Shown here: piece by piece, positions 1 through 64,000 of the stretch
Position numbering within the stretch: position 1 is the stretch's first letter
Layout of the letters: each line of letters starts with the position of its first letter
Source: Halorussus halophilus
GTDB taxonomy: Archaea; Halobacteriota; Halobacteria; Halobacteriales; Haladaptataceae
DNA: 64,000 nt
Assembly (NCBI RefSeq): GCF_008831545.1
Contig: NZ_CP044523.1
Span: forward strand, 2,790,001 to 2,854,000
Reading direction: 5' to 3'
Notes under the pieces: generated by a model
What the model was told of the DNA's origin: nothing
The model's input: only the letters and a program-made list of their open reading frames with translations
The model's database searches: none
Position numbers and translations under genes: made by a program

Positions 1-9
1 GAAACTGAA

Positions 10-150
10 CTACTGCTTCGATTCGAGGCGGACGCGCCGGAGTTGGCGTTCTACTTTCCGTGCGGCCTCCTCGGCGTTCGGGTCGAGGTCTTTGAGTTCT
101 TTTTCCTCCCCGTCTGTGTCGGCCGTCTCCTCGCTCTCGTCGCTGGTCAT
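10..150 (-). CDS. Small charged hypothetical protein (46 aa)
   Basis: Function is unknown. The protein is almost entirely hydrophilic: an acidic Glu/Asp-rich first half is followed by a basic amphipathic helix rich in Arg and Lys (RKVERQLRRVRLESK), with no membrane segment or metal motif. The ATG lies about 25 bases downstream of a clear TATA-like element on the same strand, which suggests a short leaderless gene. It is separated from the MoxR gene upstream by about 100 bases, so it is probably its own unit. Small basic-tailed proteins like this are common in haloarchaea, but I recognise no family. Confidence 0.6.
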   Translation of the reverse strand: MTSDESEETADTDGEEKELKDLDPNAEEAARKVERQLRRVRLESKQ

Positions 151-171
151 ACCTTGCCGATGGTCGCGGAA

Positions 172-183
172 CTGATATAAAAA
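172..183 (-). promoter_or_regulatory. TATA-type promoter of the 46-aa gene
   Basis: On the minus strand the sequence reads TTTTTATATCAG, centred about 27 bases before the ATG at 150. This is the spacing expected for a leaderless haloarchaeal transcript. Confidence 0.6.
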
Positions 184-248
184 CGAGCCAAGCGGAGTGA
201 AAGTGAAAACGGCCGATGGACGACGGTCGAAACGCTCGTCAGAGGCGC

Positions 249-1199
249 TTACTCGACGGTCGGCACTTCCACCTCGTCCAGCACGCGCTCGACGATAGCG
301 GACTTGGCGACGTTGTTGACCTGCGCGTCGGGGGTCAGCACGACGCGGTGGGCGAGCACTGGCTGGGAGACGCGCTTGACGTCGTCGGGGGTGACGAACT
401 CTCGGCCGGAGAGAACCGCGCGAGCGCGGGCGGCCTCGAACAGTCGCTGGGTCCCGCGCGGGGAGACGCCGACTTCGACGCGGCGGTCTTCGCGGGTGGC
501 GCGGGCGACGTTCGCCATGTATTCGAGGAGGTCGTTGTCCACGCGCACCGTCTCGGACACGTCCCGGATGTCCGCGACGAGTTGCTCGTCGAGTACCGTG
601 CCGACGGAGGGACTTTGCTCGTCGCGGCCCGCACGCCGGCGAAGCAGTTCGTACTCGCCGTCCACGTCCGGGTAGCCAATGGACGATTTGACGGCGAAGC
701 GGTCTACTTGGGCTTCCGGCAGGGGGAAGGTTCCCTCCTGCTCGACGGGGTTCTGCGTGGCGATGACGAAAAAGGGCTTGGGGAGTTCGCGCGTCTCGCC
801 GTCCACCGTGACCTGTCCCTCCTCCATCGCTTCGAGAAGCGCGGCTTGGGTTTTGGGGGGCGCGCGGTTGATTTCGTCGGCCAGCACGACGTTGGCGAAG
901 ATAGGGCCTTCGTTGAACTCGAACGAGCGGTCCTGCTCGTTGAACACGTGGGTGCCGGTCACGTCCGCCGGGAGTAGGTCGGGCGTGAACTGCACACGGG
1001 AGAACGAGAGTCCGAGCGCGGACGCGTAACTTCGCGCAGTCAGCGTCTTTCCGGTGCCTGGCACGTCTTCGAGCAGGACGTGCCCGCCCGCCAACACACC
1101 CAGCATGACAGTTTCGAGAAACTCCCGGTCGGCGATGACGGCCTCGCCAATCGTGTCCAGTACGGACTCGCACTGCTCGCTCGCCTCGGTGACGTTCAT
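249..1199 (-). CDS. MoxR-family AAA+ ATPase
   Basis: This is a chaperone-like AAA+ ATPase of the MoxR subfamily, a group that usually helps fold or insert metal cofactors in partner proteins. Visible motifs are Walker A (GTGKT) near residue 45, Walker B (LADEIN) near residue 105 followed by the MoxR signature NRAPPKTQAALLEAMEE, sensor 1 (ATQNP), and an Arg-rich C-terminal lid. Its 316 residues match the family norm. I chose the ATG that gives MNVTEASEQ, because an upstream ATG in the same frame adds only a poor, basic extension. MoxR genes are usually followed by a DUF58 gene; none follows here, so this copy appears to be orphaned. Confidence 0.9.
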   Translation of the reverse strand: MNVTEASEQCESVLDTIGEAVIADREFLETVMLGVLAGGHVLLEDVPGTGKTLTARSYASALGLSFSRVQFTPDLLPADVTGTHVFNEQDRSFEFNEGPIFANVVLADEINRAPPKTQAALLEAMEEGQVTVDGETRELPKPFFVIATQNPVEQEGTFPLPEAQVDRFAVKSSIGYPDVDGEYELLRRRAGRDEQSPSVGTVLDEQLVADIRDVSETVRVDNDLLEYMANVARATREDRRVEVGVSPRGTQRLFEAARARAVLSGREFVTPDDVKRVSQPVLAHRVVLTPDAQVNNVAKSAIVERVLDEVEVPTVE

Positions 1200-1323
1200 A
1201 CCCCTTGAAGGGGAACCGACGCGCTTCAAGGTGACGGTTCACTGAACTGTGAGGTTCCTTCGAGGTCGAACGACTCGACCGAATCGAAACCACTAAGTCC
1301 GAGACGGCAGTACGGTGAGACGA

Positions 1324-1408
1324 GCCGAGATAGCCTAGCCTGGCCAAGGCGGTAGATTCGAAATCTACTGTCTTCACGGACTCGAGAGTTCAAATCTCTC
1401 TCTCGGCG
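1324..1408 (+). tRNA. tRNA-Ser (anticodon CGA)
   Basis: An 85-nt type II tRNA. The acceptor stem GCCGAGA pairs with TCTCGGC, the anticodon stem GTAGA pairs with TCTAC around loop TTCGAAA (anticodon CGA), and there is a long variable arm and a T-arm with TTCAAAT. G is the discriminator base and no CCA is encoded. A short T run directly after the gene (cgcttttcc) is a likely terminator. There is no intron. Confidence 0.95.
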
Positions 1409-1542
1409 CTTTTCCAACTTCCAACGCTTCGAGTAGTCGCTACTGACAGCTATCCGAAAGTGTCGGTACCGGGGCGTCGAAAATCGGACGGGCAGGAGAT
1501 TCGAAAACCGACGGTCGGTGACACCCGGCGACGAAAACCGGG

Positions 1543-3048
1543 TTACAGTTCTATCGTCGTTGATGCCGTTGCCCCATCGTCGTCGATGACGGTGAGCCGC
1601 ACGGAGACCGATTCACCGTCCGCAACAGTGACAGTCGTCGTCTCGCCGGTGTCGTCTACGGTTCCGTCGGCACCGACGTCCCACTCGTACTTGACGACCG
1701 AACCGTCGGGGTCCGCGGACGCAGAGCCATCCAGCGCGTAGGAATCGCCACATCCCTCCGCTTCCGAGTCGATGCGGGCCGAGGGCGCGCGGTTCTCCGA
1801 CTCGTCCGGTTTCGACCCGAAGAGTGAAACGGCGTACAGTGCGTCGTCGGAATCGTCGTCGTTGCCACCGCCCGCGGCGACGTACGCAGTTCCGTCGGCG
1901 ATAACGGGAGCGGTGTAGTTCGGATACGGTTCCTCGACGCTCTCGGTGAGGTGGTACACCCGCGTGTCGCGGTTCTCCGGGTCGAGGAGTGCGAGTGACT
2001 TCCAGTTGGTGTCGCCGTCCTCGTGACGGATGACGAGGCCGAGCGCGTCGCCAGCACCGACCAGATGGGACCGGGAGTCCACGTCGGACCCCAGTTCGGG
2101 GTCCCAGTTCCACAGCCGTTCGCCCGACTCGGCGTCCACCTTCGTCAGTACTCCACTGCTGGTCTGGAGGACGAGCGAGTCTTCGCGGACGACGTAGCTC
2201 TTCGTCCGGTTGTTCGTCCCCCACCGTTTCTCGCCGGTCGAGACCGACAGCGCCGAGAGGTTACCGAGGGTGTCGAAGTGGTAGAGTGTCCCATCGGCGA
2301 CGGCGAGGTCGGTCGCTTCGATATCGTAGCTCCATCGCCGCGCACCGGTGTCCGTCTCGTAGGCGTACACTCCATCTTCGGTGGCGAGGAAGACGCCATC
2401 TCCGACCACCATCGTCTCGATTCGGACGTAGTCGTCGTCCGGAAACTCGGCCGACATATCGACGGTCCACTGCGTCGAACCGTCGTCGGTCGATAGCTTG
2501 TAGACCGATTGGTCTGCGAGTACGTACACCCCGTCGTTCGTCGCCTGCACGAGTATCACACCGGAGTCGTCGTGGTGCCACCGTTCGCTCCCGTCGTCGG
2601 TCGAGAACGACCAGATACCGGAATCATCGACGCAGTAGACAGCCTGCCCGACGACAAACGGGTTCCGAACGTCGTCGTTCACCTCGGTGTGCCACTGTTG
2701 CATTCCGGTTTCAGCGTCTACGGCGTGGAGGTGTGGCTCCATCGCCCCTGTGCGCTTGCCGACGCCGTAGACAGAGCCGTCGGCGGTAACAGGATCGTGA
2801 ATCGCTCGGTCCTCGGACGAGTAGGTCCACTTCGTTTGGAGGGTCGTGGGATACGCGCCGCGCGGGTTGTACCACGTGTCGCCGGAGCCGAATCCGGGTT
2901 GTCTCCACCCACTGTCTGTGGAATCGAGCGTGTCGGACTTCGATGCAGGTAGTTCGGTGCCGGTGTCACCGGTCACCGTCGAGGCGAGTGCTGAACTACT
3001 GATAGCCAGTGCGGCAGATTTCAGAAACGTCCGTCTTGGAGTCTCCAT
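1543..3048 (-). CDS. Tat-exported PQQ-type beta-propeller protein with C-terminal PKD domain
   Basis: A 501-residue extracellular protein. The N-terminus has a twin-arginine signal (PRRTFLKSAALAISSSALA). Residues about 60-400 hold repeated propeller blades of the form VYAYETDTGARRW, typical of PQQ-like quinoprotein or BamB-like repeats. The last 85 residues form a PKD domain (YEWDVGADG, VRLTVIDDDGA). The ATG at the start of METPRRT was preferred to an upstream ATG because it places the Tat motif correctly. No PQQ-dehydrogenase active-site residues are obvious, so a structural or binding role on the cell surface is more likely than enzyme activity. It stands alone, with a 5' AT-rich promoter region. 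Confidence 0.85.
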   Translation of the reverse strand: METPRRTFLKSAALAISSSALASTVTGDTGTELPASKSDTLDSTDSGWRQPGFGSGDTWYNPRGAYPTTLQTKWTYSSEDRAIHDPVTADGSVYGVGKRTGAMEPHLHAVDAETGMQQWHTEVNDDVRNPFVVGQAVYCVDDSGIWSFSTDDGSERWHHDDSGVILVQATNDGVYVLADQSVYKLSTDDGSTQWTVDMSAEFPDDDYVRIETMVVGDGVFLATEDGVYAYETDTGARRWSYDIEATDLAVADGTLYHFDTLGNLSALSVSTGEKRWGTNNRTKSYVVREDSLVLQTSSGVLTKVDAESGERLWNWDPELGSDVDSRSHLVGAGDALGLVIRHEDGDTNWKSLALLDPENRDTRVYHLTESVEEPYPNYTAPVIADGTAYVAAGGGNDDDSDDALYAVSLFGSKPDESENRAPSARIDSEAEGCGDSYALDGSASADPDGSVVKYEWDVGADGTVDDTGETTTVTVADGESVSVRLTVIDDDGATASTTIEL

Positions 3049-3213
3049 CGGGGGTACCTCGACAGCGAATAGTTCGAAAACGCATATCACTATGTGGGCG
3101 GTAGAATCGTGAAAATTCCATTATTTTAGGACTAAACGTGGAAATAGTGGATAATTATAGAACGAAATGCCACCGACGTTGCGTAGCCAGACACGCGAAC
3201 ACCGGATCCACGG

Positions 3214-3615
3214 TCAAAACAGCAACATGAAGTTGTGCACGCCCAGATAGCCGTACCAGACGCCCGCCGAGGCGTAGGTCACGACGCGGAACGCACGGGG
3301 GTAGGCGTCGGGTGCCCACTCGTCGGGCACCAACCGAGAGACGAGTTCGCCGCTCTCGGCCAGAATCGCCACGCCGACGACGGCGATGACGACGGTGACG
3401 AGGACGCCAGTGACGAGGCCGATGTGTTCTATCAGCGTTCGGGTGAGCCACATCGACTCGTAGACGTCGTCTCGCAGTTGCAGGACCGTGATGGTGCTAA
3501 TCGCGTCCAGCGACTTGCCGAGGAAGACGACGGCGAGCAGACCGAGGCGGTTCGCTCCGACGGCGTACCGACCTGTCTCCGTCCCGTATGCGTCCGAGTA
3601 CGAGCGATTCGACAC
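3214..3615 (-). CDS. Four-helix membrane protein, unknown function (DUF5658-like)
   Basis: The 133-residue product has about four hydrophobic segments. The first (LGLLAVVFLGKSLDAISTI) is followed by a short polar stretch and a long helix pair (GLVTGVLVTVVIAVVGVAIL), and the protein ends in GYLGVHNFMLLF. This layout resembles the DUF5658 small membrane proteins of haloarchaea, but the match is by eye. The start appears to be GTG. No neighbour suggests a role. Confidence 0.65.
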   Translation of the reverse strand: MSNRSYSDAYGTETGRYAVGANRLGLLAVVFLGKSLDAISTITVLQLRDDVYESMWLTRTLIEHIGLVTGVLVTVVIAVVGVAILAESGELVSRLVPDEWAPDAYPRAFRVVTYASAGVWYGYLGVHNFMLLF

Positions 3616-3731
3616 GAATTGTGGTAGTCTACTGCACGACTTTGTTATAGACCGAGCAACGGGTCGTTAGCGGAGTGATAAGTGAATTAGGCGGTGCCTG
3701 CGCGAGCAGTCGAACGTCGAATTTTCAGATT

Positions 3732-4259
3732 TCAGGCGTTGAGTCGCCAGAGTTCGTAGTTGAGAACCGTCGCAAAGCTGACCCACAGCAGGTACGGAAC
3801 CAACAGCGCGGCGGCCCGTCTGTCGATGCGTGCGAACGCGACAATCGTCGCGACGATTGTGGCGAGTAGTACGACGATGACGACGAGGCCGCCGAACAGC
3901 AGGTTCGCACCGAAGAACACCAGCGTCCACGAGGCGTTCAGCGCGAGTTGGACGGCGAAGACGGCGAGCGCGAGTTGTCGAATCCGCCCCGCGTCGCTCC
4001 GCCAGACGAGGTAGAGTGCGATACCCATCAGCAAGTAGAGCGTCGTCCACACCGGGCCGAACACCCAATTCGGCGGGTTGAACGCTGGCTTGACGAGCGT
4101 CGGATACCACGTCGCCACGTCGTCCGCGGTCAGAATCGAGGGGACGATACCTGCCAGTTGACAGACGACGATACTGGCGAGCAAGGCCGGCCAACTGACG
4201 CCTCGCTCCGCGTCGCCCTCGGTCCCGCTTCGTCGGCGAATTCTGTCGAAGACGTTCAT
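3732..4259 (-). CDS. tspO: TspO/MBR family membrane protein
   Basis: This is a member of the tryptophan-rich sensory protein/peripheral benzodiazepine receptor family, five-helix membrane proteins that bind tetrapyrroles. The signature PAFNPPNWVFGPVWT lies near residues 50-65, and the C-terminus carries the usual NYELWRLN ending. It has 175 residues; the family is usually 150-180. The ATG gives MNVFDRIRRRSG, a cytosolic basic start, and a longer in-frame ORF upstream has no family similarity. TspO in prokaryotes is linked to light or oxygen responses and porphyrin handling; nothing adjacent ties it to a pathway here. Confidence 0.92.
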   Translation of the reverse strand: MNVFDRIRRRSGTEGDAERGVSWPALLASIVVCQLAGIVPSILTADDVATWYPTLVKPAFNPPNWVFGPVWTTLYLLMGIALYLVWRSDAGRIRQLALAVFAVQLALNASWTLVFFGANLLFGGLVVIVVLLATIVATIVAFARIDRRAAALLVPYLLWVSFATVLNYELWRLNA

Positions 4260-4385
4260 AGGAGTAGTTAGGCGGCGAACAGGATAAACAGGAGTGGTGG
4301 GTCCAACCACAGAAGTAGTGGTCGAACCAGCGCGAGGGTCGGCAGTCCGATACAAACTTGTGGAAATAAACACGTCTTGGGAACG

Positions 4386-4718
4386 ATGGTATCCGGAGTC
4401 ACCGAAGAGTCACTCGCCACGCTCGTGTTCATGGTCGTGTCGGGACTGTTCATCTGTTACCTCGGCTACCGAATCCGGTACAGAACTGACGTGCGACTCA
4501 TCTCCGGCTATCGGTCGGAGACGGTAGCCGACGGAGAAGGGCTGGCTCGACTCGTCGGCGGCGTCGGCGGCGGACTGGGAATCGTCACCGTCGGCTACGG
4601 ACTCGCCGCGTTCGTCGTCGAGCCATGGCTCTGGTACTGGGTGAGTTGGACGCTCCTGCTACTCGGCGGCGTCGCGTTCCTCCAACGTCACGGAAAGCGA
4701 TTCGCGGCCAAAAAGTAG
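4386..4718 (+). CDS. Three-helix membrane protein, DUF3784-like
   Basis: A 110-residue protein with hydrophobic segments near residues 10-30, 57-77 and 80-100. Between the first two sits a polar loop RYRTDVRLISGYRSETV, which resembles the ISGY loop of DUF3784 membrane proteins. I used the ATG giving MVSGV; a TTG three codons upstream is possible. The function is unknown. It is divergent from tspO, with about 125 bases between the starts. Confidence 0.65.
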   Translation: MVSGVTEESLATLVFMVVSGLFICYLGYRIRYRTDVRLISGYRSETVADGEGLARLVGGVGGGLGIVTVGYGLAAFVVEPWLWYWVSWTLLLLGGVAFLQRHGKRFAAKK

Positions 4719-4735
4719 TCCGACTGAATTAGAAT

Positions 4736-6280
4736 TCAGTCGTCCGCGACCGCTGGTTCGTCTGCCGAATCGACCACGAGCAGTCGGTCGAGCGCGTCCA
4801 CCATCGCTTCGACGCTGGCGCGAGTGATGTCGGCGTCGGTGGCCGCGCTCGTCACCGAGCGGTCATCGCGTGCCATCTCGACTTCGACGGTGACCACGGC
4901 GTCGGTGCCGCCGGTAATCGCGTCTACGTGGTACGATTCGAGGCGCGTGTGTGCGTTGTCGTGCAGGGCGTTTCTGACGGCCGTGACGGCCGCATCGACT
5001 GGACCGTCGCCGGTGCCGCTGGCGACTCGTTCCTCGTCGTCCACGCGAAGTCTGACACTCGCAGTCGGGGTGCGCCCGCCGCTGGTCGCGGTGACTTCGA
5101 GCAGTTCGACGCGGCGACTCTCGCGCTCGCGGCCCTGCACGTCTTCGGCGATTGCGAGCAAGTCGGCGTCGGTCACGCGCTTGTCTCGCTCGGCGAGTCG
5201 CTGGACGCGGGCGACGACCGCTTGGAGTTCCTCGTCGTCCACCTCGACGCCGTGTTCTTCGAGTGCGGCTTTCGCGCCCGCTCGGCCGGTGTGTTTGCCG
5301 AGAACGAGGCGTCTCTCTCGACCTACCTTTTCAGGAGGATATGGTTCGTACATCTGCTCGTCTTTGAGCGTGCCGTCCGTGTGGATACCGCTCTCGTGGG
5401 CGAAGGCGTTCTCGCCGACGACGGCCTTGTTCGGCGGCAAATGAACGTCCGTTGCGCGGGCGACGGTTTGGGCGAGGTCGTAGAGTGCGGTCGTCTCCGC
5501 CGTCTCGACGCCGTAGCAGTGGTCGAGCGCGATGGCGACCTCTTCGAGCGCGACGTTTCCGGCGCGCTCGCCGACGCCGTTGACCGTCGCGTGGACGAGG
5601 TCCGCGCCAGCGGCGACGCTCGCGAGCGCGTTCGTCACGGCGAGTCCGAGGTCGTCGTGGGTGTGCGTGCTGGTCGGCCCCAACTCGGCGAGGCGTGAGA
5701 CAGCTTCGTGGGCGCGTTCGGGGCTGGTGTACCCCACGGTGTCCGCGAAGCAGAATCGGTCCGCGCCTGCGTCGTGGGTGGCCCGAGCGAGGCGTTCGAG
5801 GAAATCGAGGTCGGCCCGAGAGCCGTCCTCGCCGATTACTTCGACCCAGAGGCCGTGGTCGGTGGCGTACTCCACGAGGTCGGTCGTGGTCGAGACTACG
5901 TCGTCCCGACTAGTGCCGACCTTGCCTTCGACGTGGCGGTCGCTTGCGGGCACGACGAGGTTCACGCCGTCCACGCCGCAGTCGAGCGCGAGGTCGATGT
6001 CAGACTGGACGCCACGGGCGAAACTGGTGACTCTGGCGTCTACGTCGAGGTCGGCGACTCGTCGAATCGTCGCCCGCTCGCCGTCGCCGGTGCAAGCGCT
6101 CCCTGCCTCGATTGTGGACACGCCAGCGGAGTCCAGCGCCGCGGCTATCTCGGCTTTTTCGTCGGGCGACAGCGAGACGCCCGGCGCTTGCTCGCCGTCC
6201 CTGAGCGTGGTGTCCAGAAGCTGTACGTCGCGGTCTGTGAGGGGTTGGTTATTCGGGGAACCCCCGAATAAATCGGTCAC
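4736..6280 (-). CDS. 2-isopropylmalate synthase / (R)-citramalate synthase family enzyme
   Basis: An acyl-CoA-dependent DRE-TIM metallolyase that condenses acetyl-CoA with an alpha-keto acid, the first step of leucine or pyruvate-derived isoleucine synthesis. The DRE motif is in LLDTTLRDGEQAPG near residues 22-35, the metal-binding HTHDDLG near residue 210, and GNVALEEV plus ESGIHTDG follow. The last 120 residues form a LeuA-type allosteric dimer domain (VELLEVTATSGG onward). The length of 514 is normal. Telling LeuA from CimA needs specificity residues I cannot judge by eye; haloarchaea usually carry both paralogues. No other leu or ilv gene is in the window, so it is not in a branched-chain operon. 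Confidence 0.85.
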   Translation of the reverse strand: MTDLFGGSPNNQPLTDRDVQLLDTTLRDGEQAPGVSLSPDEKAEIAAALDSAGVSTIEAGSACTGDGERATIRRVADLDVDARVTSFARGVQSDIDLALDCGVDGVNLVVPASDRHVEGKVGTSRDDVVSTTTDLVEYATDHGLWVEVIGEDGSRADLDFLERLARATHDAGADRFCFADTVGYTSPERAHEAVSRLAELGPTSTHTHDDLGLAVTNALASVAAGADLVHATVNGVGERAGNVALEEVAIALDHCYGVETAETTALYDLAQTVARATDVHLPPNKAVVGENAFAHESGIHTDGTLKDEQMYEPYPPEKVGRERRLVLGKHTGRAGAKAALEEHGVEVDDEELQAVVARVQRLAERDKRVTDADLLAIAEDVQGRERESRRVELLEVTATSGGRTPTASVRLRVDDEERVASGTGDGPVDAAVTAVRNALHDNAHTRLESYHVDAITGGTDAVVTVEVEMARDDRSVTSAATDADITRASVEAMVDALDRLLVVDSADEPAVADD

Positions 6281-6392
6281 GGGTCATGCGAAACCACGAC
6301 TGGCCGTTTCGGTGCGAGGGGGTTAAGCGGGCCTTTGTGACAGACGCGTCTGTCGGAGGGAGTCAGCGAGCAGAGATATCGACTCGAAGCTC

Positions 6393-6725
6393 TCAGCTCA
6401 GGTCCAGTCCGACCCGGAGCAAGACGGTGTAGACGGCCGTGCCGAGTCGGAAGAACAGTCCGAAGAGCGCGGCGAACAGCAGAGAGACTCCGAAGACGGT
6501 TCCGGCGGTCGCGACGACGCCGCTGGCGCGCAGCGCCTCCATGGCGACAGTGGCGACGGCCACGATTGCGGCGACTCCGGCGGCGACGTACGTCGAGAGC
6601 GAGAGCGCGATGCCGAGACGCGGGTGGAGCATCTCGGTCGTCGCACCCAAGTCGTGGGAGAGGCCGCCGTAGAACGCGAGAAACCCGACGACGACGACCG
6701 TATCGACGACCAGCGACGTTGCCAT
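6393..6725 (-). CDS. Small membrane protein, unknown function
   Basis: A 110-residue protein with three hydrophobic segments (about residues 4-22, 42-65 and 72-105) and almost no polar loops. I recognise no family. The ATG at 6725 was chosen because it sits directly before the first hydrophobic helix; an alternative in-frame start lies eight codons upstream. It has no operon partner. Confidence 0.55.
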   Translation of the reverse strand: MATSLVVDTVVVVGFLAFYGGLSHDLGATTEMLHPRLGIALSLSTYVAAGVAAIVAVATVAMEALRASGVVATAGTVFGVSLLFAALFGLFFRLGTAVYTVLLRVGLDLS

Positions 6726-6814
6726 ACCGGCGCTGAGAGACCCACCCAAATAAAACCAGTTGTACGCGCTCCGTCTGACGAAGATTTTAGGCAGATACCG
6801 CAGGACACTGTTGT

Positions 6815-7354
6815 ATGGGTGATTCGGGAGGTCCCGAAGTCGGAACCGCGGCCCCTGCGTTTACCGCGCCACTGGTTCGGCCAGACGGAGAGACGTCTGC
6901 GGTGTCGCTCTCCTCACTGTGCGACGACGGAGCGGTACTGTTGGTCTTCCAGCCGACAGACTTCGATTTGGAGACGTTCCACGAGCGGAGCGCGGTCGCC
7001 GAGTACGACTGGTTCGCCACGGACGAGCGCGTCCAAGTCGTCGGCGTCAACCGAGCGCGACCCCGCACGAACCAGGAGTTCGTGGACTACTTGGACGTGA
7101 CCTTCCCGTTCTGTTCGGACCGGGACCTCTCGATAGCGCGCGACTACGGCGTCACGTACCGAGCGTTCGGCGTCGCCCCTCGTGCGCGCAGAGCGTGTTT
7201 CTTCATCGACAGCGAGAGCGTCGTCCGCTACCGCTGGGTGGAAGACCGAAACGGTAGCCACACCGGCCCGCAGTTGCAGGACCTCTACGAGACCGTCACG
7301 GACGTGTTGGGAACGCGAGAGCTAGAGACGTTTGGCCTCGCGGGCGAGTTGTAG
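6815..7354 (+). CDS. Peroxiredoxin-fold (AhpC/TSA) protein without the peroxidatic Cys
   Basis: A 179-residue thioredoxin-fold protein that aligns without gaps over its first 60 residues with the peroxiredoxin-like protein at 32847-33380. Shared blocks include LVRPxGET, SLSSL, VQVVGV and YRAFxVAPRxRRxCF. In that relative the peroxidatic motif is FTPDC (Cys54) with a second Cys at 59; here residues 50-59 read FDLETFHERS, so Cys54 is Thr and Cys59 is Ser. It therefore cannot run the usual 1-Cys peroxidase cycle. It keeps Cys36, a Cys in FPFCSDRD and one in RRACFF. It may be a redox-inactive paralogue, a binding protein or a diverged enzyme. Confidence 0.8.
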   Translation: MGDSGGPEVGTAAPAFTAPLVRPDGETSAVSLSSLCDDGAVLLVFQPTDFDLETFHERSAVAEYDWFATDERVQVVGVNRARPRTNQEFVDYLDVTFPFCSDRDLSIARDYGVTYRAFGVAPRARRACFFIDSESVVRYRWVEDRNGSHTGPQLQDLYETVTDVLGTRELETFGLAGEL

Positions 7355-7479
7355 TCGTCGTTGTAGAAGTTGTAGTTCGTCTCAACGGTCGAAATGTTGA
7401 GGTGAGCGTGCGTAGAGAGTCGAACCAAAAGGGATGGCCACGAAATGAGTGAAAACGGAACGCCGAGGGAGATTCGAGA

Positions 7480-9306
7480 GTGGCAGGGCCACCGCTGACG
7501 GCCGACACCGCGGTCGTGTTCGCGCTCATCGGAGTCGCCGTGACGCTGTTCGTCACCGAGCGACTTCCGACCGATACGACTGCGATTGCGGTCGTCGTCT
7601 CGCTGGTCGTCCTCCAGCCGTGGACCCACATCTCCGCAGAAGAAGCGATTTCTGGCTTCTCGAACGCGGCGACGGTGACTATCGTCGCGATGTACATCCT
7701 GAGCGCGGGCGTCGAAGGAACTGGCGTCATCGGGCAGTTAGAAGCCATCATCGCCCGATACACAGCGGGAAGCCGCGAGCGGCTGCTCGCGGCGACCGTC
7801 GGGGTCACGGGCCCGCTCGCGGGCGTCGTCAACAACACGCCAGTCGTCGCGCTGTTCATCCCGATGGTGACCGACCTCGCCGACCGGAACCACACCTCGC
7901 CGTCGAAGCTCCTGATTCCGCTGTCGTACGCGGCGATGCTCGGCGGGACGCTGACGCTCGTCGGCACCGCGACGAACCTCGTAGCGAGTTCGGTCGCCGC
8001 GAATCTGGGGGTCGCGGGCGCGCCGTTCTCGATGTTCCAGTTCACGCCGCTCGGCGTTCTCGTCCTCATCGTCGGAGTGGTCTACCTGCTGACGGTTGGT
8101 CAGTGGCTTTTGCCCGCCCGCGTGGCACCCCACGACCTGACCGAGGAGTTCGGACTCGGTGGGCGACTCGCGCGGGTGTACGTCACCCAGTCGTCGCCAC
8201 TGGTCGGCCAGACTGCTGCGGACGTTCAGGCCGACCACGTCAAAATTCTCCAGTTGCTCCGGGGCGACCAAGCGTTCGTTGCCTCTCGAACCGACCGCGA
8301 AATCGAGGCGGGCGACGTGCTGACGGTGCGGGCCGACGAAGAAGCAGTCAAGGAGTTCGTCATGCGGGAGCGACTCCGCCGACTGCCGCGCGCGGAAGTC
8401 ACGGAAGCCGAACTGTCGGTCGGCAACGGCCGTGGGACGCTCGCAGAAGTCGTCGTCACGTCGGGGTCGAGTTTGCTGGGCCAAACCGTCGGCGAGACGA
8501 ACTTCGGCGAGCGGTACGACGCGACGGTCCTCGCTGCGCGACGAGGGGAAGAACTCCGCGTCGAGGACGTCTCGGAGGCTGGACTGAACGAAGGCGACGG
8601 GCTACTGTTGTACGTCACCGAAACCGGTCTGAGTAACCTCGAAGCGACCGGTGACTGCCGCGTCACCGAGACGGTCGGTGCCGACGAGACCGAAATCGAA
8701 GCCGAACCGATAGACAGAGAAGAGACCGCGCTCGCCGTCGGCATCGTCGCCGCCGTCCTCGCCGTCGCGGCACTCGACTTCCTGCCCATCGTCATCGCGG
8801 CGCTCGGCGGCGTCGTGGCGATGGTCGCCACGGACCTGATTCGCCCGTCGGAAGCGTACGACGCGGTTAGCTGGGAGGTCATCTTCCTACTCGCGGGCGT
8901 CATTCCGCTCGGCCTCGCGCTCGAACAGACCGGCGGCGCGGCGTTCCTCGCGAGCCACGTGACGAGTGTCGCGACGGTGCTTCCAGTGCTCGGGACGCTC
9001 GCGCTGTTCTACCTGCTGACGGGACTGCTCGCGAATCTCATCACGCCCGTCGCCAGCGTCGCACTGGTGATGCCGATTGCAGTCAGTACGGCCCAGCGAA
9101 TCGGTGCCGACGCCTTCGCGTTCGCGCTGGCGGTGACGTTTGCGGCCTCGACGGCGTTCATGACGCCGATGGGCTACCAGACGAACCTGATGGTCTACAG
9201 CCCGGGAGGGTATCGCTTCACGGACTTCGTTCGCGTGGGCGCGCCCTTGCAGTTGCTACTGGCAGTCGTGACGACGTTCGGCATCGCGTTTATCTGGGGT
9301 GTGTGA
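7480..9306 (+). CDS. SLC13/DASS-type anion permease with two RCK_C (TrkA-C) domains
   Basis: A 608-residue sodium-coupled anion transporter of the SLC13/ArsB-NhaD superfamily. Two hydrophobic halves (about residues 1-205 and 410-608) flank two soluble TrkA-C domains (about 215-395; LVGQTAADVQ and LLGQTVGETNF). The substrate motif NNTPVVALFIPMV near 118-130 and its second-half counterpart ITPVASVALVMPI near 520 are conserved. Members with central TrkA-C domains often transport sulfate or other divalent anions, but the substrate is not decided by sequence alone. The start is GTG. It has no operon partner. Confidence 0.88.
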   Translation: MAGPPLTADTAVVFALIGVAVTLFVTERLPTDTTAIAVVVSLVVLQPWTHISAEEAISGFSNAATVTIVAMYILSAGVEGTGVIGQLEAIIARYTAGSRERLLAATVGVTGPLAGVVNNTPVVALFIPMVTDLADRNHTSPSKLLIPLSYAAMLGGTLTLVGTATNLVASSVAANLGVAGAPFSMFQFTPLGVLVLIVGVVYLLTVGQWLLPARVAPHDLTEEFGLGGRLARVYVTQSSPLVGQTAADVQADHVKILQLLRGDQAFVASRTDREIEAGDVLTVRADEEAVKEFVMRERLRRLPRAEVTEAELSVGNGRGTLAEVVVTSGSSLLGQTVGETNFGERYDATVLAARRGEELRVEDVSEAGLNEGDGLLLYVTETGLSNLEATGDCRVTETVGADETEIEAEPIDREETALAVGIVAAVLAVAALDFLPIVIAALGGVVAMVATDLIRPSEAYDAVSWEVIFLLAGVIPLGLALEQTGGAAFLASHVTSVATVLPVLGTLALFYLLTGLLANLITPVASVALVMPIAVSTAQRIGADAFAFALAVTFAASTAFMTPMGYQTNLMVYSPGGYRFTDFVRVGAPLQLLLAVVTTFGIAFIWGV

Positions 9307-9886
9307 GTCGAGTTCGAACCACCACCACGCTCGGCCGACCGGCCGACGGTATCGGCTGGTGACACAAACCACCGAAAACAGGCGGTGAACCAAACCACAG
9401 GGTGGGACTGAAAGGGGTCGGTCACGCGAATAGCGAGGGACTCCGTCCCTCGGACCGTTCGCGCTTGCGTGATCGTCTCGGCGACCCCTATTCGGCGTCT
9501 GCACGAGCGAAGCGAGTGCAGACTTGACGGAGCAAGCTCCGTCAGCGCGCGGGTTGCGTCGATATGTCGCCGAGACGACCGCGAACACTGGGAGAGCGGA
9601 GCTCTCCCGAGCTAACGGCGCGGCGCGCCGTGAACCGGCGGGGGCTTTCGAAGCGGTCAAAATCACGAGAACCTCTGCGGTTCGTAGCGAGCGTTGCGCT
9701 CTCGACTGTAATTCAACGAGGGAAGAAGTCTGCCCTCCCCGATGTTGAACACTGTGAGACGTTCCGGGCATGCGGCGCTTCGCGCCGTTCCGGGCGTGCA
9801 ACTCACAAGCTCAAATCGGGTCGGGTCGCAGAATTCTCGGGACGGTTCACTCGCTTCGCTCGTTCACGTTGTCCCGAGAAAATCAG
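9307..9886. other. Gene-free, hairpin-rich intergenic stretch
   Basis: No credible coding sequence is present in these 580 bases. Instead there is a run of short perfect inverted repeats, including a TGACGGAG/CTCCGTCA hairpin, a GGGAGAGC/GCTCTCCC hairpin, a TCTGCAC/GTGCAGA hairpin at 9498-9522 around GAGCGAAGCGA, and a CTCGGGAC/GTCCCGAG pair near 9838-9880 around TCGCTTCGCT. It ends at tRNA-Tyr and contains a copy of the tRNA's 3' end. This looks like a decayed insertion landing zone. Confidence 0.6.
9729..9750 (-). repeat. Duplicated 3' end of tRNA-Tyr (attachment-site-like remnant)
   Basis: Plus-strand TCTGCCCTCCCCGATGTTG continuing to AAC matches TCCGCCCTCCCCGATTTG continuing to AAC at the 3' end of tRNA-Tyr (9887-9907), with one substitution and one inserted base over about 22 nt. 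It covers the discriminator, 3' acceptor strand and half of the T-arm. The 3' ends of tRNAs are the usual target of archaeal integrases, so this may be an att scar of a lost element. Confidence 0.5.
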
Positions 9887-9960
9887 TCCGCCCTCCCCGA
9901 TTTGAACGGGGGGCAAGTCGATCTACAGTCGACTGCTCTACCAGTCTGAGCTAAGGGCGG
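9887..9960 (-). tRNA. tRNA-Tyr (anticodon GTA)
   Basis: A 74-nt tRNA. The acceptor strands CCGCCCT and AGGGCGG pair. The D-arm contains TTAGCTCAGACTGGTAGAGC, the anticodon stem GTCGA/TCGAC surrounds loop CTGTAGA (anticodon GTA), and the T-arm CCCCG/CGGGG surrounds TTCAAAT. The discriminator is A. There is no intron. The 5' flank is AT-rich (ttaagggttattattc on the plus strand), consistent with its promoter. Confidence 0.95.
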
Positions 9961-10199
9961 TCGAACGCATTACAACGTAGGCCCCGTGCCAGACTTAAGG
10001 GTTATTATTCAGTGAGAGATTGCGACACGCTCCCACTCATAATAAACGCCCGTGCTCCGAACCTACCCAATCGGCGACAGAACCGAACCCGAAGAATGGC
10101 CGAATTGGAGAATCGGAGGACGGCATCTCGTCTCCCGCTTGTCGGACAGTAGGAACATTCAAATAGGAAGGGCTGTGTAGAACTGATACGAATCGCGTC

Positions 10200-10820
10200 A
10201 TGAGCAAGATAACCTTCCGGGCGGACGACGACCTCGTCGAACAGATCGAGGCGTTAGACGCGTCCAAGAGCGAGGTCATGCGCGAAGCGCTGCGCGAGTA
10301 TCTCGACGGCGGCGCGGGCAGCGAGCGCGCGCCCCAAGAGACGGCGGCGGAGGCGAACGCGAACGAGAGTTCGGCCGCTTCCGGCACCGGAAGTCTCGAC
10401 GGCGTTCTCGAAGCGCGCGTAGACGAACTCGTGACCGAGCGACTCGCCACGCGGGAGCGACAGTCGCGCGACAGCGCTCAAGACATCAACGTCAACGTGA
10501 CGCTGGAGAGTGACGCACCGGTTCGAGCGGCGGACGCTCACGCGACGGGTGCCCGAACGAACGTAAACGAGCGGGCACCGGGGCACGCCGAACCGACTCG
10601 TGGCGAGCCGAGTCAGACGGCGTCCGACACCGGTGGCGAGAGCGACTGTGGCCAGTGCGGTGAGACGCTGTCCGACGACCACGTTTACTGTCCGAACTGC
10701 GGCGAGAAGGCCGCCCGACGACTGTTTTGTGACTGCGGGGACGAAATTCGGTCGGACTGGGGCTTTTGCCCGAGCTGCGGCCGGAGAACGCCCGCAGCGG
10801 ACGTTTTCGACCAGTCGTAA
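10200..10820 (+). CDS. cdrL: CdrL-like ribbon-helix-helix regulator with C-terminal zinc ribbons
   Basis: A 206-residue DNA-binding regulator. Residues 1-40 are a ribbon-helix-helix domain (SKITFRADDDLVEQIEAL, then SKSEVMREALREYL). A long disordered acidic linker leads to two zinc ribbons at the C-terminus (CGQCGETL...CPNCGEK and CDCGDEI...CPSCGRR). It lies directly upstream of cdrS-ftsZ2, the position of the gene called cdrL in Haloferax and Halobacterium, whose product is reported to act on the cdrS-ftsZ2 promoter. The call rests on architecture plus this synteny. The GTAAGAC palindromes just downstream are candidate binding sites. Leaderless start: ATG at the expected distance from an AT-rich element near 10165. 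Confidence 0.85.
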   Translation: MSKITFRADDDLVEQIEALDASKSEVMREALREYLDGGAGSERAPQETAAEANANESSAASGTGSLDGVLEARVDELVTERLATRERQSRDSAQDINVNVTLESDAPVRAADAHATGARTNVNERAPGHAEPTRGEPSQTASDTGGESDCGQCGETLSDDHVYCPNCGEKAARRLFCDCGDEIRSDWGFCPSCGRRTPAADVFDQS

Positions 10821-10833
10821 GACAACGTTTTAC
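10817..10833. promoter_or_regulatory. Candidate RHH operator 1 upstream of cdrS
   Basis: GTAAGACAACGTTTTAC is an inverted repeat with one mismatch (GTAAGAC/GTTTTAC). It overlaps the stop codon of the upstream regulator gene. It is the first of three copies of the GTAAGAC element spaced about 62 and 66 bases apart. Confidence 0.5.
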
Positions 10834-10845
10834 ACCGTCCGGTAC

Positions 10846-10856
10846 TTATTTAACCT
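10846..10856 (+). promoter_or_regulatory. TATA element of the cdrS-ftsZ2 operon
   Basis: The sequence tacttatttaacc is the clearest TATA-like stretch before cdrS. Transcription from it would begin near 10880, leaving a leader of about 120 nt that contains operators 2 and 3. Confidence 0.5.
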
Positions 10857-10878
10857 TTGACCATGTGGATACGTTCGC

Positions 10879-10896
10879 GTAAGACGGTCGTCTTAC
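10879..10896. promoter_or_regulatory. Candidate RHH operator 2 (perfect palindrome)
   Basis: GTAAGACGGTCGTCTTAC is an exact 18-bp palindrome that would overlap the predicted transcription start of cdrS-ftsZ2. RHH dimers bind such short palindromes. Confidence 0.6.
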
Positions 10897-10944
10897 ACAC
10901 GAGGCGCGCCCCGGGTTAACGCCCGTGTTGCGCGTCCTCACGGC

Positions 10945-10951
10945 GTAAGAC
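10945..10951. promoter_or_regulatory. Candidate RHH operator 3 (half site)
   Basis: A third GTAAGAC, again followed by AACA as in operator 1, about 47 bases before the cdrS start. Only one arm is well conserved. Confidence 0.4.
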
Positions 10952-10997
10952 AACATGCGCGGTCCACCGCGTGCCGTCTCTCAGGGGAATACAAGAC

Positions 10998-11177
10998 ATG
11001 GAACGTGTGACACTACGCATCCCGAAACAACAAATCGAGGAAGTCGAACAGATGGTCGAGACCGGCGAGTTCCCGAATCGAAGTGAGGCGATTCGGGCGG
11101 CCGTTCGAGACATGCTGAAAGAACAAGAGGGCAACAACGACCAAGCGACGAGCAAGCGGTCGTGGGCGAAGGTGTAG
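10998..11177 (+). CDS. cdrS: CdrS, short ribbon-helix-helix cell-division regulator
   Basis: A 59-residue stand-alone RHH protein: beta strand MERVTLRIP, then two helices ([13 protein letters not shown] and [14 protein letters not shown]), then a basic tail. It ends three bases before ftsZ2, so the two are one operon. In Haloferax volcanii and Halobacterium salinarum the gene in this position, cdrS, controls ftsZ2 expression and cell division. I chose the ATG giving MERVTLR because the beta strand must start at once in RHH proteins; an upstream GTG would add eight non-homologous residues. Confidence 0.92.
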
Positions 11178-11180
11178 ACA

Positions 11181-12410
11181 ATGCAGGATATCGTTCAAGA
11201 CGCGTTGGAAAACGCCGAAGAAGAGAAGCGCGAGATGGACGCATCTTCGACGGGCGACGAGTTTGGCGACCCACGAATCGTCATCGTCGGCTGTGGTGGT
11301 GCAGGAAACAACACGGTCAACCGCCTCTACAACATCGGCGTAGACGGCGCGGACACCGTCGCCATCAACACCGACAAACAGCACCTCAAGATGATCGAGG
11401 CCGACACGAAGATTCTGGTCGGCAAGAGCCTGACCAACGGTCTCGGTGCGGGTGGCGACCCCTCGATGGGCGAACGCGCGACCGAGATGGCCCAGGGAAC
11501 CGTCAAAGAAGTGCTGGGTGACGCGGACCTCGTCTTCGTCACCGCTGGCATGGGTGGCGGTACCGGCACCGGTGCAGCCCCCGTCGTCTCGAAGATCGCG
11601 AAAGAACAGGGCGCTATCGTCGTCGGGATGGTCTCGACGCCGTTCAACGTCGAGCGCGCACGTACGGTGAAGGCCGAAGAAGGCCTCGAAAAGCTTCGCA
11701 ACGAAGCGGACTCCATCATCGTGCTGGACAACAACCGTCTGCTGGACTACGTCCCGAACCTGCCCATCGGCAAGGCGTTCTCGGTCATGGACCAGATTAT
11801 CGCCGAGACCGTCAAGGGCATCTCGGAGACGATTACCCAGCCGTCGCTCATCAACCTCGACTACGCCGACATGACGTCTATCATGAACCAAGGCGGAGTC
11901 GCGGTGATGCTCGTCGGCGAGACACAGGACAAGAACAAGACCGAGGAGGTCGTCCGCGACGCGATGAACCACCCGCTGTTGGACGTGGACTACCGCGGTG
12001 CATCCGGTGGTCTCGTTCACATCACGGGTGGCCCGGACCTCACGCTCAAAGAGGCCGAGTCCATCGCCAGCAACATCACCGAGCGACTCGAAGCCAGCGC
12101 GAACGTCATCTGGGGCGCTCGCATTCAGGACAACTACAAAGGCAAGGTGCGCGTGATGGCCATCATGACCGGCGTCCAGTCGGCGCAGGTCCTCGGCCCC
12201 AGCACGCAGAAACAGGCCGACAAGTCCCGCGAGCAGATGCGTGACGTGGACGCCCAGTCGTTCGACGCGAGCAAGAACTTTGAGAACAACCAGTCCGAAC
12301 TCGGTGGGTCGGCGGGAAACGAACACGGCGGTAACCAGTCCTGGAACGCGACGAGCGACGGTGGACAGGACCAAGTCGAGAAGAACAACGGATTGGACGT
12401 CATCCGGTAG
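11181..12410 (+). CDS. ftsZ2: Cell division protein FtsZ2 (tubulin-like GTPase)
   Basis: A tubulin-superfamily GTPase that forms part of the haloarchaeal division ring. The N-terminal GTP-binding motif [13 protein letters not shown] is near residue 37, the tubulin signature [10 protein letters not shown] near 125, the T6-loop/T7 catalytic stretch NLDYADM lies near residue 230, and an acidic, Asn/Gln-rich C-terminal tail ends in a conserved short tip (NNGLDVIR) that may contact partners. The 409 residues fit FtsZ2. Pairing with cdrS, rather than with secE/nusG as for FtsZ1, identifies the paralogue. A T-rich stretch after the stop (cttcgttttctc) is a likely terminator. Confidence 0.96.
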
Positions 12411-12535
12411 TTCGTTCGCGTATTACTTCGTTTTCTCTGGTCGCGGATTGCGTCTTTTGGACGACTCCAAGTAGTGCCTACACTGGCCGATACGTCACGC
12501 AAACACTTAGTTGATAGACAGTAAGTGCTTCAACT

Positions 12536-13252
12536 ATGTCGCAGTCAGGGGGCGGCGCGGAGTCGGACTCGGTGGTCGAGGTGAAGTTCCGCGTCACCGA
12601 CCCGAGCTACCCGTTGGTCGCAATTCCAGAGCAGACCGGCTGTTCGACTCACGTCGAGCAGATAATGCCGAACGGAGACAACACCTACTCTATCTTTCAC
12701 TCGTTCTCCGGCGCTTCGGACGAGGACGTGTTGGCCGCCATAGAAGCGTACGAGGCGCTCGAAGCGCGGATGATAGACGGCGACGACGCTGGCGGTATCG
12801 CCGAGATTCGCGTAAACAACCCCGAAAAGCACTTCGTCGCGTCGTTGACCGACGCCGGGGCGATTCCCCGACACCTCTCCAGTGCCGACGGCGTCGCCCA
12901 CATCGTCGCCGAGATTCCGAACGTCTACGACACCAGCAAAGTCGTGGCGCGCTTCCAAGAGTCTCACCCATCGGTGACAGTGGCGGCACGCCGACAGAAG
13001 AGTTACACGACGCCGCTGTTCTCCCGGCGGGAACTCCAGCGGGCCGTCGAGGAACTGCTGACCGACCGCCAGCGGGAAGTTCTCCTCGCGGCCTACGAAG
13101 GCGGCTACTTCGAGAGTCCGCGCGAGAAGTCGGGCGAAGCGGTGGCGAGCGAACTCGGTATCTCGCTCTCGACGTTCTCACAGCACCTGCGGAGTGCGGA
13201 ACAGAAGTTGTGTTCGCTCGTCTTCGAGGCGTTGACCCCCGAACTAGAGTAG
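12536..13252 (+). CDS. Bacterio-opsin-activator-type HTH transcription regulator
   Basis: A 238-residue haloarchaeal regulator. Residues about 15-175 form a sensor-like alpha/beta domain without a recognisable ligand motif. Residues about 180-235 are the HTH_10 domain (LTDRQREVLLAAYEGGYFESPRE, then ELGISLSTFSQHLRSAEQKL). Its TATA-like element (cacttagtt) is 27 bases before the ATG. It converges on ncsA with only four bases between the stops. The target genes are unknown. This is one of four members of the family in the window. Confidence 0.85.
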   Translation: MSQSGGGAESDSVVEVKFRVTDPSYPLVAIPEQTGCSTHVEQIMPNGDNTYSIFHSFSGASDEDVLAAIEAYEALEARMIDGDDAGGIAEIRVNNPEKHFVASLTDAGAIPRHLSSADGVAHIVAEIPNVYDTSKVVARFQESHPSVTVAARRQKSYTTPLFSRRELQRAVEELLTDRQREVLLAAYEGGYFESPREKSGEAVASELGISLSTFSQHLRSAEQKLCSLVFEALTPELE

Positions 13253-13256
13253 AGAA

Positions 13257-14288
13257 TCAGGCGGCGTGAATCGCGTCCAGCAGCGAACACTTCCGGCAGA
13301 TGTCTCGGGTCGTCGTCGAACCACACCGCTCGCACTCTTTGAGTTCGGGACCGTCTTCGTCACCGTCGTCTCCCTCCTCGCTCGCACCGAACTCGTCTGC
13401 GGCCAGTGCGGCGAGGTCTTCGTACCCGGCCATGATAGAGTGACGAGTCCCAGGATGGTTCTCCTCGAGTTGGTAGAGCAGTTCTTGAATCTCGCCGCGG
13501 TACGCCTCCTCGGCGTGGGGACACTCGGTGATGTGAGCCGGGAGGTCACGGAGGTGGGCGTACAGCGCAACCTCTTTCTCGGGCACGTCGCGAAGCGGTT
13601 TGGCGCGCGGGACGAAGCTGTCTTGGTCGCTGCGCGTTCGCGGGCCGTCGTTCGAATCCTCGGAGTCACTATCTCCTCCCCCGAACGGACCTAAACTGGC
13701 GTCGAAGTGCTTGGCGACCTGTGCCACGTCCCCTTCCAAGAAGTTCATCAGCGCAGTCTCTGCCTCGTCGTCCAGATTGTGACCCGTCAGGAGTTTGTCC
13801 GCGTCGAGTTCCTCGGCGTAGCGCGACAGCAAGTCCCGTCGGAACACGCCGCAGTACGCGCAGGCCGCCATGTTCTCCGGATCTTTCTCGACCACGTCGT
13901 CCATCTGGACGCCGAACTCCTCTTCGTAGGTGACGAGTTCGTGGCTGATGTCGAGGTCCGCGGTCAGTTCCTCGCAGGCGTCCACGCTCTTGTCTCGGTA
14001 GCCCTCGATACCTTCGTGAATCGTCAGCGCGACCAACTCGATTCGCGGGTCTTTCTCGAAGGTTCGGTAGAGAATGTCGGTGAGGACGACGCTGTCTTTG
14101 CCCCCAGAGAGACCGATGACCCACGTCTCGGGGTCGTCTGGCGTCGCGTCGTCGGGGACGAGGTTGTCCTCTCGAACGCGACGACGGACCCGTTTATCGA
14201 CAGAAGACGTAAAGTGGTCCTCGCAGAGGTGGAGGCCGGAGTAGGCCGCGTGCATGACCGCCTCGTCGCCACACTTGTCGCAGTCCAT
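13257..14288 (-). CDS. ncsA: NcsA-type tRNA 2-thiolation enzyme
   Basis: A PP-loop adenylyltransferase of the TtuA/Ncs6 group, which activates U34 (or U54) of tRNA for thiolation using sulfur from the ubiquitin-like SAMP2. The N-terminal zinc finger (CDKCGDEAV...CEDHF), PP-loop SGGKDS near residue 60, the catalytic-pair region CAYCGVFRR, GHNLDDEAET and a C-terminal zinc ribbon (CERCGSTTT...CRKC) are all present. It has 343 residues; a Ser/Asp-rich insert near residues 200-220 is unusual. Haloarchaeal NcsA works with the E1 enzyme UbaA, and a ubaA gene lies at 40.3 kb. The ATG giving MDCDKC starts exactly at the zinc finger. Confidence 0.92.
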   Translation of the reverse strand: MDCDKCGDEAVMHAAYSGLHLCEDHFTSSVDKRVRRRVREDNLVPDDATPDDPETWVIGLSGGKDSVVLTDILYRTFEKDPRIELVALTIHEGIEGYRDKSVDACEELTADLDISHELVTYEEEFGVQMDDVVEKDPENMAACAYCGVFRRDLLSRYAEELDADKLLTGHNLDDEAETALMNFLEGDVAQVAKHFDASLGPFGGGDSDSEDSNDGPRTRSDQDSFVPRAKPLRDVPEKEVALYAHLRDLPAHITECPHAEEAYRGEIQELLYQLEENHPGTRHSIMAGYEDLAALAADEFGASEEGDDGDEDGPELKECERCGSTTTRDICRKCSLLDAIHAA

Positions 14289-14546
14289 CGGACGAGAGTT
14301 GCGTTTCCGGGCGTTTGACGGTTTCGCCTCGTGCCGATAAATCAATTATCGGGATATGAAATCAGTTCAGAGGTGGTAGCGGTGGCTCACCCAAACCGGT
14401 CGGAAGAGCAGTGTAGCTGCCGCGTTAGAGGGGTCAACGCCGCGAACGAAATCGGAACGACGCTCACTCTCGTGAGCGAATTTCTCACCGACTCGCGCAG
14501 GCCACGCCGAATGCCCTAAGGTAACACGGGTCGTACTCCTGCTGCC

Positions 14547-14741
14547 ATGCCCGTGTCAGGATACGACCCCGACGACTTGGACGACAAACTCGTCGAGTTG
14601 ATGGCCGACCGAGACGTATCGAACTGGCTCACGGCCGAGGAGCAACGCGAGTACGAACAGGGTGCGAACCTCGTGGACCTACTGGACGACGAGGACATCC
14701 ACGACCTGCTCGCAGGAGACGATGGCGACGGGCCAGACTGA
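14547..14741 (+). CDS. Small acidic hypothetical protein (64 aa)
   Basis: The product is very acidic (about a third Asp/Glu) and predicted helical (DDKLVELMADRDVSNWLTAEEQREYEQG), with no hydrophobic segment. The next gene starts inside its 3' end, so the two are translationally coupled. No family is recognised; it may bind or neutralise the downstream product. Confidence 0.65.
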   Translation: MPVSGYDPDDLDDKLVELMADRDVSNWLTAEEQREYEQGANLVDLLDDEDIHDLLAGDDGDGPD

Positions 14742-15366
14742 CCTCCCGCGGGCGGTGACGGCCGCGGCGGTCGGCGACCCGCGGCCCATCTCCCAACGCG
14801 AGGTCGTCCGAGAATGGCTTCGAATGGAGTGCCAGCGAGGGGCAATAGAGTCAGATGCACTCGGGACACTGACCGACCGCGAGGCACTGGACGAACTGCT
14901 CGAACGCAAGCCCGGTGCGGCCGCGTTCGTCTGGCGCGAGAGTCCAACGTGGTACGAACTCTCGCTCGACCGCGAGACGTTCGAGCGACTGCACGTGGTC
15001 GAGGGACCCGAGAATCTTCGGTGGCGCGCGCTCTCGCCCGACGGGACCGTGCTGGGTGCGGCCAGACGAGTCGCGAACGAAGACCCCGACCGGTTGGCCG
15101 CCGAAACGGGGGTGGACGTTCGGAAAGTTCTGCGCTTCAGCGACCAGCCGCCGGGCGGCCCGCTAGTCCTCTCGACCAGACAGGGGTGTTCGCCCGTGAC
15201 GGTCGCCGACGGCAATCACCGAGCGGTCGCGCAGGCACTCGGTCTGCTGGCAGGCGAGGACTATCGGCCACGGCGAGCGTATCTCGCCATAGGTGCGAAC
15301 CCCGTCCTGCGACCGTTGGCCGAGCGAACGTGCGGGTTGGTACGACGAATTCTGTCTCGTCTCTAA
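14722..15366 (+). CDS. Hypothetical protein with a ParB/sulfiredoxin-like DGNHRA motif
   Basis: A 214-residue soluble protein. Near residue 163 it carries VADGNHRAVAQALGLL, which resembles the DG(H/N)HR motif of ParB/Srx-fold proteins that bind or hydrolyse nucleotides; this is a by-eye match only. The N-terminal part is helical (ISQREVVREWLRMECQRG) with no known motif. Its ATG overlaps the end of the upstream small acidic gene, and it ends about 70 bases before the dehydrogenase that opens the next operon, so it may belong to that operon or to a separate one. Confidence 0.65.
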   Translation: MATGQTDLPRAVTAAAVGDPRPISQREVVREWLRMECQRGAIESDALGTLTDREALDELLERKPGAAAFVWRESPTWYELSLDRETFERLHVVEGPENLRWRALSPDGTVLGAARRVANEDPDRLAAETGVDVRKVLRFSDQPPGGPLVLSTRQGCSPVTVADGNHRAVAQALGLLAGEDYRPRRAYLAIGANPVLRPLAERTCGLVRRILSRL

Positions 15367-15435
15367 CCAAAGAACGATACGTGAAGCCACCGTACCTCGG
15401 TTGGCGACGCGAACTACTGCGTCGTCGGGGGAACC

Positions 15436-16479
15436 GTGGGTCAGTCACTGTACTTCACCGGGCCGCGAGACGTGGCCGTCCGACAGCGAGAGTGTCCAGA
15501 CCCCGAAGCAGGGGAAGTTCGGGTTCGCACAGAGTACTCTGCGGTAAGTCCGGGCACGGAACTACTCGTCTATCGGGGCGACGCACCGACCGAGATGACC
15601 ACCGACGAGACGCTGGACACGCTGTCGGGGTCGTTCGAGTTCCCGCTCCAGTACGGCTACGCCGTGGTCGGTCGAGTCACCGAGACGGGACCGGACGTGG
15701 ATTCTGAGTGGGTCGGCCAGCGCGTCTTCGCGTTCAACCCTCACGAGAGCCACTTCTGCGCGCCGGTTTCCGACCTGCTCGCCGTGCCCGAGGACTGTTC
15801 GTCGGAAGCGGCCGCGTTCCTCCCAACCGTCGAAACTGCAGTCAACTTCCTCCACGACGGTGCGCCACTGCTGGGCGAACGCGTCGCCGTCTTCGGGCAA
15901 GGTCTCGTCGGACTGCTGACGACCGGGTTGCTCGCCAACTATCCGCTCGACTCGCTGGTGACGCTCGACTGCTACGAGTCTCGCCGCGCTCGCTCTGCCG
16001 AGTTGGGTGCAGACGCGACGCTCGACCCCCGGAAGGGAGAGTGTGCGAGCGCAGGCGAAGACGCCTGCGCGAGCGAACGAATCCGCGAGCAGTTCGGTGA
16101 CGAGGGAACAGATTTGACCTACGAACTCTCCGGACAACCCGGGGCACTCGACTCCGCCATCGCCGCGACTGGCTACGACGGGCGGGTCGTCATCGGGTCG
16201 TGGTACGGCACCAAGCCAGTCGAACTCGACCTCGGCGGCCGGTTCCACCGCAGTCGAGTGCGCGTCGAGAGCAGTCAGGTCAGCACCATCGACCCCGAAC
16301 TGCGCGGCCGCTGGAGCAAGGACCGCCGCCTCGACGTGGCGTGGGACGAACTTGCCGACCTCTCGCCCGAGCGGTTCGTCACCCACGAGTTCGACATCGA
16401 GGAGGCCGAGCGAGCGTATCGACTGCTGGACGAACACCCGGAAGACGCGCTCGGCGTGCTGTTCCGGTACGAATCTTGA
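15436..16479 (+). CDS. BchC-like medium-chain dehydrogenase/reductase
   Basis: An MDR-superfamily oxidoreductase of 347 residues. It lacks the catalytic-zinc residues of alcohol dehydrogenases: the usual CGSD is SPGTELLVYRG and the usual GHE is YGYAVVG. Both variants resemble BchC, which oxidises a hydroxyethyl group on bacteriochlorophyllide, so the true substrate may be an unusual alcohol. The Rossmann motif is VAVFGQGLVG near residue 150. Residues about 198-215 (GECASAGEDACASER) are encoded by a perfect GC-rich hairpin that looks like an in-frame insertion. The start is GTG. It is the first gene of a four-gene unit, with 27 bases to the PTPS-like gene. Confidence 0.85.
   Translation: MGQSLYFTGPRDVAVRQRECPDPEAGEVRVRTEYSAVSPGTELLVYRGDAPTEMTTDETLDTLSGSFEFPLQYGYAVVGRVTETGPDVDSEWVGQRVFAFNPHESHFCAPVSDLLAVPEDCSSEAAAFLPTVETAVNFLHDGAPLLGERVAVFGQGLVGLLTTGLLANYPLDSLVTLDCYESRRARSAELGADATLDPRKGECASAGEDACASERIREQFGDEGTDLTYELSGQPGALDSAIAATGYDGRVVIGSWYGTKPVELDLGGRFHRSRVRVESSQVSTIDPELRGRWSKDRRLDVAWDELADLSPERFVTHEFDIEEAERAYRLLDEHPEDALGVLFRYES
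16049..16070. repeat. GC-rich hairpin inserted in frame in the dehydrogenase gene
   Basis: GCGCAGGCG and CGCCTGCGC flank an AAGA loop, bordered by GAGCG on both sides. It resembles the palindromic GAGCG-type repeats found in nearby intergenic DNA and encodes a low-complexity loop in the protein. Confidence 0.5.
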
Positions 16480-16506
16480 AGACGCTGGCCGTCGCCTCCG
16501 TAGGGG

Positions 16507-16884
16507 ATGTACAGCGTCACCGTCGAGCGGTCGTTCGTCGCACAGCACTTCCTGACGGTCCCGAACCCCGGACCGGAGGGAGAGCGACACTCCCACGCGT
16601 ACACCGCGAAGATTCAGCTCTCGGGAGAACGCCTGAACGAACACGGGTATCTCGTGGACATCGACGCAGTGAGCGACCGCGCGGACGAGACGGTTGCCCG
16701 CTACAGAGACGCGACACTAAACGACCTCCCGGAGTTCGACGGACTGAACCCGAGTCTCGAACAGTTCGCGCGACTGTTCGGCGACCGCTTCCTCACGGAG
16801 TTCGACGCCCCCGAAGTCGAGTCGCTGGCGGTGAAACTCCGAGAGGACGACGTGGCGTGGGCGTCGTTCGAGAGGGAGGTATGA
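16507..16884 (+). CDS. PTPS-fold (6-pyruvoyltetrahydropterin synthase/QueD-like) protein, atypical active site
   Basis: A 125-residue T-fold protein of the PTPS/QueD family, which acts on dihydroneopterin triphosphate. The three zinc-binding histidines are visible (His14 in FVAQHF; His28 and His30 in HSHAY), as is the NPSLEQFA helix. The catalytic Cys four residues before the first HxH His is Glu24, and the whole protein contains no Cys. The LDHxxLN motif reads YRDATLND, so the catalytic His is also lost. Glu in place of Cys is a feature of PTPS-III enzymes that make hydroxymethyl-dihydropterin, but loss of the His points to different chemistry. Its stop overlaps the start of the glycosyltransferase gene. 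Confidence 0.85.
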   Translation: MYSVTVERSFVAQHFLTVPNPGPEGERHSHAYTAKIQLSGERLNEHGYLVDIDAVSDRADETVARYRDATLNDLPEFDGLNPSLEQFARLFGDRFLTEFDAPEVESLAVKLREDDVAWASFEREV

Positions 16885-17984
16885 AAGTCGGCATCGTCGT
16901 CTACGTCGACATCGAGACGACCAGCGGCGGCTTCCTCTACGACAGGAAGTTAGTCGAGGCGCTCAGAGAGGCAGGCGACGACGTGCAAGTAGTCGAACTC
17001 CCGTGGCGAAACTATTCTCGCTCGCTCGCGGACAGTTTGCGTTCCAAAGTCGGGCGGCATCTCCCCGAAGACCTCGACGTGCTGGTCGAAGACGAACTCT
17101 GTCATCCCTCGCTGGTCGCTACCGACCCCGACCTGCCAGTCGTCGCGCTGGTTCACCACCTCCGGGCCAGCGAAGCGCGCTCTGGCTGGCGCGAACGACT
17201 CGGCCGACCGGTCGAGCGACGAATCGAACGGCGCTACCTCCAGCGAGTAGATGCTGCAATCTACGCCAGCGACGCGACTCGTCGAGCGGCAGAACGCCTC
17301 GCAAGATGGAGACCCGACGAAGCTCCGCCCACCATCGTCGCCCGTCCCGCTGGCGACCGATTCGACCCCAAAATCGGCGACGTCGAGCGGGCTATCGCGG
17401 AGCGGACTGACCGCGACCCGTTCCGAGTTCTCTTCGTCGGCGCGCTCGTTCCCCGGAAAGGACTGCACACGCTTCTCGACGGACTCCGAGGAGTCGCGGG
17501 CGACTGGCAACTGACTGTCGTCGGCGAGCAGAAAGACGAGAGTTACTTCGCACGCGTGCGCGAGCAGGTGCGTGCGAACGACCTCTCCGAGCGCGTCACG
17601 TTTCGCGGGCGACTCGGCGACGACGCGCTCGCCGAAGCGTTCGCCAGAAGTCACCTGCTCGCGGTTCCCTCGACGTACGAGGGGTTCGGCATCGTCTACG
17701 CGGAGGGAATGAGCTTCGGACTGCCCGCACTGGCGACGACCGAAGGCGGTGCGACTGAGTTGGTGACCCACGGAGAAGACGGATTCCTCGTCGCTCCCGA
17801 GAGTCCCGGTGCCGTCGCCGAGGCAGTCCGGGAGCTGCTCCGGAATCGCGAGCGACTGCGAGAGATGAGCCTCGCCGCACGGCGACGTTACGAAGCCCAT
17901 CCGGGGTGGAACGAGACGATGGCCGAAATTCGCGGGTTTCTACAACAAGTCGCCGACACCGACCAGCGGGAGGTCCCCGCGTGA
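16881..17984 (+). CDS. GT4-family glycosyltransferase in the PTPS operon
   Basis: A 367-residue GT-B glycosyltransferase. The N-terminal half binds the acceptor; the C-terminal half shows VLFVGALVPRKGLHTLL, VPSTYEGFGIVYAEGMSFG (the EX7E motif that contacts the donor phosphate) and TTEGGATELV. No signal peptide or membrane segment is seen, so it acts in the cytosol. It overlaps the PTPS-like gene by ATGA and the methyltransferase gene by GTGA, so it is translationally coupled to both. An acceptor made by the PTPS-like protein and dehydrogenase is a reasonable inference, not shown. Confidence 0.88.
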   Translation: MKVGIVVYVDIETTSGGFLYDRKLVEALREAGDDVQVVELPWRNYSRSLADSLRSKVGRHLPEDLDVLVEDELCHPSLVATDPDLPVVALVHHLRASEARSGWRERLGRPVERRIERRYLQRVDAAIYASDATRRAAERLARWRPDEAPPTIVARPAGDRFDPKIGDVERAIAERTDRDPFRVLFVGALVPRKGLHTLLDGLRGVAGDWQLTVVGEQKDESYFARVREQVRANDLSERVTFRGRLGDDALAEAFARSHLLAVPSTYEGFGIVYAEGMSFGLPALATTEGGATELVTHGEDGFLVAPESPGAVAEAVRELLRNRERLREMSLAARRRYEAHPGWNETMAEIRGFLQQVADTDQREVPA

Positions 17985-18871
17985 ACTTCCAGCGCTACCT
18001 CTCGGCCAAACGGACCGTTGACGACCGGGCACTGAATCGACGCGTCGAAGGCCGACTCGCCGCAGAGCTCTCGGGACGAGAGTCCCTCTGCGCCTTCGAA
18101 GTCGGCTGTGGAATCGGCACGACAATCGAGCGACTGCTTACTGAAGCGTGGCTTCCCGACGAAGTGCGCTACACTGCAATCGACCGCCGGGAAGCCAACG
18201 TCGCCATAGCGCGAAAGCGACTTCCAGAACGCGCCGCCGCGCAGGGGTACGCAGTTGGCGAGCGCGACGAAAAGCTGGTGTTCTCCCGAGGGAAGCGGCA
18301 GGTCAGCGTCGAGTTCGTGGTCGGCGACGCCTTCGACGTGCTTGCCGAATCTCGTGCTGGGAGCGTAGACCTGGTAGTCGCCCAGTCGTTCGCGGACCTC
18401 GTGGGTCCGCTCGACGCACTCGGGGCGTTCCGAAACGCGCTCGCTTCGGGCGGCGTGGCGTACCTGCCGCTCACCTTCGACGGCGAGACGGCGTTCGAAC
18501 CGGTGGCCGACAGGGAGTTCGAGCGTCGTCTCGTTCGGACGTTCCACGACCATCTGGACGAGTCGGGCGACAGTCGAGCGGGACGACACCTGCTGAGTTC
18601 GGTGTCCGAGAATGGCGAAGTTCTCGCGGTGGGAAGTTCCGACTGGGTGGTTCGCCCCGGCAAGAAGAAGGGCAAGGGAGGAGCGTCGGTGTATCCCGCG
18701 GACGAAGCGTACTTCCTGCACTGCATCGTGTCGATGGTCTCGGGGGCAGTCGAGAAGGAGGGGACGGTTCGGTCGGAGCAAGTCGAGCAGTGGCGAAAAG
18801 AGCGAGAGTCCCAAATTTCAGCAGGTGAGTTAGTCTACGTCGCACATCAGCTAGACTTACTCGTCCGGTGA
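17981..18871 (+). CDS. SAM-dependent methyltransferase in the PTPS operon
   Basis: A class I methyltransferase of 296 residues. The SAM motif FEVGCGIGTTIERLL lies near residues 35-50, the acidic ribose-binding motif follows (YTAIDRREANVAIARKRL), then VEFVVGDAFDVL and VDLVVAQSFADL. The C-terminal region (SSDWVVRPGKKKGKGG, then DEAYFLHCIVSM) is unlike common methyltransferases and may hold the acceptor. I chose the GTG that overlaps the upstream stop codon; an ORF extension upstream is in the wrong context. It is the last gene of the four-gene operon. Confidence 0.85.
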   Translation: MNFQRYLSAKRTVDDRALNRRVEGRLAAELSGRESLCAFEVGCGIGTTIERLLTEAWLPDEVRYTAIDRREANVAIARKRLPERAAAQGYAVGERDEKLVFSRGKRQVSVEFVVGDAFDVLAESRAGSVDLVVAQSFADLVGPLDALGAFRNALASGGVAYLPLTFDGETAFEPVADREFERRLVRTFHDHLDESGDSRAGRHLLSSVSENGEVLAVGSSDWVVRPGKKKGKGGASVYPADEAYFLHCIVSMVSGAVEKEGTVRSEQVEQWRKERESQISAGELVYVAHQLDLLVR

Positions 18872-19183
18872 ACGAGGCCGCCCCCTGCATTTTGTATAGC
18901 ACTAAGTAGTTTACTGCGTCTGAGCGGGAGAGCCACCTGCGGAGGTAAAACGCAGGACAGCGGTTGCAACTGCTGCCCGAGGCCATCATTCGGACTACCA
19001 ACCCGTATTCGAGTCGCGATAGTCGCTGTGCTTCGCGCGCCGGAAAACTGGCTTCGCTCGTCCACGCCCCGCAATCCGCCTGTTCCGCGACTCCGTCGCT
19101 CCGCTACGAGAGCCTCACTCGCTTCGCTCGTTCGCCTCTCGCAATCCGAAGCCCATTTACCCCATCCCTGCTTGGCCGCACGT
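18872..19183. other. Intergenic region with GAGCGAAGCGAG-type palindromic repeats
   Basis: No gene is seen. It contains an AT-rich stretch after the operon (gtatagcactaagtagttta, possibly a terminator or promoter) and two copies of the dispersed repeat (ggcttcgctcgtccacg near 19051 and cactcgcttcgctcgttcgcc near 19122). Confidence 0.55.
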
Positions 19184-20029
19184 ATGAGAGTTGGAGCGCA
19201 CGAATCTATCGCTGGTGGCGTGTTCAACGCCGTCGAGGCACAGGTGGAGGACGGCGGTAACTGTGGGCAGATTTTCACCCACTCGCCGCAAGTCTGGCAG
19301 GACCCGAACATCGACGACGACGAAGCAGCACAGTTCAAAACGCTGTCCGACGACAACGACGTCGGGCCGTGGGTCATCCACTCGTCGTACCTCGTCAACC
19401 TCTGCACGCCGAAGGACGGCCTCCGCGAGAAATCCATCGACAGCATGCAGAAGGAAGTCGATGCCGCGGACAAACTCGATATTCCCTACGTGAACGTCCA
19501 CCTCGGCGCGCACACTGGCGCGGGCGTCGAAGGCGGCCTCGACAACGCCGTCTCGGCACTGAACGAACTGGACGTTCCCGAGGGCGTCACGGTCCTCATC
19601 GAGAGCGACGCCGGGTCGGGCACGAAACTCGGCGGCGACTTCGAGCATCTGGACTACGTCCTCTCTGAGAGCGAGCAGGACCTCGAAGTTTGCGTCGATA
19701 CGGCCCACGCGTTCGCGGCGGGCTACGACCTCTCCAGCGCGGACGCAGTCGATTCGACGGTCGCGGAGTTCGACGAGGTAGTCGGTCTCGAAAATCTGGC
19801 CTGCGTCCACCTCAACGACTCTAAGCACGAGTGTGGCACGAACAAGGACGAACACGCCCACATCGGCGAGGGTCTCATCGGCGAGGAGGGCATGTCGGCG
19901 TTCGTCAACCATCCGGACCTCGCGGACGTGCCGCTCGTGTTGGAGACGCCCCACGAAGACGGGCGTGGATTCGCCTGGAACATCCAGAAGGTGAGGGAGT
20001 TGCGAGACGCGAACGAACGGAGTGAGTGA
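19184..20029 (+). CDS. nfo: Endonuclease IV (AP endonuclease)
   Basis: A trinuclear-zinc TIM-barrel enzyme that cuts DNA 5' of abasic sites in base excision repair. Metal ligands are visible in order: GAHESIAGG at the N-terminus, HSSYLVNL near residue 67, VHLGAH near 105, ESDAG near 145, [13 protein letters not shown] near 180, HLNDSK near 214, EHAHIGEG near 228 and ETP near 259. The ATG giving MRVGAHE is the family start; the longer ORF upstream is repeat sequence. The C-terminus (DANERSE) is encoded by one of the dispersed GAGCG/GGAGTGAG repeats, so the last residues may be a repeat-derived tail. Its 281 residues are normal. Confidence 0.95.
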
Positions 20030-20587
20030 GGGTCTCGATTCGGAACGGCGAAGCCGTGGAGAGTTGCGAGGTAGCGAGGCGTGAACGAGCGAAGCGAGTG
20101 AAGGCCTCGATAATACGAACGGGGAACCGCGAAATTCCAGCGGACTTTCGCAACGTGACCCGTGAGTAGCGATGCCTGAGCGAACGGAGTGAGCGAAGGA
20201 TTGGAAGAGACGATTTATTTTTTCGGCGAAACCGCGAAACCACCTGTGCCGCGAGAGACGAATCCCGTAGTATAAAATAATTGTCTAGAAGCCACAGATG
20301 TATCCCTATGTGACTATAATCGTAACACACGGAACCACGATCACACACTGCGCGCTCGCTCGACTGACAGAAGAGGCCAGTTCTGTCGCTTGGGCGGTGT
20401 CGAGCAGTTCATCCGCGCGTTCGATGCGCGGAGCGCGTCACACAGTTCCCACGCGTTCTGCATCATCAACTACAATCTATGTCATCTATCGAGATATTAT
20501 CGCGGAGCACGAGTGATGCTACTCAATCTGGCCGTGCAGTGGGACAGTTCGACAGTCGAATCGCTCTCGGACTGCGGGGCAATCACG
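20030..20587. other. Intergenic region with dispersed palindromic repeats and an AT-rich promoter zone
   Basis: No credible gene. Repeats of the GAACGAGCGAAGCGAGTG type lie at about 20080-20102 and 20175-20200. The stretch 20215-20310 is AT-rich (tttattttttcgg, gtataaaataattg) and could carry the promoter and terminator elements for the flanking genes. An ATG at 20516 could extend the next gene by 24 residues. Confidence 0.5.
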
Positions 20588-21235
20588 ATGAGTAGCGTCG
20601 CCGCGGACATCACTATCCCGGCCGACTCGTTCCAACTGGGCCGGGTCGTGGCGGGGACCGACTACCGCATCGAACTCACGCAGTTCGTGCCGACCGGAAG
20701 TACGTTCGTCCCCTACTTCTGGGCGGACGCACCCGACTTAGCGGCGTTCGAAGACGCAGTAGAGAACGAAGACCGCGTGGCAAGCCTCGAACGGGTGGAC
20801 GTCGGGACGAGCGGGACGCTCTATCGAATCGAGTGGGAGACGGAGATAGATGGCTTGCTCAAGGAGATCGACGACCAAGACCTACACATCAAGGAAGCGA
20901 TGGGGACCGAGGAGACGTGGCGGTTCGAACTGCGAGGACGGGACCACGAGACGCTCTCGTCGTTCCAGCAGTTCCTCAACGAGTGCGACGTGCCGAACAC
21001 CGTCGAGCGAGTGTGGAACCCGAACGAGTCGCGGAACAACCCCTACGGCATGACGGCCAAACAGCGCGAAGCACTGGAGTTGGCGTTCGAGGAGGGATAC
21101 TTCGCCGTCCCCCGCGAAACGTCGCTGTCGGAACTCGCAGAGAAGATGGGCATCACGCGCCAGTCGTTCTCCCGGCGAATCGCACGGGGAGTCAACACAC
21201 TCCTCTCGAACTCGATAATGGCAGAAAGTAAATAA
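20588..21235 (+). CDS. Bacterio-opsin-activator-type HTH regulator
   Basis: A 215-residue regulator with an N-terminal sensor domain of the kind found in Bat-like proteins (FQLGRVVAGTDYRIELTQFVP, about residues 10-150) and a C-terminal HTH_10 domain (MTAKQREALELAFEEGYFAVPRE, then KMGITRQSFSRRIARG). The start giving MSSVAADITIPADSFQLG matches the usual family beginning. A small operon of unknown Zn-finger genes follows on the same strand and may be related. Confidence 0.82.
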   Translation: MSSVAADITIPADSFQLGRVVAGTDYRIELTQFVPTGSTFVPYFWADAPDLAAFEDAVENEDRVASLERVDVGTSGTLYRIEWETEIDGLLKEIDDQDLHIKEAMGTEETWRFELRGRDHETLSSFQQFLNECDVPNTVERVWNPNESRNNPYGMTAKQREALELAFEEGYFAVPRETSLSELAEKMGITRQSFSRRIARGVNTLLSNSIMAESK

Positions 21236-21360
21236 GAGAGGTTTGAATTATCGAATCACCGATGAGGCGACGACTTCGGCATACATACGACGGCCTACTT
21301 ATACGACGTTCGCTTGCACCCCGATGGCTTACTTAGTTATGTCAACTACTACTTACACAT

Positions 21361-21459
21361 ATGACGGCGGAATTGATAGACGAACTCCACAAGTCCACTA
21401 CTGCTGACGCTCCGTTCGGTACCCCTGAGAGTGGACCAACACGACGTAGGTCTACATGA
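21361..21459 (+). CDS. Possible 32-residue small protein upstream of a zinc-finger gene
   Basis: A short ORF begins with ATG about 27 bases downstream of a TATA-like element (gcttacttag), and its stop overlaps the next start (ATGA). The peptide begins MTAELIDELHKSTTADAPFG and ends in a basic tail RRRST. Leaderless spacing and overlap suggest a translated leader or small protein, but nothing else supports it. Confidence 0.4.
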   Translation: MTAELIDELHKSTTADAPFGTPESGPTRRRST

Positions 21460-21749
21460 GCCAGACGAAACAGTTCCGACTGGACTGCGAGTTCTGTGAT
21501 TCGACCATCGAAGCACCGACCAGCGAGACGTTGAAAGAGCGAGGAGAGAGCCACCTCGATACGAACCACCGCGACACGCTCGAAGCGAAACTCATCGACC
21601 AGTTCGGCGGCGAAAGCTGTCGAAACGGTTGCGGGTACGTCTTCTCCACCGAGGAGTGGAACGGGTTCGACTGCGAGAAGTGTGGCCACGACAACTTCTC
21701 GCAGTTCGTTCGCCAGTATCTCTACTGGCAAATCGAAGAGTCACAGTAA
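21456..21749 (+). CDS. Zinc-finger hypothetical protein (97 aa)
   Basis: A small protein with two metal-binding units: CEFCDSTIE near residue 11, with His in ESHLDTNHRD possibly completing a C2H2 site, and CRNGCGYVF...CEKCGHDN near residues 55-80, a zinc ribbon. It may bind nucleic acid or partners. It appears to be coupled to the 32-residue ORF upstream. No family name is known to me. Confidence 0.7.
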   Translation: MSQTKQFRLDCEFCDSTIEAPTSETLKERGESHLDTNHRDTLEAKLIDQFGGESCRNGCGYVFSTEEWNGFDCEKCGHDNFSQFVRQYLYWQIEESQ

Positions 21750-21763
21750 GCAACCGACTCGAC

Positions 21764-22507
21764 TTACTCTTTAGACACCACACGCCCTCGAACGCAGAGT
21801 ACCTGCGGCGAGCGCATCGCGGCCCGATATCGGTCGGGAGAGTGTGTTCTGAACGATTCGCGTGGTTTCGGTTCCTCGAACGACTCCAGTCGGAACGCCG
21901 ATTCGAGTAGCGGTCCGACTATCCCGCTCATCGGCCGGTAGTAGGCCGGAATCTCGGCACCCGGCCACTGCACCACGATGCGCTGGGTCGCGTAGTGGTT
22001 CGTGATGTCTCTGGTCTCGCGTAGGTACTGGGGGTGAATCACGGTGAACGCGAGCGTTCCGCGCTCGGTGAGTACTCGATGGAACTCATCGAAGACCGGC
22101 GACCACGCTTCGAGATGGCCCAGCATCAGGTGACTGAACACCAGGTCGAAGCTGTCAGCCTCGAAGTCGAGCGGGTCAGACACGTCTGCGTGGCGAAAGT
22201 CGGCTTCGTCGCCGAATCGCTCCCGAGCGGTTTCGATTGCCCGTTCGCTGGCGTCGATGCCGACGACTGTCGCGCCGTTTTCGAGGAACCACTCGACGTG
22301 GTCGCCGCGCCCGCAACCGGCGATGAGTACCTCGTCGCCGGTCACGTCGGGAAGCATCGCTCTTGTCGCGGGCCACGAGTAGTGTTCCTGAAAGAAGCTG
22401 TCGCCCCACGGACTCCCCTGCCTGTCGAGGTCTTCGTCTGCCCGTTCTGCTAAGCTGTCGTACCCTGTCGAAGTATCGGTTCGGGGCGTCTCGTCGCGTT
22501 CTGTCAT
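21764..22507 (-). CDS. Class I SAM-dependent methyltransferase
   Basis: A 247-residue methyltransferase of the Methyltransf_11 type. SAM motif VLIAGCGRGDHVEWFL near residue 60, acidic motif VVGIDASERAIETAR, then ADFRHADVSDPL and FDLVFSHLMLGHL. The C-terminal half (AFTVIHPQYLRE, PAYYRPMSGIVGPLL) resembles small-molecule methyltransferases with a substrate-binding lid. The substrate is unknown. It converges on the zinc-finger gene. Confidence 0.85.
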   Translation of the reverse strand: MTERDETPRTDTSTGYDSLAERADEDLDRQGSPWGDSFFQEHYSWPATRAMLPDVTGDEVLIAGCGRGDHVEWFLENGATVVGIDASERAIETARERFGDEADFRHADVSDPLDFEADSFDLVFSHLMLGHLEAWSPVFDEFHRVLTERGTLAFTVIHPQYLRETRDITNHYATQRIVVQWPGAEIPAYYRPMSGIVGPLLESAFRLESFEEPKPRESFRTHSPDRYRAAMRSPQVLCVRGRVVSKE

Positions 22508-22624
22508 GGCGACTACTCGAACGCCAGTCGATACTGCGAGGCGACTGATATACTTTCTCGGCGACCGACCTTCTGGCGCGTTGCTCCCACGGAGCTTTTG
22601 TCACGTCAGCGCAAAGTCTCTCGT

Positions 22625-22795
22625 ATGCGCTCACGTTCAACACTGTTGACCCTCCTCGCCGTGGTCTGCTTCGTCGCTGGAGTCGTCGCCTACACGGTGT
22701 TCGACATTCGGTTCGGCTCGGGCGGAAACTCGTGGACGACTGCCATGGCGGTAATAGCCATCCTCGCCGCAGTCGTGACGACGCTCCGCGATTAG
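22625..22795 (+). CDS. Two-helix membrane protein (56 aa)
   Basis: A very small protein with two hydrophobic helices (LLTLLAVVCFVAGVVAYTVF and AMAVIAILAAVVTTL) joined by a Gly-rich loop. The ATG gives MRSRSTLL, a basic cytosolic start. The function is unknown. It converges on azlD with a four-base overlap of the 3' ends. Confidence 0.6.
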   Translation: MRSRSTLLTLLAVVCFVAGVVAYTVFDIRFGSGGNSWTTAMAVIAILAAVVTTLRD

Positions 22796-23133
22796 AAGAA
22801 GAATTCTAACAACCAGAGCGCGCCCATCCCTGCGACAAGCGTCGCTAAAATGTTCTCCGTTCGCCACGCGACGAGCGCCGCGAGCGTGCCAGCGAACAGT
22901 TTCGTATTGCCCAGCGAGAGCGCCAGCGTACTGTCGGCGAAGACGATGTCCGGAACGACGAGCGCCGAGAGGACCGCCGCGGGGACGAAACGGAGCGCCC
23001 GCTCGACTCGCTCGGGGACCTCGTCGAGCAGGCCGAACAGCGCGATGAACGACAGGCGAATCAGGTACGTCCCGACGCCAGCGGCGACGATGAGCAGCCA
23101 CAGCGTCGTGGCGTCGAAGGTCGTCTCGGCCAT
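22792..23133 (-). CDS. azlD: AzlD-family branched-chain amino acid exporter small subunit
   Basis: A 113-residue protein with four predicted helices. It carries the AzlD features of an N-terminal GVGTYLIRLSFIALF, central RALRFVPAAVLSALVVPDI and a terminal ILATLVAGMGALWLL. AzlC and AzlD together export branched-chain amino acids or analogues. Its start codon overlaps the azlC stop (ATGA), so the pair is translationally coupled. Confidence 0.9.
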   Translation of the reverse strand: MAETTFDATTLWLLIVAAGVGTYLIRLSFIALFGLLDEVPERVERALRFVPAAVLSALVVPDIVFADSTLALSLGNTKLFAGTLAALVAWRTENILATLVAGMGALWLLEFFF

Positions 23134-23879
23134 CAGTGACCGCCCTCCGCGTCGTTCGTCGTCTCGTTCGTTTCGTTCGTCTCGTCCGTCGCTTTCTCCC
23201 CTGCGACTTCCTCGACCACCAAGCCGGCCGCGATACCGACGACTGCGGCGGTGACGAGTCCGAGGTTGTACGGGAGTCCGTGCGCGACGACGGCAGCGGT
23301 CCCGCCGACGACTGCCGCGGCCCCCGTCGAACGGTCGGTGACGGCCGGGACGAGGACCGCCAGAAAGACCAGCGGCACCGCGAATTCGAGGTGCCAGCCA
23401 GCGGGTAGTTGCGCTCCGAGGACGATTCCAGCAATCGTCGCGGCCTGCCACGTCACCCAGAGCGGGATTCCCACGCCGAGGTAGTACCAGCGGCGACTGG
23501 TCTCGGGGTCGTTCTCGAACTCCAGCAACGAGACGGCGTACGCCTGGTCGGTCAGGAAGTACGAGAGCGCGGCCTTCCAGCGCGGCGACTCTGACTCGAA
23601 GTACGGCGCGATAGACGCGCTGTACATGACCATCCGGAGGTTGACGACGAAGACGGTCAAGACGACCACGACGACTGGCGCGCTCCGACCGACGAGTTCG
23701 ATGGCCGCGAGTTGGGACGCCCCGGCGAAGATGATGACCGACATGGCGAGCGCCTGCACCGCAGGGATACCGACGCCGACCGCGGCGACGCCCGCGACCA
23801 TCCCGAACGGGACGACCCCCAGCAGAATCGGCGCGGCGACGCGGACGCCCGAGAGAAAGTCTGCTCGTGGTGACGACAC
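23133..23879 (-). CDS. azlC: AzlC-family branched-chain amino acid exporter large subunit
   Basis: A membrane protein with about seven helices. Family motifs include GVVPFGMVAGVAAV, FAGASQLAAIELVG and LRMVMYSASIAPYF near the middle, then FLTDQAYAVSL. The C-terminal tail is a Thr/Asn/Glu repeat (DETNETNETTND) before the overlap with azlD. I used the GTG that gives VSSPRADFLSG (248 residues); the longer ORF upstream has no hydrophobic or family sequence. Confidence 0.9.
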   Translation of the reverse strand: MSSPRADFLSGVRVAAPILLGVVPFGMVAGVAAVGVGIPAVQALAMSVIIFAGASQLAAIELVGRSAPVVVVVLTVFVVNLRMVMYSASIAPYFESESPRWKAALSYFLTDQAYAVSLLEFENDPETSRRWYYLGVGIPLWVTWQAATIAGIVLGAQLPAGWHLEFAVPLVFLAVLVPAVTDRSTGAAAVVGGTAAVVAHGLPYNLGLVTAAVVGIAAGLVVEEVAGEKATDETNETNETTNDAEGGH

Positions 23880-24003
23880 AGATGAACCTTCTCGCTGTAG
23901 AGTGTAGCACTGTCGGTTCCCCCGCTCGATTGCCGTGTTTCGGCCGACGGACCCAGACCGCCCCGCTTTTCTCGTCCCCGTTCGAAACAACGAGACGATT
24001 CAC

Positions 24004-24807
24004 GTGCGCCAGTTCTCCGCCGACTACCTCCGGAACACCCGCCGCGGGATGTGGGACGACCGGGCCGCGCTCGCCGACCTCGAACTCGACTCGCGCGAGC
24101 GCGTGCTGGACGTCGGCTGTGGCACCGGCGAACTCTCGGGGGTACTGGCCGAGGAGACGCCCGGCGAAGTCGTGGGCACCGACGCCGACGGAGAACTACT
24201 GAGCGTGGCACAGCAGGTCGTTCCGGTGGTCGCTGGAGACGCGACCCGCCTCCCCTTCTCCGACGACAGCTTCGACCTCGTGGTCTGTCAAGCACTGCTC
24301 ATCAACCTGCCGGACCCGGTCGCGGCAGTCAAGGAGTTCCGCCGCGTGTCCGCGGACCTCGTTGCGGCGGTCGAACCCGACAACTCGGCGGTGTCGGTCG
24401 AATCGACGGTCGATAGCGAGGGAGCACTGGCGGCCCGCGCACGGGAGGCGTATCTGGAGGGCGTCCCGACAGACGTGACACTCGGTGGAGAGGGGACCCG
24501 CGAGGTGTTCGAGCAAGCGGGGCTCTCGAACGTCTCGACGCGCACGCACTACCACACCCGAACTATCGAACCGCCCTACGGAGACGCAGACGTACAGGCG
24601 GCCAAGCGGAAGGCCAGCGGCGAGGGACTGGCGAGCGACCGCGAAACGCTCTTGGCCGGTGACCTCGACGTCGAAGGCTACGACGACCTGCGGAGCGACT
24701 GGCGCGAGATGGGTCGGGAGACCATCGAGCAGATGAGTGAAGCGGAGTACAAGCGAGTCGAGGTCGTGCCGTTCTACGTGACTGTCGGTTCTGTCGAGTC
24801 GGCATGA
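24004..24807 (+). CDS. Class I SAM-dependent methyltransferase
   Basis: A methyltransferase of about 267 residues. It starts with a conserved haloarchaeal segment (VRQFSADYLRNTRRGMWDD) and then the SAM motif VLDVGCGTGELSGVL, VVGTDADGELL, VVAGDATRLPF and FDLVVCQALLINL. The start is uncertain: a GTG at 24004 fits the conserved segment, while an in-frame GTG at 23935 would add 23 residues. It is divergent from azlC. The substrate is unknown. Confidence 0.85.
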   Translation: MRQFSADYLRNTRRGMWDDRAALADLELDSRERVLDVGCGTGELSGVLAEETPGEVVGTDADGELLSVAQQVVPVVAGDATRLPFSDDSFDLVVCQALLINLPDPVAAVKEFRRVSADLVAAVEPDNSAVSVESTVDSEGALAARAREAYLEGVPTDVTLGGEGTREVFEQAGLSNVSTRTHYHTRTIEPPYGDADVQAAKRKASGEGLASDRETLLAGDLDVEGYDDLRSDWREMGRETIEQMSEAEYKRVEVVPFYVTVGSVESA

Positions 24808-24882
24808 CTTGTCGAGGTCGTCAACTCGGCGCAACCGAGCGACTCGAAAAAAGCTATCAGGCGAGCGACTATCCTGGAAGAT

Positions 24883-25974
24883 ATGGACCCACGTATCCGC
24901 GACCACGCCGAGATTCTGACCGACCACTCGACGCAGGTCGAGGCGGGCGACAACGTCCTCGTCCGCGCACCGCCCGCCGCCGAGGACCTCGCCGTCGCAG
25001 TCGCCGAAAAGCTAGGGGAAATCGGCGCGAATGCTTCCGTGACGTTATCGAGTACTCGTGCGACACGGGCGTTCGTTCAGGCGGGCGACACCGACGACTT
25101 CGAACTCAACGAACACACCCTCGCGATGATGGAGGAGACGGACGTCGTCATCATCATCAAAGGCGACCGAAACACCGCCGAGATGAGCGACGTCCCGCCA
25201 GCGAAGCACACCGCCTACGCCGAATCCCAGCGACCGATAGTGGACGAGCGCACGAACAAACGCTGGGTCGGTACCCAGTTCCCCGCGTCGGGCGAAGCGC
25301 AGAAGGCAGAGATGAGCACCGAAGCCTACGAGGAGTTCGTCTACGGCGCTGTCAACAAAGACTGGGACGCCCAGCGGGAACACCAGTCCCAGATGGTCGA
25401 GATTCTGGACCCCGCAGACGAAGTCCGCATCGTCTCGGGCGAGACTACCGACCTGACAATGAGTGTCGCCGGGATGAAGACGGCCAACGACTACGGCGAG
25501 AAGAACCTGCCCGGCGGCGAGGTGTTCACCGCGCCGGTTCCGGACTCCGTCGAGGGCGAGGTGCTGTTCGATAAGCCACTCGTCCGTCAAGGCCGAGAAA
25601 TCGAAGACGCGTGGCTTCGGTTCGAAGACGGCGACGTAGTCGAGCACGACGCCGAGAAGAACGAAGACGTGCTGGCCGCAGTGTTGAACACCGACGACGG
25701 CGCGCGCCGTCTCGGCGAACTCGGCATCGGCATGAACCGCGACATCGACCGGTTCACCTACAACATGCTGTTCGACGAGAAGATGGGCGACACCGTCCAC
25801 CTCGCAGTCGGTAGTGCAATTCGGGAGACGGTTCCGGACGGCCAGACGTACAACGAGAGCGCGGTCCACATGGACATGATAGTGGACATGGCGGAGGACT
25901 CCTACATCGAAGTTGACGACGAAATCGTCCAGCGCGACGGCACGTTCCGATTCGAAGACGGATTCGAGGGATAG
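24883..25974 (+). CDS. M29-family aminopeptidase
   Basis: A two-metal aminopeptidase of the AmpS/thermophilic M29 family, removing N-terminal residues from peptides in the cytosol. The N-terminal Rossmann-like domain spans about residues 1-160. Metal and catalytic residues lie in the C-terminal domain, including FDKPLVRQGREIEDAWL, LGELGIGMNRDI, HLAVGSAI and NESAVHMDMIVDM. Its 363 residues match the family (usually about 370-410). T-rich tracts after the stop (ggttttttccagttttta) look like a terminator. Confidence 0.9.
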   Translation: MDPRIRDHAEILTDHSTQVEAGDNVLVRAPPAAEDLAVAVAEKLGEIGANASVTLSSTRATRAFVQAGDTDDFELNEHTLAMMEETDVVIIIKGDRNTAEMSDVPPAKHTAYAESQRPIVDERTNKRWVGTQFPASGEAQKAEMSTEAYEEFVYGAVNKDWDAQREHQSQMVEILDPADEVRIVSGETTDLTMSVAGMKTANDYGEKNLPGGEVFTAPVPDSVEGEVLFDKPLVRQGREIEDAWLRFEDGDVVEHDAEKNEDVLAAVLNTDDGARRLGELGIGMNRDIDRFTYNMLFDEKMGDTVHLAVGSAIRETVPDGQTYNESAVHMDMIVDMAEDSYIEVDDEIVQRDGTFRFEDGFEG

Positions 25975-26182
25975 CGTCGCACCAGTGAACTCGGTGGCAA
26001 CCGTCGGGAACGCACCGGGTTTTTTCCAGTTTTTACCAGTGAGCGAGCGCCCTGCGAAGGTTCAAATACCAGCGCGCGGCCAATCTCGGTCGTGACCTGA
26101 AAACCAGCGCGCGAGTGGTCGAGGCGGGTGTGTTGGGAACCCTCGCGCGAAACGAATCGCTACCTGTTCCAGCCTGTTCGAA
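25975..26182. other. Intergenic region between convergent genes
   Basis: It holds a T-rich probable terminator near 26018-26037 and otherwise no gene. GC-rich segments near 26075-26160 were examined as a possible RNA but do not fold into a tRNA or other known shape. Confidence 0.45.
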
Positions 26183-26827
26183 TCATACTACGTCGCCCCG
26201 AACCGTCGCGCCCTCCTGCCGTTTACGGTAGGATTCGACGGTTTCGGCGGCCTCGGTCGTCTGCTCGGCGTCCATGCCGAGCATCTCCAGCGCGTCGGGG
26301 AGCGTCGGGAAGGCCAGTTCGCTCTCGCGTAGCTTGCGGAGCGCCTCGTCCGAGCGCTGGCCGTCGGCCCAGAGACAGACGCCGCGGGGGTCCAGAATCT
26401 GCTCGTAGTTCTCCCGAGCGATTGCCCCCTTCAGTCGCTGGGTGACGTTGTCCTCGAATCCGGAGTTGCAGACTTCGAGATGCACCGGTTCGTCGTCTTC
26501 CAGCAAGTGGGCGGCCAGACACTTCTCCGGCGCGGCGTGGCCGTTGTCGTTCGCACGAATGTACTCGGGGAACTGCTCGGCCCACTCTGCACGGACGGTC
26601 TTGCCGACGCCCTTCACGCCGTGAGTCTGCTCGAACTCCGCGGCGGCGTCGGCGTCACCGCGCAGGAGGATGTCCTTCGTCACGTAGACGTTCAGTCGCT
26701 CGACCGGGTCGAGTCCGAGCGCCACGTCGCCGTACACCCACACCTCGCGGACGGGGACGGGCATCGTCTCTTCTTCGACGGTCTGTAGGATTTCAGTCGC
26801 TCGTTCGACGGCCCGCGCTCGTTCCAT
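26183..26827 (-). CDS. Conserved haloarchaeal hypothetical protein (214 aa)
   Basis: A soluble protein with a beta-strand-rich first third (REVWVYGDVALGLDPVERLNVYVTKDILL) that recalls a nucleotidyltransferase-like or ACT-like sheet, a middle with HLEVCNSGFEDNVTQRL, and a helical C-terminus. No catalytic motif is clear. It has the codon use and acidity of its neighbours and looks like a genuine core gene. Function unknown. Confidence 0.7.
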   Translation of the reverse strand: MERARAVERATEILQTVEEETMPVPVREVWVYGDVALGLDPVERLNVYVTKDILLRGDADAAAEFEQTHGVKGVGKTVRAEWAEQFPEYIRANDNGHAAPEKCLAAHLLEDDEPVHLEVCNSGFEDNVTQRLKGAIARENYEQILDPRGVCLWADGQRSDEALRKLRESELAFPTLPDALEMLGMDAEQTTEAAETVESYRKRQEGATVRGDVV

Positions 26828-27241
26828 TGGGTTGGAGTTAGGGAGGTGTGCTGAAAACGGTGACGTGTCGGGGCTAGGGTGTTGGTGGCGTAGTGAGAGG
26901 ATTCGCTGGCGTCTCGAAAGTTCGCGTTGCTGACTTGCGATTAGTTAGTGACACAGGGCGAGCATCAACGAGAGCAACCGTCAGCGGAGACTTGCGGCTA
27001 GCTACTCCCGGTGCAACGGAGAGACCGCACCGCCACCGCACCGCGACGGCCACACGCCTCCCCACCCGACTGCGGTCCTCGATTCCAGAAGACGCGACGC
27101 GTCTTCTGAGCTGTGGTCCTCATCCCTCACACGGAACTGGTCGCGACCTCAAACCGCAAGGCCGCGACCAGTGCGCGCCCGGGTGGATACGCCAGCAGTA
27201 GCTACGCGACCGTCATCTCGTCGGCAAAAAGCAGCCGACCC
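26828..27241. other. Intergenic region carrying a dispersed haloarchaeal repeat
   Basis: No gene. Around 26989-27066 it contains sequence related to the flanks of the inverted repeat near 58.3 and 61.1 kb (gagaccgcacc, accgcgac, gcctccccacccgactgcg), followed by a perfect hairpin AGAAGACGCG/CGCGTCTTCT near 27079-27099 and a CTGGTCGCG/CGCGACCAG pair near 27130-27165. Confidence 0.5.
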
Positions 27242-27637
27242 TTAGTTCTCGGCCATCGCGGGCTGTTCGTCGTACTTCTGGCGGAACTCTTGGAGCAACT
27301 GACCCATCTTGGCGTACCAGTCGTTGAGCATCCGCTGCATGTCGTCGGCGACTTCGTCCGGGTCCGTCGGCCGGTAGACGTGGTAGTAGCCACCCTGCTC
27401 GTAGTTGACCTGCTCCTTCTGGACGAATCCAGACTGCAGGAGTCGCTGGATGGAACGGTACGCCGTCGAGCGCTCGCGCTCGACGCGGTCGGCCACTTCG
27501 TCGATGGTGAGCGGTTCCTCGCTGGTGACTAGCGCTTGGAAACACTCACGGTCGAGTTCTTTCAGGCCGTGGATGCATTCGAGCAACCCCTCACACTCCA
27601 TGTCTTTCTGGAGGTACTCGGACATCGAATCTGCCAT
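27242..27637 (-). CDS. TrmB-like winged-helix regulator of the sulfur island
   Basis: A 131-residue single-domain HTH protein. The winged helix spans about residues 25-95 (RECFQALVTSEEPLTIDEVADRV, then RERSTAYRSIQRLLQSGFVQ), and a C-terminal coiled helix (MQRMLNDWYAKMGQLLQEF) probably dimerises. It lacks the sugar-binding domain of full TrmB proteins. It lies next to the sulfur genes, and its promoter shares a layout with two other promoters in that island, so it is the likely local regulator. The N-terminal CEGLLECIHG pair of Cys residues could sense thiol or persulfide state; this is inference. Confidence 0.8.
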   Translation of the reverse strand: MADSMSEYLQKDMECEGLLECIHGLKELDRECFQALVTSEEPLTIDEVADRVERERSTAYRSIQRLLQSGFVQKEQVNYEQGGYYHVYRPTDPDEVADDMQRMLNDWYAKMGQLLQEFRQKYDEQPAMAEN

Positions 27638-27663
27638 TTTATCTATCCCAGCCTAGGTAGTAG

Positions 27664-27698
27664 GCACGTAAAAGGTTTTGCATAGTGTGTACAACACT
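27664..27698 (-). promoter_or_regulatory. Promoter and putative operator of the TrmB-like regulator
   Basis: On the plus strand CACGTAAAAGGTTTTGCATAG runs into an AGTGT/ACACT palindrome (27684-27698). Read on the minus strand this is palindrome, ACTATGCAAAA, then TATA-like CCTTTTACG, about 33 bases before the ATG. The TTTGCATAGT 10-mer recurs exactly at 31601-31610. Confidence 0.55.
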
Positions 27699-27841
27699 GC
27701 TATCTCGTCCAACGACGCCTTCGAACCGACCAGCACGACGGAGTTTACCCCCCGTCAACTGAGAGACTGGCGAAGACGCTCGACGAAGAGAGAACCACGT
27801 CGAGAAACAGCATCGCCGGACGACCGGTGTCGCTCGTGCTA

Positions 27842-28876
27842 TCAGTCCGAGGTCTGGGCCATTGCGGGAGTCTCCGTGCGGAGTTCCCGGATGGAGTTGA
27901 CCACGACTGCGCCACTGACGAGCGTCGCAGCACCGAGGATGATGGCCAGACTCACCGTATCGAGAACCGGCATCTCCAAGATGCCGCCGATTTTGCGCAC
28001 GGCGACGGCGATAGCACCCAGCAGGAGCATCACGCCGAAGTACACCTTGATGTCGTCCTCGTCCACGAGGCTGGTCGCTGCCGCGCCGAGTCGCGCACCG
28101 AGCGCGCTCCCTGCGAGCAGCGGAACGACGATGGCCAGATCCACTGCACCGTCCATCGCGTACAGGAAGCTACCGATACCGCCCGAGAAGACGATCTCGA
28201 ACAGGTCGGTCCCGACCGCGACCGGCACGGGAACGCCGATGAGGTAGAACAGGGCGGGCATTCGAATGAAACCGCCGCCGACGCCCAGTAGCCCCGAAAG
28301 GAGCCCCGTAGCGAACGCGACGACGAGAATCATCCACAGCGAGACCTGCACGCCGCCCCGAAGAGTCATCATCGGCGGAATCCGGTACGACTGAATCGTC
28401 TTGGCTATCTCGGGGATGTCGTCTGGGTCGATTTCGTCGTCCCCATCTGCGTCGTGACTGACGCCGCCACCACCGTCACCGCTGATGGCACGGTACGTGA
28501 TGAACACGCCGATGCCACCGAGGAGGGCGACGTAGGCGACGCTGACGACCGTATCAGCTAACCCGATGTCCTGAAGCCAGTGCAGACCGAGTTTCCCCAC
28601 CTCGATGCCTGCGGTGGTACCGGCGATCATCAGCACGCCGAGTTTGTAGTCTACTTGGCCGAGGTCACGGTGTTTGAGCGTCGCGATAACCGAGGTCCCG
28701 AACACGAACGCGAGGCCGGACGCGACTGCGACGTCCGGTTCGTACCCCATCACGAGCAGCGCGGGCGTAACGAGGAACGAGCCACCCATTCCGAAGAAGC
28801 CGAACAGGAGACCGATGAGTAAACCGAATCCGGCGAACATCCCCAGTAGGGAGGCCGCAACTCCGAATATCTCCAT
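27842..28876 (-). CDS. TSUP-family (TauE/SafE) sulfur-compound exporter
   Basis: A membrane transporter of 344 residues with two repeated halves, each starting with a glycine-rich motif (LLFGFFGMGGSFLVTPALL near residue 25; LLSGLLGVGGGFIRMPAL near residue 195). A cytosolic acidic loop (DADGDDEIDPDDIPEIAKT) separates them. TSUP proteins move sulfite, sulfonates or related anions. The gene follows a 49-residue membrane protein with two bases between them, and both are in the sulfur island, which supports export or import of a sulfur anion. Confidence 0.9.
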   Translation of the reverse strand: MEIFGVAASLLGMFAGFGLLIGLLFGFFGMGGSFLVTPALLVMGYEPDVAVASGLAFVFGTSVIATLKHRDLGQVDYKLGVLMIAGTTAGIEVGKLGLHWLQDIGLADTVVSVAYVALLGGIGVFITYRAISGDGGGGVSHDADGDDEIDPDDIPEIAKTIQSYRIPPMMTLRGGVQVSLWMILVVAFATGLLSGLLGVGGGFIRMPALFYLIGVPVPVAVGTDLFEIVFSGGIGSFLYAMDGAVDLAIVVPLLAGSALGARLGAAATSLVDEDDIKVYFGVMLLLGAIAVAVRKIGGILEMPVLDTVSLAIILGAATLVSGAVVVNSIRELRTETPAMAQTSD

Positions 28877-28878
28877 CG

Positions 28879-29028
28879 TTAGTCACCTCGGAGTACGTCC
28901 GTGATGGTCGGGCCGAACAGTCGCTCCAGCACGCCGTAGCCGACGTACAGCAGAATCGCCTCGACCAGCACGATGCCGATCAACGCGGCGGCCCCGGTGG
29001 GGCCCGAGAGGGTTTCAATTCCGAACAT
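28879..29028 (-). CDS. 49-residue membrane protein paired with TSUP exporter
   Basis: A very short protein beginning MFGIETLSGPTGAAALIG and containing one long hydrophobic helix (LIGIVLVEAILLYVGYGVL) and an amphipathic end (ERLFGPTITDVL). It is two bases upstream of the TSUP gene in the same operon. Similar tiny proteins (I believe DUF7512) are found before TSUP genes in other haloarchaea, suggesting a transporter subunit. It is too short for usual ORF cut-offs. Confidence 0.75.
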   Translation of the reverse strand: MFGIETLSGPTGAAALIGIVLVEAILLYVGYGVLERLFGPTITDVLRGD

Positions 29029-29380
29029 GGTTGGATACGTCGAGTAGTCTTGTGCGCTTCATGGATTTCTGTGCGATTGCTAGTAGCCGACTACCCCACT
29101 TAACGGTTTTGGGAATACTGCACAATACCATATTTGAGTACCACATACATGGTTAGACATAAGTTATAGATAGCTACGAGAGACGAAGTCCGTTCATTCG
29201 AGAACGGAGATGGAGTCGATAGTCGTGACTTGGGCGGGTAGCGAAGCTCGGTGAGAGATATGAAATTGTTTTGTGTGTACAAGACGCCGACGTAGCGTTC
29301 GACGGGCTTCCGAGAGCGTGTCGGTAGTGCCGTCGCTCTTCGAGGCGAGTTGACGAGAGAACGAGTGGTCGAAAGTCGGT
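29029..29380. other. Intergenic region with the TSUP operon promoter
   Basis: No gene is found in these 350 bases. At 29097-29120 the plus strand reads CCACTTAACGGTTTTGGGA followed by ATACT, which matches the layout of the promoters at 27664 and 31590. The remainder (29140-29370) shows no hairpin or ORF of note. Confidence 0.5.
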
Positions 29381-29848
29381 TCAGTCGCTGACGGCGGCCG
29401 TGGAGTCGGTGTCGGCGGAGCGCGCCCGCCAGAAGCCCTGTAGGTACGCTCCGATGAACATCCCGGAGATAGCCCACAGAATGGGGAAGTTGCCGACCCC
29501 GAGGCTGGCGTACGCGGCACCGGGACAGATTCCGGAGACGCCCCAACCGACGCCGAAGATGGCACCGCCGACGAGGACGTTCTGGTCGAACGACTTGAGT
29601 CGGCGCGTGTACTGTCGGCCGGTCAAGGGTGCCCGGTCGAGGAGGTTGGTCGCCACGAAGAACGTGATACCGGTGGTGACCGCGGCCCCACCCATCACGA
29701 ACAGCAGTCCGAGGTCGTCGAACTGCAGGAAGTTCAAGACGACTTCCGGGCGCGCCATGTGGCTGTACCCCAGTCCGAACCCGAATATCAGTCCGCCGAG
29801 TAATATCAGCGGCATGAACGCCGGGTGTCGCTGTTGGTCCGAACTCAT
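29381..29848 (-). CDS. YeeE/YedE-family sulfur transport protein (DUF6691-like half)
   Basis: A 155-residue membrane protein with about four helices. It carries the YeeE/YedE signature cysteine in GVGWGVSGICPGAAYASLG near residue 105. Full-length YeeE/TsuA proteins import thiosulfate by relaying it along conserved cysteines; here the function is split over two adjacent genes. Its ATG overlaps the stop of the upstream half (ATGA), so the halves are co-translated. Confidence 0.9.
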   Translation of the reverse strand: MSSDQQRHPAFMPLILLGGLIFGFGLGYSHMARPEVVLNFLQFDDLGLLFVMGGAAVTTGITFFVATNLLDRAPLTGRQYTRRLKSFDQNVLVGGAIFGVGWGVSGICPGAAYASLGVGNFPILWAISGMFIGAYLQGFWRARSADTDSTAAVSD

Positions 29849-30342
29849 GGCGTCACCCCCAGAGCCTGAACGAGTTGTGCGGTCCCGATGGCGACGGCCA
29901 TGAACGTTGCGACGTTGACGAGCGAGGTCTCGGAGACCGACCCGACACCACAGACGCCGTGGCCTGACGTACAGCCTTTACCGACCCGAGTGCCGATGCC
30001 GACGAGGATGCCCCCGCCGAGCAGTCGCCACCACTGCACCTCGGTGGTCCACGTGCCGCCCTGGAAGACGACTGCGTAGACCGCTGCACCGAGGACGATT
30101 CCGAGCGTGAACACGACACGCCAGTCGCGGGAATCGAGGTACTTGCGTCGGTTGAATCGGGGCAGATCGGAAGCGTACGACCACGTCGATTCGAGGAACG
30201 TACTCGCTCCTGCGATGATGCCCGTGCCGAGGTAGATGACGGCGGCACCGAGACCGATGAGTAGTCCCCCGATGGCGTACCGCATCACGCCGTTGGGGAA
30301 CAGCTCGGCGTACGTCAGTGCTGGTAGTAGTTCCATACTCAT
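29845..30342 (-). CDS. YeeE/YedE-family sulfur transport protein (first half)
   Basis: A 165-residue membrane protein with about four helices and the double-Cys signature RVGKGCTSGHGVCGVG near residue 120. It is the N-terminal-type half of a split YeeE/YedE transporter, overlapping the second half by four bases. It follows the rhodanese-MBL gene after 32 bases in the same direction, so uptake of a sulfur compound and its enzymatic handling are likely co-expressed. Confidence 0.9.
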   Translation of the reverse strand: MSMELLPALTYAELFPNGVMRYAIGGLLIGLGAAVIYLGTGIIAGASTFLESTWSYASDLPRFNRRKYLDSRDWRVVFTLGIVLGAAVYAVVFQGGTWTTEVQWWRLLGGGILVGIGTRVGKGCTSGHGVCGVGSVSETSLVNVATFMAVAIGTAQLVQALGVTP

Positions 30343-30374
30343 TGATTATGGTGGGTGAACGACTATCCTTCGGC

Positions 30375-31562
30375 TTAGTCGCTCGTGAGTGCGTCTTGGC
30401 TGGCTGCGCAGTTGTTCGGGCCGAGTTCGAGTTCGAAGGCTTCCTCGTCATCGACCGATTGCTGTCCGAGGTTCGTCGCGATGATGTCCTCGTAGTTGGC
30501 GGGACGGGGCGGCATGTCCGAAAGTACCAACTCCACGAACTCGTCTTCCTCCATCGAGAGCGCGTCCATCGTCTCCGTCAGTTCGCCGATGGTCGCGGTG
30601 TAGGTCCCGTCTGCGGCAGGTTCGGCCGAGTCGCTGAAGTGCGCACCGCCGACGAGTACGTCGTCGTCGAGCGTGAGGACGCGCTCCTGGAGCGACTCGT
30701 ACAGTTGTTTCGCCGCGTCTGGTGCGCCGTCGTCGCCCTCTTCGAGGTCCGGGCGGGCGACACTCTCGATGAACAGGCCGTCGCCGGTAGCGAGGAGTTC
30801 GCCATCGACGAGATAGGAGGTCATCCCGGAGGTGTGACCGGGCGTGTACACCGTCTCGATGGTGGTTTCGCCCACTTCGAAGACGTCACCGTCTTCGGCC
30901 TGCGTCACGTCGTCAGCGTAGGTGACACCACGGTCAACCGAAGCGGACGGAATGACGCCTTCGACGCCGTCCTCGACCAAGTCACGCACGCCCGAGATGT
31001 GGTCGGCGTGAATGTGCGTGTCGATGGCGTACTGCAGGTCGGCACCGAGTGCCTTCGCGTCCTGTTTGTAGACGTTCGTGAACGCCCGGAGTGGGTCGAT
31101 GACTGCTGCCTCGTCGTCGGAGACCACGAGGTATCCCAGGCAACCGCTGGAAGGGCGCTGGTACTGCGCGACGAGGGCGTCGCCGTCTGTCTCGACCTCT
31201 TTGTACTCGTAGATGGTCGCCCATCCGTTCATGCCCTCGGCGAGGTTGACCGCATCTCGGCCTGCTTCGATGAGTTGCCCGGCGATGTACTCGCTCGAAC
31301 CACCTTTCGCGCAGACGACTACGAGCGGGTCGCCTTCGGGGATTCGCTCCAAGTCCGATTCGTCCACGCCGTCGAGGAGGTCGAAGTACGGGACGTTGAC
31401 GATTTCGACCGAGTCACCGTCGAGGTGCCACTCGTCGAACTCGGATTCAGCGCGCACGTCCAGGATGGTGACCGATTCACCGCTGTCGATCTGTTCTTTC
31501 AGCGTCTCCGGTTCGATAGAGCCCACTTCCACGTCGGGAGTCGGGAATGCTTCTTCACTCAT
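30375..31562 (-). CDS. Rhodanese-MBL fusion (persulfide-dioxygenase-like)
   Basis: A 395-residue two-domain protein. Residues about 15-110 form a rhodanese domain with active-site loop VVCAKGGSS. Residues about 130-350 are a metallo-beta-lactamase domain with THIHADHISG near residue 180, a GHTSGM histidine and a distal GGAHF. This MBL type resembles ETHE1/persulfide dioxygenases, which oxidise glutathione or protein persulfides to sulfite; the rhodanese domain can pass sulfur to or from thiosulfate. The unusual order (rhodanese first) and a Cys near the C-terminus (LGPNNCAA) are notable. The two YeeE halves follow in the same operon. Confidence 0.88.
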   Translation of the reverse strand: MSEEAFPTPDVEVGSIEPETLKEQIDSGESVTILDVRAESEFDEWHLDGDSVEIVNVPYFDLLDGVDESDLERIPEGDPLVVVCAKGGSSEYIAGQLIEAGRDAVNLAEGMNGWATIYEYKEVETDGDALVAQYQRPSSGCLGYLVVSDDEAAVIDPLRAFTNVYKQDAKALGADLQYAIDTHIHADHISGVRDLVEDGVEGVIPSASVDRGVTYADDVTQAEDGDVFEVGETTIETVYTPGHTSGMTSYLVDGELLATGDGLFIESVARPDLEEGDDGAPDAAKQLYESLQERVLTLDDDVLVGGAHFSDSAEPAADGTYTATIGELTETMDALSMEEDEFVELVLSDMPPRPANYEDIIATNLGQQSVDDEEAFELELGPNNCAASQDALTSD

Positions 31563-31589
31563 GTCTTCACCAAACGGTACCGGACGGCC

Positions 31590-31610
31590 GCACATAAGCC
31601 TTTGCATAGT
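31590..31610 (-). promoter_or_regulatory. Promoter of the rhodanese-MBL/YeeE operon
   Basis: Plus-strand GCACATAAGCCTTTGCATAGT; on the minus strand ACTATGCAAAGG precedes the TATA-like CTTATGTG about 33 bases before the ATG. The TTTGCATAGT 10-mer is identical to the one before the TrmB-like gene. Confidence 0.6.
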
Positions 31611-31829
31611 ATTTCGATTACTACGCAATACTGTTGAGGAGTGGAGGGCAGAAGAGGAGAGTCGGATTGCCAGAAAAGCGGCATAGAGAACTTATTAGTT
31701 ATTCTTTCCGCGCACACAGCTATGACCGAGGCCCAACAGTCGAGCGCGGTTTCCACAATTCGACGAGTTTTTGTACCCGGGACTAGTATTGTGGGGTGAG
31801 CCCAAGATAGCACATGGGTGATTTACACT

Positions 31830-32087
31830 ATGAGCACGGAATTCGAAGTCACCGAGACACTTGACGTGAAAGGACTGTCCTGCCCAATGCCCGTCGTGAA
31901 GACCAAGCAGACGGCCGATGGCCTCTCCGAGGGCGAAGTCCTCGAAGTCCTATCGACCGACTCTGGTAGCATGAGCGACGTGAAAGGGTGGGCGAACACG
32001 ACCGACGGTGTCGAACTCCTCGAACAAGCAGAAGGCGAGGAGGGCGGCGAGTCGGTCTACAAGCACTACGTCCGCAAGACGGAGTAA
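31830..32087 (+). CDS. tusA: TusA-family sulfur-relay protein
   Basis: An 85-residue sulfur carrier. The defining CPMP motif (GLSCPMPVVKTKQ) holds the persulfide-bearing Cys near residue 17, followed by the usual alpha/beta fold ending. TusA-like proteins accept sulfane sulfur from a rhodanese or desulfurase and pass it to DsrE-type partners, tRNA thiolation or cofactor synthesis. It is three bases upstream of a DsrE2 gene and divergent from the rhodanese-MBL operon, which fits a sulfur-transfer chain. Confidence 0.92.
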   Translation: MSTEFEVTETLDVKGLSCPMPVVKTKQTADGLSEGEVLEVLSTDSGSMSDVKGWANTTDGVELLEQAEGEEGGESVYKHYVRKTE

Positions 32088-32090
32088 TCC

Positions 32091-32678
32091 ATGAGCACCG
32101 ACACACAACCGACGACCGACGCCCCCGACGGCGAGGGTGAGGAGTTGGCGGCCCTACAGAGTCGCATCGACGAGTTGGAGGAAGAGTTGGCAGCGGTGAA
32201 AACCGACACCAGCGACGACCAGAAGAAGATGACCATCATCGCCACGAAGGGAACCCTCGACATGGCGTACCCGCCGTTGATTCTGGCCAGCACCGCGGCC
32301 GCCTTCGGTTGGGACGTAGTCGTGTTCCACACCTTCTGGGGCCTCGACATCCTCCACGAGGAGAAGTCCAAGGACCTCAAACTCAGCGCGGTCGGCAACC
32401 CGAGCATGCCGATGCCGAACGCCGTGGCGACCCTCCCGTTCATGGACTCCATGGCGACGAAGATGATGGAGAAGAAGATAGACGAACAGGGGACGCCGAC
32501 GATAGCGGAACTCATCGACACCTCCATCGAGATGGGCGTCGAACTGCAAGCCTGCCAGATGACCATCGAGTTGATGGACTACGACGAGTCGAAGTTCTAC
32601 GACGGCGTCGAAGTCGGCGTCGGCGCGGCCACAGCGCTCGAACACATGGCCGACGCGGACATCCAACTGCTCGTCTGA
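32091..32678 (+). CDS. DsrE2-like sulfur carrier protein with N-terminal coiled coil
   Basis: A 195-residue protein. Residues about 15-40 form a coiled coil (LQSRIDELEEELAAV). Then a DsrE/DsrF-fold domain follows, with KKMTIIATKGTLDMAYPPLILASTAAAFG, a central GNPSMPMPNAV loop and VELQACQMTIELM, whose Cys is the likely persulfide site. DsrE2 proteins partner with TusA in sulfane-sulfur relay. It forms an operon with tusA. Confidence 0.88.
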   Translation: MSTDTQPTTDAPDGEGEELAALQSRIDELEEELAAVKTDTSDDQKKMTIIATKGTLDMAYPPLILASTAAAFGWDVVVFHTFWGLDILHEEKSKDLKLSAVGNPSMPMPNAVATLPFMDSMATKMMEKKIDEQGTPTIAELIDTSIEMGVELQACQMTIELMDYDESKFYDGVEVGVGAATALEHMADADIQLLV

Positions 32679-32701
32679 GGACTGCTGGCCAATTAGTATT
32701 G

Positions 32702-32770
32702 GATCGTTTTCTAACAGACGTGGCGGAAGCGACGGAGTTAGAGTTGGGACCGAACTGCTGTTCGGCCTGA
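32702..32770 (+). pseudogene. C-terminal scrap of a rhodanese-MBL-type gene
   Basis: In one frame this stretch encodes a tail ending EATELELGPNCCSA before a stop. The intact rhodanese-MBL protein upstream ends with EAFELELGPNNCAAS. The matching ELELGPN tail, with no start or domain before it, looks like the remains of a duplicated MBL gene. It is short, so the call is moderate. Confidence 0.5.
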
Positions 32771-32813
32771 GCGGAGCGTAGTCGCGCTACGAATTCGGAG
32801 CGTCGAGAGTTAG

Positions 32814-32820
32814 TTTTTAA
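32814..32820 (+). promoter_or_regulatory. TATA element of the peroxiredoxin-like gene
   Basis: TTTTTAA lies 27-33 bases before the ATT codon proposed as the start at 32847. This is the spacing of a leaderless transcript and supports that start. Confidence 0.5.
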
Positions 32821-32846
32821 GTCGATTCGTTCACATCCTTCGGTCG

Positions 32847-33380
32847 ATTGGGAGTTCTAACGGGTTAGCGGTCGGAGAGACTGTTCCAGACCTGAGCGAG
32901 ACGCTCGTTCGGCCGGGCGGCGAGACGGCCGAGACGTCGCTGTCGTCGCTCTGGGCCGACAGTCCAGTGTTGCTCTCGTTCTACACGAACGACTTCACGC
33001 CCGACTGCCTCTCTGAGTGGTGTTCGTTCCGCGACTACGACTGGTTCAACAGCACCGACGACGTGCAGGTCGTCGGCGTCAGCAAGTCGGGCGTGCCCAC
33101 GCACCGGTGGTTCCTCGACTTCCTCGACCTGAACTTTCCGCTGTACGCCGACACGGACCTGACGCTCACGAAGGCGTTCGACGTGTACTATCGCGCGTTC
33201 AAGGTAGCACCCCGCTCACGTCGGTCCTGCTTCTTGCTGGACACCGACGGCGTCGTCCGCTACAAGTGGGTCGGTGAACATCCAGTGGACCCGACGCGTG
33301 ACCAACCGCCGATTTCGGAGATTCACGAGGTCATCGTCGAGGAGTTCGGCGGGAACGAGTCGGAGACGTTCGGGTTGTAA
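32847..33380 (+). CDS. AhpC/TSA-type peroxiredoxin, probable ATT start
   Basis: A 177-residue peroxiredoxin-like protein with peroxidatic motif FTPDC (Cys54) and a second Cys at 59 (SEWC), unlike its paralogue at 6815. No ATG, GTG or TTG begins the domain: the first GTG in frame cuts off 40 residues that align without gaps to the paralogue (LVRPGGET, TSLSSLW). ATT at 32847 aligns with the paralogue's ATG and sits at leaderless distance from TTTTTAA. Either ATT is used or the start codon has mutated and the gene is impaired. It reduces peroxides if translated. It converges on the lipoate ligase gene. Confidence 0.75.
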   Translation: MGSSNGLAVGETVPDLSETLVRPGGETAETSLSSLWADSPVLLSFYTNDFTPDCLSEWCSFRDYDWFNSTDDVQVVGVSKSGVPTHRWFLDFLDLNFPLYADTDLTLTKAFDVYYRAFKVAPRSRRSCFLLDTDGVVRYKWVGEHPVDPTRDQPPISEIHEVIVEEFGGNESETFGL

Positions 33381-33389
33381 AAGCGAGTG

Positions 33390-34205
33390 TCACGCCGTCG
33401 GGTCGTCCCGGTCTCGCGTCCACGCATCGCTTCCGAACTTCCGGTCGGCGTGGTCGCGGGCGTCGGTTAGTTCCAGATCGGTCCACGACCCCTCGTCGGC
33501 GTCGGCCCAGTCCGCGAGTGCGTCTTCGAGTGCTTCGACCGCTTGCTCGCGGGTCGCGTCGGATTGTTCAGAGACCGTCGTCACGCGCTCGCGGAACTCC
33601 TCGGGAGACGTGTCCGGGTCCGAGAAGACCCCGAGGTGACGCTCGGTGTTCAGGTCGAACTTCAGCGACCCGTGCTGGATGATGGCGTCCTTGCGGCGGT
33701 ACTGGGCGTTGCCGCTAATCTTTCTGCCATCATTCCCAGCCACGATGTCGTGTGCGGGGTGCAACTTCCGCAGGTAACACGCCGGTTGATGAATCGCTGG
33801 CATCTCCTCGTCGGTGAACCGCGCGTCGATGCCCAACTTCTCGAAGGCGTCGAAGATGGGTTCACAGAGCATCTCGTACGTCTCCATCAGGTCGCCCGGC
33901 AGTTCCTCGGCGGGTGCGACGATGGTGTAGGAGATGTCGGCGTAGCGGTCGTGGTAGATGCCACCGCCGCCAGTAGGGCGACGAGTGACCGTGATCCCCT
34001 CCCGTTCGCAGAACTCCCAATCGACCGTCTCGGGGTCCTGTCGGTAGCCGAGCGAGAGCGTCGAGGGGTCCCACTGATACACTCGGACCGTTCGCGGGCC
34101 ACCCTCGGCCGCCGTCGCGGCGGCGATTTCGTCCAACGCCATGTTCACCGGGCCGTCCCACGACTCCTCGCGGACGAGTCGCCACTCGCGGTCAGCCAGC
34201 GCCAT
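33390..34205 (-). CDS. Lipoate-protein ligase / octanoyltransferase family protein
   Basis: A 271-residue enzyme of the LplA/BPL superfamily that attaches lipoyl or octanoyl groups to lipoyl domains (for example of 2-oxoacid dehydrogenases or the glycine cleavage H protein). Motifs: TVTRRPTGGGGIYHD near residue 75, the lysine motif DGRKISGNAQYRRKDAIIQHGSL near 160-180, and ACYLRK before it. A short accessory region follows. It could act as LplA or LipM; sequence alone does not decide. Confidence 0.88.
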   Translation of the reverse strand: MALADREWRLVREESWDGPVNMALDEIAAATAAEGGPRTVRVYQWDPSTLSLGYRQDPETVDWEFCEREGITVTRRPTGGGGIYHDRYADISYTIVAPAEELPGDLMETYEMLCEPIFDAFEKLGIDARFTDEEMPAIHQPACYLRKLHPAHDIVAGNDGRKISGNAQYRRKDAIIQHGSLKFDLNTERHLGVFSDPDTSPEEFRERVTTVSEQSDATREQAVEALEDALADWADADEGSWTDLELTDARDHADRKFGSDAWTRDRDDPTA

Positions 34206-34256
34206 ACTCGGGATTGGCGTGGGGGTGGCAAGTGAATTGCGGAGCGCGCCCGAAAA

Positions 34257-35096
34257 CTAGTCGCCGGTTCCAGAGCCGTCCGGTCCAGTGGTCTGTGCCC
34301 CTTTCGCAGTCGCGGGTGGTTCGGCGTGCGTAAGTCCTTGCACCTCCCGGAGCATTGCGACGATACCGGTTCCGACGCTCCCGTCTCTGGCGAGAACCGC
34401 GCTCTCGCGCTCGACGCTCGTCGAGACGCCTTCCACGGAACTCACCACGGCGTTCGTCCCGTCAGCCAAGAGGACGCGGCCGACCGAAGCATCGTGGACC
34501 ATGCTCGGTCCCGGTTTGTTCGTCCGGTCGGTCACGTCGGTTCGGGGAACGAACTGTTCGACGCGCTGTTCGAGCGACTGGGACGAAACGCTGACCGTGA
34601 GGTCGAGGTTCCTGTCTGTGGCGGCCCGTACCCATTCGAGTCCGGCATCGGCTACCGAGTCCGAGAGGCCGAGATACAGGTCGGTGTCGGCCTCCGAGAT
34701 GAGTTCCGACCCGCGGTCGGTCACGTTCTCTCGGCCGGAAATCGTCCAGAGGTCGCCGTCGTCGTTCGGCGACGGCGACTGGACCTGTCGAAGACACCGA
34801 CTCGCGGTTTCGACGTTCGAGTCGAACTCGTTGCGGAAGGCACGGACGGCAGTCTCTACGGGGACGCTACGGTACTTCCGCGGCGTGGAATTCTGGACAT
34901 CTGCCAGTCCACGACGCTGTAGCTTTTCCACCGAATCGTACACCCGTGAACGGGGAACGTCGGTGATTTCGCTTATCTCTTTGGCGGTCCCACTGGAGAG
35001 CCGTGTGAGTCCGACGAAACATTTCGCCTCGTACCCGCTGAGGCCTAGTTCCTGCAGCGAAGTGATGGCGTGTTCTTTGTGCGTATTATCGGTCAT
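34257..35096 (-). CDS. TrmB-family transcription regulator
   Basis: A 279-residue regulator. Residues about 10-75 form the TrmB winged helix (LGLSGYEAKCFVGL, ISEITDVPRSRVYDSVEKLQRRGL). A coiled segment follows, then a C-terminal alpha/beta domain with LYLGLSDSVADAGLEW and phospholipase-D-like RVLLADGTNAVV, typical of TrmB effector domains. The ligand is unknown. The ATG giving MTDNTHKEH is preferred to an upstream extension. Confidence 0.85.
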   Translation of the reverse strand: MTDNTHKEHAITSLQELGLSGYEAKCFVGLTRLSSGTAKEISEITDVPRSRVYDSVEKLQRRGLADVQNSTPRKYRSVPVETAVRAFRNEFDSNVETASRCLRQVQSPSPNDDGDLWTISGRENVTDRGSELISEADTDLYLGLSDSVADAGLEWVRAATDRNLDLTVSVSSQSLEQRVEQFVPRTDVTDRTNKPGPSMVHDASVGRVLLADGTNAVVSSVEGVSTSVERESAVLARDGSVGTGIVAMLREVQGLTHAEPPATAKGAQTTGPDGSGTGD

Positions 35097-35540
35097 CTGA
35101 AACCTCCTCTGGCGGGGAATGGCGGTTAATTGGCGAAGGAGTCTAGCCAACTGAGACGTATAAGTCTGCTCCTGAAACCAGCCACAGCGGCCAGAACGCA
35201 TATTTGTGGTGAGAGAATCGACGCGTCATCTCGCCGTGACGAACAGTGTGTTTCGATGGTACGTCTCGAATATTCGAAAATTATATACTATGATTGTCTA
35301 GTCTGTTACTACGAAAGAGAAAACAATTATTAGGGGTGAGACAGAAACGTTGTAACAGGAAACTCCGTGCCGCACTCGGCCGATAGTCATCCCCGACTGG
35401 GGCACAACTCAGTCGAGTGAAACTCTCCCCACGAATACCCAACCGTGGCGTATTCGACGGCACCGTGTGGGCGACGGTCAAGGTCGGAATCGCTGTTTCG
35501 ATTACAATCAACTGCCCTACTTACGGAGCAGGAATCGCCG
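35097..35540. other. Intergenic region, AT-rich in its middle
   Basis: About 440 bases without a convincing gene. Positions 35265-35335 are very AT-rich (tattcgaaaattatatactatg, gaaaacaattatta) and probably hold promoters for the flanking divergent genes. No repeat or RNA fold was recognised. Confidence 0.45.
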
Positions 35541-36020
35541 ATGGACAAAGAAATGGTAGACGATAGCGACGGAACGCCTCCAGATGCCCGTCACTCCCAG
35601 TCGAAATCGACAGTAGACCCGGAGAAGCCCGAGGCATACGCGGAGCCGTCGGACTCCACCGAGGAGTCTGGGACCGTCCTCGTCGTCGACGACGAGCCAG
35701 CGATAACCGACGCGTACGCGAAGTGGCTCACCAGTCAGTACGACGTTCGAACCGCCTACAGTGGTTCCGAGGCGATAGCGCAACTCGACGGCACCATCGA
35801 CGTGATGCTCCTCGACCGCCGGATGCCCGAACAGTCCGGCGAAGACGTCCTCACGGAGATGCACGAGCGCGGCATCGACTGCCGCGTCGCCATCATCTCC
35901 GCGGAGGCTCCCGACGACACCATCCGGGAACTCGGCTACGACTCCTACCTCCAGAAGCCAGTGACCGAGCGCGACCAGATACTGGGCCTCGTCGAAAATC
36001 TCCTTACCACTTCTCTGTGA
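35541..36020 (+). CDS. Single-domain response regulator (receiver only)
   Basis: A 159-residue protein. The first 40 residues are a disordered acidic tail, then a receiver domain: VLVVDDEPAITDAYAKWL near residue 46, phospho-acceptor Asp in VMLLDRRMPEQSGED, and the conserved Lys in SYLQKPV. The LDRRMP motif is typical of haloarchaeal HalX-type receivers, but no HalX or DNA-binding domain follows. It probably relays phosphate or acts by protein contact. No histidine kinase is adjacent. Confidence 0.87.
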   Translation: MDKEMVDDSDGTPPDARHSQSKSTVDPEKPEAYAEPSDSTEESGTVLVVDDEPAITDAYAKWLTSQYDVRTAYSGSEAIAQLDGTIDVMLLDRRMPEQSGEDVLTEMHERGIDCRVAIISAEAPDDTIRELGYDSYLQKPVTERDQILGLVENLLTTSL

Positions 36021-36106
36021 GGGCCTTGCAGGTCACGGTCGCTGACCGTCACCACTACCGGCCGTCATCACTAACTCGACTGCTCACGAGCAACTGCTGA
36101 CGGCAC

Positions 36107-36574
36107 ATGGTTTCGTTTCGTACCTCGGCGTTCACCCACGGCGAATCGATTCCCGAGAAGTTCACCTGCGAAGGCGAGGACGTGTCGCCAGAGTTGACCA
36201 TCGGCGACGTGTCGGACGACGCCGCGGCGCTCGCAGTCGTGGTAGACGACCCGGACGCACCGAGCGGAACGTTCACCCACTGGTTGCTCTGGAACCTGCC
36301 TGCAGAGACCGTCGAAATCGGCGAAGGCGTTCGCCAGACGGAGCAGGTTCGGAACCTCGGCGACGCGAAGCAGGGCGAAAACGACTTCGGCGAAGTCGGC
36401 TATCGCGGACCCTGCCCACCGAAGGGCGACTCGCCTCACGAGTATCGCTTCACGCTGTACGTACTGGACGAAGAGTTAGACGTGGAGGCGGGAGCGTCCC
36501 GGCCACCGGTACAGAACGAGTTGGACGCGAAGACGCGAGACTCTGCGCAGTTCAGTGGACAGTTCGGGCGATAG
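36107..36574 (+). CDS. YbhB/YbcL family (PEBP-like) protein
   Basis: A 155-residue cytosolic protein of the Raf kinase inhibitor/phosphatidylethanolamine-binding family. The motifs EDVSPELTI, VVVDDPDAPSGTFTHWLLWNLP and GYRGPCPPKGDSPHEYRFTLYVLD are all present. Prokaryotic members are of uncertain function. A stranded STAS-domain fragment begins directly after its stop. Confidence 0.92.
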   Translation: MVSFRTSAFTHGESIPEKFTCEGEDVSPELTIGDVSDDAAALAVVVDDPDAPSGTFTHWLLWNLPAETVEIGEGVRQTEQVRNLGDAKQGENDFGEVGYRGPCPPKGDSPHEYRFTLYVLDEELDVEAGASRPPVQNELDAKTRDSAQFSGQFGR

Positions 36575-37177
36575 GTGCGGAGACGGAGTAACCTATTTGC
36601 TCGCGTCGATGGCGGACTGTTCTACGCGAACACGACGACGATACGCGAGGACTTACTCGAACGAATCGAGAAGCACGAGACACCGGTCGAACTGGTCGTA
36701 TTCGACCTCGTCTCGTCGCCCATCGTGGACCTCGCCGCCGCAGAGATGCTCGAAGACGTATACGACGACCTCGAATCCGACGGAACCGACCGCTGGGTCG
36801 CAGGGGCAAACGCCCAGGTCTGTCGTCTACTCGAAGCAGCAGGCCTCGACGAGAAACTCGGTGGAATCCGCGAGGACGAGACGGTGGCATCGGTCAGCCG
36901 ACGCTGGCGAAGCGACCGAGACGCGTCCCTGACGGTCTCTGCTTCGTCTCGCGAATCGAGTGCTGTACCCTCCCAGAGAGTGTATCGCGATGGTGTCGGC
37001 CCGACGCGCGGAACTTTTACCCACCGAGCGTCTACTCTCTGCCGATGGTTCAGAACGTCGCGGGCCTGCTGGCCGAGTTGGAGCCGGAGGACTTCCACCT
37101 GCTCTCTGGGGTCGAGCAGGGGATGCGCTTCTCGGAGTGGGTCGCCCGCGAGAAGATTCCGGAGTTCTCTCGACTGA
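36575..37177 (+). pseudogene. Stranded C-terminal STAS fragment of a SulP-type transporter
   Basis: The reading frame opens at a GTG directly after the PEBP stop. Its first 105 residues read as a SulP C-terminal STAS domain: ARVDGGLFYANTTTIREDLL, VVFDLVSSPIVDLAAAEMLE, VAGANAQVCRLLEAAGL. The transmembrane part of the transporter is absent. Beyond about 36970 the frame becomes random and overlaps the Rio2 start, so the ORF end is meaningless. It may be a remnant, or less likely a stand-alone STAS protein. Confidence 0.6.
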
Positions 37178-37962
37178 CCCCCGAGGAGGTAGAGTACCGC
37201 CTCGACCGCTGTCTCGACCGCGATTTGCTCGAACGGAAGACGATTCAGTACGAGGGCTACCAGTTGAAGTTCGAGGGGTACGACGCGCTCGCGCTCCACA
37301 CCTTCGCCGAGCGCGAGACTATCGAAGGGTTCGGCGCGCCGCTCGGCGTCGGCAAGGAGAGCGACGTGTACGAGGTCCAGTCGTACAAGCCCCACGCGCT
37401 GAAGTACCACCGCGAAGGCTACACGAACTTCCGCGAGGTCATGAAAGAGCGGGACTACACGTCCGACCGCGAACACGTCTCGTGGCTCTACACCGCCCGG
37501 AAGGCCGCCGAGCGAGAGTACGAAGCACTCGAAACCCTCTACCCGGACGTGCGCGTGCCGCGTCCAATCGACCAGAACCGCCACGCTATCATCATGGAGA
37601 AGATAGACGGCGTGGAACTGTCTCGCACCAGATTGGAGGACGAGCAGGTCGTGCCAATCTTGAACCTCGTCCTCTCGGAGATGGGCACCGCCTACGAAGA
37701 AGGATTCGTCCACGCGGACATGAGCGAGTACAACGTCTTCGTCAACAACGAGGGCATCACCATCTTCGACTGGCCCCAAGCCGTGCCGACCGACCACGAC
37801 AACAGCCAAGAGTTGCTCGAACGCGACGTGAACAACATCGTCGGCTACTTCCAGCGAAAGTACCCGCAACTAGTACCGAAAGAAATCGATTCGTCGGCAG
37901 TGACCGCGGCCCTCGCTGACGGGTCGTTCGAGACTGTCCGCGAGTTCGCGGCGGACGAGTGA
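37045..37962 (+). CDS. rio2: Rio2-type serine/threonine protein kinase
   Basis: A RIO kinase of 305 residues needed for late small-ribosomal-subunit maturation. An N-terminal winged helix (residues about 1-85) identifies Rio2 rather than Rio1. Kinase motifs: GVGKESDVYEV (P-loop) near residue 100, LKYHREGYTNFREV with the ATP-binding Lys, HADMSEYNVFVN (catalytic Asp) near residue 230, and IFDWPQAV (the RIO metal-binding Asp, normally IDFPQ). The ATG giving MVQNVAGLLAELEPED is the family start. Confidence 0.94.
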   Translation: MVQNVAGLLAELEPEDFHLLSGVEQGMRFSEWVAREKIPEFSRLTPEEVEYRLDRCLDRDLLERKTIQYEGYQLKFEGYDALALHTFAERETIEGFGAPLGVGKESDVYEVQSYKPHALKYHREGYTNFREVMKERDYTSDREHVSWLYTARKAAEREYEALETLYPDVRVPRPIDQNRHAIIMEKIDGVELSRTRLEDEQVVPILNLVLSEMGTAYEEGFVHADMSEYNVFVNNEGITIFDWPQAVPTDHDNSQELLERDVNNIVGYFQRKYPQLVPKEIDSSAVTAALADGSFETVREFAADE

Positions 37963-38006
37963 GGCCGGTGGAGTTCGGCGGACGAGCGGAACTCGTCCGC
38001 GTGGTC

Positions 38007-38159
38007 TCACAGTAGCAGTGAGACGACCGCCAGTATGAGGAAGACGAGTACTAACAACTTCGCTATCTCCATCGTGAGTCCGGCGACGCCCCGCATGCCG
38101 AAGATACCCGCGATGACCGCGATGACGAAGAACGCGACTGCGAGTTCGAGAATAGCCAT
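38007..38159 (-). CDS. DUF1328-family small membrane protein (50 aa)
   Basis: A two-helix membrane protein too short for common ORF cut-offs. The sequence MAILELAVAFFVIAVIAGIF, then a short GMRGVAGLTMEIAK loop and LLVLVFLILAVVSLLL, matches the DUF1328 (YtjA) pattern of two helices joined by a G-x-A-G loop. In bacteria such proteins respond to envelope stress. It overlaps no other gene. Confidence 0.82.
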   Translation of the reverse strand: MAILELAVAFFVIAVIAGIFGMRGVAGLTMEIAKLLVLVFLILAVVSLLL

Positions 38160-38435
38160 GCTATCGACCTCCGTCGCACTGCGACGGTCTGGCGGTGATA
38201 CATCGACGGCAGACAGTGCTGTGCGTCATGCCTCCCAGTAACCGTTGTACGCGTTTAGTTACTCGGCGAGTAAATAGCGTATACTTCTAGACTATCTGCT
38301 TTTCCGACTGGAACGGTCGGGACGGAACGGTGTAGCGGCTTTCGTGTGTAAGGGAGGCTTTCCTGTGCAAGGAAGGGTCCTTCGTGTCCCGACACCGCCA
38401 TGCTTCGGCGTCACACGCTATGCTGAAGACGAAGC

Positions 38436-38443
38436 CCTTAAAC
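38436..38443 (+). promoter_or_regulatory. Probable TATA element of rpl15e
   Basis: CCCTTAAA is the best TATA-like element upstream. Transcription from it would start near 38465 and leave a 5' UTR of about 165 nt, long for a haloarchaeal gene. Confidence 0.4.
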
Positions 38444-38569
38444 GCCGACGCCGAAAAGTAACGACAACTCGCTGGACGACACGGGCACCAGCGGGCACCT
38501 GTGGACACGAGCGCGACCGACTCGTGCTGTCGTGGCCGAATCGGTCGCTCGCACACAGGACGGGATGTG

Positions 38570-38602
38570 ACTCGTGTGAGATTCTACGAATCTCGCACGA
38601 GT
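38570..38602 (+). other. Strong hairpin in the rpl15e 5' UTR
   Basis: ACTCGTGTGAGATTC pairs with GAATCTCGCACGAGT over 15 bp with one G-T wobble and a three-base TAC loop, about 30 bases before the L15e start. It is a candidate control element (autoregulation by a ribosomal protein, or an mRNA processing site). The rest of 38160-38632 holds no gene. Confidence 0.6.
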
Positions 38603-38632
38603 TGAACCACACAACGCCCGTGGTGAGAAACC

Positions 38633-39223
38633 ATGGCAAAAAGTTTCTACTCCCACATCAAGGAAGCGTGGAAAGACCCAAGTGACGGCGACCTCGCCGA
38701 ACTCCAGTGGCAGCGAAAGCAGGAGTGGCGCAAGCAGGGCGCTATCGAGCGAATCGACCGACCGACCCGCCTCGACAAGGCCCGCGAACTGGGCTACAAG
38801 GCGAAGCAGGGTGTCGTCGTCGCTCGCGTTAGCGTTCGTAAAGGCTCCGCTCGCAAGGAGCGGTTCAAGGCTGGCCGCCGTTCGAAGCGCCAAGGTGTCA
38901 GTCGCATCTACCGACGCAAGAACCTGGAGCGCATCGGCGAAGAGCGCGCCAGTCGCAAGTACCGCAACCTGCGCGTCCTCAACTCCTACTGGGTCGGCGA
39001 GGACGGCAGTCAGAAGTGGTTCGAGGTCATCCTCATCGACCCCGAACACGGTGCCATCCAGAACGACGACGACCTCAACTGGATCTGCAACGACGACCAC
39101 CAGGGCCGCGCGTTCCGCGGTCTGACCGGCGCTGGCAAGGACAACCGCGGCCTCTACAAGAAGGGCAAGGGCACCGAGCACAACCGCCCGAGCAACAACG
39201 GCGGTCAGGGTCGCGCGAAGTAA
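38633..39223 (+). CDS. rpl15e: 50S ribosomal protein L15e
   Basis: A 196-residue archaeal/eukaryotic ribosomal protein of the large subunit. It starts MAKSFYSHIKEAWKDP and carries the conserved basic stretch RRSKRQGVSRIYRRKNL and the C-terminal RGLTGAGKDNRGL...GKGTEHNRPS. The length is normal for haloarchaea. It stands alone, not in a ribosomal operon, which is usual for L15e. A T-rich terminator follows. Confidence 0.97.
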   Translation: MAKSFYSHIKEAWKDPSDGDLAELQWQRKQEWRKQGAIERIDRPTRLDKARELGYKAKQGVVVARVSVRKGSARKERFKAGRRSKRQGVSRIYRRKNLERIGEERASRKYRNLRVLNSYWVGEDGSQKWFEVILIDPEHGAIQNDDDLNWICNDDHQGRAFRGLTGAGKDNRGLYKKGKGTEHNRPSNNGGQGRAK

Positions 39224-39248
39224 GCGATTCTGCACGCACTGCGTCCAA

Positions 39249-39267
39249 TTCGTTTTTCGTTCTTTCA
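39249..39267 (+). terminator. T-rich terminator after rpl15e
   Basis: The stretch ttcgtttttcgttctttc just past the L15e stop matches the oligo-T terminators of haloarchaea. It lies between convergent genes. Confidence 0.5.
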
Positions 39268-39292
39268 GCTCATCAGTAGCCCCAGCACCGCT

Positions 39293-40141
39293 TCACGCAA
39301 CCAACAGCCCCAACACCGAGACGCTGACCAGCACGACGTGGAACGTCGCGTGAGCGACCATCGCCGCTTCCAGACTCTTGCGCCAGTAGAGCCAACCGAA
39401 TCCGATTCCGGCGACTGCGTTGAGAGCGACCGTTCGGACGATAAGCGCGGGAGTCAGTTCGACCATGGACGCGAGTGCCGGGAGGTGACCGACGCCGAAC
39501 AGGAGCGCGGCGAGGACGATTGCCACCCACGCCGTCGCGGGAGCAAGCGTCTCGCCTGCGTTTCCGAACCGCGCCAGGACCGCGTGAATTGCCCACGCGA
39601 ACAGCGTCAAGACGCCCCACCGAAGCAGGAGTTCCTCGGTGATACCGCCGTAGAACAATCGCACCGGAAGACTCGCCAGCAGTCCCGAAATCGTCTGCGT
39701 CTGAGCGACGGGAGTCGCCGCTTCGAGACTCTCGGCGACGAACGGTGCGAAGAGTACGTCGCCACCGACGACGGCGACGAACGTCAGTCCGCCGACGCCG
39801 ATAGCCAACAGGAGTTCCTCACGGAGCGACCCGAGAACCGACGGCCCGCCGCGAACGCGCTCGTCCACGTGCGAGGTCAATCCGACGCGGGGCGCGAGGA
39901 GCGTTCCGACTGCGACTGCGAGCGCGAGCAGAAGCGCCGGTTGGACCATCACCAATACGGCGAGAACTGGCGTCGAAACTTCGGGGAGCCCGGGCACGCC
40001 TCCCTCGCCGGTGGCCGTCGAAATACCCACCGCGATGACGCCGACCATCCCGAGCGCGAACAGTGCCACGAACCGCTTGCCGAACGAGGCGTTTCCTGTC
40101 GGTCGGGCGACTGTCGAAGTAGTATCTGTCGCTTGATTCAT
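39293..40141 (-). CDS. CPBP-family intramembrane metalloprotease
   Basis: A 282-residue protein with about eight hydrophobic segments and the CPBP/Abi (Rce1-like) motifs: EELLLRWGVL (double Glu-Arg) near residue 165, FGVGHLPAL with a His near residue 215, and VAHATFHVVL near the C-terminus. Family members process prenylated proteins or bacteriocins; the substrate here is unknown. It is divergent from ubaA. Confidence 0.88.
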   Translation of the reverse strand: MNQATDTTSTVARPTGNASFGKRFVALFALGMVGVIAVGISTATGEGGVPGLPEVSTPVLAVLVMVQPALLLALAVAVGTLLAPRVGLTSHVDERVRGGPSVLGSLREELLLAIGVGGLTFVAVVGGDVLFAPFVAESLEAATPVAQTQTISGLLASLPVRLFYGGITEELLLRWGVLTLFAWAIHAVLARFGNAGETLAPATAWVAIVLAALLFGVGHLPALASMVELTPALIVRTVALNAVAGIGFGWLYWRKSLEAAMVAHATFHVVLVSVSVLGLLVA

Positions 40142-40242
40142 ACGTTCAAGATGATTCGGGATCGGATAATGACTCCGGTGATTTCGACGGGACGAGAATT
40201 ATTGCCTTCCACGACCGAGTAACTGTCACGGTCAACAGCGAC

Positions 40243-40248
40243 TTTTTA
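40243..40248 (+). promoter_or_regulatory. TATA element of ubaA
   Basis: TTTTTA lies 25-30 bases before the ATG of ubaA, giving a leaderless or near-leaderless transcript. Confidence 0.5.
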
Positions 40249-40272
40249 CCGCAACGCCCCCAACCACCAGCC

Positions 40273-41088
40273 ATGAGTCTCTCGCTCGATGCGACCCAAC
40301 TCGACCGCTACTCGCGGCACATCATCATGGACGAGGTGGGTCCCGACGGGCAGTCGGCCCTGCTCGACGCCAGCGTGCTGGTCGTCGGGGCAGGCGGATT
40401 GGGGTCGCCGGTCATCCAGTATCTCGCGGCGGCAGGCGTCGGTACGCTCGGCATCGCCGACGACGACGACGTCGAACTGAGCAACCTCCAGCGCCAAATC
40501 GTCCACGGCGACGCAGACGTGGGTCGTCCGAAAGTCGAATCGGCCGCGGATTACGTGCGGACGATAAATCCTGACGTGACGGTCGAGACCCACCAAACGC
40601 GAGTCGAACCGGACAACGTCGAGGAACTCGTCGCCGACTACGGCTTCGTGGTGGACGCCTCGGACAACTTCCGCACGCGATATCTCGTCAACGACGCCTG
40701 CACGCTCTCGGACACGCCGTTTTCTCACGGCGCGATTTACAAGTTCGAAGGACAGGTTACGACCTTCACCACCGACGGCCCCTGCTACCGCTGTCTGTTC
40801 CCCGAGGCACCGCCACAGGGAATGGTCCCCGACTGTGCGAGTACGGGCGTGTTGGGCGTACTTCCCGGAACTGTCGGCTGTATTCAAGCGACTGAGACGG
40901 TGAAGTACCTCTTGGGCGAGGGGAAACTGCTCGACGGCCGGATGCTGTTCTACGACGCGATGGACATGTCCTTCGAGGAAGTCGCGTTCAAACAGAACCC
41001 GGACTGTCCGGTCTGCGGAGACGAGCCAATCGAATCGATTTCGCAGGTCGAGTACGCCGAGGAAGCGTGTCCCGTGAACGCTGACTGA
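40273..41088 (+). CDS. ubaA: UbaA, E1-like SAMP-activating enzyme
   Basis: An E1-type adenylyltransferase of the MoeB/ThiF family that activates the ubiquitin-like SAMPs for protein modification, tRNA thiolation and molybdopterin synthesis. The ATP motif GAGGLGS is at residues 39-45, DDDVELSNLQRQ follows, the active-site Cys is Cys188 (PDCASTGVLG, same position as in Haloferax UbaA), and zinc Cys pairs are at CYRC and CPVC. Its 271 residues are normal. NcsA, which uses SAMP2 thiocarboxylate, is encoded at 13.3 kb. Confidence 0.95.
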   Translation: MSLSLDATQLDRYSRHIIMDEVGPDGQSALLDASVLVVGAGGLGSPVIQYLAAAGVGTLGIADDDDVELSNLQRQIVHGDADVGRPKVESAADYVRTINPDVTVETHQTRVEPDNVEELVADYGFVVDASDNFRTRYLVNDACTLSDTPFSHGAIYKFEGQVTTFTTDGPCYRCLFPEAPPQGMVPDCASTGVLGVLPGTVGCIQATETVKYLLGEGKLLDGRMLFYDAMDMSFEEVAFKQNPDCPVCGDEPIESISQVEYAEEACPVNAD

Positions 41089-41211
41089 GTAGCCGAAGCC
41101 GAGAAGGGAGAAAACCGCCGTGACTGCCAGTAGCGTAGTTCTCAGCGCTTGAGAAATGGTATCTGCTTATATGCGCTTCGCTGGCGTCTGTTTAGTCGTA
41201 AGGTGTTACCC

Positions 41212-41778
41212 ATGACTACCAACGAAATCCAACACACGAACGAGTTCGAGAGCACGATTGGCGGCTACACGGTTCGCGGGAAGGCCCACAGCCTCAGCGC
41301 GTGGTTCGTCCTCGCCCTCCGTCTGATGATGGGCGGGGCGTTCTTCTACGCCGGATGGTCGAAAATCGTCGCCGCAGAGCCGTTCAGCGCGACGGGCTAC
41401 CTGACGAACGCGGTTCCAGCCGCGAGCCCGCTGGCCGACCTGTTCGCGTGGATGGGTTCGACTGCGTGGTTCGCGGAGGTCCTCGCAGTCGCCGTCCCGT
41501 GGGGTGAACTCCTCATCGGCCTCGCGCTCATCACCGGCGTCCTGACCCGCTTCGCGGCGTTCTGGGGCGCGTTCATGATGCTCATGTTCTACTTCTCGAA
41601 CTGGGACGTGGGACACGGGCTCATCAACGGCGACTTCGCGTACATGCTCGTCTTCCTCGCCGTCGCGGCGTTCGGCGCGGGCCGCATCCTCGGCCTCGAC
41701 GCCTACATCGAGCAGTACGACCTCGGCGGCGAGACGCTGATCGAGCGGTACCCCTCGCTGGGGTACCTGCTCGGGTGA
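41212..41778 (+). CDS. DoxX-family membrane protein
   Basis: A 188-residue membrane protein with four helices, starting after a polar N-terminus. The DoxX motifs LALRLMMGGAFFYAGWSKI and VPWGELLIGLALITGVLTRFAAFWGAFMM are clear. DoxX proteins are linked to thiosulfate:quinone oxidoreductase or to redox stress complexes; no DoxA partner is adjacent. A TATA-like ttatat lies about 40 bases upstream of the ATG. Confidence 0.88.
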   Translation: MTTNEIQHTNEFESTIGGYTVRGKAHSLSAWFVLALRLMMGGAFFYAGWSKIVAAEPFSATGYLTNAVPAASPLADLFAWMGSTAWFAEVLAVAVPWGELLIGLALITGVLTRFAAFWGAFMMLMFYFSNWDVGHGLINGDFAYMLVFLAVAAFGAGRILGLDAYIEQYDLGGETLIERYPSLGYLLG

Positions 41779-41931
41779 GTTTTGATTTTTCAGTACTAAA
41801 CGACTACTCCTGCTGTTCCTGTTCGTGGCGACCACGAGACTCGACCGTCAGTCCCATCAGTGGAACGTTTCTGCGAGAACTCGTAGAGCGTTGGCGGGAC
41901 AACTTTAGACTCCCGAATCGAATCACGTGCC

Positions 41932-42471
41932 ATGTTAGAAGTGTTACTCGGTGACGAGGTGGAGTCTCCCGGCGAGTACGTCGCGGAACTGGTATACGGC
42001 GCGAACGACGGCATCGTCACGACGTTCGCGGTCGTCTCGGGCGTGGCAGGAGCGGCGCTCTCGCCGAGTATCGTGGTCGTCCTCGGCGCGGCGAACCTCT
42101 TCGCCGACGGCTTCTCGATGGGCATGAGCAACTATCTGAGCAGGCGCTCCGAGATGGACTACGAGAACGCGCGCGGAGACGTTCAGGCAGACGACGACGG
42201 CGGCAAGTCGCCCGCCAAAACCGCCTTCGCTACCTTCCTCGCGTTCGTCGTCGCCGGATGGCTCCCGCTCGCGCCCTACATCTTGGACCTCGACCCACAG
42301 TTTCCGCTCGCCGTCGCGGTGACCGGTCTCACGTTCTTCGTCGTGGGTGCGAGTCGAAGCCTCGTGACGGCTCGCGGCTGGGTCCGAAACGGCGCGGAGA
42401 TGTTCGTCATCGGCATGACGGCGGCCGCAGTGGCGTTCGTGGTCGGCGACTTGCTGAAGGGGTTCGCCTGA
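41932..42471 (+). CDS. VIT1/CCC1-family metal transporter
   Basis: A 179-residue membrane protein of the vacuolar iron transporter family (Fe or Mn export). It has the characteristic N-terminal YGANDGIVTTFAVVSGVAGA and GAANLFADGFSMGMSNYLS. A cytosolic acidic stretch (NARGDVQADDDGGKS) replaces the usual metal-binding domain, so it is shorter than plant VIT1. It is followed 48 bases later by a larger paralogue fused to a ferritin-like domain. Confidence 0.9.
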   Translation: MLEVLLGDEVESPGEYVAELVYGANDGIVTTFAVVSGVAGAALSPSIVVVLGAANLFADGFSMGMSNYLSRRSEMDYENARGDVQADDDGGKSPAKTAFATFLAFVVAGWLPLAPYILDLDPQFPLAVAVTGLTFFVVGASRSLVTARGWVRNGAEMFVIGMTAAAVAFVVGDLLKGFA

Positions 42472-42486
42472 AGCGTCTTCGACTGC

Positions 42487-42496
42487 ACACATAAAT
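42487..42496 (+). promoter_or_regulatory. TATA element of the ferritin-VIT1 gene
   Basis: The stretch acacataaat lies about 25-30 bases before the ATG at 42520, so the gene has its own promoter despite the closeness of the upstream VIT1 gene. Confidence 0.45.
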
Positions 42497-42519
42497 CGTC
42501 GGCCGTCGAACCACGAGTC

Positions 42520-43683
42520 ATGGGTGGGACAGCAGAGCGACCGGCACAGAGTGGCGAGCAGGCTTCGAAAGCCGACGTCGAGCGCTATCGAGCGAACGCA
42601 CAGGCCGAGGTGGATAGTGCATCGGTGTATCGAACGCTGGCCGAGGTCGAGTCGTCGCCGCACCTCGCGGAACTGTATCAGCGTCTGGCCGACACCGAAG
42701 ACGAACACGCCGACTTCTGGTTAGAGACGCTGGAATCGACCGGGGAGTCTGCCGAGCGACCCTCGCCCAGTTGGCGGGCGCGAGTGCTGTCGTGGGTCGC
42801 TCGTCGATTCGGCCCGGACGCCGTGTTGCCGACGCTCCGCGGTGCAGAGGCAGGCGACACCAGCGGCTACGCTACGCAAACGGAATCGCGCGACACGTCG
42901 CTTCCAACCGACGAGGAGTCACACGCTCGCCTCCTGTCGGCTATTGACGCGCCGACGGGCATGGAAGGAGGAACGCTCGCGCGCCTCGAAGGCCGCCACC
43001 GGACGACCAGCGGGAACGCCCTCCGGGCGGCCGTGCTGGGTGCCAACGACGGACTCGTCTCGAATTTGAGCCTCGTGATGGGGGTCACGGGTGCGGCGCT
43101 CGCCGCCCAGACGATTCTCGTCACGGGACTCGCGGGACTGCTCGCTGGCGCGGGGTCGATGGCGATGGGCGAGTGGCTCTCCGTGCAGAGTTCCCGGGAA
43201 CTCTACGAGCGACAAATAGCGGTCGAACGAGAGGAGTTGCGGGCGGTCCCCGACGAGGAGGAGACAGAACTCGCGCTCATCTATCAGGCGAAGGGCCTGC
43301 CCGAAGAGCAAGCCCGAAGCCTCGCAGAGCGACTGGTTGCCGACCGGGACACGGCACTCGACACGCTCTCCCGCGAAGAGTTAGGTATCGACCCCGAGGA
43401 ACTCGGTGGGTCCGCAGTCGAGGCCGCCGTCACGTCGTTCGTGCTGTTCGCACTGGGTGCTATCGTTCCGGTCGTCCCGTTCGTCGCGTTCGCCGGGACG
43501 ACGGCCGTCGTCACCAGTCTATTCGTCAGCGGGGTGGCGCTGTTCGTCATCGGCGCGGGAATCACGGTACTGACCGGCCGTAGTGCACTGTATTCGGGTG
43601 GGCGGCAGGTCGTCGTCGGACTCGCCGCCGCTGCGCTGACGTTCGTCGTGGGACGACTCATCGGCGTCGCCGTCGTCGGGTAG
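42520..43683 (+). CDS. Ferritin-like domain fused to VIT1 transporter (MbfA-like)
   Basis: A 387-residue iron or manganese exporter. Residues about 20-75 form a rubrerythrin/ferritin-like helix pair (YRANAQAEVDSASVYRTLAE, LADTEDEHADFWLETL) with the Glu and ExxH residues that bind a di-iron site. The C-terminal part is a VIT1 domain (AVLGANDGLVSNLSLVMGVTGAAL, AGAGSMAMGEWLSVQSSRELYE). This resembles bacterial MbfA, which exports iron under acid or peroxide stress. It forms a pair with the smaller VIT1 gene upstream. Confidence 0.9.
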   Translation: MGGTAERPAQSGEQASKADVERYRANAQAEVDSASVYRTLAEVESSPHLAELYQRLADTEDEHADFWLETLESTGESAERPSPSWRARVLSWVARRFGPDAVLPTLRGAEAGDTSGYATQTESRDTSLPTDEESHARLLSAIDAPTGMEGGTLARLEGRHRTTSGNALRAAVLGANDGLVSNLSLVMGVTGAALAAQTILVTGLAGLLAGAGSMAMGEWLSVQSSRELYERQIAVEREELRAVPDEEETELALIYQAKGLPEEQARSLAERLVADRDTALDTLSREELGIDPEELGGSAVEAAVTSFVLFALGAIVPVVPFVAFAGTTAVVTSLFVSGVALFVIGAGITVLTGRSALYSGGRQVVVGLAAAALTFVVGRLIGVAVVG

Positions 43684-43735
43684 GCGAACGGACGGTTCCA
43701 ACGGATACATACCGGCGCAACGCCGAGGACCCGAC

Positions 43736-44857
43736 ATGGACCGGACGAACCGTTCGAAAGCCGTCGGTCGTCTGTTGGCGACGCTCGGGGCGCTGGGGAC
43801 TGTCCCGGTCGCTTCGGCCCACGGAGGGGAGGCCGCGCCGCCGCTTCCCCAATGGCTCGCGCTGCTGATTCTGGTCGTAGGCGTCGCGGGCATCGTCGGG
43901 AGCGCGTACTCGAAGCGCCATATCTCGGCGAAGGTGGCGCTCGCAGGCGTCTTCGCTGGCATCGTCGTCTCTGCAATCGGAGCAGTCGGACTCGTACAGT
44001 TGTCGCCCGTCGAGACGCTGGCGGCGAGTCAACCACCGGTTTCGCGGTCGGCACTCGGTGCGCTGACCGTCGGCGCAGGCGTCGCAATCGCAATCGGAAG
44101 TCTCGTCGTCGGCCGGATGCAGTGGCCCGACCGGCCGCGATACGCGGGCCTCGGTATCCTGCTCGGCCTCTGGGTCAGCTATCCGATGCTGGCTCCGAGC
44201 GCCTTGACGAACCCGCTGGGCTACGTGTTGGCGCTGGCGGTGACAATCGGCGTCGGCTACTTGCTGTGGGCGGACGCCGGGAGCCTCATCCGGCGAGCCC
44301 TCGGCGACTCGGTCGCTCGCTGGTTCGGCGTCGGCACAGGTGCCATCGCGGGCCTGTTCTTCATGTTCTCGATGGGGATGCTCACGTTCGTCCCCGAACC
44401 CGGCGGCGGCGTGGACTTGAACGAGAGTTTCGTGACGACTGCGCAGGTTGCCAACCCGCTAGTCTACTGGCCCGGCGTCGAGTTCCACTTCCACGACGCC
44501 ATCGGGACGGTGCCACTGAGCGGCGTCCTCTCGGTCGGAATGGCCCTGCTGGTCGGTCTCGTCGCCGTACTGGTCGCGCTGAACGCCTCGCTGCTCGCGT
44601 ATCAGTGGCGCACCGAACACGGCACTGGCGCGATGGAGACGACTGCGGGGTCGGCGGCCGTCGCGGCCCCGAACGCCTGTTGTTGCTGTGGCCCGGTCAT
44701 CTCCGAGTTGGTGGTCGTGTCGGTCGGACCTGCTGCGGCCGCACCGCTCTACTGGCTGTTCGTCGATTTGGCCTCGCCGCTGGGTGCGTTGTTCTTCGTC
44801 ACGAGCGTCGCGTTGCTCGCCGGGAATCTGGTTCGGGCGGGGAATCAGAGTTTGTAG
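43736..44857 (+). CDS. Exported multi-pass membrane protein with a Cys4 motif
   Basis: A 373-residue protein of unknown function. An N-terminal signal sequence (LLATLGALGTVPVASAHGG) is followed by about ten helices. A run of four cysteines (NACCCCGPVI) lies near residue 320 at the start of the last helices, and an HFH stretch lies near residue 255. The exposed CCCC and FHFHDA could bind a soft metal such as copper. It follows the two VIT1 genes after 52 bases, so a role in metal homeostasis is inferred but not shown. Confidence 0.65.
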   Translation: MDRTNRSKAVGRLLATLGALGTVPVASAHGGEAAPPLPQWLALLILVVGVAGIVGSAYSKRHISAKVALAGVFAGIVVSAIGAVGLVQLSPVETLAASQPPVSRSALGALTVGAGVAIAIGSLVVGRMQWPDRPRYAGLGILLGLWVSYPMLAPSALTNPLGYVLALAVTIGVGYLLWADAGSLIRRALGDSVARWFGVGTGAIAGLFFMFSMGMLTFVPEPGGGVDLNESFVTTAQVANPLVYWPGVEFHFHDAIGTVPLSGVLSVGMALLVGLVAVLVALNASLLAYQWRTEHGTGAMETTAGSAAVAAPNACCCCGPVISELVVVSVGPAAAAPLYWLFVDLASPLGALFFVTSVALLAGNLVRAGNQSL

Positions 44858-45013
44858 AAGACGGTTTCAGGTCAGTTCGTGGATTTTGGCGAAGAACTGG
44901 CGCGCGCTATCACGACGACGTGTCGTCGCTACGGAACCAGTAGCGCAACTGAATGTCTCCTTCGTCCCTACTCACTCGGGAGCCCAGCCAGCTACCGTCT
45001 TCCAAATCCACTC
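44858..45013. other. Short intergenic region between convergent genes
   Basis: No gene, hairpin or repeat was recognised between the Cys4 membrane protein and the HTH regulator. Confidence 0.4.
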
Positions 45014-45655
45014 TCACTCCACGAACCCCGTGACGACCGCCGCCTGCGCTTTCCGAACGAGTTCCGAGGCAGTGCTCTCCGAGCAGTCCAACGTCGCTCC
45101 GACCTCGCTCATCGACCCGGTGCGAGGAACGTCGTAGTAGCCGACGGAGACGGCGACTTTCAGTGCTTCCCGCTGGCGAGGAGTAAGCCGACACCGTCCG
45201 GCAGGACTGCCGTACTCGCCGACGCTCGTAATCTCGTAGTCGCCTGCCGTTTCGAGTTTCTCGAACAGTGTCTGGAGGGCGTCGTGGGTCCCGACGAAGG
45301 TGAACTTGATGGTGCCGTCCTCACGGTACGTAATCGGCGGGAGCGCCAGAATGCCGGACGCGGCGACTGCGTCCGCGAGTCGGGGAGCCATCTCGAATTG
45401 CTCCTGTTGGACGAACGCGTACGTCGCCCCGTCGTCGTCTGAGAGCGCGTAGTCGTCCACGGCCGAGAGGTCGTTCACTAGCGGCTTGACCACCGACGGC
45501 GGTGCATCGAGTCGGGAGAGCGTCGTCGGAGTCGGACGACTGGCGTCCCACGTCAGCACGGTAGCCGTCGAAACCGTCGCAGCGTCGATGACCGCTCGAT
45601 GCAGGGGATGGGCGTCCTGTCGGGAGCGGTCGAACACGACCGAAACGCGTCGCAT
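45014..45655 (-). CDS. Bacterio-opsin-activator-type HTH regulator
   Basis: A 213-residue regulator. The N-terminal domain (residues about 1-150) lacks known ligand motifs, and the C-terminal HTH_10 domain reads LTPRQREALKVAVSVGYYDVPRTG then LDCSESTASELVRKAQAAV. It is divergent from the alpha/beta hydrolase gene, with about 85 bases between starts, and may control it. Confidence 0.83.
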   Translation of the reverse strand: MRRVSVVFDRSRQDAHPLHRAVIDAATVSTATVLTWDASRPTPTTLSRLDAPPSVVKPLVNDLSAVDDYALSDDDGATYAFVQQEQFEMAPRLADAVAASGILALPPITYREDGTIKFTFVGTHDALQTLFEKLETAGDYEITSVGEYGSPAGRCRLTPRQREALKVAVSVGYYDVPRTGSMSEVGATLDCSESTASELVRKAQAAVVTGFVE

Positions 45656-45740
45656 GTCGAGGACTCGTCTCCGCCACTACTTAATAGACCGGCCTGGAAC
45701 GGCAGTACCGCCACCACGCTGACGCGAAAATCGCCAGACG

Positions 45741-46646
45741 ATGACTACCAACGCACTCTCAGTGCCCGACGATGCTGTGGATTCCGCCGACTCCGAAGAG
45801 ACGGCGCCCCAAGTTGTCGAAACGAGCGCGGGGACGACGCTCTGCTACGCGACGTACGGCGACCCCGAGGGAACGCCGCTCGTCTTCTTCCACGGAACCC
45901 CCGGTTCGCGCCTCCTCGGCCGTCTCTTCGACGACATGGCGCGCGAGAACGGCGTCCGCGTACTCGCACCCGACCGACCGGGATACGGCCGCTCTGCACT
46001 TCCGAGCGATTACGACCTCCCGGACATCGAGGAGGGAATCGCTGCACTCGCCGAGAGCGTCGATGCAGAGCGAGTCGCCGTCGCGGGCTTCTCTGGGGGC
46101 GCGCCGTACGCGCTCGCGGCCGCCACGAGTGCCTCGGAGCGAGTTCGTTCCGTGGACCTCGTTTCGGGGGCCGTTCCGCCGGCATACGAGGAGAACCTAC
46201 CGACGGCCCTCCGAGTCATGCGGCGACTGGCGACGACGACGCCGAGTCTCCTCTCGGCGGGGTTTGGATTTCAGGCCGCACTGGCTCGATTGCTTCCGCC
46301 AGACGCAATCGTCTCGCAGTACACCACCGAATCGAGTCCTGTCGAAGTATCCGAGCGAGTCGCACGACTGGTCGAACATGACTTTCGGGAAGCATTCGCC
46401 GAAACGGCAAGCGGGGCGGTTAGAGACTCCCAACTGTTCGCTTCGTCGTGGAACTTCGACCCCGAGACGACGTCCTGTCCGGTCCGGTTCTGGCACGGTG
46501 AACTGGACGAGAACGTACCCGTCGAAGGGGTACGCGACTTCTCCGCATCGATTTCTCACGCCAATCTGACCGTGTTGGACGCACACGGCCATCTGGAGAC
46601 CTTGCTCGGTGCGCGCGAACGGGTCGTCCGGGCAGTCAGTCAGTAG
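45741..46646 (+). CDS. Alpha/beta-hydrolase
   Basis: A 301-residue cytosolic alpha/beta hydrolase. The oxyanion region FFHGTPGSRL is near residue 50, the nucleophile elbow is GFSGGAPYALA near residue 117, and the acid (HGELDENVP) and catalytic His (DAHGHLE) follow near the C-terminus. All three catalytic residues are present, so it is likely active; the substrate is unknown. The first 30 residues are an acidic extension. Confidence 0.9.
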   Translation: MTTNALSVPDDAVDSADSEETAPQVVETSAGTTLCYATYGDPEGTPLVFFHGTPGSRLLGRLFDDMARENGVRVLAPDRPGYGRSALPSDYDLPDIEEGIAALAESVDAERVAVAGFSGGAPYALAAATSASERVRSVDLVSGAVPPAYEENLPTALRVMRRLATTTPSLLSAGFGFQAALARLLPPDAIVSQYTTESSPVEVSERVARLVEHDFREAFAETASGAVRDSQLFASSWNFDPETTSCPVRFWHGELDENVPVEGVRDFSASISHANLTVLDAHGHLETLLGARERVVRAVSQ

Positions 46647-46663
46647 CTTTTGGGTCTCCGTCG

Positions 46664-47287
46664 TCAGGCACCTTCGACTAGTCGCTCGAATTGCTCCGGC
46701 GGAATCGCACCTCGCGCCGCGTGCCCCTCGTACGCGAACGTCGGAATTCCACTCACACCTCTCTTTTGCGCCTCCTCGAATCGCTCGCGCAGTTCTGCTT
46801 CCAGGGTCTCGTCCTCGGTCGCATCCCGAATCTCCGCTCCGTCCAAGCCAACACCTTCCGCAATCTCGACCAGCACGTCTGCATCACCGATGTCGCGCCC
46901 GTCCTGCCAGAGCGCCTCGAAAATCGCCTCGTGGAACTCCAAGAAGGTCTCCTCGTCGTAACTCTGGCGAACGTAGAGCGCGGCCTGCTGGGCGTCCCAC
47001 GAGTCCACGTCGAGCGAGTAGTCGAGCGTCATCTCCACGTCGTAGCGGTCTTTCAGACGCTCGACGTTCTCCTCGACCTGCGCGAAGTAGTCGTCGTCCT
47101 TGCCATCGTCTACCTCGTCGTGAATCTCGCCGGAGTCGTCGCGTTTGTACCCTCGAAGGTCGTAGAACTGCCACTCGACTTCGGGTGGGTCGTCTGCCTG
47201 CTCGCGGTACTGCTCCATCGCGGCTTTCCCGAGGTAGCAGAACGGGCAGACGTAGTCCGAATAGACGGCGAGCGCGTCGTTGGTCAT
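46664..47287 (-). CDS. DsbA-family (FrnE-like) thiol oxidoreductase
   Basis: A 207-residue cytosolic DsbA-like protein with active site YVCPFCYLG (Cys14, Cys17), a helical insertion, and the cis-Pro loop VSGIPTFAYEG near residue 180. No signal peptide is present, so it acts in the cytoplasm, as FrnE proteins do. I used the ATG giving MTNDALAVYSDYVC; the ORF extends nine residues upstream. It converges on the alpha/beta-hydrolase gene and lies next to a thioredoxin gene. Confidence 0.92.
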   Translation of the reverse strand: MTNDALAVYSDYVCPFCYLGKAAMEQYREQADDPPEVEWQFYDLRGYKRDDSGEIHDEVDDGKDDDYFAQVEENVERLKDRYDVEMTLDYSLDVDSWDAQQAALYVRQSYDEETFLEFHEAIFEALWQDGRDIGDADVLVEIAEGVGLDGAEIRDATEDETLEAELRERFEEAQKRGVSGIPTFAYEGHAARGAIPPEQFERLVEGA

Positions 47288-47371
47288 ACGAGACAGAAAC
47301 GACCACGGGGACAAAAGAGCGTCAGTCGCGGAGATTTCGGCCGGGACGAGTTGTCGTCAGTGCCCGATAGG

Positions 47372-47716
47372 TTACTCCCCGCGATTCTCCACAAACTCCA
47401 CGACCGCCTGCGTTTCCTGAAACCCCTCCGCCAACCTATCGACCAGTTCGCCGTCTTCGAACAGCAACAGGGTCGGCACGCTCCGCACGTCGTATGTGTC
47501 GATTAGCTCGGGGTCGTCACGGGGATTCAGCGTGCCGACCGCCGCTTCGGTCGCGCGGGCGACGTTGCCGACGACAGGTTCGATTGATTGACAGATAGCA
47601 CACCCGTTCGTGTAGAAATCGACCAGTACGAGGTCGTGAGTGGCGACGAAGGCGGCTAACTCATCGGCGTCGGCCAACTGGACCGGCGTGTCGGGGGAAT
47701 CTGAGCGAGTGGTCAC
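47372..47716 (-). CDS. Thioredoxin-like protein (CAIC active site)
   Basis: A 114-residue thioredoxin fold with LVDFYTNGCAICQSIEP (active-site CAIC in place of CGPC) near residues 39-42 and the cis-Pro YDVRSVPTLLLFEDGE. The non-standard dipeptide changes redox potential relative to classic thioredoxin. It has its own start and lies 85 bases upstream of the DsbA-like gene in the same direction, so the two may be co-expressed. Confidence 0.9.
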   Translation of the reverse strand: MTTRSDSPDTPVQLADADELAAFVATHDLVLVDFYTNGCAICQSIEPVVGNVARATEAAVGTLNPRDDPELIDTYDVRSVPTLLLFEDGELVDRLAEGFQETQAVVEFVENRGE

Positions 47717-47737
47717 ACCCCGTTTTGGCGACAGAGT

Positions 47738-47745
47738 AATTTAGG
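47738..47745 (+). promoter_or_regulatory. TATA element of the UspA gene
   Basis: AATTTAGG lies 23-30 bases before the UspA ATG, consistent with a leaderless transcript. Confidence 0.45.
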
Positions 47746-47767
47746 CATCTCGGCCCGTAGTCCGATT

Positions 47768-48652
47768 ATGTACGACCGGGTACTGGTCCCAACCGACGGG
47801 AGCGAGGAATCCCGCCGGGCGGCGACTCACGGGGTGGAACTGGCATCGCGGTTCGGGGGTCTCGTCCGCGCCCTGTACGTCGTGGACGACCGCTACAGCG
47901 GCTTAGAGTTCGGCGACGCGGACGGCGACCCAGTCACGCAGGCACTCGAACACGACGGTGAGGAAGCCACCGAAGCGGTCGAGAACGCCGCGGCGGAGCG
48001 ACGCGTCGAAGCGACGAGCGAACTCCGGGAGGGCATCCCGGCGGACGCGATTCTGGACGCCATCGCAGAGTGGGACGCCGACCTCGTGGTGATGGGAACC
48101 CACGGGCGGACCGGCCTCGAACACTTTCTGGTGGGAAGCACCGCAGAGCGCGTCGTCCGGTACTCGCCAGTGCCAGTGCTGACGGTGCGAGCGAACGGAC
48201 AGGACGCGACCGACTACGAGACGATAGTCGTCGCAACCGACGGGAGCGAACCCGCAGACGACGCCATCACCGAAGCGCTGACCGTCGCCAACGCCTACGA
48301 CGCGACCGTTCACGTGCTGTCGGTGGTCGATACGCGACTCTCACAGTCGGCGGCGCTGCTGGAGTCGCTCGAAATCGAGGCGAAAAACGCAGTCAGCGAC
48401 GCCATCGAGCAGGTCACGACCGACGACGAGGACGGCGACGTAGACGTGACGACGACGGTGATGGAAGGCGTCCCCGCGGCGGCAATCGTCGATTACGCGG
48501 CGGACAACGACGCCGACCTACTCGTCGTCGGGACGCGCGGCGTGACTGGACTGGACCGGTTCGTCACCGGTAGCACGGCCGAGCGAGTGGTTCGAACGTC
48601 GCCGGTGCCGGTGTTGACGGTACCAGCGGAAGAAAGCAAGAATGAGGAATAA
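47768..48652 (+). CDS. Tandem universal stress protein (UspA)
   Basis: A 294-residue protein made of two UspA domains (about residues 1-145 and 155-290). Each starts with a conserved strand ([34 protein letters not shown]) and ends with the ATP-binding motif ([46 protein letters not shown]). Both motifs G-x2-G-x9-G-S/T are intact, so each domain probably binds ATP. The role is stress resistance in general. Confidence 0.92.
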
Positions 48653-48714
48653 CGACGGGGACGAGCAGACTGAAATCCGGAGCAAATAACCACCTCCGAA
48701 CCCTGCGGTATCCC

Positions 48715-51357
48715 ATGGACGCGGCGCTGGGGCCACCCGAGAAGATGGCCGAACACAGCGACGAGTTGACGCCGATGATGAGCCAGTACTTCGAACTCTG
48801 CTCGGAGTACGAGGAGTCGCTGGTCCTCTTTCAGGTCGGCGACTTCTACGAGACGTTCTGCGAGGCGGCCGAGACGAGCGCCCGCCTGCTCGAAATCGCG
48901 CTGACCCAGCGCGAGGATTCGACCGGAACCTACCCGATGGCGGGCATCCCTATTGACAACGCCGAGTCGTACATCGAGACCTTGCTCGACGCAGGATATC
49001 GCGTCGCCGTCGCCGACCAAGTGCAGGACCCCGAGGAGGCGACTGGCGTCGTGGAGCGCGCCGTCACGCGCATCGTCACGCCGGGCACCCTGACCGAAGA
49101 CGAACTGCTCGACACCGAGGACAACAACTTCGTGGCGTGTCTCACGGAGGATGGCACCAAGGCAGAGCAAGCCGCCGCAGGCGATAGATATGGTCTCGCC
49201 ATGCTCGACGTTTCGACGGGCGACTTCTACGCGACCAGCACCCGCAGAGAGACGACCATCGAGGACGAAATCAGCCGCTTCGCGCCCGCCGAAGCTATCG
49301 TGGAACCCGGCGCGGCGGCCGACCAGTTCGGTCGGGAGTGCATGGTCACGCCGTACGACGCCGCGGCGTTCGACCTCGACACTGCCCGGGAACGTGTCAG
49401 CGACTACTTCGGGTCGCCGGACGACCTGCTGGCGGCACCCGCTGAAATTCGAGCCACTGGCGCGCTCCTTGCCTACGCGGAGTACACACGCGGCGGAGAA
49501 GACGACCATTTGGGCTACCTCAACCACCTCACGCGCTACGAACCGCGGGAGTACATGCTGTTGGACGCGGTGGCGCTTTCGAGTTTGGAGCTGTTCGAGC
49601 GCAGGAACGTCCGGGGCCACGACGACGCGACACTTCTCGGCGTGCTGGACGAGACTTCCTGCGCACTGGGAAGCCGCAAATTGAAAGATTGGCTCCGACG
49701 ACCGCTGCTCGACCCCGACCGAATCGAGGCCCGACTCGACGCCGTAGAGGAGTGGACGCGAAACGTACAGGCCCGCGAGGAAGTCAGCGAGCAACTGCGC
49801 GACGTGTACGACATCGAGCGACTCATCGCCCGCATCTCACGAGGCCGGGCGAACGCACGGGACTTGCGCTCGCTGAAATCGACGCTCGAAGTCGTCCCCG
49901 AACTCAAAGCCGAGATAGCCGACCTCGAATCCGAGAAGCTCAGCGACCTGCGAGAGCGACTGGACGAACTCGCCGAGATCCGGGACCTCGTCGGTGCCGC
50001 GATTCAGGAGACGCCCGCCCGCGAGATTACGGAGGGCGGCGTGATTCGGGAGGGCTACGACGACGAACTGGACGACCTCCGCGAGACAGAGCGCGAAGGC
50101 AAGCAGTGGATAGACTCGCTCGAACAGCAAGAGTGCGAACGAACCGGCATCGACTCGCTGAAAGTCGGGCACAACTCCGTCCACGGCTACTACATCGAGG
50201 TGACGAACCCGAACCTCGACTCGGTGCCGGACGACTACGAGCGCAGACAGACGCTGAAAAATTCAGAGCGGTTCTACACGCCCGAGTTGAAGGAGCGCGA
50301 AGACGAGATTATCCGCGCGGAGAATCGCGCGGACGACCTCGAACACGAACTGTTCAGAGACGTGCGCTCGACCGTCGCCGCCGAGTCCGAACGCGTGCAG
50401 GCGCTCGCCGATGCACTCGCGGAGTTGGACGTCCTGACGGCACTCGCCGAAGTCGCGGCGACGCACGACTACAATCGGCCCGAGATAGGAGGAAACGGCA
50501 TCCATATCGAGGGCGGTCGCCACCCCGTCGTGGAGCGCACCGAGGAGTCGTTCGTCCCGAACGACGTTCACCTCACCGACGACTCGCACTTCGCGGTCGT
50601 CACCGGCCCGAACATGTCCGGGAAATCGACGTACATGCGGCAGGTCGCGCTGATTACGGTACTTGCCCAAACGGGGAGCTTCGTCCCAGCGTCGAGCGCC
50701 GAGATCCAGCCAGTAGACCGCATCTTCACCCGCGTCGGCGCGAGCGACGACATCGCGGGCGGGAGGTCTACCTTCATGGTGGAGATGACCGAACTCGCCG
50801 CAATTCTGCGCAGTGCGACCGACCGTTCGTTGGTCTTGTTGGACGAAGTGGGCCGAGGCACCAGCACCACCGACGGACTCGCCATCGCGCGGGCCGTGAC
50901 CGAGCACGTCCACGACGAAATCGCCGCGAAGACGCTCTTCGCGACGCATCACCACGAGTTGACCGAGACCGCAGACGCCCTTCCGGGGGCGTTCAACCTG
51001 CACTTCTCGGCCGACCAGTCGAGCGAGCAGGTCGTCTTCGACCACGACGTGCGGCCGGGCGCGGCGACCGCTTCGTACGGCGTCCAGGTCGCCCGCGCGG
51101 CGGGCGTCCCGAACGAAGTCGTCGAGCGCTCGCGGGAGTTGCTGTGTGAGGATGTGGAGGGAAGAGATAGAGAGAGCGATTCGGAACTCGTGTCCGCGGA
51201 CGGGGAATCCGCGAGAGCAAACGGCGGGAACGAGGCCAGTCAGAATGGCGCGGCGAGCGGCGAGGTCGCCGCTCGCCTCGAAACCATCGACGTGGCGACG
51301 ATGACGCCGCTGGAGGCGATGAACGAACTCGCCGAACTGAAACGCGAGTTCGAATAG
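48715..51357 (+). CDS. mutS: DNA mismatch repair protein MutS
   Basis: An 880-residue MutS1 protein that recognises mismatches. The mismatch-reading Phe-x-Glu motif is in [10 protein letters not shown] (Phe44, Glu46). Domains follow in the usual order: connector, core ([17 protein letters not shown] clamp region), and the C-terminal ABC ATPase with Walker [10 protein letters not shown] near residue 631, signature STFMVEMTE and Walker [18 protein letters not shown] poorly conserved acidic linker (residues about 820-855) precedes the C-terminal helix-turn-helix. Haloarchaea often carry several mutS genes; no mutL is adjacent. Confidence 0.96.
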
Positions 51358-51365
51358 CGGTCTTC

Positions 51366-52151
51366 TCAGGTCGCGGAGATGCGAGGCGCTAGCAGATACT
51401 CGACGGAGCCTGCGCCGTCGGCGAACCCGGATTCGACTTCGAGCGGTTGTTCCGTGCCCATCCGGAGGTCGAGTTCGAGGTCGCTGGACATCGCCCGCTC
51501 GATGGCGAGCAGATACTCCAGCGAGTACAGCGAGTGGGCGTCGCCCGGCGTCAACTCGACCAGTTCGTCTGCCGACAGCGTGAGCGACACGTCGTCAGTA
51601 TCGCCTTCGGCCTCGACGTAGAACACCTCCTCGGCGTCGTCGAGACCGAGCGCGAGGTGGTCTGAAACCATGTCCGCCGCGCGAATCGCGCGCTCGAACT
51701 CACCCGCGTCGGTGACGACAGCACCCGTGAAGTCGAAGCCCTCGCTAGGCCGGTCCGGCGGCGAGCGAATAGTCTCGGGGTCGATGACAGCGAGCGTGTA
51801 TTCGAGTTCGTCGATACAAATTTCGAGTTTTCGGGTCTCGGTGTCGAGGGTGAACTCAATTAGCTGTCCGCGGTCGGCCATCTTCACCACGTCTTGCAGT
51901 CGAGAGAGGTCGATGCCGACGTGGCCCTCGGTCGCTTCGAGTGCGTCGAAGGCGGCGCTTTCCAACGTTATTTCGACCGACGCGACAGTCGCCGCGTCGA
52001 TGGCCGAGAGTCGGATGCCGTCGTCGTCGTCGTACTGGAGATGGCACTCCTCGAACAAGGCGGACGCAAACGCGACGGTTTGCTGAATCGAGTCGGCGTC
52101 TACGATGGCGTGGAACGGCCGGGTCGTGGTAACGGAGTCGAAATCGCTCAT
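51366..52151 (-). CDS. PCNA-like sliding clamp
   Basis: A 261-residue clamp of the PCNA family. Both halves show typical strands: HAIVDADSIQQTVAFASALFEECHL, ETRKLEICIDELEYTLAVIDPETI, ADMVSDHLALGLD, FYVEAEGDTDDVSLTL and the C-terminal VEYLLAPRI. Compared with main haloarchaeal PCNA (which starts MFKAIV) it has an extra 11-residue N-terminus (SDFDSVTTTRPF) and many changed surface positions, so it may be a second, diverged clamp rather than the main one. It lies between mutS and nucS, whose products can both work with a clamp. It converges with mutS. Confidence 0.85.
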   Translation of the reverse strand: MSDFDSVTTTRPFHAIVDADSIQQTVAFASALFEECHLQYDDDDGIRLSAIDAATVASVEITLESAAFDALEATEGHVGIDLSRLQDVVKMADRGQLIEFTLDTETRKLEICIDELEYTLAVIDPETIRSPPDRPSEGFDFTGAVVTDAGEFERAIRAADMVSDHLALGLDDAEEVFYVEAEGDTDDVSLTLSADELVELTPGDAHSLYSLEYLLAIERAMSSDLELDLRMGTEQPLEVESGFADGAGSVEYLLAPRISAT

Positions 52152-52211
52152 CAGTTCTCGTGAATTGTATCAGGGAACTATCCTATAAGTGTTCTGTCGA
52201 TATCCGAAGCT

Positions 52212-52230
52212 ATAACCTGAAACAAGTTAT
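52212..52230. repeat. 19-bp direct repeat, copy 1, clamp/unknown divergent promoter
   Basis: ATAACCTGAAACAAGTTAT; it also contains an internal ATAAC/GTTAT inverted repeat. It matches copy 2 at 16 of 19 positions, 43 bases away. It is probably a regulatory binding site. Confidence 0.6.
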
Positions 52231-52254
52231 CTTTATATCCGTATGCCCTAACTC

Positions 52255-52273
52255 ATAACCAGAAACAGATTAT
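52255..52273. repeat. 19-bp direct repeat, copy 2, overlapping a start codon
   Basis: ATAACCAGAAACAGATTAT; it overlaps the ATG of the rightward gene by two bases. Binding there would block the transcript start or leader of that gene, which suggests autoregulation. Confidence 0.6.
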
Positions 52274-52838
52274 GTCCGAGGACGAGAGAGCACGCGGAAT
52301 CCTGAGTGAGGCCGACCGAGCGTACCTGCGCGGCGAGACCGAACTCGCGAGCGTCCAGTCCGAGCGGAACACTCGCGCTCGCATTCGTAACCGAATCTTC
52401 GAAGCCATCTTCGACTTCGAACTGCTCGTCGAACACCTCTCGAAGAACGACCGCGAACTCGTCTTCGAGAAGCGCTTCGAGGAAATCGAGGGTACCGAAG
52501 CGATGGACGCGCTCGTATCGGCCGTCGCCTTCGTCTATCAGGCGACGAACGACACCGACGTCGAGTTCGAGACGGTACTCACTGAAGGCATCAACGTGGC
52601 CGAGGCGAAAGACGAGCGAGCGGCGACAGTGGACTTCGACCTGACGTTCCAGTCGCTCACCGCCGAACAACTCCGGAAGAAGTTGGAACGAGGCGAGACG
52701 CTGTCGCTCACCGAGCTCGCATTCTTGCGGGAGAGCGACGAGGTTCGGATGGACGAGTTGGCCCGGTACTTCGGTGACGACGAGAAGACTACGGAGATAG
52801 ACGACGGGCGAATCCAGTCGAAGGTGACCAACTTCTGA
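52272..52838 (+). CDS. Haloarchaeal protein of unknown function, divergent from the PCNA-like gene
   Basis: A 188-residue acidic, helical protein. The N-terminus (ILSEADRAYLRGETELASVQSERNTRARIRNRIFEA) resembles a domain seen in several haloarchaeal proteins of unknown role, often near regulators or mobile genes; I cannot name it. The C-terminus carries repeated acidic helices and ends FGDDEKTTEIDDGRIQSKVTNF. It shares a divergent promoter with the PCNA-like gene and has a direct repeat overlapping its start, so the two are probably co-regulated. It converges on nucS. Confidence 0.7.
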   Translation: MSEDERARGILSEADRAYLRGETELASVQSERNTRARIRNRIFEAIFDFELLVEHLSKNDRELVFEKRFEEIEGTEAMDALVSAVAFVYQATNDTDVEFETVLTEGINVAEAKDERAATVDFDLTFQSLTAEQLRKKLERGETLSLTELAFLRESDEVRMDELARYFGDDEKTTEIDDGRIQSKVTNF

Positions 52839-52842
52839 TGAA

Positions 52843-53574
52843 TCAGGGCGGCGTCAGCGCGACGTACTCCAATCCCTTCTTCGCCAGCAGTTCCCGCGCC
52901 CGGTCGGTGACCGAGGGAGAGACCAGAATGCCCCGAACGTCTGCGTCGGCGTGCAAGTCTCGCTTCAGTGCCTCGACGTAGCGAGCGAGTTGCCCCACCG
53001 CGTCAGGACCGACGCGCTTGCGCTTGAGTTCCACGACGACCGTCGCGCCGTCGCGGTCCTCGCCGTAGATGTCTACCGCTCCGGCGGGCGTCTCGCGCTC
53101 GGTGGCCAGCGGGACGAAGCCTGCTTCCACGAGGTCGGGGTCGTCCAGAATTCGTCGCCGCAAGTCCTCTTCGGAACCGGACAACGTCAACTCGTGGTCG
53201 TCGGTCACGTCGAACGCAGTCACCTGTCGGACGCGCTCGAACGTGACGAGCAGTTCTTCGTCGGGCGAGTCGCGCACGCTCTCGATTTCGAGGTCCTCCG
53301 CGGCCAGTCGGGCCTCGTGGGTACAACCCGGCGGTTGCCAGTTCACCGGTTGCTGGCCCTCCTCGGTGTGGACGAGGATGGTCCCGTCGGGCTTGAGGAC
53401 GACCAGTCGGTCGCCCGGGCCGAGGTGGCTCGACGCGCGACCCTCGTACGCGACCGTACAGCGGCCGAAGACGGTTATCATGTCGCCGCGGTCGATGGCT
53501 TGGGCGAGCCACTCGCGGGCCGTCTCGGGGTCGGGACGCTGGAGCGACCTGTCGCGTTCCTCTTGAGTGGTCAC
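52843..53574 (-). CDS. nucS: Endonuclease NucS (EndoMS)
   Basis: A 243-residue mismatch-specific endonuclease. The N-terminal domain (about residues 30-110) carries NWQPPG (mismatch-binding aromatic residues near 79-84), and the C-terminal RecB-like nuclease has VDIYG (Asp168), VVVELKRK (Glu182, Lys184) and QLARY near 195. All catalytic residues are present. NucS in Thermococcales binds PCNA by a C-terminal PIP motif; the last residues here (GLEYVALTPP) show no obvious PIP box. The start is GTG; a longer ORF upstream is unlikely. Confidence 0.94.
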   Translation of the reverse strand: MTTQEERDRSLQRPDPETAREWLAQAIDRGDMITVFGRCTVAYEGRASSHLGPGDRLVVLKPDGTILVHTEEGQQPVNWQPPGCTHEARLAAEDLEIESVRDSPDEELLVTFERVRQVTAFDVTDDHELTLSGSEEDLRRRILDDPDLVEAGFVPLATERETPAGAVDIYGEDRDGATVVVELKRKRVGPDAVGQLARYVEALKRDLHADADVRGILVSPSVTDRARELLAKKGLEYVALTPP

Positions 53575-53631
53575 TGTCTGGGGGTATGCGACGCGACTAC
53601 AAAAACGCGTCACCTCGCGCGGTTACCGCTC

Positions 53632-54129
53632 TCAGAGTACCTCCCGTTCACTGGCCCACGAGGCGATTCGCGTGACGAGATACTCTCTGGCGTCGTCGGG
53701 CGCGAACAGTCCCCTATCGACCAGTTCGGCGACCGTCGCCTTCGTCCCACGGAACCATCCCCGAAAGTAGTCGTCCGGCGGTTCGGCTTCCACGGCGACG
53801 CCGTTGCCGACCGTCTCGCTCCGCTCGACGGTCTCACATTCTGCTTCCAGACCGAACCAGCAGACGTGGAACGGCGTGACTTCGTAGTTTCTCGCGACTC
53901 GGTAGAAGGCCTCGTGGTGGAGGAAGTCGAGATGGTCGGCGACGATTTCTGTGAGTTCGAGGTCCGTCGCGAGCGGTTCGAAATCGACGGTGCCTGCAAC
54001 GCGGTCGGCAAACGGGTCGTCAACGGTGATTGCGTCGGCGAGCGCGAAGTTCGCACCGCCCCAGTGAGAGCGGTGGAGGTCGTAGTTCCCGTCGGCACGT
54101 TCGTACGCGAGGAGTGCGCGGTGTCCCAT
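53632..54129 (-). CDS. Conserved haloarchaeal protein (DUF6735-like)
   Basis: A 165-residue soluble protein beginning MGHRALLAYERADGNYDLHRSHWGGANFALAD, which I believe is the DUF6735 start. A central histidine-rich stretch (DHLDFLHHEAFYRVA) and a C-terminal WFRGTKATVAELVDRG follow. The ORF continues upstream, but the only plausible start is the ATG at 54129, which sits 26-34 bases after a TATATAAAA-like promoter. Function unknown. Confidence 0.75.
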   Translation of the reverse strand: MGHRALLAYERADGNYDLHRSHWGGANFALADAITVDDPFADRVAGTVDFEPLATDLELTEIVADHLDFLHHEAFYRVARNYEVTPFHVCWFGLEAECETVERSETVGNGVAVEAEPPDDYFRGWFRGTKATVAELVDRGLFAPDDAREYLVTRIASWASEREVL

Positions 54130-54154
54130 CCCGGCGAGTTGGTCGCGCGTTCCG

Positions 54155-54163
54155 ATATAAAAT
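54155..54163 (-). promoter_or_regulatory. TATA element of the DUF6735-like gene
   Basis: On the minus strand TTTTATATC lies 26-34 bases upstream of the ATG and is among the clearest TATA boxes in the window. It decides the start. Confidence 0.65.
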
Positions 54164-54230
54164 TCAGGACGAAGAGCGAGAGCGTGACCCCCGACAAGAC
54201 TAACGAACTGCCCGCCTTCTTTAGGGGGCG

Positions 54231-55967
54231 ATGACCGCACTCCGCGTCGCGCTCGCACAACTGAACTACACCGTCGGAGACGTAGACGGCAACCGCGAGA
54301 AGGTAGCAGGCGCAGTCGAGCGCGCCCGCAAAGCAGACGCCGACCTGCTTGTCTGCTCGGAACTCGCACTGCTTGGCTACCCGCCCCGCGACCTCGTGGA
54401 ACGCGAAGATTTCGTCGCGGCACAGATGGACGCCCTCGACAGCGTCGCAACCCTCACGGACGACGACCTCGCCCTCCTCGTCGGCTTCGCCGACCCCAAT
54501 CCCGACGCGACCGGGCGACCACTCTACAACGCCGCGGCGTTCTGCACTGGCGGCGAACTCAGAGGAACCACCCACAAACGCCTGCTGCCGACCTACGACG
54601 TGTTCGAAGAGGACCGCTACTTCGAACGCGGCGAATCGATCGTGACCCACGGCCTGAACGGAACCACGCTCGGCGTCCACGTCTGCGAAGACGCGTGGAA
54701 CGAACCGGACGTGTGGGAGCGCCCGCGCTACGAACAGGACCCAATCGAAGACCTCGCGGACGCCGGGGCAGACCTGCTGGTCAACCTCTCGGCGAGTCCA
54801 TTCTACGTCGGGAAGCGAGCGTTCCGCGAGCGACTGATGGCGGGCCACGCCACCGACCACGGACTTCCGCTGGTGTTCGTCAATCAGGTCGGCGCGAACG
54901 ACGAAGTCGTCTTCGACGGCCGGTCGTTCGTGGTCGATTCGGACGGAGCGTTCGGGTGCCGACTCGCGGCGTTCGAGGAGGAGTTCGCAGTCTGCGAGAT
55001 TGGCGAGGTCCGAGTGAACGAAGTGAACGAGGACCTCGAAGCGGAGCGGCGAAGCCGCGGAGCAGGCGAGTTAGCGCGAGCGAGCGGAGTGAGCGAACGA
55101 CCGGAGGCCATCGGCGCGGCGTTCGACGACACCGAACTGGTCCGACGCGCGATTCGACTCGGTATCCGCGACTACGTCCACAAATCCGGGTTCGAAGGCG
55201 TCGTCCTCGGCCTCTCGGGCGGCGTCGATTCGTCGGTGACGGCCGCCCTCGCCGCGGAGTCACTCGGCCCCGAGAACGTCCTCGGCGTGGCGATGGCGAC
55301 GCGCTACACCAGCGACGCGAGCGAGAAAGACGCCGCCACGCTCGCCGACAATCTGGGCATCGAGTTCCGCGAGATTCCAATCGAGGAGACCTTCGAAAGC
55401 TTCACGGCGCAGTTCGACTCGCTCGGAAGCGTCGCCAAAGAGAACCTGCAAGCCCGAATTCGCGGGACGACGCTGATGGCACTCGCAAACGACTCGGGGC
55501 GACTCGTGCTGGCGACCGGCAACAAGAGCGAGTTGGCGACGGGGTACTGCACGCTGTACGGCGACATGGTCGGCGCGCTCGCACCGCTGGCCGACTGCCG
55601 GAAAGCGACGGTGTACGCGCTGGCGCGACGAGTGAACGAGAGTAGTGAGGGCCGAGTCATTCCCGAGCGCGTGCTGAATCGCCCCCCGTCAGCCGAATTA
55701 GCCCCCGACCAGACCGATCAGGACACCCTCCCACCGTACGAGACACTGGACGAGATTCTGCGACTCTACGTCGCGGAGGGTGCGACGAGCGAGGCGGTCG
55801 TCGCGGCAGGCCACGACCCCGCCGTCGTTCGAGAAGTGCTGTCGATGCTCCACAGTTCGGAGTTCAAGCGCTGGCAGGCCGCTCCGGTGCTGAAAGTCAC
55901 CGCGAAGGCGTTCGGCGTCGGGTGGCGGTATCCGCTCGCCGCGAGCTACGAGACGGTGATAAACTGA
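54231..55967 (+). CDS. nadE: Glutamine-dependent NAD+ synthetase
   Basis: A 578-residue two-domain enzyme making NAD+ from deamido-NAD+ with glutamine. The N-terminal nitrilase domain has its catalytic triad (Glu in CSELALLGYPPRD, Lys in HKRLLPTYDVF, Cys in VCEDAW). The C-terminal synthetase has the PP-loop LGLSGGVDSSVTAA near residue 325, then GTTLMALANDSGRLVLATGNKSE and GYCTLYGDMVGAL. Residues about 266-294, between the domains, are encoded by a GAGCG/GGAGTGAGCG repeat (ELARASGVSERP), an in-frame insertion in the linker. Confidence 0.95.
   Translation: MTALRVALAQLNYTVGDVDGNREKVAGAVERARKADADLLVCSELALLGYPPRDLVEREDFVAAQMDALDSVATLTDDDLALLVGFADPNPDATGRPLYNAAAFCTGGELRGTTHKRLLPTYDVFEEDRYFERGESIVTHGLNGTTLGVHVCEDAWNEPDVWERPRYEQDPIEDLADAGADLLVNLSASPFYVGKRAFRERLMAGHATDHGLPLVFVNQVGANDEVVFDGRSFVVDSDGAFGCRLAAFEEEFAVCEIGEVRVNEVNEDLEAERRSRGAGELARASGVSERPEAIGAAFDDTELVRRAIRLGIRDYVHKSGFEGVVLGLSGGVDSSVTAALAAESLGPENVLGVAMATRYTSDASEKDAATLADNLGIEFREIPIEETFESFTAQFDSLGSVAKENLQARIRGTTLMALANDSGRLVLATGNKSELATGYCTLYGDMVGALAPLADCRKATVYALARRVNESSEGRVIPERVLNRPPSAELAPDQTDQDTLPPYETLDEILRLYVAEGATSEAVVAAGHDPAVVREVLSMLHSSEFKRWQAAPVLKVTAKAFGVGWRYPLAASYETVIN
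55030..55110. repeat. Dispersed palindromic repeat inserted in the nadE linker
   Basis: This part of nadE contains gcggagcggcgaagccgcgg and agcgagcggagtgagcgaac, the same GAGCG(A/G)AGCGAGTG-type sequence as the intergenic repeats at 9.5, 9.85, 19.1 and 20.1 kb. The insertion stays in frame and lies between domains. Confidence 0.6.
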
Positions 55968-55993
55968 ATTACGCGATAGCAAATGGATGTCGA

Positions 55994-56647
55994 GTGAGCC
56001 AGCGACAGCTATCTGGAACAGTCCGCGACGTCCGCGACGCGTCCGGCGGTCAGGTGCGGAGTTCGCCGTCGAGACGCCTGACTCGGGAAGCGAAGTCCGG
56101 GACGCTCCTCGCCGACGATACCGTGTTTTTGTTCGCAGAAGGAAGCGGCAATAGGGACCGATACGAGCAGATAATGCAGGAGTCGCCTCGTGTCGTCGAT
56201 TCGCTCGTCTCCGGGAGAGAACGGTGGATGGCGGTGAGTCAGTTCGAACCGACGGACACCACCAGACGGATGCTGCAGCGAGAGCGCGAGTCGGACGTTG
56301 CCATCGACATGCCGATTCGCATCACTGCAGACGGGGCGCTTCGGATAACCTACGTGGGGAGCGAGTCAGCGTTTCGGGAGATGTATCGGAGCGTTACCGA
56401 CGAGGACAGCGTCCAGTTCGAAGTCGTGGAGACTGGCGAGTACGAACCCGACGAAACGTCGTTCACGAGGCTGCTGACTACGCGCCAACAAGAAGTTCTC
56501 GACGCCGCAGTCACGGTTGGCTACTACCGTGCCCCTCGGGAGGCGACGCACGAGGACGTCGCCGAAGTCGTCGGAATCGCGCCGACGACCGTCGGCGAGC
56601 ACCTCCGAAAAATCGAAGAGCGAGTGTTCGGAGCGCTCGTCCGGTGA
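55994..56647 (+). CDS. Bacterio-opsin-activator-type HTH regulator
   Basis: A 217-residue regulator. The N-terminal domain (about residues 10-155) is a sensor-like fold without an obvious motif, and the C-terminus is the HTH_10 unit (LTTRQQEVLDAAVTVGYYRAPREAT then VVGIAPTTVGEHLRKIEERV). GTG at 55994 is chosen because the frame upstream overlaps the nadE stop and is not related to the family. It converges on the HxlR gene. Confidence 0.82.
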   Translation: MSQRQLSGTVRDVRDASGGQVRSSPSRRLTREAKSGTLLADDTVFLFAEGSGNRDRYEQIMQESPRVVDSLVSGRERWMAVSQFEPTDTTRRMLQRERESDVAIDMPIRITADGALRITYVGSESAFREMYRSVTDEDSVQFEVVETGEYEPDETSFTRLLTTRQQEVLDAAVTVGYYRAPREATHEDVAEVVGIAPTTVGEHLRKIEERVFGALVR

Positions 56648-56658
56648 GTCGGGGATGG

Positions 56659-57051
56659 TCACGACGTAGTTTCGACTTCCTCGGGCGCGGCGAGATGTTC
56701 GGCACCCCACTTGGCCATCTCGTAGATGACCGTCTGGAGCGACTCGCCGCGCTCGGTCAGCGAGTAGGAGACTCGAACCGGTTTCTCGCTGATTATCTCG
56801 CGGTTCACCAACGACTTGTCCTCTAAGTCTTCGAGACTATCCGACAGTACCTTGCTTGAGATACCGTCTACGTCCTCTTTGAGTTCGTTGAACCCCATCG
56901 GACCGTGTTCGAGCAGACGGTGGATGACCACCGGATGCCACTTCTTGCCGATGACCGTCGCCGTGGAGGTGATGGGGCACCACTCCTTCCCGGCGCACCA
57001 CACCTCCAGCGGTTCGTCCGTGTCACTCGGCGATCCGTCTGTGTCGCTCAT
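56659..57051 (-). CDS. HxlR-family transcription regulator
   Basis: A 130-residue winged-helix regulator. The HxlR signature lies in CPITSTATVIGKKWHPVVIHRLLEHGPMGFNELKEDV, followed by ISSKVLSDSLEDLEDKSLVNRE and the wing VRVSYSLTERGESL. Two N-terminal cysteines (WCAGKEWCP) could give redox sensing, as in some HxlR-type regulators. Its own promoter contains a GTTACC repeat, which suggests autorepression. Confidence 0.92.
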   Translation of the reverse strand: MSDTDGSPSDTDEPLEVWCAGKEWCPITSTATVIGKKWHPVVIHRLLEHGPMGFNELKEDVDGISSKVLSDSLEDLEDKSLVNREIISEKPVRVSYSLTERGESLQTVIYEMAKWGAEHLAAPEEVETTS

Positions 57052-57074
57052 ACTTGGGCGTACAGCCTCTCGCC

Positions 57075-57120
57075 CTAAATAGTTACCCGGAGCTACCTAG
57101 TTACCGAGAGTAACCAGGTA
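57075..57120 (-). promoter_or_regulatory. Promoter and operator of the HxlR gene
   Basis: A TATA-like element (TATTTAGG on the minus strand, about 57075-57082) lies 27 bases before the ATG. Directly upstream are GTTACC at 57082 and a GTTACCGAGAGTAAC inverted repeat at 57100-57114, with CTACCTAG between them and a partial ACCAGGTA after. This is a likely autoregulatory operator. Confidence 0.6.
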
Positions 57121-57190
57121 GGGTTCGGAGAGAGACAGGTCCGCGTTCGAACCATCACCGCTTTGGCTTCCCCGAAAATAACACGGAGCA

Positions 57191-58210
57191 ATGACCGACC
57201 TCGGCAAGGTAGACCGCGAGTTCTTCGACGAACACATCTATCCGAACCTCGGGGCCGAGCGAGAGGACGTACTGCTCGGCCCCCAGCACGGCGTCGATTT
57301 CGGCGTCGTGGAAGTCGGCGAACAGGCGGTCGTACTGGCGAGCGACCCGCTCTCGCTCGTGCCCGCGCTGGGCTTCGAGCGGGCGGCGTGGTTCGCCGTC
57401 CACGTCGCTCTCTCCGATGCCGCAGTCAGCGGAATTCCACCGAGCCATCTGACCGTCTCCTTTACCCTCCCGCCGGAGATGACCGACGAGCAGTTCCGCA
57501 CCGTCTGGGAGACGTTCGACCGCGAAGCCACGGAGTTCGGCGTCAGCATCGTCACCGGGCACACCGCCCGCTACGGCGGATGTTCGTATCCGTGGGTCGG
57601 CGGCGCGACGGCACTCGCCGTGGGTGACCCAGACGACCTAGTGCGGCCCGACGGCGCGCGAGCGGGCGACAAGGTCCTCTTGACGAAAGGCCCGGCCATC
57701 GAAGCGGCCGGGTTCATGGTGCCGCTCTTCGAGGACGCCATCGACCTCTCAGAATCGACCATCGCAGACGCGAAGGAACGATTCTACGACATGAGTCCGG
57801 TGCGGGACGCGCTGACCGCCGCGGCCGCCGGACCAGTTACCGCCATGCACGACGCGACGGAGGGCGGCGTGCAGGGCGCGCTGGTCGAAGTCGCTCGCGC
57901 TGGCGGGGTGCGTTTGGCAGTAGATTCAGAGCGAGTGCCGTTCCTGCCGGGGGTTCGAGAAGCCTGCGACTACTTCGGCATCGACCCGTGGACCACGACC
58001 AGCGAGGGGTCGCTACTGTTGACAGTGGAGTCGAGTGGGGTGGACGAGGTGTTACGCGCGCTGGAGTCGGAAGGCATCGTCGCCGCCGAGATTGGGACTG
58101 TCGGGGAGGGCGAGGGAGTGTATCTGGATGGGGAACGCGTCGAGCATCCCGAAGTAGACCCCTCGTGGGAAGTGTTCGAGGAGTACGCAGAGAAGGTGGG
58201 TTTGGAGTAG
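57191..58210 (+). CDS. AIR-synthase-fold protein (HypE/PurM-like)
   Basis: A 339-residue ATP-dependent protein of the PurM/HypE/ThiL/SelD superfamily. It starts MTDLGKVDREFFDEHIYPNLG; the metal/ATP region is seen in VVLASDPLSLVPALGFERAAWFAVHVALSDAAVSG, then VSIVTGHTARYGG and a C-terminal AMHDATEGGVQGALVEVARAGG, which is typical of HypE. The hydrogenase Cys of true HypE at the C-terminus is absent and no hydrogenase genes are near, so it is a HypE-related enzyme with another substrate. Confidence 0.85.
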   Translation: MTDLGKVDREFFDEHIYPNLGAEREDVLLGPQHGVDFGVVEVGEQAVVLASDPLSLVPALGFERAAWFAVHVALSDAAVSGIPPSHLTVSFTLPPEMTDEQFRTVWETFDREATEFGVSIVTGHTARYGGCSYPWVGGATALAVGDPDDLVRPDGARAGDKVLLTKGPAIEAAGFMVPLFEDAIDLSESTIADAKERFYDMSPVRDALTAAAAGPVTAMHDATEGGVQGALVEVARAGGVRLAVDSERVPFLPGVREACDYFGIDPWTTTSEGSLLLTVESSGVDEVLRALESEGIVAAEIGTVGEGEGVYLDGERVEHPEVDPSWEVFEEYAEKVGLE

Positions 58211-58288
58211 GGTGGAGAAAGTGGGGTTCGGTCTGTGAACGCTCGGTTGGACAACCACTAGGAAGGACGACCGCGACTGGTCGGGGGG

Positions 58289-58384
58289 TTTCTGGGATGA
58301 CTTGTCGGTCATGACCGTTGCTACGTAGCCTCGACGACCGCAGAGACGCTCGCGACTCCCGAAACCGAGGAGACCGCACAGCAC
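58289..58384 (+). repeat. Left arm of an exact 96-bp inverted repeat
   Basis: It runs from TTTCTGGGATGACTTG to GACCGCACAGCAC and is identical to the reverse complement of 61144-61239. It flanks wecB and a glycosyltransferase. Around it, 58211-58577 has no gene; imperfect CCACCGCTACCCACCGC-type repeats follow it at 58395-58440. Confidence 0.9.
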
Positions 58385-58577
58385 AGCACCGCACCGCCAC
58401 CCACCGCTACCCACCGCTACCCACCGCACAGCACCGCGCCGCCACACACCGAACCACTTCGCCCGCACAGACCACGCGAGCGCGCCGAGTCCCTCCAGCT
58501 CCAAGCCAGTCCACAAGTCACGGAGGGAGCGTTCGATGTCCAAAGCTACTTTCGACCGCTCTCGGAACACCCACGTA

Positions 58578-59663
58578 ATGAACCACGTACTGGTCGTCGT
58601 CGGGACGCGACCGGAACTCGTCAAGATGGCACCCGTCGTGCGGGCGCTCGAAGACCACGAGGAACTCTCGTTCGAACTCGTCCACACCGGCCAGCACTAC
58701 GACGAGGAGTTGAGCGACACCTTCATCGAGACGCTCGGCTTGCCCGAACCGTCGCGGTACCTCGGCGTCGGGAGCGCGAGTCACAGCCGACAGACCGCCG
58801 ACGCGCTCGCGGCGATTGGGGAGACCATCGCCGAAACCGACCCCGAGGCAGTGCTGGCGCAGGGCGACACGAACACCGTGCTGGCCGCCGCGCTTGCCGC
58901 GAGCAAGTCCTCTGCGAAGTTCGGCCACGTCGAAGCCGGAATCCGCAGTTTCGACCGGTCGATGCCCGAGGAAGTGAATCGCGTCCTCGCGGACCACGTG
59001 GTCGATTGGGCGTTCGCACCGACGGAAGCTGCCGCCGACAACCTCGCAAGCGAGGGCATCGAGGACGACGAGACGGTGTTCGTCACCGGCAACACCGTCG
59101 TGGACGCCTGCCGCCGGTACAGCGCGGTCGCCGAGCAGGAATCGACCGTACTGGACGAGTTCGACCTCACGCCCGGCGAGTACGTCGTGGCGACGATTCA
59201 CCGACAGCGAAACACCGACGAGACCGACCGACTCGGCGAGATTATGGAGGCACTCGACGGGGCCGACGCGCCGGTCGTCTTGCCTGCACACCCGCGCCTG
59301 CGGAACGCCCTCGAAGCGTCCGACGTTCGGCCGGAAGGGTCGCTCCGGCTAATCGACCCCCTCGGCTACCTCGACTTCCTCCGTCTCCAATCGGCGGCGC
59401 GACTCGTGGTCACCGATTCGGGCGGGATACAGGAGGAGGCCGCCGTCCTCGAAGTGCCGTGTCTGACCGTGCGGCCCAACACCGAGCGACCGGAGACCGT
59501 CGAAGCGGGCGTGAACGAACTCGTGGCTCCGGCAGACCTCGCGGAACGACTGGCCGCAGTGTACGAGTCGGAGGCCGACTCGATGGTCGGTGAACCGGAC
59601 CTCTACGGCGACGGCGACGCTGGCGAGCGAGTCGCCGAGATTCTCGCAACCGACCTCTCGTAA
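58578..59663 (+). CDS. wecB: UDP-N-acetylglucosamine 2-epimerase (non-hydrolysing)
   Basis: A 361-residue GT-B-fold epimerase that makes UDP-ManNAc for surface polysaccharide or N-glycan. Motifs: VVGTRPELVKMAPVVRAL at the N-terminus, VLAQGDTNTVLAAALAA, FGHVEAGIRS, NTVVDAC and VVTDSGGIQEEA. I chose the ATG giving MNHVLVVVGTRPE; an upstream in-frame ATG would add 14 residues of non-conserved sequence. It is 93 bases upstream of the glycosyltransferase, and a WecC-type dehydrogenase lies on the other strand at the window end. Confidence 0.95.
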   Translation: MNHVLVVVGTRPELVKMAPVVRALEDHEELSFELVHTGQHYDEELSDTFIETLGLPEPSRYLGVGSASHSRQTADALAAIGETIAETDPEAVLAQGDTNTVLAAALAASKSSAKFGHVEAGIRSFDRSMPEEVNRVLADHVVDWAFAPTEAAADNLASEGIEDDETVFVTGNTVVDACRRYSAVAEQESTVLDEFDLTPGEYVVATIHRQRNTDETDRLGEIMEALDGADAPVVLPAHPRLRNALEASDVRPEGSLRLIDPLGYLDFLRLQSAARLVVTDSGGIQEEAAVLEVPCLTVRPNTERPETVEAGVNELVAPADLAERLAAVYESEADSMVGEPDLYGDGDAGERVAEILATDLS

Positions 59664-59755
59664 CCCTCCGAACTGCTTAAGTGACTCTCGCGCCCCTGTG
59701 GGAACAACGACCGCGCTTCCGTACGGCGACGACTGCGCGAGTCAGTAGGTGTACG

Positions 59756-60967
59756 ATGCGAATCGGAATGGTACTACGGAACTTCTATCCACACGACGTC
59801 CGAGTCGAGAAGGAAGCGCGAACGCTGTCGGCCGCGGGCCACGACGTGTTTCTCCTCTGTCTGGGTCGCCCGGACGAACCGGCGACCGACCGATTCGAGG
59901 ACGTGGAAATCAGACGCATCCACCGCGAACGCGACTACGGACCGGTTCAGCGAACCGTCAAGACCGCGCTGTTCGTGACGACGCTCTGGGACCGCATCTG
60001 GGACCGCGAGATGACCAAATTCGTCGCCGAGGAGGACATCGACGTGTTGCACGTCCACGACCTCCCGCTCGTGAAGACCGGTCTCTCGGTCGCCGAGAAG
60101 TACCGGATTCCGCTCGTCGCGGACCTCCACGAGAACTATCCCGAAGCGGCGGCACAGTGGCGAGAGGGGATGGCGCTACCCAGAAAGACGATTCAGCAGA
60201 CGTTCACGCCGAAGTCCCGACTGAAGCAGTTGGAATCGGAGTGCGTCGAGCGCGCCGACCACGTGATTACGGTGGTCGAGGAGGCAAGAGAGCACTATCT
60301 GGAAGACTGCGGTGCCGACCCGGAGAAACTCAGCGTGGTCTCGAACACGGTCGAACGCTCTCGATTCGACGACGCGGACCTCGCAGACGTGGGCTACGAC
60401 GACGAGTTCGTGATTTCCTACATCGGGAGTTTCGGCCCGCACCGCGGCCTCGAAACCGCGATTCGCGCGATGGACGACATCGTCGCGGAGGTACCGAATG
60501 CGCGTCTCCTGCTCGTCGGTGCCGCGGGCGAAGAAGAGTACGACCAGCACCTCCGGGACCTCGCCGCCGAGAGCGACGCCAGCGACAACATCACCTTCAC
60601 CGGGTGGGTCGATTTGGACGAGGTTCCCTCCTACGTCGCCGCCAGCGACGTGCCGTTCGTGCTCCACACCGAGAATCCGCACACGGCGACGACGATTCCG
60701 CACAAACTCTTCCAGTACATGGCGTTCGGGAATCCGGTCGTCGTTACTGATGTGGGGCCGCTGGGCAGGATTGTCGAGGAGACGGACTCGGGCTACGTCA
60801 TCAACGACGGCGACGACGCCGCGATGGCCGAGGCAGTCGTGGCGTTGGCGACGAACGAGGACCAGATGGAGCGACTGGGCGAGAATGCGAGAAAAGCCGT
60901 GGATGGCGAGTACAACTGGCAGAACGAAGGCGAGACGCTGGTGGACGTGTACGAGTCGTTCGAGTGA
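59756..60967 (+). CDS. GT4-family glycosyltransferase in the wecB segment
   Basis: A 403-residue GT-B glycosyltransferase. The N-terminal acceptor domain starts MRIGMVLRNFYPHDVRVEKEARTL. The donor domain shows VISYIGSFGPHRGLETAIRAM, NITFTGWVDLDEVPSYVAASDVPFV and a TIPHKLFQYMAFGNPVVVTDVGPLG region in place of the classic EX7E. No membrane anchor is seen. Together with wecB it lies between the arms of the 96-bp inverted repeat. Confidence 0.9.
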   Translation: MRIGMVLRNFYPHDVRVEKEARTLSAAGHDVFLLCLGRPDEPATDRFEDVEIRRIHRERDYGPVQRTVKTALFVTTLWDRIWDREMTKFVAEEDIDVLHVHDLPLVKTGLSVAEKYRIPLVADLHENYPEAAAQWREGMALPRKTIQQTFTPKSRLKQLESECVERADHVITVVEEAREHYLEDCGADPEKLSVVSNTVERSRFDDADLADVGYDDEFVISYIGSFGPHRGLETAIRAMDDIVAEVPNARLLLVGAAGEEEYDQHLRDLAAESDASDNITFTGWVDLDEVPSYVAASDVPFVLHTENPHTATTIPHKLFQYMAFGNPVVVTDVGPLGRIVEETDSGYVINDGDDAAMAEAVVALATNEDQMERLGENARKAVDGEYNWQNEGETLVDVYESFE

Positions 60968-61015
60968 GAGTGGCAGGGTCTATTTCTGAATCTACACCTT
61001 CCTCTCGGCGCGTGC

Positions 61016-61093
61016 CGTCGGACCCTCGTGGTCCGACGAGTCACGCGAGGGACGAGCAACGAGCGCGAAAAGCGCGACATGTCGCGCTTTTCG
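61016..61093. repeat. Hairpins between the glycosyltransferase and the right repeat arm
   Basis: A CGTCGGACC/GGTCCGACG hairpin lies at 61016-61038, and a perfect 28-bp palindrome (CGAAAAGCGCGACA and its exact complement) at 61066-61093. They may act as terminators for the glycosyltransferase or be part of the repeat element. No gene lies in 60968-61274. Confidence 0.6.
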
Positions 61094-61143
61094 AACCTGA
61101 GTCGCGCAGTCGGGTGGGGAGGCATGTGGCTGGTGCGGTCGCG

Positions 61144-61239
61144 GTGCTGTGCGGTCTCCTCGGTTTCGGGAGTCGCGAGCGTCTCTGCGGTCGTCGAGGC
61201 TACGTAGCAACGGTCATGACCGACAAGTCATCCCAGAAA
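61144..61239 (-). repeat. Right arm of an exact 96-bp inverted repeat
   Basis: The reverse complement of 58289-58384 without a mismatch over 96 bases. Inside this arm the sequence continues with parts resembling the repeat at 26989-27066 (gcctccccacccgactgcg on the minus strand), so it belongs to a dispersed family. Confidence 0.9.
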
Positions 61240-61274
61240 GTCCCACCCTAGTGAAAACCCAGCAATCCCGACTC

Positions 61275-63089
61275 TTACCCCGACCTAGCCTTCCCCGTCA
61301 AGAAATTAGTCAGCGCCATCACGTACGAACCGATTTCGTAGGTCCCCTTGAACATCTGGTCTTCCACTTCGATACCCCCGTCCAACGTCATGAAGCGAAT
61401 CGGCACGTCGAGACCGCTCACCGCCGCGAGATTCTCGTCCCGGGCGTTCCGTCCGTAAATCCACTCCATCGCGTCGCCGAGTTCCCGGTCGTAGTTCTGC
61501 TCGCCTCCCGCCGCGTAGTAGTGGGCGACGGCGTTGACGAAGAACGTCTGGTGGCACTCGTAGAGGAACTCCCAGTGTGGCGGCCGGGCGTCTCCCGACC
61601 CCAAGGTTCGGCGGGCTTCGGTGCCCAGATACGCCCGGTTCGAGGGGTCCTCCCAGATGAACGCGCCGTCGTCTTGCATGCGCTCTTCGACGGTGTAGTC
61701 CAGTACCTGTTCAACGTTCTCCAGATACCCGGTCCTCCCCGTCACCTCGATGCCGCGACAGAGTCCCCAGAGCGTGTACATCTGGTTCTGGTGGCGGCGC
61801 GTCGTCGGGTTGTCGAAGTAAAAGAGCGTCTTCCACGCGTTCTGCTGGTCCACGATTTCGTACATCGCACCGTCCACGTCGTCCAGCACCGCGTCTTTCT
61901 CGTCGCCCGACAGTTGCTCGGCGAGGAACGTCCAACCGTAGAGAACCAGACTGTCCTCGCTGTGGTCGAAATCAAAGCGGTTCGCAGAGTGGTCGTGGAG
62001 GTCGATGGCGACCGAAAGGTAGTCCTCGTCGTCGTCCGCGCCACTCTCGCCGAACACCTCCGAAGCCAGACTGAACGCCACGAGGAGCGGGCCGATGCCG
62101 TAACTCGGCATCTCCCGGAGCGTCGAATCGTCGGCCACGGCGTCCGCGAAGTAGTCGAGTTGCGAACGAAGTTGCTCGTCGTACGTCCCATCACCCTCCG
62201 CAGACGCACGCCACTGCATGAGACCCATCAGCGCGAACGGGGCGTAGCGCCACTGGTTCGAGTCGTCGGGCGTCCACGAGAGCCGGTTACCGTCGATTTC
62301 GTAGTCGAGAGCGCGAATCAGGCGCTCTTCCTCGTCGTCCCAGAAGCCGTTCTCTCCGACCGGCCGGAACAGACAGTCGAGCGCCTTGTCGAGGTAGCCG
62401 TCGTAGTCGAACGGTTGGAGACCGAGGACGAGATACGAGGCGTCGTCCCAGTCGTCGCGCGCAGAGAGTCTGTCAGACTGCTTCTCGGCGAGTCTCACGA
62501 AGGGACCCTGCGCCCAGTGGGGCGAGTGGCTGACCTTCGCGTGGGCACGATAGGGGAGTTGGTAGACGAGGTCGTACGATTCGAGTCGCCACATCGGGTA
62601 GAAGATGCGCTTGATTTCGTCGGGGGTGTAGTAGCGCAGTCGGTACTTGCCGCCGACGTAGTACGGCGAGCGCGGCGTCGGCACCGAAAAGACGTAGAGG
62701 CCGTCGTCCGCCAGCACGCGGCGCATCTCCTCGGTGAGCGTCGCCACGTCGAGGAACCGCCAGTCGTACGGCCCGATGGAGACCGCCCCGTCGAAGTGGT
62801 CCTCGGGAAACGGAAGCGTCGGTTCTTCGGGTTCGACCCACTCGTAGGAATCGACCGTCTCGCCGAGTATCTCACCAGCGTAGTCGATAGCTTCCGCAGA
62901 GAAGTCGAGTCGCGTGATTGCCTCGGCGTTCAAGCCTTCGGTGACGTTCGACTCCGAGGCGATGTCGAGGACTCGGCCGCGCTCGCCCAACAGTTCCCAC
63001 GCGGACTCCTTCTCGGCGTCGCGGAGATACTGCAACATCGGCGCTACCTCCGGCTGTTTGACCCATCGCTTGAGAACCTCGTCTCGCAT
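61275..63089 (-). CDS. Methyltransferase / alpha-alpha-barrel fusion protein
   Basis: A 604-residue two-part protein. Residues about 30-190 form a class I methyltransferase fold (RGRVLDIASESNVTE near the SAM site, LDFSAEAIDYA, DHFDGAVSIGPYDWRFLDV, MRRVLADDGLYVFSVP). The SAM loop lacks the usual GxGxG, so binding may be weak or lost. Residues about 250-600 look like an (alpha/alpha) barrel as in glycan lyases or unsaturated-sugar hydrolases (DKALDCLFRPVGENGFWDDE, NQWRYAPFALMGLMQW, HQNQMYTLWGLCRGIEVTGRTGYL). Location beside wecB/wecC suggests surface-glycan modification. The ATG giving MRDEVLKRW is downstream of a TAATAATAAAG promoter. Confidence 0.75.
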   Translation of the reverse strand: MRDEVLKRWVKQPEVAPMLQYLRDAEKESAWELLGERGRVLDIASESNVTEGLNAEAITRLDFSAEAIDYAGEILGETVDSYEWVEPEEPTLPFPEDHFDGAVSIGPYDWRFLDVATLTEEMRRVLADDGLYVFSVPTPRSPYYVGGKYRLRYYTPDEIKRIFYPMWRLESYDLVYQLPYRAHAKVSHSPHWAQGPFVRLAEKQSDRLSARDDWDDASYLVLGLQPFDYDGYLDKALDCLFRPVGENGFWDDEEERLIRALDYEIDGNRLSWTPDDSNQWRYAPFALMGLMQWRASAEGDGTYDEQLRSQLDYFADAVADDSTLREMPSYGIGPLLVAFSLASEVFGESGADDDEDYLSVAIDLHDHSANRFDFDHSEDSLVLYGWTFLAEQLSGDEKDAVLDDVDGAMYEIVDQQNAWKTLFYFDNPTTRRHQNQMYTLWGLCRGIEVTGRTGYLENVEQVLDYTVEERMQDDGAFIWEDPSNRAYLGTEARRTLGSGDARPPHWEFLYECHQTFFVNAVAHYYAAGGEQNYDRELGDAMEWIYGRNARDENLAAVSGLDVPIRFMTLDGGIEVEDQMFKGTYEIGSYVMALTNFLTGKARSG

Positions 63090-63135
63090 GTACTGACCGA
63101 CCGATTCTGGTGGAACGGGCTTTATTATTACCTTA

Positions 63136-64000
63136 TTATCGCCGCCCGTCGCCGAGTCGCCTGACGGTGAATCCGGCGTCCCGCCAGCGGTCGGCGTCGA
63201 GGAGTCCTCGCGTATCGACGACGTTCCGGTGGCGCATCGCGGAGCCAATCTCGTCAGGGTCGAGTTCGGTGTAGTGGTCGTGGTCGGTAACGACGACGAG
63301 GCAGTCGCTCCCGTCGGCGGCGTCGGTCATCGATTCGAGCGGAATCTCGAAATCCTCGACGTGGGGGTCGTTTGCGCGCACGTCGTAGCCCTCGTTTTTC
63401 GCCAGTCGGTGGAGTTTGAGCGCTGGAGTTCGGCGAGTGTCGTCCACGTCGCCCTTGTACGCGACGCCGAGGAGCGTGACCTGCGGGAGCGAGTCTTGCT
63501 CGAAGACGTTCGTCTCGCTCAGCAGACTCCGGACGAGGTGGAGCGCGTGGACCGGCATGGAGTTGTTAATGTCGCGGGCCGTCGAGACGAGTTGCGACGC
63601 CGTCGAAGACTGGGTGAGAAACTGCGGGTCGATGGGCAGACAGTGGCCGCCGACGCCGGGCCCCGCGTAGTGGACGTTCACGCGCGGATGCTCGTTCGCG
63701 AGTTCGGTGGTCTCCTGCACGTCGATGCCGTAGTCCTCCGCGAGCAGGGCGAACTCGTTCGCCAGCGCGATGTTCACGTCGCGGTAGGTGTTCTCCATGA
63801 GCTTGACGAACTCCGCCTCCGTCGGGCCGGTCAGGAAGTTTTCGCCTTCCACGAACTCGTAGAGACCGTCGATTCGGCTCTGGGTCGCCTCGTCGGCACA
63901 GCCGACCACGCGGTCGTTGTGGACCATCTCGTGGAGCGTGTCGCCCGGCGAGGCGCGCTCCGGACAGTAGGCGTACCGGATTTCGCCGCTGGGGCCTCTC
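63136..64000 (-). CDS. wecC: UDP-N-acetylmannosamine dehydrogenase-like (5' end beyond window)
   Basis: The C-terminal part of a nucleotide-sugar dehydrogenase; about 287 residues are in the window and the N-terminal NAD domain lies beyond it. The end reads on from YCPERASPGDTLHEMVHNDR, then EAEFVKLMENTYRDVNIALANEFALL and the catalytic Cys loop GPGVGGHCLPIDP, then LLGVAYKGDVDDTRRTPA. The YCPER start of this region and the wecB neighbour favour UDP-ManNAc dehydrogenase (giving UDP-ManNAcA) over UDP-glucose dehydrogenase. It is 47 bases upstream of the fusion gene on the same strand. Confidence 0.88.
   Translation of the reverse strand, partial: RGPSGEIRYAYCPERASPGDTLHEMVHNDRVVGCADEATQSRIDGLYEFVEGENFLTGPTEAEFVKLMENTYRDVNIALANEFALLAEDYGIDVQETTELANEHPRVNVHYAGPGVGGHCLPIDPQFLTQSSTASQLVSTARDINNSMPVHALHLVRSLLSETNVFEQDSLPQVTLLGVAYKGDVDDTRRTPALKLHRLAKNEGYDVRANDPHVEDFEIPLESMTDAADGSDCLVVVTDHDHYTELDPDEIGSAMRHRNVVDTRGLLDADRWRDAGFTVRRLGDGRR

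Follow-up and report, generated by a model that had tools for sequence, protein, structure and literature searches.

The four-gene operon at positions 15,436 to 18,871 of the window, the 64,000-nucleotide stretch of the Halorussus halophilus genome analysed here, appears to belong to a gene set, common to haloarchaea and several bacterial groups, that would turn GTP into a sugar-decorated, methylated pterin-like molecule, apparently often tied to the membrane. We put at roughly 0.5 the probability that this operon is the core of a cross-domain pathway branching from riboflavin synthesis at the GTP-derived diaminopyrimidine. On the best reading, it would yield a pterin-like compound that carries a sugar and a methyl group and is usually linked to the membrane. 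The genome evidence separates the operon from the synthesis of F420, riboflavin, queuosine or archaeosine.

Operon layout and the fifth, upstream gene

The following genes were delineated in the window:

14722..15366, + strand: fifth, upstream gene, 214 aa, with homologues in other operon regions
15436..16479, + strand: DH, zinc-less MDR dehydrogenase (BchC-like / polyol-dehydrogenase-like), PF00107/PF08240
16507..16884, + strand: PTPS-fold (T-fold) protein of the PTPS-IV lineage, archaeal Glu-type, PF01242, 6.7e-24
16881..17984, + strand: GT, GT4-family glycosyltransferase, PF00534, 1e-35
17981..18871, + strand: MT, class I SAM methyltransferase, Methyltransf_12, 1.6e-8

The coordinates on the sequence confirmed the arrangement first described, in which four genes of the same direction are joined by a 27 bp gap (DH/PTPS), an ATGA overlap at 16881 (PTPS/GT) and a GTGA overlap at 17981 (GT/MT); the DH start codon is GTG. 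The system had been taken to consist of these four genes, a limit that proved too narrow, as a fifth gene lies upstream and GTP cyclohydrolase and CDP-alcohol phosphatidyltransferase partners occur elsewhere. The fifth gene is conserved, stops 69 bp upstream of DH, and has homologues in operon regions L033, L034, L037 and L070. Its product matched nothing in Pfam or NCBIfam, carries a DGNHR motif and was modelled by AlphaFold with a pLDDT of 77, and the Foldseek search with this model returned weak matches only, to sulfiredoxin (E 0.2), ParB and free serine kinase. The model thus makes a ParB/sulfiredoxin-like fold possible, and the product a candidate nucleotide-binding or kinase-like protein.

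The gene order is conserved across two domains

A PTPS relative was found in 171 of the 292 Halobacteria genomes. The first-pass annotation had expected the four genes to be neighbours in related genomes, and this was strongly borne out by an order conserved in 39 haloarchaeal loci, of which 18 carry all four genes and 15 more carry DH-PTPS-MT. Another glycosyltransferase takes the place of GT in 12 of the 16 haloarchaeal loci that lack it, and no such gene was seen in the 23 GT-bearing loci. The system had also been seen as haloarchaeal, a view that gave way to the finding of the DH-PTPS-GT-MT order in Streptomyces, Microbacterium, Rhizobiaceae, Methylosinus and Thiodictyon, spanning Actinobacteria, Alpha- and Gammaproteobacteria; Rhodobacteraceae also carry the operon, and parts of the gene order are retained in other archaea. 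The catalogue of loci covers Halobacteria, Actinobacteria and plasmids, is non-exhaustive elsewhere, and includes two regions (L071 and L193) that are placeholders without information. A literature search on the gene combination found nothing, and one on SCO6650 and HVO_1280-1283 returned nothing useful.

The PTPS-fold protein belongs to the PTPS-IV lineage

The PTPS-fold protein has no Cys, retains H14, H28 and H30 and carries E24 at the Cys position, as originally annotated, and these four residues were invariant in 42 of 42 aligned haloarchaeal sequences. The reported loss of the LDH motif also held, but not the Ala placed at its His position, since a gapless HMMER alignment to a solved QueD puts Arg67-Asp68 at the Asp-His pair and Ala69 is the next residue. 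An alignment of 156 relatives and a tree were also built, and E113, H14 and H28 were invariant in all 155 classified relatives, with the Cys and the Asp-His pair lost. Although the T-fold, the zinc histidines, the pterin-anchoring Glu and PF01242 are common to this protein and the characterised PTPS-fold enzymes, none of their motifs CxxxHGH, CxxxxxHGH and ExxHGH is present. Instead of the CxxxHGH and Asp-His dyad of QueD/PTPS-I, it has E24, HSH and Arg67-Asp68, and it scored 41.7 bits with the QueD model (NCBIfam TIGR03367), below the cut-off of 89.25; the Glu lies one residue further upstream (ExxxHSH) than in the ExxHGH of PTPS-III. A role as QueD or in archaeosine synthesis was rejected on account of the motif, the score and a separate Cys-bearing QueD in the H. 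halophilus genome (L002).

The closest solved structure was SCO6650 of Streptomyces coelicolor (PDB 3d7j, E 4.8e-8). Like the window protein, SCO6650 and the PTPS-IV of COG0720 have lost the Cys and the Asp-His pair and kept the C-terminal Glu, and they stand in the identical DH-PTPS-GT-MT order. The FGPAQ signature of PTPS-IV (PMC5445326) is kept by the Streptomyces and proteobacterial orthologues with this order, whereas the haloarchaeal form has PGPEG, Glu24 and all three zinc histidines. Position 24 is Ala in the bacterial orthologues and H30 is lost in many of them, one Zn ligand being absent from Streptomyces and proteobacterial members, which suggests that the protein may differ in chemistry between domains. 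A genome neighbourhood of PTPS-IV with PF00925 was described using AGeNNT (PMC5445326), and the operon loci resemble it in having a GTP cyclohydrolase nearby and in sharing DH, GT, MT and the CDP-alcohol enzyme as partners, the cyclohydrolase being GCH II in bacteria and GCH III in haloarchaea.

Dehydrogenase, glycosyltransferase and methyltransferase

DH has YGYAVVG and SPGTE in place of the GHE motif and Cys ligand of zinc alcohol dehydrogenases, in line with the first-pass claim that zinc-ADH residues are lacking; the BchC resemblance claimed alongside it survived only below cut-off, BchC (TIGR01202) being the best NCBIfam match at 66.3 bits against 291.25, as it also is for the Agrobacterium and Thiodictyon orthologues. 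Chlorophyll chemistry was rejected on this score, and the annotated neighbourhoods showed no chlorophyll genes. Most polyol dehydrogenases use a catalytic zinc, whereas DH has none, which counts against the reaction proposed for it, the oxidation of an alcohol of a sugar chain. The Agrobacterium plasmid orthologues align end to end with DH and GT at 33% and 31% identity, respectively.

GT is a GT4 enzyme (Glycos_transf_1 PF00534, 123 bits against a cut-off of 26.4), and its PDB relatives include UDP-glucose:tetrahydrobiopterin glucosyltransferase (5ze7, 2e-12), a match to the cyanobacterial pteridine glycosyltransferases that reflects general GT4 similarity. MT is a class I SAM methyltransferase with PF08242 over cut-off, motif I and a Rossmann methyltransferase fold (model pLDDT 95; best Foldseek match 3mgg, 6.5e-13), homologous end to end to the methyltransferases of the bacterial clusters (hhalign 99.7% over 262 columns). 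Among the haloarchaea tested, its family was found only in operon-bearers (17 of 17, against 0 of 17 operon-less genomes).

Partner genes point to riboflavin-type cyclohydrolases and a probable lipid-linking enzyme

In 16 of the 39 haloarchaeal loci, a GCH III (ArfA) gene is found no more than 10 kb away (PF05165, 5.3e-85 for one example neighbour), and two archaeal operons (L187 and L188) have a GCH II within them, as do the bacterial clusters. At the switch residue of GCH II, 74 Streptomyces loci, all of which have a creatininase, carry Met; the remaining operon loci that were read carry Tyr, and 5 of 6 of these lack the creatininase. The link between Met-type GCH II and creatininase is drawn from one lineage. 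The Streptomyces creatininase-family protein scored below the ArfB and MftE cut-offs; SCO6655 we take to be FAPy-forming. In other Actinobacteria, a RibD_C reductase immediately precedes DH. The recurrent neighbours, namely GCH III or II, the creatininase-family hydrolase and RibD_C, thus recall ArfA/ArfB/ArfC and GCH II/RibD of riboflavin and F420 synthesis, to which DH, the PTPS-fold protein, GT, MT and the CDP-alcohol phosphatidyltransferase are foreign. No neighbour from the MptA/GCH I branch was seen, and the link to phosphohalopterin drawn earlier is not supported.

A dedicated CDP-alcohol phosphatidyltransferase, which likely adds a membrane or phosphodiester step, was present in 34 of 40 operon-bearing and 0 of 40 operon-less haloarchaeal genomes. 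Where it and MT are detached from the operon (G060 and G142), the two genes are still within 2 kb of each other, and in G060 ArfA adjoins the PTPS gene though MT and the phosphatidyltransferase have relocated. The H. halophilus genome lacks this enzyme; its replacement by the fifth gene was considered and rejected because G060 and G073 carry both. The single ArfA of H. halophilus lies 1.27 Mb from the operon and is shared with riboflavin synthesis, and GTP cyclohydrolase and CDP-alcohol phosphatidyltransferase partners were visible only in other genomes. Flippase-like, sulfatase-like and creatininase-family hydrolase genes were also observed among the neighbours.

A proposed pathway and its alternatives

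With cyclohydrolases of the riboflavin type (II or III) as neighbours, the riboflavin diaminopyrimidine is the most likely starting point of the pathway. The reactions and their order, all of which we infer from gene order, co-occurrence, family membership and active-site residues, would be as follows. GTP would be opened by ArfA in haloarchaea, giving FAPy, by a Met-type GCH II with a creatininase-family deformylase in Streptomyces, or directly by a Tyr-type GCH II alone, all three routes leading to 2,5-diamino-6-ribosylamino-pyrimidinone 5'-phosphate, from which ArfC or a RibD-type reductase would make the ribityl compound. The MDR dehydrogenase would then oxidise the 2'-alcohol to a ketone, the intermediate that GCH I reaches via Amadori rearrangement, and the PTPS-fold protein, in which the pterin-anchoring Glu is retained and the side-chain-cleaving residues are lost, would act as a ring-closing enzyme rather than a side-chain lyase to give a dihydropterin; this oxidation and ring closure are the weakest part of the proposal. 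The GT4 enzyme would add a sugar, the methyltransferase a methyl group, and in most genomes, H. halophilus excepted, the CDP-alcohol phosphatidyltransferase would attach a lipid or phospho-alcohol to the product. The glycosylated, methylated pterin by a new route that was suggested at first remains plausible, as GTP cyclohydrolases are neighbours in both domains and E113 is invariant, both of which support a GTP-derived substrate. The complete scheme, in which a redox detour replaces the GCH I Amadori step and the pterin receives a sugar, a methyl group and, in most lineages, a membrane lipid to become an undescribed pterin glycolipid, is a tentative and unlikely one. Natural glycosylated pterins include solfapterin and cyanopterin, the latter also methylated; the known pathways to such pterin glycosides start with GCH I and have no RibD-type, BchC-like dehydrogenase or CDP-alcohol enzymes.

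It is unlikely that the operon decorates a folate-side pterin, with the PTPS-fold protein acting on dihydroneopterin (cyclic) phosphate from MptA or GCH I, as the first-pass annotation implied, and the GCH II/III neighbours being incidental. Dihydroneopterin phosphates are substrates of PTPS-fold enzymes, E113 is retained and a tetrahydrobiopterin glucosyltransferase is among the PDB relatives of GT, but the recurrent neighbour in both domains is GCH II or III rather than GCH I or MptA, and L187 and L188 own a GCH II, when a GCH I-fed pathway needs neither this enzyme nor a RibD-type reductase. The GT, methyltransferase, CDP-alcohol phosphatidyltransferase, flippase-like and sulfatase-like neighbours, and the Zn ligand missing from Streptomyces and proteobacterial PTPS members, would also fit a pathway to a cell-envelope glycolipid, with a PTPS-fold protein that is no longer enzymatic and cyclohydrolase genes that are merely nearby. 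This too is improbable, given the recurrence of GCH II/III, RibD reductase and creatininase across unrelated lineages, the invariant E113, H14 and H28 of the 155 classified relatives, and the ArfA that stands beside PTPS in G060 despite the departure of MT and the phosphatidyltransferase.

The PTPS-IV subfamily has been connected with cofactor F420 in a published remark that refers to unpublished data (Zallot 2016; PMC5041015). The ArfA-derived pyrimidine is common to F420 and riboflavin and ArfA is a frequent neighbour, but CofH was strong in 24 of 25 operon-less haloarchaea, by which an essential role of the operon in F420 synthesis is largely refuted. The operon also occurs in Rhizobiaceae, Rhodobacteraceae and Methylosinus, which are not usually counted among the F420 makers, and F420 synthesis by the operon is thus very improbable. 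Scarcely credible is that it fills a missing archaeal riboflavin step (deaminase or phosphatase): ArfA adjacency and the riboflavin auxotrophy of the HVO_1284 (arfA) deletion (PMC8305020) may be counted for this, but 121 of the 292 Halobacteria have no PTPS relative, yet ArfA was kept in all 9 operon-less genomes tested, and riboflavin synthesis has no place for GT, a methyltransferase or a phosphatidyltransferase.

Significance

This PTPS subfamily, publicly annotated as 6-carboxytetrahydropterin synthase, occurs in several bacterial phyla as well as in more than half of the Halobacteria sampled. Its partner set is now defined down to the probable starting pyrimidine, which makes the reaction directly testable. 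Should the product prove to be a lipid-linked pterin glycoside, this would add a class to the known membrane metabolites and a second route from GTP to the pterin ring.

Operon structure and conservation in haloarchaea

Translation confirmed the first-pass reading of four co-directional open reading frames with 27-bp gap, ATGA and GTGA junctions. Domain assignments are from Pfam.

Window 15436-18871, + strand: four-gene operon
DH: MDR dehydrogenase (PF00107/PF08240)
PTPS: PTPS-family protein (PF01242, 6.7e-24)
GT: GT4 glycosyltransferase (PF00534, 1e-35)
MT: class I methyltransferase
Window 14722-15366: fifth gene (214 aa), conserved, unannotated, ending 69 bp upstream of the operon

The fifth-gene product had no match in Pfam or NCBIfam, carries a DGNHR motif and is related to proteins encoded in operon regions L033, L034, L037, and L070; its moderate model (pLDDT 77) shows weak resemblance to sulfiredoxin, ParB and free serine kinase, faintly suggesting a ParB/sulfiredoxin-like predicted fold. 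Two regulators of the bacterio-opsin activator type (BAT/HTH_10) flank the operon on either side (window 12536-13252 and 20390-21235).

A PTPS relative was found in 171 of 292 Halobacteria genomes, at a threshold not reached by the window genome's own QueD. Among 39 haloarchaeal regions of 20 kb picked for taxonomic spread, 18 carried the complete ordered set and another 15 carried DH-PTPS-MT without GT, with DH present in 36 and MT in 35. The neighbourhood comparison proposed in the first-pass annotation thus found gene order kept, and the operon is a conserved unit in haloarchaea. Furthermore, the glycosyl step as such seems conserved, because an unrelated glycosyltransferase lies nearby in 12 of 16 GT-less loci vs none of the 23 with GT.

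The PTPS-fold protein has lost side-chain-cleaving residues

As first read, the window protein is Cys-free, has the zinc-type histidines H14, H28, and H30, and carries E24 at the Cys position. Loss of the LDH motif also held, but the Ala proposed at its His site was one residue off, the Asp-His pair aligning with R67-D68 in a gapless alignment to solved QueD. Across an alignment of 156 sequences, of which 155 belong to named groups, the invariant residues were H14, H28, E85, and E113, the Cys position was Glu in 47/47 archaeal relatives and Ala in bacterial ones, and H30 was present in archaea and some Actinobacteria and Ala in Streptomyces and Proteobacteria. The sole Cys at that position, and the sole retained Asp-His dyad, belonged to the QueD-like outlier L182. 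Since substrate anchoring is kept but the side-chain-cleaving residues are lost, these residues argue against PTPS, QueD or PTPS-III chemistry. A QueD identity was likewise rejected, the same genome encoding a separate QueD-like protein (L002, G000:C1:1848286-1848645) with a Cys-bearing CSRPHGH motif. In the tree, haloarchaeal sequences formed a distinct, well-supported group with those of two non-halobacterial archaea (L187 and L188), deeper joins being unsure owing to long branches. The nearest solved structure is Streptomyces SCO6650, reportedly without zinc and without PTPS activity (work of Spoonamore et al. in 2008).

The gene set occurs in archaea and bacteria

The gene set crosses the archaea/bacteria border. 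DH-PTPS-GT-MT order was found in 69 of 70 long Streptomyces loci and in Microbacterium, Rhizobiaceae plasmids, Methylosinus and Thiodictyon; Rhodobacteraceae have the order without in-line GT, and L187 and L188 carry related operons. Archaeal and bacterial MTs show homology along their whole length (hhalign 99.7%, 262 columns), and full-length alignment with Agrobacterium plasmid proteins gave 33% identity for DH and 31% for GT. On a Streptomyces anthocyanicus plasmid (L158), a lone PTPS-IV gene without DH/GT/MT lies beside genes for MEKHLA- and cupin-domain proteins.

Neighbouring enzymes point to GTP

The neighbouring enzymes identify a predicted GTP-derived starting material. Of the 39 haloarchaeal loci, 16 have GCH III (ArfA, PF05165), the usual choice of archaea, as a neighbour of the operon; GCH II recurs in bacterial clusters and both non-halobacterial archaeal operons. 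In the latter, a bacterial-type GCH II gene stands immediately upstream of DH (L187:1990-3723 region; L188:7516-8709). A RibD_C reductase gene immediately precedes DH in non-Streptomyces Actinobacteria and lies near the operon in Proteobacteria, and a creatininase-family neighbour is seen in Streptomyces and in a small number of the haloarchaeal loci. SCO6655, whose spacing from SCO6650 agrees with the cluster, reportedly yields FAPy because Met replaces a Tyr (Spoonamore et al., in 2006). As an indirect test, this switch residue was read in GCH II genes of the clusters. The 74 from Streptomyces, L073 among them, all had Met and a creatininase neighbour, evidence that represents one lineage; Tyr was found in the six other operon-linked genes read (L156, L164 on an Agrobacterium plasmid, L171, L180, L187, and L188), with creatininase near L188 only. 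Because the switch tracks creatininase presence, it appears that three different sets of enzymes all lead to one diaminopyrimidine. Riboflavin flux, as modelled for S. coelicolor, shows a negative correlation with SCO6655 expression (PMC2853524).

Further recurrent neighbours were a flippase-like LPG_synthase_TM protein, a sulfatase-like protein and cytochrome b561. In clusters of Thiodictyon and Rhizobiaceae (L153, L155, L163, L164, L167, and L168), the cytochrome b561 gene adjoins that for RibD, so that the product might conceivably act in membrane redox chemistry.

A CDP-alcohol phosphatidyltransferase neighbours the operon in both domains. The dedicated enzyme occurred in 34/40 genomes with the PTPS gene vs 0/40 without (Fisher p 1.7e-16, which overstates independent events, the genomes being related), and the MT family in 17/17 with the operon PTPS vs 0/17 without; contrasts inside single genera (g1, g10, g29, g32, and g35) do not rest on p. 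In two genomes (G060 and G142) the MT and phosphatidyltransferase genes are detached, still <2 kb from each other. A search of the window's own genome found the dedicated enzyme absent, and therefore a lipid-linking step is not evident there; it has only two CDP-alcohol enzymes, the same number as operon-less congeners.

Proposed route and product

Two known pathways were rejected. For F420 synthesis, strong CofH matches were obtained in 49 of the 50 haloarchaea examined, and 24 of the 25 genomes lacking the operon were among them. As to riboflavin synthesis, the 9 operon-less genomes tested all keep ArfA, and that pathway has no place for GT, MT or the phosphatidyltransferase. The phosphohalopterin link drawn in the first-pass annotation found no support.

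In the route that we prefer, GTP would give 2,5-diamino-6-ribosylamino-pyrimidinone phosphate, which ArfC/RibD would convert to the ribityl compound; DH would dehydrogenate the 2′ position to yield the same intermediate as the Amadori rearrangement in the GCH I reaction, and the PTPS-fold protein would close the ring. Glycosylation and methylation would follow, with a final phosphatidyl transfer in most lineages.

Earlier work has described the PTPS-IV subfamily together with its GCH II neighbours (PMC5041015 and PMC5445326); in the literature searched we found no prior report of a Glu-type branch in haloarchaea, of the pairing with GCH III, of the CDP-alcohol partner or of the evidence against F420. 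Of the earlier proposal, the restriction to four haloarchaeal genes gave way to a larger and more widespread system, and its core survives: a GTP-derived, glycosylated and methylated pterin or pyrimidine compound is the predicted product, a reading far firmer than the two middle steps of the route.
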